A stretch of 24,514 bases of DNA from a virus: positions 1 through 24,514 of IMG/VR virus record IMGVR_UViG_3300047317_000082, one strand, 5' to 3'. The notes beneath the pieces are model-generated. The model worked only from the letters and a program-made list of their open reading frames with translations. It did no database searches and was not told where the DNA came from. The translations under genes were made by a program, and so were the position numbers. Positions 1 through 24,514 of this stretch are shown one piece after another. How positions within the stretch are numbered: position 1 is the stretch's first letter; every line of letters begins with the position of its first letter.

Positions 1-564
1 GTCGAGCAGGACGAGCGCGGGGCAGTTATCGCTACGGTTAGAACTGATCCTCCTATCACAGGTGTCACTACTGGGCCTTGGACTCGTCTATTTGTCGCAG
101 ACGTGGAAATCGATCGTTCTGGTGATCCGACGGAATTGGTTAAAAAAGCCGAACAGATCAACCATAGCTACGCGCATCAATCCCGCGCCGCATCAACTTC
201 CGCCAATGTGGCGCAGGGTGCGGAGGCGGTGGAAGGATGGGAAAGCATTCGCGTTAAGAACTTCCTGCCGTTCGTGGAAGCTGTGGAGCGGGCTATCGAC
301 AAAGGCTATCTGCCCGACGCGATGATGGCGGAATGGGTCGCCTTCGAGTTCAGCACGGAACCGCAGCCAGCACAGACAGCGCTCACGGATGATGCGCGCG
401 ATGCGATCCGACGCGCGGCGCTGGAGGAAGCGATCCAGATTATCGAGACGCACAGGGTTCCAGTCGGCAATAGCCCCGCCGGAGAAATGGCGGCTGGATG
501 GACGATGGACGCGTTGCATGAGATTCGTGACGCTATCCGGGCTCTGTCTCAAAAGGAGGCGTGA
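1..564 (+). CDS. Unrecognised phage protein, 5' end outside window
   Basis: The reading frame is open from base 1 to the TGA at 562-564, giving at least 187 codons. A GTG at 103 could serve as a start, but the frame upstream of it reads as normal protein (ending PWTRLFVADVEI just before it), so I treat the gene as entering from outside the window. The C-terminal third is helical and acidic, with a motif GEMAAGWTMDALHEIRDAI close to the end; similar C-termini occur in small accessory phage proteins of unknown role. No catalytic or membrane motif is visible. Its TGA overlaps the ATG of the next gene (TGATG), so the two are translationally coupled. Function unknown; that it is coding is fairly sure because of the strong ribosome binding site for the coupled downstream gene and consistent G/C third positions. 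Confidence 0.7.
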   Translation, partial: VEQDERGAVIATVRTDPPITGVTTGPWTRLFVADVEIDRSGDPTELVKKAEQINHSYAHQSRAASTSANVAQGAEAVEGWESIRVKNFLPFVEAVERAIDKGYLPDAMMAEWVAFEFSTEPQPAQTALTDDARDAIRRAALEEAIQIIETHRVPVGNSPAGEMAAGWTMDALHEIRDAIRALSQKEA

Positions 565-968
565 TGCCACTGCAGAAAAACATCGACATCGTCGCCCGCG
601 CAGTGAAGCGCGGCGGAACGTTCCGCGAGCTTGCCGACGATACCGGGCTTTCAGTGCCCTGCGTCAAAAAGATCCTTCTTGCGATGCATGCTCAGAAGCT
701 CGTGCACATCGAGGGTTACCCGAAGATCGGATGTGTGCACGTAGCGTCCTATAAATCTGGCCCCGGCGAAGACGCGAAAAAGCCGCCGAAGCTGACGCTG
801 GAAGACCACCGGGAACGCCACAAGGAATACCGAAGGCAGGCCAAGCAGAGAGCCGAGGAGCACGCTGAGAAACAGAGAAGCGAGCGGATTAGGCAGGAGC
901 TGGCCCGGCCGGCGTTTCGTGACCCGTTCATCGCCGCCCTGTTTGGCCCTTATGAGGCGCGGGCATGA
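564..968 (+). CDS. Small winged-helix-like DNA-binding protein
   Basis: This encodes 134 residues. The start is the ATG at 564, preceded by AGGAGG at 554-559; the in-frame GTG at 561 sits too close to that site. Residues about 5-50 read like a helix-turn-helix of winged type: FRELADDTGLSVPCVKKIL fits the two helices, followed by a hydrophobic stretch that could be the wing. The remainder (about 75-115) is a very basic and acidic predicted helix rich in Arg, Glu and Gln. It is probably a transcription regulator or a DNA-binding accessory protein in the integration/early region, but no specific family is recognised. It is coupled to the preceding gene by TGATG, and its stop at 966-968 overlaps an ATG that opens only a 19-codon frame. 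Confidence 0.65.
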   Translation: MPLQKNIDIVARAVKRGGTFRELADDTGLSVPCVKKILLAMHAQKLVHIEGYPKIGCVHVASYKSGPGEDAKKPPKLTLEDHRERHKEYRRQAKQRAEEHAEKQRSERIRQELARPAFRDPFIAALFGPYEARA

Positions 969-1020
969 TTGAGGCAGCGGAACAAGTGATCAAGACCACC
1001 AAGATTGCATGGGGCATGAA

Positions 1021-1281
1021 ATGAAAACGGTATTTCTTCTGATGGCACAGTTCGATAGCCGCCTGCAGCTCTCGCTCGACGACGTCTGTGAAGCGATCGG
1101 CTACGCAAAGCAGACGGCATACAACGAGATCAGCGCGGGGTCGTTCCCGATCCCGATGCAGAAGCGCGCCGGGAAATGGGTTGCGGACATTCGGGATGTC
1201 GCCGACTACCTGGACACCGCGCGGGCGAGCGCCAAAGCGCAGTTCGACAAGCAGAAAGAGAGAATGGCTGCGTTCACGTGA
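1021..1281 (+). CDS. PrtN-like small HTH protein (pyocin-activator family)
   Basis: This encodes 86 residues beginning MKTVFLLMAQF, which matches my memory of the start of the PrtN/pyocin activator family. That likeness is why I prefer the ATG at 1021 to the in-frame ATG at 1009; a GGGG run lies about 8 bases upstream. The body contains a predicted helix-turn-helix (LDDVCEAIGYAKQTAYNEIS) and then a segment with WVADIRDVADYLD, as in excisionase/MerR-like small DNA-binding proteins. In Pseudomonas, PrtN activates pyocin genes. Next to a phage integrase, a role as excision factor or as regulator of integrase or late genes is more likely, but this is inference. The gene runs head-on into the integrase gene, with one base between the two stop codons. 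Confidence 0.7.
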   Translation: MKTVFLLMAQFDSRLQLSLDDVCEAIGYAKQTAYNEISAGSFPIPMQKRAGKWVADIRDVADYLDTARASAKAQFDKQKERMAAFT

Positions 1282-1282
1282 T

Positions 1283-2329
1283 TCACGCGTCGCCGTTGGA
1301 TACCGCCAGAAACAATCCCCGATGCAGGTCCCTCGCCCGGACCTGCGTATATCTCCTCAACATCTTCCAATCGCGGTGGCCGCTCACCAGCGCCACCTGC
1401 TCTATCCGATAGCCCTGTTCGAACAGGCGCGAAATCCCTTCATGCCGCAGATCGTGAAAATGGAGATCGATGATCTTCAGGTCGGTGCATGCGCGCGGGA
1501 AGATGGTGGAAAAGCTCTTTTCGTTGTACGGGAAAACCCGACCGTCCGGGCTTTTAGGTTGCCGCATCGCAATATCGAACGCCTCGCCGAGCAGCGGGAC
1601 CGTCTGGTTGTTCCCGATCTTTTCCTGTGGGTGCTTGCGGTCGCGGATCAGGATTGTGCGCTCGGCCTCATTCAAGTCATCGCGCCGTAGGGACGTGATT
1701 TCGCCCGCGCGCATGGTCGTAGCGATGGCAAACCGAATGATTTCCGACATGGGGATGCGCTGCCGCGGCTTGCCGTCGAAGTGGGCGCAGAGCGCGCTGA
1801 TTTCCGAATCAGTCGGCCGGCGGTCGCGCTCCAGCGACTTAGATACCAGTGTCATGAACTTCAGCGATGGTCGCGCGTCTTCTACCGGCGTTGCCTTGAA
1901 CGGGATTTTGAACATGGTCCGCGCAATGCGAAGGATCTGCGCGAGATAGGTCATTTCAATGCCGATCGTGACACCGCCGGCACCCGACTCGTTGCGCTTC
2001 TTCGCATACTCGACGAGGGCTGAGCTTGTGATTTCGGCCAGGCTCATTCCCGTCAGACCGCGGCGCAGCATGTCCAGCGCGCCCGCCTTCGACCTGCCGA
2101 ACGGCTTCTTTTCCCCGATCTCCCGCTCGTAGCGCTTGATCAGATCGTCGATGGTAATATCCGCCAGCCGTCGCTCATCGTTGAACGCGCCGGCCCGCAT
2201 GTCTTCCTCTATCCGCGCGGCCCATGCTTTGGCGTGCGACTGCTTGTCGAATGTCTGCGTGATTGGCGCATGCCCCTTGCGGCGGATCTGAGCCCGCCAT
2301 TTGTCCCCGATCTTCAATATCGATGCCAC
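1283..2329 (-). CDS. int: Tyrosine-type site-specific integrase
   Basis: This encodes 348 residues from the GTG at 2329, which has AAAGGGG just upstream. A longer reading from 2431 would add 34 residues that fall in the attachment region and look non-coding. The protein has an N-terminal DNA-binding part beginning SILKIGDKWRAQIRRKG, a central core-binding helical region (about 55-150) and a C-terminal catalytic domain. The tyrosine recombinase residues are all visible: Arg207 (TTMRAGE), Lys232 or Lys237, His292 and Arg295 (HFHDLRHEG), His318 (VSGHRDW) and the nucleophile Tyr327 (RRYTQV). It would carry out integration and, with an excision factor, excision. It is transcribed in the same direction as the late genes, away from the putative attachment site. 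The length is normal for phage integrases. Confidence 0.95.
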   Translation of the reverse strand: MASILKIGDKWRAQIRRKGHAPITQTFDKQSHAKAWAARIEEDMRAGAFNDERRLADITIDDLIKRYEREIGEKKPFGRSKAGALDMLRRGLTGMSLAEITSSALVEYAKKRNESGAGGVTIGIEMTYLAQILRIARTMFKIPFKATPVEDARPSLKFMTLVSKSLERDRRPTDSEISALCAHFDGKPRQRIPMSEIIRFAIATTMRAGEITSLRRDDLNEAERTILIRDRKHPQEKIGNNQTVPLLGEAFDIAMRQPKSPDGRVFPYNEKSFSTIFPRACTDLKIIDLHFHDLRHEGISRLFEQGYRIEQVALVSGHRDWKMLRRYTQVRARDLHRGLFLAVSNGDA

Positions 2330-2343
2330 GGTCGCCCCTTTCG

Positions 2344-2363
2344 TTGTAGCAAAATTGTAGCAA
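2344..2363 (+). repeat. Pair of TTGTAGCAA boxes 11 bp apart (left arm)
   Basis: TTGTAGCAA occurs at 2344-2352 and again at 2355-2363, giving an 11-bp period, about one helical turn. A related box, CTGTAGCACA, is at 2411-2420. They lie directly upstream of the integrase start, so besides being arm sites they may allow the integrase to control its own promoter. Confidence 0.75.
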
Positions 2364-2550
2364 CAAAAGGTGAAAAGCAAGGAAACGGAGGTCAGAGTTG
2401 GTAGAATCGCCTGTAGCACAACATTCCGCAAACCGTTGATTTATATGGCTAAACCCAATGTTTATAAGGGTCGTCGGGTATGTATAGCCCCGATGATGGA
2501 CTGGTGCCAAGTAAGTTGATGGGTGCCCGGCCAGCAAGGCTTTGGGGAAT

Positions 2551-2584
2551 GTTGCTACGGATGCTGTAGCAACCCTGTAGCAAC
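2551..2584 (+). repeat. Cluster of GTAGCAAC boxes (right arm)
   Basis: CTGTAGCAAC is present at 2564-2573 and at 2575-2584, again 11 bp apart. GTTGCTAC at 2551-2558 is an inverted copy. The inverted copy together with the box at 2411 forms longer inverted arms: GTAGCACAACATTCC at 2414-2428 against GGAATGTTGCTAC at 2546-2558, read on the other strand. Confidence 0.75.
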
Positions 2585-2600
2585 GCGCGCCAGAAATAGC

Positions 2601-2625
2601 AAAGCCGCCCGAAGGCGGCTTTTTC
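2601..2625. terminator. Rho-independent terminator, probably bidirectional
   Basis: A 9-bp perfect stem AAAGCCGCC/GGCGGCTTT (2601-2609 with 2614-2622) has a CGAA loop and a T run on the plus strand. On the minus strand the stem ends in TTT followed by a broken T run. The holin stop codon lies at its edge, so it ends the lysis operon before the attachment region and could also stop plus-strand transcripts. Confidence 0.8.
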
Positions 2626-3175
2626 ATCCCCGGTTGTCGCTCGACACGCGGGGGTCGCTTTGCATCTTCCCGCGAAAGAAGCTGGCCACGCCGAGCACGC
2701 CACCGATAGCAATCCACGCCTCGGGCGGGATGCTCGGCTGCGCAATGTTCGGCCACCACCCACGCAGCAGCGGGATGATGAAGTAAGCACCGATCCACGC
2801 GAACCCGAAACAGAATCCGACGAACGGGCGCCATGCGTAGGTCGGCCAGTGATCCGCCTTCGCCTCAACCTGCATCGTCTGGTTGACCACCGCGGTGTTG
2901 GCTTGATCGGCGGCCAACTCGGCCTTCTCGACATCGGCGGCGATCTGCGCGAGCTGCGCCTGCTGGTCGAGCACGGCTTTCTGATACTGCATCGCAAGAT
3001 TCGGGTCCGACTGGATAGCAGCGAGCGCGGCGTCGGGCGCTGACTGCCCTGTCACAGTTTGAGCGATGCTGACCACTTTGCTGGCGACATCTTCGGCCTT
3101 CGAGCCACCGAGCCAGCCGGCGATCATCGGTACGAAGTGCGCGAGCGCCATTGCGATAGGGATAAGCGGCATCAT
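2624..3175 (-). CDS. Holin of the three-transmembrane GTA type
   Basis: This encodes 183 residues. Hydrophobic segments lie at about 5-23, 116-137 and 153-167. Between the first and second is a long charged and Gln/Ala-rich helical region (about 60-107). This arrangement, and the segment WPTYAWRPFVGFCFGFAWIG, match the 'holin of 3TMs' family (PF11351) found in phages and gene-transfer agents. The protein would make lesions in the inner membrane that release the muramidase encoded just upstream. Its ATG overlaps the endolysin stop (ATGA), so the two are made together; a second ATG follows immediately. No Rz/Rz1 pair was found, and the very long soluble region is worth noting. The family assignment is from memory of the pattern. 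Confidence 0.82.
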   Translation of the reverse strand: MMPLIPIAMALAHFVPMIAGWLGGSKAEDVASKVVSIAQTVTGQSAPDAALAAIQSDPNLAMQYQKAVLDQQAQLAQIAADVEKAELAADQANTAVVNQTMQVEAKADHWPTYAWRPFVGFCFGFAWIGAYFIIPLLRGWWPNIAQPSIPPEAWIAIGGVLGVASFFRGKMQSDPRVSSDNRG

Positions 3176-3654
3176 GCGGCTCCTTTTATGAGGTTGTTGG
3201 CGATGCGATTCGTCCAGCCCCTACCAAAGATGCCGAACGTCTTGAGTGACGTGAAATAGCGCAGGCGCAGCGCGTTCCAGCGCAGGATGAACTTGAGCGG
3301 GTCGGTGGCCTGCACCGCGGCGATAGTCACGGGTCCCATGAGGCCGTCGACATGAGCGCCGGCCGCGCCCTGTAACCAGATGACGCAGTGGCCACCGTTA
3401 TAGTTGGCGTCGAAGACCTGAAACGCGACGCGCGGGTCGAATTCGTCGAGGTGCAGCGGGTCCCAGTACAGTTTTTTTGCGATGGCCTTCGCCGTGTCGC
3501 GCGGCAGGTCCGTCATCGGCCCCGCGTAGCCCGACGCACGCGCGACGCGCTCTGTCACGCCCCAACAGGTCGCGCCCCCTGGGTCCTTCGGGTTGTCGAC
3601 ATACCGGCCCTCGTTCCCGATCAGGGCCTCAAACGCATCATCGAAGCTGGTCAC
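3172..3654 (-). CDS. Endolysin, N-acetylmuramidase of glycoside hydrolase family 108
   Basis: This encodes 160 residues from a GTG at 3654 with GGAGAG upstream. The N-terminal half carries the GH108 signature: Glu15 in IGNEGRYVDNPKDPGGATCW followed by GVT, with Glu15 the expected catalytic acid. The C-terminal half (about 75-155) has AFQVFDANYNGG, VDGLMGPVTIAAV and GRGWTNRIAN, matching the peptidoglycan-binding partner domain (PG_binding_3) normally attached to this family. It cleaves the glycan strand of peptidoglycan at host lysis. There is no signal peptide or signal-anchor, so export depends on a holin. It overlaps the upstream small membrane-protein gene by 17 bases and the downstream holin gene by 4. 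Confidence 0.92.
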   Translation of the reverse strand: MTSFDDAFEALIGNEGRYVDNPKDPGGATCWGVTERVARASGYAGPMTDLPRDTAKAIAKKLYWDPLHLDEFDPRVAFQVFDANYNGGHCVIWLQGAAGAHVDGLMGPVTIAAVQATDPLKFILRWNALRLRYFTSLKTFGIFGRGWTNRIANNLIKGAA

Positions 3655-3823
3655 GCTCTCTCCGGATAACCTTGTCGCGCATCAGAACGTATGACTGAAG
3701 GCCGATATAGACGATGGTCGCCGCGGCGACGTACCAGTTGATGTCGTGGTTCATGAACCAGAACCAGTAGTTGGCGCCAAGTGGCGGCGCAGCCTTTACT
3801 GCGCTTGCTGCAACGTCGTGCAT
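3638..3823 (-). CDS. Small single-span membrane protein of the lysis cassette
   Basis: This encodes 61 residues from the ATG at 3823, preceded by GGGGAA; a longer frame from 3916 runs through a terminator and is rejected. The protein has a short N-terminal tail, one hydrophobic span (about 29-48, WYVAAATIVYIGLQSYVLM) and a very basic C-terminus (RDKVIRRERDQLR). This is the build of small one-span holins or of holin regulators. As the first gene of the lysis cassette, overlapping the endolysin start, it probably takes part in lysis timing. Whether it or the three-span protein is the true holin cannot be decided. Upstream on the minus strand there is a TATAGA hexamer (3849-3854) but no convincing -35. 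Confidence 0.65.
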   Translation of the reverse strand: MHDVAASAVKAAPPLGANYWFWFMNHDINWYVAAATIVYIGLQSYVLMRDKVIRRERDQLR

Positions 3824-3871
3824 GTGAGATTCCCCGTTTTTAGGTTGTTCTATACTTCGGTCGCGCGGCAT

Positions 3872-3896
3872 AAAAAAAGCCGCTCGGGGAGCGGCT
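3872..3896 (-). terminator. Rho-independent terminator between ejection and lysis genes
   Basis: A perfect 8-bp stem AGCCGCTC/GAGCGGCT (3878-3885 with 3889-3896) with a GGG loop is followed on the minus strand by seven T. It stands after the stop of the 645-residue ejection protein (4014) and before the lysis cassette, so lysis genes need read-through, antitermination or their own promoter. Confidence 0.85.
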
Positions 3897-3899
3897 CTC

Positions 3900-4175
3900 A
3901 TGTACGAACAGATCATTCAGCTGGGTCTGATAAAAATAGCCATCATGTCGGCAGTCGCGCTTGTCTATGGCTTCTGCAAGGCAGCATGGGACTCCGGCGT
4001 CGTGCGCGACTCATTACTGATTCGCCGGCTGAAGAATGCCGCCCAGCAGCCCGTTGACGACGGCTGGACGACCGTAATTGAGGAGCCCGCGCACCGCCGG
4101 GCCTGGAAGCGCCTGACCGGACGACGCGGCAGCACGACTGTCGAGAAACGGCAGGAGCGCGTTCGGATCGAGTAG
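3900..4175 (+). CDS. Doubtful small membrane protein, antisense to late operon
   Basis: This plus-strand frame of 91 codons starts at an ATG 3 bases after a terminator hairpin, with GGGGAG of the hairpin 9 bases upstream. Residues about 5-28 form a good hydrophobic span (LIKIAIMSAVALVYGF), followed by a basic soluble tail. The span falls in the 117-base gap where no minus-strand gene exists, which argues for real coding. The rest overlaps the 3' end of the ejection-protein gene on the other strand and could be chance. No family is recognised. I keep it as a weak candidate only. Confidence 0.25.
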   Translation: MYEQIIQLGLIKIAIMSAVALVYGFCKAAWDSGVVRDSLLIRRLKNAAQQPVDDGWTTVIEEPAHRRAWKRLTGRRGSTTVEKRQERVRIE

Positions 4176-5951
4176 GTAGTTGCCGAGGTTACCTTGCAGC
4201 CTTGCACCGACTGACTGGCCGAGCTTGTTTGATGCGGCCAGAGCGCCGCCGGCGGCAAGCGGGTGACCGGCCAGAAGTGCGCCACCCGCGGCCACCGCTT
4301 TCCCGAGCCCTGTCGCACCCTGGAAATTCGGCCCATAGAGATTGCGTGCGAGCCAGCCATTGGCCGCGAGGTTGTACGCCGTGTCGCTGCCCGGCGTGCG
4401 CACCGAGTTCGAGATCGTCGCGCGCTGCAGATCCTGACCGATCCCCTGGAGCGTCCCATGCGCGTTGGCGTCGATGCCGTAAGTCGCCGCGTTCCCGCTG
4501 TTCATCGCCTTCGTCAGCGCCGCACGGTACGGCATCATCTGGATTTCCGGCGCACCGCCCGCGTTCATCGCGCGCGTGCCGAGCCCGTTGGCGATCTGCT
4601 GGCCGACTTCCATCGTATTCACCGGTACGCTGCCCGCCGCATAGGCCGCGTCTGCCTGCTGCACGCCGGGGATATAGGTCTGCGTCCAGCTATCGACGTT
4701 GTTTTTCAGTGCCGTGAGCGCGCCTGCTTTCGTATTCGCGCCCGCGCGCTGCGCTTCACTGATCATGTCGCCCAGCGCGCGCGACGTGTAATCCAGTGCG
4801 GCGCCGTTGATCGTCTTGGACTGAGGCGTCGGCCAGACTGGCGCGACGCCGCGGCCGGTTGCTGAATTCAGCGACGCAATCTGATTCGCCCGCTGCATCG
4901 CCTCCTGCATTTCCGGGATCTGCGCATAGCGCATGAAAGCGGGCCCGACGTTGGCAGTCGACTGATGAGCCGCATCGTAGAGCGGTTGCGCCGTGGCGGA
5001 ACGCGCCTGCGTCGCGGCATCGAGTGCGGTCTGATCCTGCGCCACGCCCATCAATGCCTGCCAGCGCGCATCGTTGTTGCCGATTGTGCGATTGAGCAGC
5101 GCCGTCCGGAAATCAGGGCTATCGTTCGCGAGCGCCTTCTCGGTCTGTACGAGCATCGGACTAGCACCGGCCTGCGCGGTCGTCGGCAGTGAGCCGGGCA
5201 CGAACTGCTGAGCACCGCGGATACTTTGTGCGACAGCTGCGGCGTCCTGCGGCGACATTGCGCCGGCGAGTCCATTCCCGACAAAGCGGCCCGGCTGAAC
5301 GACCGGCTGCGCAACGTTCCAGATTCCTCTCCCAATCGCAGTTGCGCCGCCGACCGCAGCGGGCGCAGCACCACCGAGAGCTGCGCCGAGACCCATCTGA
5401 GTCGCTTTCTGCGCAGCGAACGATTGACCGTTCGACGGATCGGCAGTCGGCATCATGCCCGCGCCGGCCGCGCCCTGAAGCGCCCCGAGGCCGATCTTTC
5501 CCGGCAGCGACAAGGCTGCATATTCCGGCCCCAGTGCGAGCGTCGGCGCTGTGCCGACGGCGTTGCCGGCGAGACGGGCCAGGTCGATCCCCGATCCACC
5601 GCTCGCCGCGCGCTGCTGCGCATACTGCTGATTCTGCGCGTCGATAGTCTGCTGGATCTGCGGAAGCGCGGCGCGCGCGTCCTTCGCGAACTGGGAGTCA
5701 GGCGCGATCTTGTTGGCCGCCCATGAGAGGCCGTGTGCGATGCCCTGCGCACCGCCGCGCACCGCATCGCCCATGCCCATCACGAAACCGCCTGGCGCGT
5801 TCCATGGGGAAGCCTGTGGCGCCGGCGCGGCGGACGACGTCGTAAGCGCGGGGCCAGCGCCGCCGGCATCCTGCGCGATCAGCGCATCAAGCGACGGCTG
5901 AGCATTGCCCGCGCCTGCGTCCTGCGCAATCAGACTGTCGAGCGCGCTCAT
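4014..5951 (-). CDS. Putative DNA-ejection (internal virion) protein
   Basis: This encodes 645 residues from the ATG at 5951, which overlaps the stop of the upstream gene (ATGA); the longer frame to 5978 has no support. The sequence is rich in Ala, Gly and Gln. The N-terminus holds a tandem motif, LDSLIAQDAG and LDALIAQDAG. Glycine- and alanine-rich hydrophobic stretches occur near residues 55-80, 145-210 and 540-580, and a helical middle lies in between. Proteins of this look, encoded last in the tail module of podoviruses, are usually packed in the virion and injected with the DNA, like P22 gp7, gp16 and gp20. No lytic or enzyme motif was seen. The assignment rests on position and composition. 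Confidence 0.6.
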   Translation of the reverse strand: MSALDSLIAQDAGAGNAQPSLDALIAQDAGGAGPALTTSSAAPAPQASPWNAPGGFVMGMGDAVRGGAQGIAHGLSWAANKIAPDSQFAKDARAALPQIQQTIDAQNQQYAQQRAASGGSGIDLARLAGNAVGTAPTLALGPEYAALSLPGKIGLGALQGAAGAGMMPTADPSNGQSFAAQKATQMGLGAALGGAAPAAVGGATAIGRGIWNVAQPVVQPGRFVGNGLAGAMSPQDAAAVAQSIRGAQQFVPGSLPTTAQAGASPMLVQTEKALANDSPDFRTALLNRTIGNNDARWQALMGVAQDQTALDAATQARSATAQPLYDAAHQSTANVGPAFMRYAQIPEMQEAMQRANQIASLNSATGRGVAPVWPTPQSKTINGAALDYTSRALGDMISEAQRAGANTKAGALTALKNNVDSWTQTYIPGVQQADAAYAAGSVPVNTMEVGQQIANGLGTRAMNAGGAPEIQMMPYRAALTKAMNSGNAATYGIDANAHGTLQGIGQDLQRATISNSVRTPGSDTAYNLAANGWLARNLYGPNFQGATGLGKAVAAGGALLAGHPLAAGGALAASNKLGQSVGARLQGNLGNYLLDPNALLPFLDSRAAASSGQALPGPAVRGLLNYGRPAVVNGLLGGILQPANQ

Positions 5952-7702
5952 TTCAACACTCCGTTCTGGACTGCCCACTCGAGACGCGATCGCATCTGCG
6001 GATTCTGCGCGGCCTGCTTCAGCGCCGCGGCGCGCGCGGGGCCGGCCGGCATCGTCAGCAACGGCATCATCGACGGCGAGACGTTCTGATCGAACTGGTT
6101 TTCAAGGTGTGTATAGGCCTTCGAGTCGCCAGCGTTATAAGCGGGCGTCAGGAAATTCGCCTTGAGTTGGCCCACCTTGACCTGATTAACCAGGGTGCCG
6201 ATGCCGTCCTTAATCGCAGACGCAGGCTTGCCGTAGTCCGGAACTGATTCGCCCGTGAGCGCGCGGCCCGCGTCGGTGCCGTTCGTGCCGTTCTGGTTGG
6301 CGAGTAGCGTGATCACGTTCGCGCGCTGCTTCTCATACTCGGCAGCGCTCGGATTAACCGGCGTGCTGAGTGTGCCTAGCGGGCCCGTCGACAGAACCGT
6401 TTTTCCAGCTGCAAGCTGCTGCATTTTCTGGAGCCCCTCCAGCGCGGCATTCGCCGTTGAGTTGGCAGATTGCAGCTTCGAATACGAGTCCTTCATCGTC
6501 TGCGCGGGCGCGGCCTGCGCGTCGTTAGCGTTCGCGACAGAGCCCATCGGAGGTGCGGCGTAGATAGCGCCGCCGCCAGCGGGAGCCGCGACGCCTCCAG
6601 GCATTCCGCCAGGAAGCGGGCCGCCCGGCAGCGGAACGGGCGAGCCGCCCTGCGCCGGCGCACCACCGAGGCCTGGCATCGTCGGGATCGGCGGCGGCTG
6701 ATTGCCAAAGCCGCCCTGCGTCGCCGCCTGCGTGCGGTTGGTGACCGGCAGAGGATTACCTTGTGCGTCGACGCCCGAGTACGGCAGTGCGCCACCCTCA
6801 CCGGCCGTCTTCGCGTATGCCATTCCGCCAGCCGCCGCCGCAGCCCCTCCAATGCCAATCTGGTAAGGCTGACCTGCCTGGTTATAGATCAGCGTGCCGT
6901 CCTGATTCGTCGCCCACATGGCGCCCGGCTGCGGAGCCGGCAGGTTGTAGCGTGTCACGCCGTCCGAGCCGGTCAGGGAGGCGCCCGGGCGCCCTGCCAC
7001 CGGCGCGATATATCCTTCTTTCTTGATGGCGGCTTTGAGTGCCTCCGTATATTCGGGAGAACCGGGCCGGTAACCTAGCGAGATGAGTTGCTTCTGAATG
7101 TCGGTCGGTTTGTACTGGTCCAGGATGGCCCCTGCCAGCGCGGGAGCTCGTTGTCCGAGGGCTAAAGCGAGCGCCGCCTGCTGTGGTGGAATGCCTCCGA
7201 ACATACCGCCTGATGCCTGAGGTGCAGGGGCCACAGACTGAGGCTGCGGCGCAGCGGCTACCGCACCGCCCTGAGGCGCGTCACCGACAGCCGGAACAGG
7301 CATCGAGATCGCGCCTTGGCCTGAATCGCTCGCGCCAGCCGGAACCCTGCCAGCATCCAGCACTGGAATACCGGTGGCACCCGATTGCGGCGCGGCCGGT
7401 TGACCCGCCGCGGCCTGCGATCCCTGCTGACCAGACAGTCCTCCACGAATGATGTCGTTCAGCAGGCCATTCTGGCTCGCCTGGTACTGAAGATTCTGCA
7501 ATTGGAGCGCCTTCGACACGCGATCGTATTGGTGGTCGTAAGCCGTTTGATACGCGCCCAGAGCGCCCCCAAGCCCTTGCGACAGCGCATAGCCGAGCGA
7601 AACCGGCATCCGGCTAGGTCCGCTTGCGGCCATCATGTTAGTGCCGGCACCGAGCAGCCCGATCGTGTTCGGGTCGTTCAGAATATTGTCGAGAATTCCC
7701 AT
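5948..7702 (-). CDS. Putative DNA-ejection (internal virion) protein
   Basis: This encodes 584 residues from the ATG at 7702, with AAGGAG well placed upstream. The N-terminus (MGILDNILNDPNTIGLLGAG) continues into a Gly/Ala segment typical of phage ejection proteins. A long central part (about 90-420) is Pro/Gly/Gln/Ala-rich and of low complexity, containing repeated runs of the type GGxPxPxPGG. The C-terminal 170 residues are ordinary helical protein. It lies between two similar proteins, forming a three-gene set as with the P22 ejection proteins. No enzymatic signature is visible. The role is inferred from gene order and composition; another virion role, such as tail interior, is possible. 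Confidence 0.6.
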   Translation of the reverse strand: MGILDNILNDPNTIGLLGAGTNMMAASGPSRMPVSLGYALSQGLGGALGAYQTAYDHQYDRVSKALQLQNLQYQASQNGLLNDIIRGGLSGQQGSQAAAGQPAAPQSGATGIPVLDAGRVPAGASDSGQGAISMPVPAVGDAPQGGAVAAAPQPQSVAPAPQASGGMFGGIPPQQAALALALGQRAPALAGAILDQYKPTDIQKQLISLGYRPGSPEYTEALKAAIKKEGYIAPVAGRPGASLTGSDGVTRYNLPAPQPGAMWATNQDGTLIYNQAGQPYQIGIGGAAAAAGGMAYAKTAGEGGALPYSGVDAQGNPLPVTNRTQAATQGGFGNQPPPIPTMPGLGGAPAQGGSPVPLPGGPLPGGMPGGVAAPAGGGAIYAAPPMGSVANANDAQAAPAQTMKDSYSKLQSANSTANAALEGLQKMQQLAAGKTVLSTGPLGTLSTPVNPSAAEYEKQRANVITLLANQNGTNGTDAGRALTGESVPDYGKPASAIKDGIGTLVNQVKVGQLKANFLTPAYNAGDSKAYTHLENQFDQNVSPSMMPLLTMPAGPARAAALKQAAQNPQMRSRLEWAVQNGVLK

Positions 7703-7711
7703 GTGAGCTCC

Positions 7712-9046
7712 TTAGCCGTAGTTGGCCGGGTTGTCGAAGCCCGAGTAGCTGCTTTGATAGGTGGGATTGAAGCCCGATGAACTCGACGAGCCCGCCGCAT
7801 TCTTGTACGCGTTGTAGAGCCCTAAGCCAGCAGTGGCGCCACCGACCGCGTTGCCGACCGGATTCGTGAAGTACGGCGTCGTTTGCGACGTCTGGCCGCC
7901 GAGCCCGGTGAACGGTGAAAGCTGGTTCGTGACCTGCTGCATCTGCCAGTACGGGTAGGCGTTCTGTGCGGTGCCGTAGTTGTAAATCTGGCCCGTCAGG
8001 TTGCCGATCTGGCTCATCGCGCCGAGTGCGTTCGAACTGTTCAGCGCGTTCGTCGACAGGTTCGATTGCAGGTTCGCCTGCCCCGCCTGCTGCGCCAATT
8101 GCGCATTCGTCAGCCCGGCTTGTTGCTGGAAACCTGCGTTCGTCGAGTTCGCCTGCTGCTGGTTTTGCAGGTTGGCGAGATTCATGCCCTGTTGCAGGTT
8201 GGCATTCTGTGACGCCGCGCCGTATTGCTGGTTCGACAGATTGTTGAGCGCCGACAGTGCGTTCGACTGGCCCTGCATATAGGTGTTGGCCTGGGCATTG
8301 GCGGCCGCATCCTGATTGTTCATGCCCATCTGCGACCCGGCTTGCGCGAGTGCCGTGCCGTACTGGCCAATGGCATTGCCTTGCGCGATACCCTGCCGCG
8401 ATCCACCATATCCGCCGGCGGCCACCGCCCCCGAATTGATCGCCGGCAACACGTTCTGCGTCAGGTTACGCGTCGCGTTGGTCATCGAATTGCTGTACGC
8501 ATCGTTCGCCTGATTGATACCCTGCTGGATCTGGCCGGTCAGGTATGGGTTATTGCCTGACGCACCGCTCAGCATGTTCTGGTAGGTCGGCGCGAGATTC
8601 ACCCCGTTCTGACTCGGCGCATTGATCTGCGCGGCGTTGCCCTGCGCCGCATTCATCCCGGCCGCCTGCATCGACGCATTGCTCATCGTCGGCGTCTGCT
8701 GGCTCCAGCCGAGCATGCCATTCGCGGTGTTCAGCGCGTTCCCAATTTGGCCCAGGGGCGCGCCAGAACCGAGATATGAATTCGCGTCGTTGCCGAACTG
8801 CGCGAGGCCCGCGTTCTGCGGCTGATATTCGAGGTGCCGAATGTCTTCGATGTAACCCGGGTCCTGCTGCCCTGTGTTCGGGTTGATGCCGCCGAACAGC
8901 AGGCCATTCATGTGCGGGTTGATGGTCTGCGTCTGCGTACTCGTCGTCGAACCACTCGGGCTTCCGCCGCTCTGCGAAGCGGCATATGCACTCGCCCCCG
9001 CAGCGGCGAGGCCCGCAATTGCGCCAGCAGAAATTCCTCCGCTCAT
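7712..9046 (-). CDS. Putative DNA-ejection protein, Asn/Gln-rich
   Basis: This encodes 444 residues; its ATG overlaps the stop of the cupin-SET gene (ATGA). A short Ala/Gly hydrophobic segment at about 4-24 could insert in a membrane. The centre (about 120-340) is extraordinarily rich in Asn, Gln and Ala with degenerate repeats such as NLQNQQQAN and AQLAQQAGQANLQ, predicting long polar helices. The C-terminus is Ser/Tyr/Gly-rich. Such Gln/Asn-rich helical proteins with a hydrophobic N-terminus are commonly internal head proteins ejected with DNA. It is the first of three such genes. Function is inferred, not shown by motif. Confidence 0.6.
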   Translation of the reverse strand: MSGGISAGAIAGLAAAGASAYAASQSGGSPSGSTTSTQTQTINPHMNGLLFGGINPNTGQQDPGYIEDIRHLEYQPQNAGLAQFGNDANSYLGSGAPLGQIGNALNTANGMLGWSQQTPTMSNASMQAAGMNAAQGNAAQINAPSQNGVNLAPTYQNMLSGASGNNPYLTGQIQQGINQANDAYSNSMTNATRNLTQNVLPAINSGAVAAGGYGGSRQGIAQGNAIGQYGTALAQAGSQMGMNNQDAAANAQANTYMQGQSNALSALNNLSNQQYGAASQNANLQQGMNLANLQNQQQANSTNAGFQQQAGLTNAQLAQQAGQANLQSNLSTNALNSSNALGAMSQIGNLTGQIYNYGTAQNAYPYWQMQQVTNQLSPFTGLGGQTSQTTPYFTNPVGNAVGGATAGLGLYNAYKNAAGSSSSSGFNPTYQSSYSGFDNPANYG

Positions 9047-9939
9047 CGTTTTTCTCCCAATGGCTTGAACCCGGCACCGTTGACGCTCATGGCCTGTCGG
9101 TAATCAATCGTCACTTCGTCGCCCCTTCTGATTGGCTCAATGGCGTACAACATGAGATCGCCATTGGGCATCGGTGAAAACATCGAATTTGGTTTGCGGG
9201 AGTGGTTGATATGACGGCCGGCCGGCGTGCGCTTATCGCCAAGGCGCGCTGGCGCGATCAATTCGCCGTCTGCAATGTCGTGCATCGCGAACATGCCACG
9301 GCCTTCGATTGGCGACTCGCGCAGCTCGAGCGAACGGATCGCCGCCGGCATTGGAATCTGATCGGCCGTGTTTTCAACGAGGCGCGTCACGAAGTCTTGA
9401 GTGAGCCCGTACTCGGCGAGGAAGCGCGTGTAATCGGCGCGGTCTTCGGCCGCCCGATTCATCGCCTGCTGCACGTTGCGGCTGCCGCCCATCAGCGCCG
9501 CGGGGTCGTCTTCGATGATTTCCGCCATCACCTTGTCGAGGTCTCGCTCGTTCGTCGGATTCGGGTGATAGGTCGTCCAGATCGTTTCCTCGATGGCATA
9601 GCCGACGCGCTTCGCGCCGGGCGCCGAGACGATCGTTGCGCCAGCGCATAGCTCTTTCATGCCCTCATCCGTCGACACCGCAATGCGGCCCTTGGAAACC
9701 GTGCACAGGTGTTCATGGCGATGTACGGCGCCGGTCAGCACCACGCCCGCCGGAATGGTCATCTCTCGCGCATAGATGCCGGGAGCGAACCAGTGCCGAA
9801 CCGGGCAATCGACCTGCGGCAGCTTGTTTAGCTCGCCCTCAAGTCGATAGACGTCCTCGCGGGTGATCTGCTTCGCGGGAAGCGCCAGCGCGCGCGGCAC
9901 GACGGCATAGGACGATTTCGGCGTGTAGTCAGTGCTCAT
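9043..9939 (-). CDS. Cupin-SET fusion, predicted protein-lysine methyltransferase
   Basis: This encodes 298 residues from the ATG at 9939, overlapping the upstream stop (ATGA). The N-terminal half (about 45-145) is a cupin-like beta-barrel: HWFAPGIYAREMTIPAG, then GAVHRHEHLCTVSKG with His73, His75 and His77 as possible metal ligands, then PGAKRVGYAIEETIW. Single-domain cupins with these motifs occur in phage virion operons. After a helical linker the C-terminal part (about 205-282) is a SET domain: GRGMFA (213-218, cofactor loop), HINHSRKPN (243-251, the Asn-His-Ser pseudoknot) and GDEVTIDY (273-280) with the catalytic Tyr280. SET domains transfer methyl from S-adenosylmethionine to protein lysines. 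There are no post-SET cysteines. It sits between the tail-hub and ejection genes; the substrate is unknown, possibly a virion or host protein. Confidence 0.85.
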   Translation of the reverse strand: MSTDYTPKSSYAVVPRALALPAKQITREDVYRLEGELNKLPQVDCPVRHWFAPGIYAREMTIPAGVVLTGAVHRHEHLCTVSKGRIAVSTDEGMKELCAGATIVSAPGAKRVGYAIEETIWTTYHPNPTNERDLDKVMAEIIEDDPAALMGGSRNVQQAMNRAAEDRADYTRFLAEYGLTQDFVTRLVENTADQIPMPAAIRSLELRESPIEGRGMFAMHDIADGELIAPARLGDKRTPAGRHINHSRKPNSMFSPMPNGDLMLYAIEPIRRGDEVTIDYRQAMSVNGAGFKPLGEKR

Positions 9940-10184
9940 GCGATCTTCACCCATGCGTTGGAACGGTATTGATAGAGCGCGGCTGCAGTCGTCGGCGCAG
10001 TGACGTTGGCCGCGAAATAGACGGTGTCGCCCTCGCGCGGCTTCTTGGGCAGCGCGGCCTGCTGCTCATAGCGAACGGCCGGCGACTGCGCGGCGAGCGT
10101 GAGCGCGATCTTCTGGAATTCGGATTGCAGATAGCTCGGCATCTGCGTCGGATCGGATGGCGGCTGAGCGGGGATATAGGCCAT
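9936..10184 (-). CDS. Small conserved phage protein of the tail module
   Basis: This encodes 82 residues beginning MAYIPAQPPSDPTQMPSYLQ. The start is the ATG at 10184, overlapping the stop of the tail-hub gene (TGATG). The pattern is a proline-rich start, a short helix (SEFQKIALTLAAQSP), then PKKPREGDTVYFAA and a closing YRSNAWVKI. It resembles, by recall, a short protein found beside tail genes in many phages; its C-terminal half may be a small beta fold. Function unknown, probably virion-associated. It is sandwiched by overlaps between the hub and the cupin-SET gene. Confidence 0.7.
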   Translation of the reverse strand: MAYIPAQPPSDPTQMPSYLQSEFQKIALTLAAQSPAVRYEQQAALPKKPREGDTVYFAANVTAPTTAAALYQYRSNAWVKIA

Positions 10185-11749
10185 CAGTACATCCCCATCA
10201 TCTGGGCGTTGACCGTGAACTGCTTCACGCGCCACGTGCAGATGGTCGTCGTCTCAAACTTCACGCCCACATAGCGCGCGGCCGGCGCAGACATCGTGTC
10301 GACCTTGAGTGACGTGCCGACCGTGAACGGGAAAGGCCCGGTCCATGCGATCGGCGCTTCGGCGTCCGTCTGCCCACCGACATAGACGTTCACCACGGTC
10401 CCGGCCGGCGCGTCGATGATCGGCCGTACTTCCTTGACCAGCTTCATCCGCTCCGGCGCGTCAAACGTGATGCCGGTCTTTTCGCAATTCGCCGTCATCG
10501 TGGCCGCGCCGAAGGTCTCGCCCACGTCTGCCAGATAGATGAGGTTGTCGTTGGCCGACGCCATTACGAGCCGCGGCGTCGCCTGCGTGTATTCGTTTTG
10601 GCCCCACGCCTTCGTTTCTAGGTTCCACGGCGTGGTTTGGACCTGCCATGAATTGCCCTGGGCGTAGACGATTACGCCGGAATTCGCGTGCGAGACGTTC
10701 GGCAGATCGCGCGTGCCCCATGTGTTGGATTTCCAGTTCCAGACCATCGCCATGTTCGGCCACGTCGCGCCGATCTTCGGCACGCAGAACCAGATCTCAT
10801 TGCGGCGCAGGTTGGCGACCGCGAACGAGTTTCCGTAGTTGGTCGAGTCGATCGAGTTGAACAGGTACTTGCGCACCCGCGCGTCGGCGATGGAAGTCAC
10901 GTTGCCGGCGGCGTCTACGACGACGACGTCACCCTGCGTGAGCACCGCATGGCCGCCCGGGAATTCAACCGCGCAGTTCTGCGCGAGCGCGCCGGCCTGC
11001 TTCGACACGGGCATGAAGTTGAAGATGTACGGCTGGCCGGAATACTGCGCGAGCCACGTCGAACCTTCCTTGTAGACGATGAAGTTCTGGCCGAGCGACA
11101 GGCCGTCTACGATCACATCGGGCGTGTCGGCGAGATCGACCTGACCAGCGTCGTGCGTCGCGTCAGTTGGGTCCCACGTCACCGGCACAGTGCCCGGGTC
11201 GGCCTCATGCGACCACTTGACCATGGTCGGATAGTTCGAGCCATTGTTCGTGACGTTGAGCGCCATCAGGAAGTTGCGGAACGGGCGAAGCACCTTGCAC
11301 GTGTAGCCGGCCGGCCACGCAGTCAGGTTCGCCATCGGCGTCGACGGGTTACCGCCCCAGAACTGAGGCACGTCCACGCCGTTATTCAGGAACAGGACGC
11401 CGGTCAGGACGCCACCATTCCATTTGTTGGCCGTCGTGCCGGTGTAATTGACATCGGCCCCCGCGCTCTGCCGCGTGATGTCCGTATGCGTTGTGTTCTG
11501 GACCGCGTAGACCTTCTGGAGGCCGCAATACACCCAATAGCGACCCGAGACGCCGTTCGTCGGGAACACGGCATAGGGCGGGACCTGCGGCACACCGTAG
11601 ATCGCTGCGTGGCCCTGTATCTTCTCTGCGTAGCCATCACGAAAGCGCAGGTTGCGGCCGTTGGTCCATTCGCTCGGCTGCGTGTCGGGCGCATAGACAT
11701 CGCGGTTCAGGCCCACCGAGCCCATATCCTTGAATGGCGCGAGCGGCAT
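10184..11749 (-). CDS. Tail hub / packaged-DNA stabilisation protein (P22 gp10-like)
   Basis: This encodes 521 residues from the ATG at 11749 (MPLAPFKDMGSVGLNRDVYA), which overlaps the upstream stop (TGATG). The sequence is almost wholly beta, with many Trp, Tyr and Gly and repeated turns such as NKWNGGVLTGVLFLNNG and NLRRNEIWFCVPK. This fits the beta-propeller-like DNA stabilisation proteins that plug the head after packaging and attach the tail needle in podoviruses. The start region, with PSEWTNGRNLRFRDG, is characteristic of this group in my memory. It supports a short-tailed virion together with the P22-like portal. Similarity is recalled, not computed. Confidence 0.72.
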   Translation of the reverse strand: MPLAPFKDMGSVGLNRDVYAPDTQPSEWTNGRNLRFRDGYAEKIQGHAAIYGVPQVPPYAVFPTNGVSGRYWVYCGLQKVYAVQNTTHTDITRQSAGADVNYTGTTANKWNGGVLTGVLFLNNGVDVPQFWGGNPSTPMANLTAWPAGYTCKVLRPFRNFLMALNVTNNGSNYPTMVKWSHEADPGTVPVTWDPTDATHDAGQVDLADTPDVIVDGLSLGQNFIVYKEGSTWLAQYSGQPYIFNFMPVSKQAGALAQNCAVEFPGGHAVLTQGDVVVVDAAGNVTSIADARVRKYLFNSIDSTNYGNSFAVANLRRNEIWFCVPKIGATWPNMAMVWNWKSNTWGTRDLPNVSHANSGVIVYAQGNSWQVQTTPWNLETKAWGQNEYTQATPRLVMASANDNLIYLADVGETFGAATMTANCEKTGITFDAPERMKLVKEVRPIIDAPAGTVVNVYVGGQTDAEAPIAWTGPFPFTVGTSLKVDTMSAPAARYVGVKFETTTICTWRVKQFTVNAQMMGMY

Positions 11750-11997
11750 CAGCGTTCCTCGACCGGCGAGTAGGCGCGCGTCTTCTCCGACTCGAACGCG
11801 CCTTCGCAATGGTTGGGCGTGAAAAAGAAAAGGCCGTCAATGACGGCCCTTAGCACTTTCCACGGTTGTCTCTGTCGCAATCGCCAGCAGCGCGCCGAGA
11901 ACGTCTCGTCGGCCCATGCGTCGCGCGAGAGCGGCGTGCTGCACACGTTCGCCAACTGGTCGAGTGCGATCAGCAGCTGGAAGGTCCATTGCTTCAT
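11749..11997 (-). CDS. Small conserved phage protein of unknown function
   Basis: This encodes 82 residues from the ATG at 11997 (MKQWTFQLLIALDQLANVC), with GTGAGG upstream; a longer frame to 12066 overlaps the previous gene and lacks a ribosome site. The body has LSRDAWADETFSARCWRLR, then RAVIDGLFFFTPNHC, and the protein ends with a charged tail. Small proteins with ADET...S.R.W and a following IDxLFF are common in the tail region of many phages; their role is not known to me. A hydrophobic N-terminal helix suggests weak membrane association. The stretch coding VIDGLFFF forms a terminator-like hairpin (separate entry). Its stop overlaps the tail-hub start. Confidence 0.65.
   Translation of the reverse strand: MKQWTFQLLIALDQLANVCSTPLSRDAWADETFSARCWRLRQRQPWKVLRAVIDGLFFFTPNHCEGAFESEKTRAYSPVEER
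11822..11848 (-). terminator. Terminator-like hairpin inside a coding sequence
   Basis: A perfect 7-bp stem GGCCGTC/GACGGCC (11832-11838 with 11842-11848) with a 3-base loop is followed on the minus strand by TTTTCTTTTT. It has all the marks of an intrinsic terminator but lies within the 82-residue gene, about 75 bases before the tail-hub start, so it may attenuate the last third of the late operon. Confidence 0.6.
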
Positions 11998-12004
11998 CTG
12001 AGCC

Positions 12005-12397
12005 TCACGCGGTAATGGTCGACGCTGCGATGAACAGGCTGTCGATCTGCGCGTCTGTGAGGCCAAGCGCCGGGCCGAGCGTCGCGACGGTCGAACTATT
12101 TCGGTCGAACGTCTGGGCGTTGTTCCACGCGAGCGGCACGAGCGGATTGGGTGACGCGTTCACGGCGTTCTGTGCCTGCGTGAGAAGGCCAGCATTCGAG
12201 AGCGCGGCGAGCGCCTGAAAGCGCGAAACCGACTGAGGAACGACGGGCGGCGGTGCCGGTGGCTTGGTGAACGTCGAGCCGTCCCACAAGTCGCCGATGT
12301 CCGCGCCAATCGCATCAATGAGGCCCGGAAAAACGCCGAGGTTATCGGCTTCGATGATGTTGGCGACTACGCCGTTTTCAATGATTGCTGCGCGCAT
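12005..12397 (-). CDS. Tail-fibre-assembly-like / XkdW-like protein
   Basis: This encodes 130 residues from the ATG at 12397 with AAGGAG upstream. The N-terminal 45 residues (IENGVVANIIEAD, then IGDLWDGSTFTKP) follow the pattern of small phage tail-fibre or tail-assembly accessory proteins. A short proline linker (PPAPPPVVPQ) leads to a helical C-terminal part ending LTDAQIDSLFIAASTI, as seen in XkdW-type proteins. It follows the glycine-rich adhesin-like gene, the usual place for a fibre chaperone. The role is inferred from order and pattern. Confidence 0.6.
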   Translation of the reverse strand: MRAAIIENGVVANIIEADNLGVFPGLIDAIGADIGDLWDGSTFTKPPAPPPVVPQSVSRFQALAALSNAGLLTQAQNAVNASPNPLVPLAWNNAQTFDRNSSTVATLGPALGLTDAQIDSLFIAASTITA

Positions 12398-12406
12398 GTC
12401 GGCTCC

Positions 12407-13342
12407 TTACCACCAGTAGACTCGGACTTCACCGCGGCCACCGCTGCCGCCGGCCGCACCGCTTGAGGAACCCGCTCCAGCGCCACCGCCGCCGCAGCCT
12501 GGGATGCCGCCATTCCCACCAGCGCCCCCGGCACCTGAATTGCCGTACCCACCGCCGCCGCCTCCTTGCGCTCCAAGGAGAGTGTTCGGATTAGCATTCG
12601 CACCATTGGCTCCCGGGCTCCCTGTTGTCCCTGTCGCGCCACCGGTACCCCCTCCGCCAGGCGTGTACGAGCCCGTGATCCCACCATTAGTGCCGATCGT
12701 TTGCGAGCCATACCCGCCAGCGCCCCCGCCAGCTCCGCCCCATAAGGACGAGCCGCCGTGTGCAGTGCTTGTCGAGAAATTTCCGCCGCCAGCTCCGCCC
12801 CATTCGGCGTTGCCACCTTGGCTGGCGTTTTGCACCCCGCCGGCGCCCGCAGTGCCGAGCACATTGGTATTGGTATTGTTGAAGCCCGCAGTGTTGGCGT
12901 TATACGCTGGCCCCCCGCCGTTGCTGCTCGTTTGTCCCGCGCTCGCGGAGCCGCCGCCGCCCGCGCCAAAGTTGCCGCTACCGGAGCCGCCGCCACCACC
13001 TCCATAAGCCGTCACGAAGTTGCCGAAGCTGGAATTTCCGCCGCCATTGCCGGCATTTCCTCCAACTGCGCCTCCTGCGCCGCCAGCGCCAACGATCACT
13101 TGAACCGGAGCAGTAATGCGCGAGGCGGGGATGAGCATTGGCACGCGTGCGCCGCCACCGCCAGCAAGCCCCATATTGGGGGTCGCCGCAGACCCACCCC
13201 CTCCACCACCGCCCGCGACGGGATCAATGAAGTAGAACGATGCGCCCGGTTGTGGGTTGAACATGCCGCTCGACGCGAAAATCTGCGACTTCGCATAGGG
13301 CGGCACGATCCCATCGGGAAATCCGAAAAGGCCCGCGTTCAT
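12407..13342 (-). CDS. Glycine-rich virion protein, possible receptor adhesin
   Basis: This encodes 311 residues from the ATG at 13342, overlapping the upstream stop (TGATG); upstream in-frame codons to 13744 belong to the preceding gene's region and are rejected. After about 45 ordinary residues the protein is dominated by glycine, with runs such as AGGGGGGGS, VGAGGAGGAVGGNAGNGGG and GAGGAGGNGGIPGCGGGG, interspersed with Ser, Asn, Ala and a few aromatic residues. The segment APVQVIVGAGGAGG fits glycine-rich phage tail proteins (the Gly_rich_2 type). Comparable polyglycine proteins in other phages form helix bundles at fibre tips that contact the receptor. WGGAGGG occurs twice, 20 residues apart, coded by an identical 17-bp DNA repeat. 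It probably sets host range. Confidence 0.72.
   Translation of the reverse strand: MNAGLFGFPDGIVPPYAKSQIFASSGMFNPQPGASFYFIDPVAGGGGGGGSAATPNMGLAGGGGARVPMLIPASRITAPVQVIVGAGGAGGAVGGNAGNGGGNSSFGNFVTAYGGGGGGSGSGNFGAGGGGSASAGQTSSNGGGPAYNANTAGFNNTNTNVLGTAGAGGVQNASQGGNAEWGGAGGGNFSTSTAHGGSSLWGGAGGGAGGYGSQTIGTNGGITGSYTPGGGGTGGATGTTGSPGANGANANPNTLLGAQGGGGGGYGNSGAGGAGGNGGIPGCGGGGAGAGSSSGAAGGSGGRGEVRVYWW
12727..12803 (-). repeat. 17-bp direct repeat, 60-bp period, in the glycine-rich gene
   Basis: CGCCAGCTCCGCCCCAT is found at 12727-12743 and at 12787-12803, exactly 60 bases apart and in frame. It encodes the WGGAGGG motif twice and could mediate repeat-length change by slippage or recombination. Confidence 0.7.
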
Positions 13343-14202
13343 CAGAAGTCCCCGCCGAACGCCGTGACGTTGATGCCACTGGAAGTCTGTGTGTCGTTGA
13401 CCGTTGCGCGCAGCGACCAGCCGGCCGGGAGAATGAGAGGCATACGCTGCGGCTGCAACGACAGAGACAGGTCGGCGGAAAACACCTGCACGGTATTCGA
13501 GGTCGTGAGCGCTTCGCTCGCAACGGTCTGGGACGCCGACACCGTATAGGTGCCAGTGCCTCCACTGCCGGTCCCGAGGGCTATGATGGTCGTGCCGGCC
13601 GTCACGCCGACACCATTTACTGTCTGGCCGATCTGGATCGCACCCGAGGCCAAGGCAGATACGGTGAGCGTCTGGCCACTGATCGACCCGGTAAAGCTCG
13701 CGCTGCCCAGGGGCGTCACCGTCGACACTGCAAGCTCCTGCCACAGAACCGACGTTGGCGCGGCTGGCGTAGATGCGAAATAGCCGACAGATGTCGCATT
13801 TACAGTCGGCGTCGACCCCATCGAGTAGGTGAACGCCGTCGTACTCGTGACGGTAATAGTCGTGTTCGTGACGTTGTAGGCACTCGGCGCGGCGCCTTGA
13901 ATCGTAACGAGTGCGCCAGTCGAAAGGCCGTGGGCCGTCGCAGTCGTCACCGTTGCGGTAGTGCCAGAAAAGGTGATGCCGCTGATCGCAGGCCCTACCA
14001 GTCCAGGGACCAGAAAGAGGCGCAGCATCGAAGCGAGTGTGGCGCCAATCCCTGCGGCGTTGATACGATCGATCCGTGAGCCGTTCACGCCTGCGGTGAA
14101 GACCGGAACGACATTAGTCGGCGCAGTGCGCGACGTGTCGCCAGTCGTAACGGTGCCCGTCCCGACCTTGGGAATGGTCGCGTATTGTGCTTGGGTGGTC
14201 AT
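13342..14202 (-). CDS. Phage virion/tail protein with beta-sandwich modules
   Basis: This encodes 286 residues from the ATG at 14202, directly after the stop of the upstream gene. The N-terminal 65 residues include [20 protein letters not shown] and [19 protein letters not shown], a pattern shared by phage virion proteins. Residues about 73-130 form a module, [20 protein letters not shown] followed by [12 protein letters not shown], like the short beta domains (E1_FCCH-type) used in tail proteins. A second module at about 165-225 ([13 protein letters not shown], then [12 protein letters not shown]) is another common tail building block. The C-terminus is [20 protein letters not shown]. It is probably a tail or head-surface component; no catalytic motif was seen. 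Confidence 0.6.
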
Positions 14203-14667
14203 TTAGACGACTCCTTGAGCCATGAGAAGGAAATCCGGATTTGCTGGGGGCGCCCATGCGACATTCCCTGCGTTATTCGTCAGGACCTGGCCGTTAAGCC
14301 CCGAAGGGTTGGCGACCCACGAGGCCGCCGAGCCGTTCGTAGTCAGGACGCCGCCAGCGCTGCCGCCTTGCGCGGGGAGCGCAGCCTGAAACGCTTTCTG
14401 GTTCACGTAGGCGGTCGACGCCGCATTCGTCGAGTTATCCGACGTCGGCTGCGTGACCACCTGAATCGTTGCGCCGCTCGACGCTGCGCCCTTGATCGTA
14501 TTGAGCTCGGCCTGCGTGACCGTCACAGCCCCGGTAATGGCCGCGAACGTGTTCTTTAGCGTCGCCTTGATGAGCTGAAGGTGATTCGCGCCGTATGTTT
14601 CGCTATCGGCCGGGTCCGGATTCGTCGGAACCAGATCGCTGATATAGGTGCCTGTTTCGAGCGCCAT
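14203..14667 (-). CDS. Short tail-fibre-type protein
   Basis: This encodes 154 residues from the ATG at 14667, with a strong GGAGGGG site that overlaps the stop of the upstream gene. The N-terminus MALETGTYISDLVPTNPDPA, followed by ANHLQLIKATLKNTFAAITG, is the typical start of phage tail-fibre proteins that join fibre to tail. The rest, including VTVTQAELNTIKGA and VLTTNGSAASWVANP, continues the beta-rich repeated pattern of fibre shafts. At 154 residues it is much shorter than most fibres, so the fibre may be built from several short gene products here, or a tip may be missing. Probable structural role in host contact. Confidence 0.7.
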   Translation of the reverse strand: MALETGTYISDLVPTNPDPADSETYGANHLQLIKATLKNTFAAITGAVTVTQAELNTIKGAASSGATIQVVTQPTSDNSTNAASTAYVNQKAFQAALPAQGGSAGGVLTTNGSAASWVANPSGLNGQVLTNNAGNVAWAPPANPDFLLMAQGVV

Positions 14668-14670
14668 GTC

Positions 14671-15279
14671 TTAACCCCTCCTGTCGGTGCGCATGACCAG
14701 CGTCGTGCCTGAGCACCAGTCAATCTTGTTGATCTGGTCGACCGCTTCCTTGTAGAGCGCCTGGAACGTCACCAGACGGTCATCGCTGACCAGCCACGGC
14801 TGCGCCGACGCCAGCGCGCCCCAGAGGTATGCATTCGGGTAGCTCGTGATGAGCCAGTTGGTCGGATTGGTCGCCGAGAGCGGCGGAATGCGCTGCCGGT
14901 ATGTCGTCTCGATGGCGTACACCGCATCAGGCGTCGGCGCGAACTGGATCTGGCCGCCGATGACCGTGAAAAGCCGCGGCATCGCGGTTACCTGCGAGCC
15001 GTATTCGATGTCGAACTGGTCGGGCGAGACATACTCAAGCGGCGCGTACCCGGCGATCGCCATGCGCCGCAGTTCGATCATGTCCGGCGGCAGCGCCAGA
15101 TAGGACGTCCCGGCAACGGTATTGAGCGTCGTGATGGTGTCCATCATTCGCGCTTCGAGATCACCGTTCATCTTCATCTCGGAGAGCATGATGAAGTCGG
15201 GAATCTGCGCGGTCAGGTCCGTGCGGTGCAACCAGCTTGCGACGGACGCCTGAAGGCTGGGATAGTCGACGATGCTCAT
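14671..15279 (-). CDS. Head-tail adaptor protein (SU10/P22 gp4-like)
   Basis: This encodes 202 residues from the ATG at 15279, overlapping the upstream stop (ATGA). The N-terminal half is helical, beginning SIVDYPSLQASVASWLHRTD and continuing with IPDFIMLSEMKMNGDLEARM. The C-terminal half alternates strand and helix (YLALPPDMIELRRM, YRQRIPPLSATNPTNWL). This is the pattern of the phage adaptor family that binds below the portal ring, known in SU10-like phages. It fits well with the SU10-type capsid protein two genes upstream. It would join portal to tail hub. Family call from recalled motifs. Confidence 0.75.
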   Translation of the reverse strand: MSIVDYPSLQASVASWLHRTDLTAQIPDFIMLSEMKMNGDLEARMMDTITTLNTVAGTSYLALPPDMIELRRMAIAGYAPLEYVSPDQFDIEYGSQVTAMPRLFTVIGGQIQFAPTPDAVYAIETTYRQRIPPLSATNPTNWLITSYPNAYLWGALASAQPWLVSDDRLVTFQALYKEAVDQINKIDWCSGTTLVMRTDRRG

Positions 15280-15563
15280 ACTCGGCCGCCCCACACGCGG
15301 AACGCCGCGAGCGCGGGATCAGCCAGCATGGCGCGCAGATGCTCGTCGCTCTGCATGAACTCGTCGAAGCCGATGCCCTTCTCGTTGCAGTAGCGCTCGA
15401 CGATCACCATCGGGATGCGCGCGGCGTGACGCATTTCGCTGGAGCCGTGGATGCCCTCGTTATGCAGGGCCTTGGCGTGCTCGACGATGGGCGTGCAATC
15501 CTGAATGCGCTCAATGGCCGTGGTGTCCGTCTCGGGCACGTAGTGCAGGCGCGTGTGCAGCAT
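15276..15563 (-). CDS. Conserved phage protein, unknown
   Basis: This encodes 95 residues from the ATG at 15563, one base after the stop of the upstream gene. It has an N-terminal strand (MLHTRLHYVPETD) and then ERIQDCTPIVEHAKALHNEG, an invariant-looking segment in a family I recall from many podovirus capsid modules. IPMVIVERYCNEKGI and a C-terminal helix follow. It is always near the head-tail adaptor, so a head-completion or assembly role is likely, but nothing in the sequence proves it. A four-base overlap couples it to the adaptor gene. Confidence 0.65.
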   Translation of the reverse strand: MLHTRLHYVPETDTTAIERIQDCTPIVEHAKALHNEGIHGSSEMRHAARIPMVIVERYCNEKGIGFDEFMQSDEHLRAMLADPALAAFRVWGGRV

Positions 15564-15564
15564 G

Positions 15565-15855
15565 TCAGCTTTCCTCGCAGGGGCTGATCTGGATCGTCCC
15601 AGTCGCCGAGACCTGCAGGGCTGCAATGGTGGTCGAACCGGCCACGGCCAGTTTGATCGAGTCGCCCGGCTGCACCATCACATCGCCCGCGACTGCGGCG
15701 ATGCCGGCCGGCCCCACCTTCACGTAGGCCGCCGCCGTCGAGGCAATGCGAACCCATTTCGCGGGCGTGCCGTTGAGGGTCGTCGGAAGAGTTGTATTGA
15801 CCGACGCAGCGCCCGTCGTGAGCGTCGTGCCGGTCTTGAAAATCTGCGTGTGCAT
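15565..15855 (-). CDS. Small beta-rich virion protein, possible capsid decoration
   Basis: This encodes 96 residues from the ATG at 15855; a TTG at 15867 would lie inside the terminator region. The sequence is all-beta by appearance (KWVRIASTAAAYVKVGPAG, VMVQPGDSIKLAVAGS, IAALQVSATGTIQI), with Thr, Val, Ala and Gly dominating. It is the first gene after the major capsid protein and after a strong terminator. Size and position fit a capsid decoration or head-stabilising protein, but no diagnostic motif is known to me. Confidence 0.6.
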   Translation of the reverse strand: MHTQIFKTGTTLTTGAASVNTTLPTTLNGTPAKWVRIASTAAAYVKVGPAGIAAVAGDVMVQPGDSIKLAVAGSTTIAALQVSATGTIQISPCEES

Positions 15856-15868
15856 GCGATGCCCCAAT

Positions 15869-15896
15869 AAAAAAGGGGCGCCCCGAAGGACGCCCC
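15869..15896 (-). terminator. Rho-independent terminator after the major capsid gene
   Basis: GGGGCG at 15875-15880 pairs with CGCCCC at 15891-15896 around a GC-rich loop, followed on the minus strand by TTTTTT. It lies 26 bases after the capsid stop and would lower expression of everything downstream relative to the capsid protein. Confidence 0.8.
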
Positions 15897-15922
15897 AAAG
15901 TGCTGCGTGGAGACTCTATTGG

Positions 15923-16861
15923 TTACAGCAGGTCGCGGATTGCGCCGCCCGATTTTTCTTGGCCCGCCTCAAGCGTGTACTCAGTGATCAGCATCCGCTT
16001 CTCAGCGTCGCCGGTCTTCGCGAGCGGCGTGGTCTGCATCGGGCGCAGGAACGCCGTCTTCCACCGGCCCATCTCCAGCACGAACGCGGTGCGCGCGCGC
16101 TGGAAGCGGTTCGGCATCGCCTTGAGCGTGCCGAAGTCAGACACGTAGACGTCGATCGCCGCGGTGAGCTGCTTGTCTTCGCCCTTGTCGAAGCGCGTCG
16201 ACGAGCCGGTGAAGGTCGAGAACGTCTGCTTCTGCGTGCCGCCCAGCATGATCACGCCGGGGTTGCCGCCCTGCGCCCACGAGAGCTGGATGATGTTCTT
16301 CAGCATCGCTTCCGTGAACGTGCGCTGCGTGCCGTCGGTCGCCGCCGTGTTGGTGTTGTAGTTCGGGGCCACGCCGGTCGCGCCGAGATCGTTGTTGGTC
16401 GCGACCCAGCCTTCGAGGCCGCGCAACTGACGTGCAACTGTCGACGAGCCGGTTACGGTCGTGGCGTTCTGCGTGAGCGCCGTTTCCATGTCGCGCCGAA
16501 GCTCCAAACCCTTGAGACTGATCTGGTACGCGAGCTCATTTTTTCTGCCTGCCGGGTCCATGCCGTCGTTCTGTGTACCGGACACGATCACTACTTTGCG
16601 CGAGATCTGCGTGCGGTTGTTCAGGCGTACCGTCGGCGTTGCGGAATCTGCCGTTGCGTCGTCACCTTCGACCTGCGCATTGTTAGCCGCAGCCGCGAGA
16701 TCCTGCGTTTGCCACTCGTGCAGGGTCGACTTCGCCTTGGTCTTGCCAATGCCGTTCAAAAAAGGTGTCTCGGTTGGCGCAATCCGGTATATGACGTCGG
16801 TCAAATCTTCACGGTTGCCAACGGCTTGAAACGTCTGGAAGGTATTAGTCGGGGCTGTCAT
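15923..16861 (-). CDS. Major capsid protein, SU10/DUF5309 type
   Basis: This encodes 312 residues from the ATG at 16861, five bases after the scaffold stop. The N-terminus TNTFQTFQAVGNREDLTDVI, then TETPFLNGIGKTKA and HEWQTQDLAAAANNAQVEGD, is diagnostic of the SU10-type HK97-fold major capsid family (PF17236, formerly DUF5309). Further family segments are RKNELAYQISLKGLELRRDM, IMLGGTQKQTFSTFTG and PNRFQRARTAFVLEMGRWKT. Length is normal. Many copies form the icosahedral head. The ribosome site is weak (GGACTAATCGAA before ATG), so translation is probably coupled to the scaffold gene. A strong terminator follows. Confidence 0.93.
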   Translation of the reverse strand: MTAPTNTFQTFQAVGNREDLTDVIYRIAPTETPFLNGIGKTKAKSTLHEWQTQDLAAAANNAQVEGDDATADSATPTVRLNNRTQISRKVVIVSGTQNDGMDPAGRKNELAYQISLKGLELRRDMETALTQNATTVTGSSTVARQLRGLEGWVATNNDLGATGVAPNYNTNTAATDGTQRTFTEAMLKNIIQLSWAQGGNPGVIMLGGTQKQTFSTFTGSSTRFDKGEDKQLTAAIDVYVSDFGTLKAMPNRFQRARTAFVLEMGRWKTAFLRPMQTTPLAKTGDAEKRMLITEYTLEAGQEKSGGAIRDLL

Positions 16862-16866
16862 TTCGA

Positions 16867-17856
16867 TTAGTCCAAGAAATTGAGGATTGCAGCGGCGCCT
16901 GATTCCACGCTTCCGTTTTGAGCGTGGTTTCGCATGGCCTGCGTGCGGCCGTCGCCCGGTCGGACGCCATTGCCTGGCTTCTCGACACGCGGCGGCAGCT
17001 TCTCGACACGCTGGTTCACTTGCGCCTGCTGGGTTTTCATCTGGTCGTACAACATCGCCTTGTGAGAAAGCACCACCAGACGGTGGTCATAAAGCCGGCT
17101 CATTTCATCGGGCGTGAAGCCTGACTGCTGCAGGTATCCACTGACCGCGTCTGCGCCTGCCTTCTCTTTGGCCGGGTCCTTCCATTCAGGAATCGCACCG
17201 AGCAACTTCGAACGCTCCTCGACAGCACGCACCTTCAGCTGCTGCGCCTGCTCGAGTTGCTCGCGTCGCGTGAGTTCGGCTTGCGCCGCCTGCGCTTGCT
17301 GCAATTCGTGCAGACGCGCCTGATAGGCGTAGTTCTGCCGCATGTACTCCTGAGGGTCACTGTTGATGAGCTGCGGATCGGGTGCGCCGACCTGCAGCAG
17401 GTGCTGCAACTGCGGAATGAAAACGTCGAGCGCCTGCTTCAGTTGCTGGCGCTCCTGCCGCGCGGCGGCCAGTTCCGGCTCTGCCTGCTTGCGAAGGTTT
17501 GCGGCCTCCTCGAACTTCTGAGCGGCGGCGTCTGCCTTCTGCGCGGCAACGATGAGTTCGGCTTCGGTGTATTCGCGGTCCTCGCCATTCACCTTGAGCT
17601 TGAATTTCTTCTCGGCGGCTTCCTGCGCGGCCGCTTGTTCGGCCTTCTCTGCTTCAGTCGGCTCCTGCGCATCCTGATTGGCATCGGCCGCGTCTTCGTG
17701 CTCGCCATCGCCGACGATCTCGGACAACCGGCTCATGACGTCGTCATCGTTCTCAGGCGCGTCGGTGTCGGCCTGCGCGGCGCCACCGCCTTCGCCATCT
17801 ACGGCGAACATCAGCATCGAACGGAACAGGCTTTTAAGCAGCTTCGAGATATTCAC
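16867..17856 (-). CDS. Scaffolding protein
   Basis: This encodes 329 residues from a GTG at 17856 with AAGGAG upstream. After an amphipathic N-terminus ending LMFAVDGEGGG comes a very acidic stretch (about 30-70), then KFKLKVNGEDREYTEAELIV, a short motif common in phage scaffolds. Next is a long Gln/Ala/Glu coiled coil (about 100-215), a helical region with IPEWKDPAKEKAG and YDHRLVVLSHKAMLYDQMK, and a basic tail. This layout, immediately before the capsid gene, is characteristic of assembly scaffolds. ATG codons at residues 14 and 16 are alternative starts. Residues 16-22 match those of another protein in the window (see findings). Confidence 0.87.
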   Translation of the reverse strand: MNISKLLKSLFRSMLMFAVDGEGGGAAQADTDAPENDDDVMSRLSEIVGDGEHEDAADANQDAQEPTEAEKAEQAAAQEAAEKKFKLKVNGEDREYTEAELIVAAQKADAAAQKFEEAANLRKQAEPELAAARQERQQLKQALDVFIPQLQHLLQVGAPDPQLINSDPQEYMRQNYAYQARLHELQQAQAAQAELTRREQLEQAQQLKVRAVEERSKLLGAIPEWKDPAKEKAGADAVSGYLQQSGFTPDEMSRLYDHRLVVLSHKAMLYDQMKTQQAQVNQRVEKLPPRVEKPGNGVRPGDGRTQAMRNHAQNGSVESGAAAILNFLD

Positions 17857-17901
17857 GGTGCAACTCCTTTTTCGCGCCCCTGCGGGTAGCGGCTGACAAT
17901 G

Positions 17902-17933
17902 AAAAAAGCCCGCTGGATCGCTCCGGGCGGGCT
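17902..17933 (-). terminator. Rho-independent terminator before the scaffold gene
   Basis: AGCCCGC (17907-17913) pairs with GCGGGCT (17927-17933), and a small inner stem GGA/TCC shortens the loop. Six T follow on the minus strand. It separates the packaging genes from the scaffold-capsid pair; no convincing promoter is visible in the 45 bases before the scaffold start. Confidence 0.8.
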
Positions 17934-17952
17934 GGTGTTGAAATACATTGGA

Positions 17953-18156
17953 TCAGTGACCGGTGATCTGGGCAGTGCAATGCGCGCAAACTACGCTGCG
18001 CATGGTGATATGAAATGTGATCGATCCACACGGGCAGCGCGTATAACGCACGTGAGCCCCGTGCTTTTCGTACAGCGAGTCGGACACCTGAGGCGCGAAA
18101 TCCTCTTCACCGCTGAGCATCAAACTGGTGTCGTTCTTTGCATGAAATGGCGTCAT
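17953..18156 (-). CDS. Small zinc-ribbon-like protein
   Basis: This encodes 67 residues from the ATG at 18156, overlapping the stop of the upstream frame (ATGA). The first half is polar (MTPFHAKNDTSLMLSGEEDF). The second half has a CPC pair (YTRCPCGSITF) and, 14 residues later, CAHC (SVVCAHCTAQI), a four-cysteine arrangement that would bind one zinc ion. Such ribbons serve nucleic-acid or protein binding. It lies between portal and scaffold and just before a terminator. No named family is recognised. Confidence 0.65.
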   Translation of the reverse strand: MTPFHAKNDTSLMLSGEEDFAPQVSDSLYEKHGAHVRYTRCPCGSITFHITMRSVVCAHCTAQITGH

Positions 18157-18272
18157 AGGCTCGCCGTCTCGCCGTCGTGCCACTGGATAGCCTGCTGGCC
18201 GGTCTCGACGGGCGCATTGGCATACGTGCCATGCCAGAGATCAGCGGCCGGCTCTGGATGCCATACGCGCAC
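18153..18272 (-). CDS. Very small protein of unknown function, start uncertain
   Basis: The frame ends at the TGA overlapping the next ATG, which implies that ribosomes read it. The C-terminal 39 residues, from a GTG at 18272, contain VRVWHPEPAADLWHGTYANA and WHDGETASL, rich in Trp and His. No ATG exists at a suitable place. A CTG at 18314 overlaps the stop of the preceding gene (CTGA) and would give 53 residues starting before TAVEHDHRKHRR. The much longer frame to 18629 is the antiphase of a well-supported gene and is not accepted. The CTG or GTG choice cannot be settled from sequence; function unknown. Confidence 0.4.
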   Translation of the reverse strand: MRVWHPEPAADLWHGTYANAPVETGQQAIQWHDGETASL

Positions 18273-18310
18273 GATGCGGCGGTGCTTGCGATGGTCGTGC
18301 TCGACGGCCG

Positions 18311-18610
18311 TCAGGCGATCCGTGAACGCAGCCCAGCTTTCATGCGCTCCATCAGACTGCGCTGCTCCGTCGCCATCCGGCCGGTTTCCATCGTGGTCAT
18401 CAGGTGCGCCTTGACCATCTCCAGTTGCTTGAGATACGTCCAGATCTTCTCCCTCCCCTCCGAGTCCCGCGCCGGGCTGGTCTCCCACTGCGCCAGATAC
18501 GTCTCGCGGATCGTCGAGAACGCTTCCTGCATCAGCGGGTGCTCGAGCAGATCCCTCGCCTGTTGCCCGCGGTCCATCTCCTGCAGCAGCTTTTGTTCGG
18601 GATCGATCAT
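18311..18610 (-). CDS. Conserved small phage protein after the portal gene
   Basis: This encodes 99 residues from the ATG at 18610 with GGAG upstream. It is almost entirely helical and charged, with EMDRGQQARDLLEHPLMQEA, LAQWETSPARDSEGREKIW and a C-terminal helix (VKAHLMTTMETGRMATEQR). Proteins with a GQxA.xLL..P...EAF pattern followed by WE.SPARD.EGREK are widespread in phage capsid modules between terminase/portal and scaffold. I recall no proven function; a role in head assembly is likely by position. Confidence 0.72.
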   Translation of the reverse strand: MIDPEQKLLQEMDRGQQARDLLEHPLMQEAFSTIRETYLAQWETSPARDSEGREKIWTYLKQLEMVKAHLMTTMETGRMATEQRSLMERMKAGLRSRIA

Positions 18611-18631
18611 TCTGGCTCCGTGGTGGCATGG

Positions 18632-20983
18632 TTACTCCTGTTGACTGGCCTGGTCGGCCGCGGCAATCTGCGCGTTCTGCAGCGTCGTCGCCGCGGCGGC
18701 TTCGGCCACTTCGACGCGGCTGGCGGCGGCAATCTGGGCGATTTGAACCGCGACGCCCTGCTTGAGCTGCTCCATCTGCGCATCAAAGGCCATCTGCAGG
18801 CGCTGGCTCTGCTGTTCCATATGCGCCGTGATCAGATCGCGCTGCATTTCAAGTTGCGTCTGCTGCTGCGCCTGCTCCGCCTGAGCGCGCTGCGCGAATA
18901 GCGCGGTCTGCTGGTCGAGATGCGCTTTCAGTGCTTCGACCTGCTGCACGGCCTGCGTCTTTTGCACCTCGTTCTGATGGCGCTGCTGCTCAAGCTGGCC
19001 GTCGGCCTGCGCCTGCGCCTGAATCTTCAGCAGTTCAATCGGCGGCTGCGGAGGCTTCGGCGGCTGCTTGGCGGGGTCGGCGAAGAAGTCGTCAGCGTTC
19101 TTGAAGCCGACGGCGGGCGGAAGCTTCTTGAGCAGGTTGTAGACGTTTTCCGGCGTGGCCGCGCCAATCGGCAGCGCTTCCTTCTGGGCCGCGGCGAGCA
19201 TCATGATGTGCTGCACGATCTCGGTCTTATCGCCGGTGCCGAGGCCAACATTGACGACCATGTCATAGCCGTTCCTCCACGCGCGCGGGTCAACGGTGGC
19301 CCATCCGCCGGTGAGCTTGATCGTCATCGCCTTGTCCTGATACTGCGAGAGCAGTTTCTGGATCATGCGAAACAGGTCTTTCATGCCGCCTTCCGCGATC
19401 ACGCGCGCGATCAGCTTTACGCGCATGTCTGAGCGGTTCGTCATGCGCGCATTGCCGCTTGACGTCTTGTTCAGGATGTCGGCGTCAGAGCCCTGCGTGA
19501 GCTTCATTACGCCGGTGCGCTCCTGCCGCGCGGTGTCGTTGTATTCGAGCGCCTGGTAGACGCCGGCGAGGTCAGCCATGCCCTGCGGCAGTGGTCCGAC
19601 GGCGTCACGAGACTTCACGCGCACGATCTGACCGGGCCGCGTCGTCAGCAGGTCGTCAAGATTCACCTGATTTTCGACGGCGTAAGTGCGGCCGTTCACC
19701 TGCAAGTGGATATTGTCGAGCGCCGAGCGCCAGAGGTCCGTGCTGATGCGCTGCGACTGCATCGCGAGGTCAGCCAGCGACAGGCCGAAGAAGCGATGCG
19801 GCAGGCGTATGGCGTTATTGCTGACGAACGGAGGCCCGTCGCATTCCTCGTTGCGCAGCGTCTTGTTGCCGGCGCGCGTGACCTTGCGCCACTCGGCAAT
19901 TCCGTCGCCGTCGTAGTCGACCTGCAGATAGCACTCGCTGATCCACACGACGCGCGCGGACGGATCGAGGCTGTCTGCGCCGTCAGAGCCGGTCCACGCG
20001 TAATCGTCGTCCCACGCCATGCGCTCGATGCGCTCGGGGTTCAGATCGCCGTCGCTATCCGATGACAGATCGTCGACGTTCTCGTAGCCGTCGGCGCGCA
20101 GCTCGGACAGGGTCTTTTGCTTGCGGTGGCCACAGAACGGCGCCGTGGGGATTGTCTTCGCGCGACGGGAAATGAAGAACTCTTCGGGCGGCACATTCTC
20201 GATGCAGACTTTGCCGTTTTTGCGCGTGCGCTTGAGCGTCACCGAGTGCAACTGAGGGATCTGCGACAGGTCAGGCTGCCGGGGCTGCTGCGGAGGTTGC
20301 GGCTGAGGCTGGGGCGGCTGGCCCGGTTGCTGAGGCTGCGCGGCGGCCGGATGCTGCTGCATCATGACCTGAAACTGGTGCATCGCCTGCTGCCACTGCT
20401 GCATGGCCTGCGCATACTGAACCTGTACCGCTTGCAGGGCGTTGGCGTCCGGATAGACGCTGTGCTCGACCGGCTCGACTTCCGGATCCTGCAGCAGGAT
20501 TGCCATCTGCGCGTCGGTGAGGTTTTCGTATTCCTCGCGCGTCTCGTCGATCTTGTTATCCCACCAGACCTTCAGGATGCCGTTCTTCTGCAGCAGCGCG
20601 TCCTTGATCCAGTCGTGCAGGATGCTCCAGCCGGGATTCTGCTGGTGCAGGACGTAGTTGCAAACCTCGGTGGTCTGCCGCGCCGCGTCGGCCTGATCGG
20701 GGCGGCGCTCCTTGAATTCGACGACGTCATCGCCCGCGGTGAAGATCTCCATGAGCGCCGGCAGCGTCCATTCGATCGTGTCGGAGACGTCCGTTGCGAC
20801 GACCGCCGAGCGATCGGGAACGGGCGGAGGCGCGAGGTCTTCGACAGGCTCGCCGAGGTAGTAATACTCGGCCTTTCGGCGCATTTCAGACAGCCGGCCA
20901 CCCATATAGGCGATCGACTGGCGCAGCTCTGCATCGACGATCGTGCCCAGTTCATCGTCGGTCATGCGTTTGCGGTCGGCCAT
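18632..20983 (-). CDS. Portal protein, P22-like
   Basis: This encodes 783 residues from the ATG at 20983, which overlaps the terminase stop (TAATG). The N-terminal part has RRKAEYYYLGEPV and then VVATDVSDTIEWTLPALMEI, FTAGDDVVEF and WWDNKIDE, which match podovirus P22-type portals. The central portion has PEEFFISRRAKT, ADLAMQSQRIS and LTQGSDADILNKTSSGN. The C-terminal about 110 residues are a Gln/Ala coiled coil, like the portal barrel. An unusual Gln/Pro-rich insertion lies at about 183-245 (PQQPGQPPQPQPQPPQQP). Twelve copies form the DNA entry ring that docks the terminase. The frame extending to 21160 overlaps the terminase gene and is not used. Confidence 0.9.
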   Translation of the reverse strand: MADRKRMTDDELGTIVDAELRQSIAYMGGRLSEMRRKAEYYYLGEPVEDLAPPPVPDRSAVVATDVSDTIEWTLPALMEIFTAGDDVVEFKERRPDQADAARQTTEVCNYVLHQQNPGWSILHDWIKDALLQKNGILKVWWDNKIDETREEYENLTDAQMAILLQDPEVEPVEHSVYPDANALQAVQVQYAQAMQQWQQAMHQFQVMMQQHPAAAQPQQPGQPPQPQPQPPQQPRQPDLSQIPQLHSVTLKRTRKNGKVCIENVPPEEFFISRRAKTIPTAPFCGHRKQKTLSELRADGYENVDDLSSDSDGDLNPERIERMAWDDDYAWTGSDGADSLDPSARVVWISECYLQVDYDGDGIAEWRKVTRAGNKTLRNEECDGPPFVSNNAIRLPHRFFGLSLADLAMQSQRISTDLWRSALDNIHLQVNGRTYAVENQVNLDDLLTTRPGQIVRVKSRDAVGPLPQGMADLAGVYQALEYNDTARQERTGVMKLTQGSDADILNKTSSGNARMTNRSDMRVKLIARVIAEGGMKDLFRMIQKLLSQYQDKAMTIKLTGGWATVDPRAWRNGYDMVVNVGLGTGDKTEIVQHIMMLAAAQKEALPIGAATPENVYNLLKKLPPAVGFKNADDFFADPAKQPPKPPQPPIELLKIQAQAQADGQLEQQRHQNEVQKTQAVQQVEALKAHLDQQTALFAQRAQAEQAQQQTQLEMQRDLITAHMEQQSQRLQMAFDAQMEQLKQGVAVQIAQIAAASRVEVAEAAAATTLQNAQIAAADQASQQE

Positions 20984-22230
20984 TATGCGTAGTTCATCCG
21001 TGGGTAGTTGAGTTCGCCGCCCCACTCTTCGTTCGTCATTGCCTCGGCATTGACCGCGATGTAGCGTAGGTTGTCGGCGCCGTGCGACCACTCGTCGTGA
21101 AGCGGCGCGCCGGGCTCCTGTGTCTGCTGGTTGATGCTGCGGCGATAGCGCTTGGCGCACTGCACGAGGCGCTCTGTGCTCGCCTTGTCGAAATACATGC
21201 GCGGGAAGGTCATGCGGGTAAGCCGGATGCCGTCCTCAATGCTCATGTTCGGCGTGATAGCCACGTCCCAGCCGAACGCGGTCATGATTTCCTCAGCGCT
21301 CTTGCCGGTCTTGAAGTCCTTGTTGCGGCCGTCGTGAGGCAGATAGACCTTGCCCCAGTTGAAGCGCTTGTCCTTGAGCATCGACGAGTAGTGATCGAGC
21401 GTCTTGTGCGAATCCTCGATGTACTCAATCACGCGGATCTCTGACGCGTTTTTCTGCGCGAGCGAGATCGCCATCGCGTCGTTCCAGCCAAGGTCGAAGA
21501 TGATGTGCACCTTGAGCATCGGGTCATACGGCACATTGCAGATGCGCCCGGCGGCTTCGGCGTTCGCGACCTCGTCGTAGTAGATCGCGCCGGCCACCGC
21601 AGGCTTGCACTTGCCTTCCCAGATGTTGTCGTAGCCCTTCGGGTCAGTGAGCTTGCAGTGGAGGCGCTCGGCCTCCAGTTCAGCGGGGAACCAGGGGTTG
21701 TCGGAATAGTTGACCTGGACGACAACCGCATTAGGCGGCGGATTGATCGCGAAACGCTGATGCGTCTCGTCGGTCTCAAGCTCGGGGTTGTACGTCACCC
21801 AGATCTCGGAGCCCGGCTTGCGAATGGTCGGAATCAGCACGTCCCACGACCGTTTGCTTACCGCCTGCCCTTCCTCGACCCACACGCGATCGACGCCCTC
21901 GAACGACTTGATCGAGTCAATCGTCTGCGAGGCAAGGCCCGCGAACGAAAACTCACTGCCGTTTTTGCCGCGAATCTCCGTGTCGATGATCTCGAAGAAG
22001 TGGCCAAGGCCAAGCTCGGAGATCTGATCGCTCAGGAGCTTGTGCACAGACTGCTTGATCGACTTCTGCACTTCACGCGTGCAGAGAACGCGAAGCGGCT
22101 GGGTGGTCGCCTGCAGGAGCAGAGCGCGCGCGACGGACCAGCTTTTGGCGCTGCCACGACCGCCATAGGCGACCTTGTACCGGGCCGGCTCGAACAGGAA
22201 AGCCAGCTTCTCCGGGAACTTGATCGTCAC
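20983..22230 (-). CDS. terL: Terminase large subunit, PBSX-type
   Basis: This encodes 415 residues from the ATG at 22230, overlapping the stop of the small subunit (ATGA). The N-terminal ATPase has a Walker A motif GGRGSAKSW (23-31) and a Walker B motif RVWVEE (115-120), then VTYNPE. The C-terminal nuclease shows IIFDLGWNDAMA with Asp246, LPHDGRNKDF with Asp300 and WSHGADNLRY with Asp386, the expected acidic metal ligands. These features fit the Terminase_3 / PBSX family (PF04466). It translocates DNA into the head through the portal and cuts the concatemer. Length is normal. Confidence 0.95.
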   Translation of the reverse strand: MTIKFPEKLAFLFEPARYKVAYGGRGSAKSWSVARALLLQATTQPLRVLCTREVQKSIKQSVHKLLSDQISELGLGHFFEIIDTEIRGKNGSEFSFAGLASQTIDSIKSFEGVDRVWVEEGQAVSKRSWDVLIPTIRKPGSEIWVTYNPELETDETHQRFAINPPPNAVVVQVNYSDNPWFPAELEAERLHCKLTDPKGYDNIWEGKCKPAVAGAIYYDEVANAEAAGRICNVPYDPMLKVHIIFDLGWNDAMAISLAQKNASEIRVIEYIEDSHKTLDHYSSMLKDKRFNWGKVYLPHDGRNKDFKTGKSAEEIMTAFGWDVAITPNMSIEDGIRLTRMTFPRMYFDKASTERLVQCAKRYRRSINQQTQEPGAPLHDEWSHGADNLRYIAVNAEAMTNEEWGGELNYPRMNYA

Positions 22231-22586
22231 GGCTTGACGAACTCAATCGTGTGGTTGTGGCTGATCGGGCCACCATCCTTTCCGGAAAGCTCGTGATCGA
22301 CCTTGTCGCGCCAGTTGTCTTTCTGGCGGTTCTTGAGCCAGAAGATCTGCGCGGTGACGTTGCCGGCCAGCGCGTTCTTGAACAGCGCGCCGACGACCTG
22401 GGCGTCAGCTGCCTCCTTGCTCTGGAGCGCCGCCGCGAACTTCGGATAGACCTTCTTCCACTCGCTGATCACGGAGCGCGAGACGCCGAAGAATCGAGCG
22501 AGATCCGGATCAGTCGCGCCGAGCAGGCAATAGTTCTTCGCGAGCTCGGCGAACTCAGCGCGGTATTTCGAGGGACGTCCAGCCAT
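22227..22586 (-). CDS. terS: Terminase small subunit
   Basis: This encodes 119 residues from the ATG at 22586 (MAGRPSKYRAEFAELAKNYC); the frame extends upstream to 22655 but that part overlaps the preceding gene. A helix-turn-helix is visible at about 25-45 (DPDLARFFGVSRSVISEWKK). It is followed by YPKFAAALQSKEAADAQVVG and GNVTAQIFWLKNRQKDNWRD, the typical body of small terminase subunits. It recognises the packaging site and regulates the large subunit, whose start overlaps its stop. Confidence 0.88.
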   Translation of the reverse strand: MAGRPSKYRAEFAELAKNYCLLGATDPDLARFFGVSRSVISEWKKVYPKFAAALQSKEAADAQVVGALFKNALAGNVTAQIFWLKNRQKDNWRDKVDHELSGKDGGPISHNHTIEFVKP

Positions 22587-22621
22587 GGAGTGGGCGCGGA
22601 TTCCGGTCGAATGGTGAGCCG

Positions 22622-23308
22622 TTACAGGACCGACTTGATATCGGCGACTAGGCACCGGATCTCGTAACCCATGCGACTGAGCATCGAATCTGCCGATCCT
22701 TCGAGCGCGTACGCAAGCGAGTGAATCCGGTCAGCGAACGAATGAGCCGGATGCACGGTTGCGGGTTGGTCCGCCTCGATGCCGACGTCGAGCGGTGCAA
22801 TCTGGACAGACGATGCAGTGGCGCTTGCGGGTCCGCTTGCCGCAGGCGATGCATCGGCGTTTGGGAAGACCGGCGCGCCATCAGCAGGCAATTCCGCCGC
22901 CGTAGACGCGCCAGCAGGCGTCAACTGGCCGTTTCCCGCCTCAGTCTCCGAGGAAATCGAGGGCACCGGTTGCGAGGCAGCACCAGATGCCGACGGCACG
23001 TTTCCCAGATCACCACCAGCGGCAGGAGCATCGCCAGCCATCGACGTTTGGGCGCCATCGGTTGCAGCGCCCACAGCGTTTCCCGACTCACCCGCGCTGA
23101 CCGTAGCCGAAGCATCGGCGGCAGAGGTCACGCCCGGTGATTGCGCGTCCAGCGAGGCACCACCAGCAGCGTTTCCCGTGTCGACCGGCTGCAGCGGCTC
23201 TGTGCTGCTCGGCGCGGCGTCGGTCGGCGGCAGCGCGGAGGCTTCGCCATCGACCGCGAACATGGGAAGGCAGGCGCTCAGGGCGGCGATCAGCAGGGAC
23301 TTGCGCAT
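22622..23308 (-). CDS. Low-complexity protein with signal-like N-terminus, unknown
   Basis: This encodes 228 residues from the ATG at 23308 with GGAGAG upstream. The start MRKSLLIAALSACLPMFAV, then GEASA, has the charges, hydrophobic run and small-residue site of a Sec signal peptide. Residues about 25-185 are Ala/Ser/Gly/Pro-rich with few aromatics and contain degenerate repeats centred on D/E-x-GN (DTGNAAGG, ESGNAVGA, DLGNVPSA, EAGNGQLT). The last about 40 residues (FADRIHSLAYALEGSADSML, then YEIRCLVADI) look like a folded helical domain. It precedes the terminase genes. Residues 16-22 (MFAVDGE) are identical to part of the scaffold N-terminus. An exported or virion-surface role is possible; no family is recognised. 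Confidence 0.6.
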   Translation of the reverse strand: MRKSLLIAALSACLPMFAVDGEASALPPTDAAPSSTEPLQPVDTGNAAGGASLDAQSPGVTSAADASATVSAGESGNAVGAATDGAQTSMAGDAPAAGGDLGNVPSASGAASQPVPSISSETEAGNGQLTPAGASTAAELPADGAPVFPNADASPAASGPASATASSVQIAPLDVGIEADQPATVHPAHSFADRIHSLAYALEGSADSMLSRMGYEIRCLVADIKSVL

Positions 23309-23324
23309 TGCGGCTCTCCAAATG

Positions 23325-23358
23325 AAAAAGCCCGCGAGGCTTGGAGCCTGCGGGCTTT
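23325..23358 (-). terminator. Rho-independent terminator ahead of the packaging genes
   Basis: AAAGCCCGC (23327-23335) pairs with GCGGGCTTT (23350-23358), with an inner GGCT/AGCC stem. Five T follow on the minus strand. It ends the small-gene group upstream and sits only about 17 bases before the ATG at 23308, so it could also shape that gene's leader. Confidence 0.78.
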
Positions 23359-23426
23359 CGGGGATGAATTCGGTTTTCTCTGGGCGCGACCTCTCCCAAC
23401 GGAACGCAGTTTAGGACGAATTAATC

Positions 23427-23450
23427 GGGTTTACAAGGGGATTGTGAAAA
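23427..23450. repeat. 24-bp element, copy 1, with inverted repeat TTTACAA-N5-TTGTGAA
   Basis: This matches copy 2 (23648-23671) at 21 of 24 positions. The centre is an imperfect palindrome, TTTACAA at 23430-23436 and TTGTGAA at 23442-23448. On the minus strand it follows the stop and hairpin of the 58-residue gene. It could be an operator. On the minus strand TTCACA and ATTAAT 17 bases apart also resemble weak promoter boxes. Confidence 0.65.
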
Positions 23451-23466
23451 GCGATTGGTGCTTTTC
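23446..23466 (-). terminator. Weak hairpin overlapping the stop of the 58-residue gene
   Basis: GAAAAGC (23446-23452) pairs with GCTTTTC (23460-23466); the stop codon (23465-23467) lies in the stem. On the minus strand the stem ends in TTTTC. It is A/T-rich and probably a weak terminator or RNA-stabilising end. Confidence 0.4.
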
Positions 23467-23641
23467 ATGGTTTCTTGAAATGGAGCACCGCCAGCAACTG
23501 CTGCTCGGTGAATTCTCCGTCAAGGGTAATCATCGGCTCGCCCTGGCTATCCCAGTGCGGGCAGTCCTTGGAGTCATTCCAATTGATCCACGAGCCTGTC
23601 ATACGGCCCTTGAGAATCGCGCGAGCTTCGTCGTCTGTCAT
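23465..23641 (-). CDS. 58-residue phage protein of unknown function
   Basis: This frame from the ATG at 23641 to the TGA at 23465 encodes 58 residues: MTDDEARAILKGRMTGSWIN, then a segment with DCPHWDSQGEPMITLDGEFT and a final helix EQQLLAVLHFKKP. It is acidic at the start, with two Trp in the middle, and looks like a compact folded protein; similar short proteins exist in Burkholderia phages by recall. No clear Shine-Dalgarno site precedes the ATG. Instead the 24-bp repeat ends seven bases upstream. A second copy of that repeat follows the stop, so the gene is precisely bracketed. Function unknown. Confidence 0.65.
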   Translation of the reverse strand: MTDDEARAILKGRMTGSWINWNDSKDCPHWDSQGEPMITLDGEFTEQQLLAVLHFKKP

Positions 23642-23647
23642 TTTTAT

Positions 23648-23671
23648 GGGCTTACAAGCAGATTGTGAAAA
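23648..23671. repeat. 24-bp element, copy 2, with inverted repeat CTTACAA-N5-TTGTGAA
   Basis: This is the second copy of the element at 23427-23450, differing at three positions. The palindrome is CTTACAA (23651-23657) and TTGTGAA (23663-23669). It fills the space between the 64-residue gene and the start of the 58-residue gene, where a regulator bound to it would affect transcription or translation start. Confidence 0.65.
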
Positions 23672-23686
23672 CGCATCAGATGCGTT
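23670..23686 (-). terminator. Hairpin overlapping the stop of the 64-residue gene
   Basis: AACGCAT (23670-23676) pairs with ATGCGTT (23680-23686) with a 3-base loop. The stop codon at 23676-23678 is inside it, and TTTTC follows on the minus strand. This is the same arrangement as the hairpin at 23446-23466. Confidence 0.45.
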
Positions 23687-23870
23687 CTTTCTTTTCCCAC
23701 AGGTAGTTCTGCATCTGGCGAGCGTCCTCCAACTCTGCCTCCAGAGCAGAGAGACGGCCTGAGTCGTCCTCTACGATTGAATCCATTGCCTTCAGGCGCA
23801 TGAGTTCTGCCTCTAGCAAGAGTCCATAACGCATCAGCTTGTGGGCAATGTCTCGGCTGTTGTAGCTCAT
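23676..23870 (-). CDS. Small coiled-coil phage protein
   Basis: This encodes 64 residues from the ATG at 23870, with a perfect AGGAGG five bases upstream. It is nearly all helix: MSYNSRDIAHKLMRYGLLLE, then a heptad-like run LSALEAELEDARQMQNYLWE ending KKERI. It is a probable dimer-forming small protein of unknown role. A frame to 23874 in another phase is rejected. The downstream hairpin overlaps its stop. Confidence 0.7.
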   Translation of the reverse strand: MSYNSRDIAHKLMRYGLLLEAELMRLKAMDSIVEDDSGRLSALEAELEDARQMQNYLWEKKERI

Positions 23871-23895
23871 TCAATCCTCCTATGCCGGCGTCTGA

Positions 23896-24189
23896 CTAGA
23901 AAACGGCCGATCCTACCAGCGACTCCCAGAACCCGGCGACACCCATCGGATATGTGGGCTGGCCGTAGAGGTAACTGGTCGGCGCCACCGGAATGACCTT
24001 GATGGAATCGCGGGCGCGCCAGTGTGTGATGCGGTCAAGATCGAGGGTGACGTTCTGGGCCGGGTGGGTGCAGTCGAGCGGAATGAAATACGAGCCATCC
24101 GACCAGCCGCGCCGCACGCAGCCATACGCGAACACGTCTATCTCAAGCCACTTGGGCGGCCGACCTTCTTCCCAGTCCGTTTCCATCAT
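23896..24189 (-). CDS. Phage protein of unknown function
   Basis: This encodes 97 residues; the ATG at 24189 overlaps the upstream stop (ATGA), and a second ATG follows at once. The sequence is mixed strand and helix with many aromatics: WLEIDVFAYGCVRRGWSDGS, DLDRITHWRARDSIKVIPVA and YPMGVAGFWESLVGSAVF. The C-terminal 20 residues are moderately hydrophobic. I recognise no family or active site. It belongs to the group of small genes before the packaging module and is co-translated with the Cys-rich gene. Confidence 0.6.
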   Translation of the reverse strand: MMETDWEEGRPPKWLEIDVFAYGCVRRGWSDGSYFIPLDCTHPAQNVTLDLDRITHWRARDSIKVIPVAPTSYLYGQPTYPMGVAGFWESLVGSAVF

Positions 24190-24419
24190 GACAGCCCCGC
24201 ACCCTTCAAATCACCCATTTTTGCTGGGAGTCCGCACTCCGGAGATCCTGCCTTAACGCCACGCCCATACTGCATGTTGTACGCGTCGATCTGAGCCTGA
24301 AAGTTACTTTTCCTGCCGCCGCTTGACGCAAGCTGTGCCTCTGCAAGCCGAACGGGGCAATATCCCTTGACGATTCCGCATTCCTGCGGGGTCTTGCATT
24401 CTGCGCAGATGGTCAGCAT
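24186..24419 (-). CDS. Small cysteine-containing phage protein
   Basis: This encodes 77 residues from the ATG at 24419, overlapping the end of the upstream gene by seven bases. The first 22 residues carry Cys at CAEC, ECG and YCPVRL, a possible zinc site. A polar region with SSGGRKSNFQAQIDAYNMQY follows. The C-terminus has PECGLPAKMGDLKGAG. It may be a small zinc-stabilised protein; no named family. It lies in an overlapping gene string. Confidence 0.6.
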   Translation of the reverse strand: MLTICAECKTPQECGIVKGYCPVRLAEAQLASSGGRKSNFQAQIDAYNMQYGRGVKAGSPECGLPAKMGDLKGAGLS

Positions 24420-24514
24420 GACGGCACCCTTTCAATGAGGTCCCTATCGTACATCATCGGCGCGAGCAGCTTCTTCGCGCGCTCGTACACCACCTCCGGC
24501 TCATCATCCAGCCG
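24413..24514 (-). CDS. C-terminal end of an unrecognised gene, cut by window end
   Basis: The minus-strand frame is open from the window edge to the TGA at 24413-24415. The 33 visible residues include DDEPEVVYERAKKLLAPMMY and end in DLIERVPSC. The stop lies seven bases into the next gene, a typical phage overlap. Too little is visible for any assignment. Confidence 0.55.
   Translation of the reverse strand, partial: RLDDEPEVVYERAKKLLAPMMYDRDLIERVPSC

What the first reader, a model, noticed from the sequence alone, without database searches (positions are those of the whole stretch)
9043..9939. Cupin fused to a SET methyltransferase inside a phage virion operon
SET domains methylate protein lysines and are mostly eukaryotic, with some in bacteria. 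Here one with intact GxG, NHS and GDEVTIDY motifs is fused to the C-terminus of a phage-type cupin and placed by overlapping starts between tail-hub and ejection genes. That position suggests methylation of a virion protein or an effector packed in the particle and delivered to the host. The Lys-poor, Ala/Gln-rich ejection proteins just downstream and abundant structural proteins are possible targets. The motifs are seen; the enzymatic role follows from the SET family; target and delivery are inference.
Basis: partly seen in the sequence, partly recalled or inferred. Interest (0 to 1): 0.85.

Follow-up and report, generated by a model that had tools for sequence, protein, structure and literature searches.

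The report
Phage tail-module cupin–SET methyltransferase fusion
A short-tailed phage carries, in its particle-building genes, a cupin protein fused to an unusually small but apparently intact lysine methyltransferase (SET) domain; hundreds of environmental phage sequences encode the same kind of fusion, so phages may bring their own protein-methylating enzyme, though neither its activity nor its target has been tested.

Summary
The gene is on the minus strand (9939 to 9043, 298 aa): an N-terminal cupin, a helical linker and a C-terminal SET domain (Pfam SET E=2.4e-10). Both neighbouring genes overlap it by ATGA, in the virion operon of a temperate short-tailed phage. AlphaFold2 models it well; the SET part alone matches only SET methyltransferases in the top 50 PDB hits. 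It belongs to a large, undescribed family: 101 fused and 90 cupin-only genes examined. Cofactor and catalytic residues are invariant or nearly so across 60 diverse fusions, under purifying selection (dN/dS about 0.02-0.27), so an active enzyme is likely. New detail: the SET-I insert is missing (GxG to NHS is 29 residues in 57 of 57 sequences, 64 in MLL1). SET is an optional add-on: the fused/cupin-only label changes at least 7 times on the cupin tree. Packaging, activity and target are untested. No paper on it was found, but databases already hold the family (PHROG 34170, unnamed).

The parts
9043..9939 (-). cupin-SET fusion gene, 298 aa
   Evidence: full-length PHROG 34170 E=2.8e-59; 79% identical full-length relative L001
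9505..9858 (-). cupin (double-stranded beta-helix) domain, residues 28-145
   Evidence: AF2 model with Foldseek hits to RmlC-like cupins; PHROG 12032
9343..9504 (-). helical linker, residues 146-199; fastest evolving part in several pairs
9082..9333 (-). SET domain, residues 203-286, lacking the SET-I insert
   Evidence: Pfam SET; SET-only model, top 50 PDB hits all SET methyltransferases
9295..9303 (-). GxG cofactor motif G213-R-G215
   Evidence: invariant in 60 of 60 fusions under 85% identity to each other
9199..9231 (-). R237-T-P-A-G-R-H-I-N245-H246-S motif; the R-T-x-x-G-R part is a family signature
   Evidence: R237, G241, R242, N245 59/60, H246 58/60; spacing G215-N245 is 29 residues in 57/57
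9100..9123 (-). GDEVTIDY motif with the catalytic-type tyrosine Y280
   Evidence: E275 and Y280 60/60; part of this motif was used to find the loci, so its conservation is partly by selection
9936..10190 (-). 84-aa gene directly upstream, overlapping by ATGA
   Evidence: PHROG 8092 E=7e-5
10184..11734 (-). 516-aa virion structural protein in the hub / gp10-like slot
   Evidence: PHROG 3287 E=1e-115; Rhodoferax phage gene in the same slot annotated as similar to P22 gp10
7712..9046 (-). 444-aa A/Q/N/G-rich protein (one lysine) in the first ejection-gene slot, overlapping by ATGA
5948..7702 (-). 584-aa second protein of the ejection-type block
   Evidence: position only, no family match
4014..5978 (-). 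654-aa third protein of the ejection-type block
   Evidence: PHROG 5880, unknown function

Best explanation
The protein is a structural cupin of the tail/ejection module of short-tailed phages that carries an optional, minimal SET protein-lysine methyltransferase as a C-terminal domain. Shown by computation: the fusion, both folds, conserved S-adenosylmethionine and catalytic motifs, loss of SET-I, purifying selection, the conserved operon slot, and patchy presence. Inferred: the cupin anchors the enzyme to the particle, and the SET domain uses S-adenosylmethionine to methylate lysine(s) of a protein met through the particle. I think a host protein met at or after infection is somewhat more likely than a fixed phage neighbour, because no partner protein or lysine tracks the domain. 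With SET-I missing, the substrate groove must be open or completed by the cupin, the linker or another subunit.
For: SET and cupin folds. Motif invariance across 60 diverse fusions. dN/dS of SET about 0.02-0.27 in informative near pairs. SET found only fused to the cupin, none free within 6-7 kb of 191 cupin genes. Conserved hub - cupin(-SET) - ejection order across otherwise diverse phages. Fused forms in phage isolates (Rhodoferax P26218, Pseudoalteromonas PH1) as well as in Paraburkholderia chromosomes. Precedent: PBCV-1 packages a SET enzyme, vSET, in its virion (PMC7019647). Lysine methylation of phage virion proteins and early rises in host methylation were reported in 2026 (PMC13288928).
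Against: No experiment. SET-I and post-SET, which build the substrate channel in known enzymes, are absent. No virion proteomics of a family member was found, and 'short tail fiber' is a transferred database name. An externally placed tail protein would not obviously reach the cytoplasm where S-adenosylmethionine is.
Confidence: 0.55

Rival explanations
1. The SET domain acts inside the producing cell on virion proteins (capsid, portal, hub or the cupin itself), so that methylation tunes assembly or stability; nothing is delivered.
For: Late virion operon position; lysine methylation of phage structural proteins exists (PMC13288928); capsid, portal and hub have 15-34 lysines each.
Against: The domain sits with diverse, mosaic neighbour proteins; no conserved lysine in the +1 family or in the fusion itself. 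Capsid and portal lysines across phages were not compared.
Confidence: 0.26
2. The SET domain no longer methylates: it is a beta-clip structural or S-adenosylmethionine-binding module of a tail protein.
For: SET-I is missing; beta-clip folds also occur in purely structural phage proteins (own knowledge); one family member hits the related SAF fold in Pfam.
Against: Invariance of exactly the cofactor and catalytic residues over 60 sequences down to about 30% identity.
Confidence: 0.15
3. The cupin is a JmjC-like lysine demethylase, so the protein is a writer-eraser pair.
For: JmjC demethylases have a cupin fold (cited in PMC13288928).
Against: The metal motif is incomplete: the second-motif histidine position is Y, F or L in nearly all, position 73 is Q in 30 of 57, and 71 is A in the window; cupin-only relatives are in the same structural slot.
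Confidence: 0.03
4. Assembly or annotation artefact joining two genes.
For: The window is a metagenome-derived viral fragment.
Against: The same fusion occurs in sequenced isolates and in many independent contigs.
Confidence: 0.01

Closest known systems
PHROG 34170 (296-aa family, unknown function) and Rhodoferax phage P26218 gp30
   Same: Full-length match; the same cupin-linker-SET layout and the same operon slot
   Different: Only an unnamed or mis-named database family. Record names include 'hypothetical protein' and 'pbcV-1 histone H3-lys 27 methyltransferase structure'; no paper on it was found
vSET (A612L) of chlorovirus PBCV-1
   Same: Small viral SET domain (PDB 3kma, 25% identity, TM about 0.65 on the SET-only model); packaged in the virion (PMC7019647)
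   Different: vSET is a free enzyme with a eukaryotic histone substrate; here the domain is even shorter, fused to a cupin, and in a bacterial virus without histones
MLL1/KMT2A SET domain
   Same: Best sequence hit in the PDB (E=1.7e-11 with the family profile); GxG, RFINHS and ELTxDY motifs align
   Different: MLL1 has 64 residues between GxG and NHS, this family 29; no post-SET
Cupin-only 'short tail fiber' / 'tail fiber adhesin' proteins (PHROG 12032, 24280; e.g. Bordetella phage BPP-1 Bbp23, Variovorax phage VAC_51)
   Same: Same cupin domain and, in VAC_51, the same slot before internal virion proteins
   Different: No SET domain

Membership tests
SET-domain protein-lysine methyltransferases (PF00856) | Profile match above curated cut-off | tested here: met
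   41.2 bits against cut-off 22.4; 54 of 57 family members match at E<=0.01
SET-domain protein-lysine methyltransferases (PF00856) | GxG, [RF]xNHxxxPN and ExxxDY motifs that build the cofactor and catalytic site | tested here: met
SET-domain protein-lysine methyltransferases (PF00856) | SET fold | tested here: met
   SET-only AF2 model pLDDT 85, core above 90; top 50 PDB matches all SET enzymes, TM 0.58-0.69 on the query. The pseudoknot itself was not inspected in coordinates
SET-domain protein-lysine methyltransferases (PF00856) | SET-I insert and post-SET completing the substrate channel (usual, not universal) | tested here: not met
   29 residues between G215 and N245 in 57/57 against 64 in MLL1; no post-SET cysteines. 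It is filed as a SET-fold protein and likely enzyme, not as a canonical SET methyltransferase
SET-domain protein-lysine methyltransferases (PF00856) | Methyl transfer to lysine | not testable with these tools
   needs an assay
Cupin superfamily | Double-stranded beta-helix fold | tested here: met
Cupin superfamily | Metal-binding motifs 1 and 2 (present in many, not all, cupins) | tested here: not met
   motif-2 His replaced, motif 1 variable
Tail / virion protein of podoviruses (PHROG 12032 type) | Sequence family and operon slot | tested here: met
Tail / virion protein of podoviruses (PHROG 12032 type) | Presence in the particle | not testable with these tools
   no proteomics found

The most novel reading that the evidence does not exclude
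A widespread class of short-tailed phages carries a particle-borne protein-lysine methyltransferase, with the smallest SET domain known, that methylates host proteins at the start of infection: a bacterial counterpart of the packaged vSET of chloroviruses.
Probability: 0.25. Interest if true: 0.9.

Novelty: new variant of a known kind. Interest (0 to 1): 0.68.

Why it matters
In 2026 lysine methylation was reported on phage virion proteins and, early in infection, on host proteins, in phages that encode no known methyltransferase (PMC13288928). This family would be a phage-encoded writer built into a virion gene, common in environmental phages and present in phage isolates, so the role of protein methylation in infection becomes directly testable with one point mutation. 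It would also be among the smallest SET enzymes if active, showing that SET-I is dispensable or can be supplied from elsewhere.

Tried and rejected
Downstream ejection proteins as obligatory target: rejected. Auto-methylation at a conserved lysine: no invariant lysine; best is position 111, K in 47/57 and R in 9, and the window has R there. Cupin as JmjC-type demethylase: metal site incomplete. Free SET genes as source in neighbouring loci: none found. A fixed partner gene tracking the SET domain: none clear; the large neighbour clusters occur with both states. A link with known defence systems: no PADLOC match. NCBIfam gives no match. Solved structure of the cupin-only family: none convincing by sequence. 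One scan with an over-diverse cupin alignment found no usable stretch; a narrower alignment worked.

Full report
What is there. The gene reads from 9939 to 9043 on the minus strand and encodes 298 aa. Its start overlaps the stop of an 84-aa gene (ATGA) and its stop overlaps the start of a 444-aa gene (ATGA). The window is a 24.5-kb IMG/VR viral record with integrase, endolysin, terminases, portal, scaffold, capsid protein, SU10-type adaptor and tail genes: a temperate phage of short-tailed type, judging by its genes. Its nearest chromosomal relatives of the fusion are in Paraburkholderia (67% and 61%), so a Burkholderiaceae host is likely but not shown.

Domains. Pfam finds SET at E=2.4e-10 and only a trace of cupin. 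PHROGs match the whole protein to family 34170 (unknown function) and residues 25-167 to 'short tail fiber protein' 12032. AlphaFold2 with 52 sequences gives mean pLDDT 87.8, with 95-98 through most of the SET region. Foldseek hits are RmlC-like cupins for the first half and MLL1 and vSET for the second. The SET region alone (pLDDT 85; low only at the ends) gives SET methyltransferases in all 50 listed PDB hits. The low pTM of the full model (0.58) means the relative placement of the two domains is not known.

Family. In 60 fusions under 85% identical to each other, S209, G213, G215, E275 and Y280 are invariant and R237, G241, R242, N245, H246, N251 nearly so. Some loci were found through a pattern overlapping E275-Y280, so the conservation of that stretch is partly selected; the other motifs were not used in the alignment searches. 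Codon comparison of near pairs gives dN/dS of 0.015-0.27 for SET, against 0.016-0.16 for the cupin, leaving out pairs with saturated dS; window against L001 is 0.16 and 0.06. This is what a working enzyme should look like.

The unusual part. Between GxG and the NHS motif there are exactly 29 residues in 57 of 57 sequences. MLL1 has 64 in the alignment, and two free SET proteins from bacterial contigs have 60 and 63. The SET-I insert, one wall of the substrate groove in known enzymes (own knowledge), is therefore missing, and no post-SET follows. vSET was called the smallest histone methyltransferase (PMC7019647) at 119 aa; this domain is about 84 aa. Other viral SET proteins of about 100 aa exist in BFVD, so small size alone is not unique.

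Evolution. Of 191 cupin genes examined, 101 are fused and 90 are not, and no free SET gene lies nearby. On a cupin tree the label changes at least 7 times, with weak resolution; starred branches alone force 2. L173, cupin-only, is the sister of the window's fused clade (support 88), and L186, cupin-only, has homologues of the window's hub and 444-aa genes. So the SET domain is an accessory that can be gained or lost. Between the window and L001 the cupin is 92% identical, the hub 93%, the 444-aa protein 85%, but the SET domain only 65%, with higher dS as well: exchange of the SET cassette or faster change.

Slot and targets. The order hub/gp10-like - small gene(s) - cupin(-SET) - first ejection-type protein is shared by most loci, while the neighbours themselves are mosaic. 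The 444-aa protein has one lysine, not conserved in L001. The slot protein has no lysine in L013 and L014. No column of the +1 family is lysine in more than 30% of sequences, and lysine content does not differ between fused and cupin-only phages after allowing for GC (-0.26 +/- 0.26 percentage points). The fusion itself has no invariant lysine. No phage substrate is singled out; a host protein or a capsid, portal or hub lysine remains possible.

Known work. No paper in the open library was found to describe this family. Relevant precedents: vSET packaged in PBCV-1 virions (PMC7019647), and the 2026 report of methylated phage virion and host proteins in infected Cellulophaga, with no phage methyltransferase known there (PMC13288928). 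A SET protein of unknown context was listed in Stenotrophomonas phage Ps15 (PMC9025141).

Verdict. I rate it a new variant of a known kind.

Noticed in passing
window 9082-9333 against L001: The SET domain is 65% identical while the cupin in the same gene is 92%, with higher synonymous divergence too: suggests cassette exchange of the SET part.
   Followed up: partly
window 7712-9046; L013, L014, L090: First ejection-slot proteins of several Burkholderiales relatives are almost or fully lysine-free (0-1 lysine in 261-448 aa); the homologue in cupin-only L186 has 12. Over the whole set there is no link with SET.
   Followed up: yes
45 of 57 fused relatives; absent in the window clade: Six extra residues, often GCxGG, before the ExxxDY motif in most of the family; may compensate for the missing SET-I or post-SET.
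   Followed up: no
G002 contig C12 (L091/L201 and L098/L217): One Paraburkholderia MAG carries two different cupin-SET fusions 83 kb apart on one contig, probably two prophages.
   Followed up: no
MW202557 and MW202744 (L004, L006): Record annotations are misleading: 'contryphan-vn-tryptophan' called on the strand opposite the fusion; a 'putative terL' in the ejection-protein block.
   Followed up: no
window 12407-14202: Gly-rich fibre-like protein (383 aa) and a 286-aa virion protein with one lysine each, overlapping in different frames of the minus strand.
   Followed up: no
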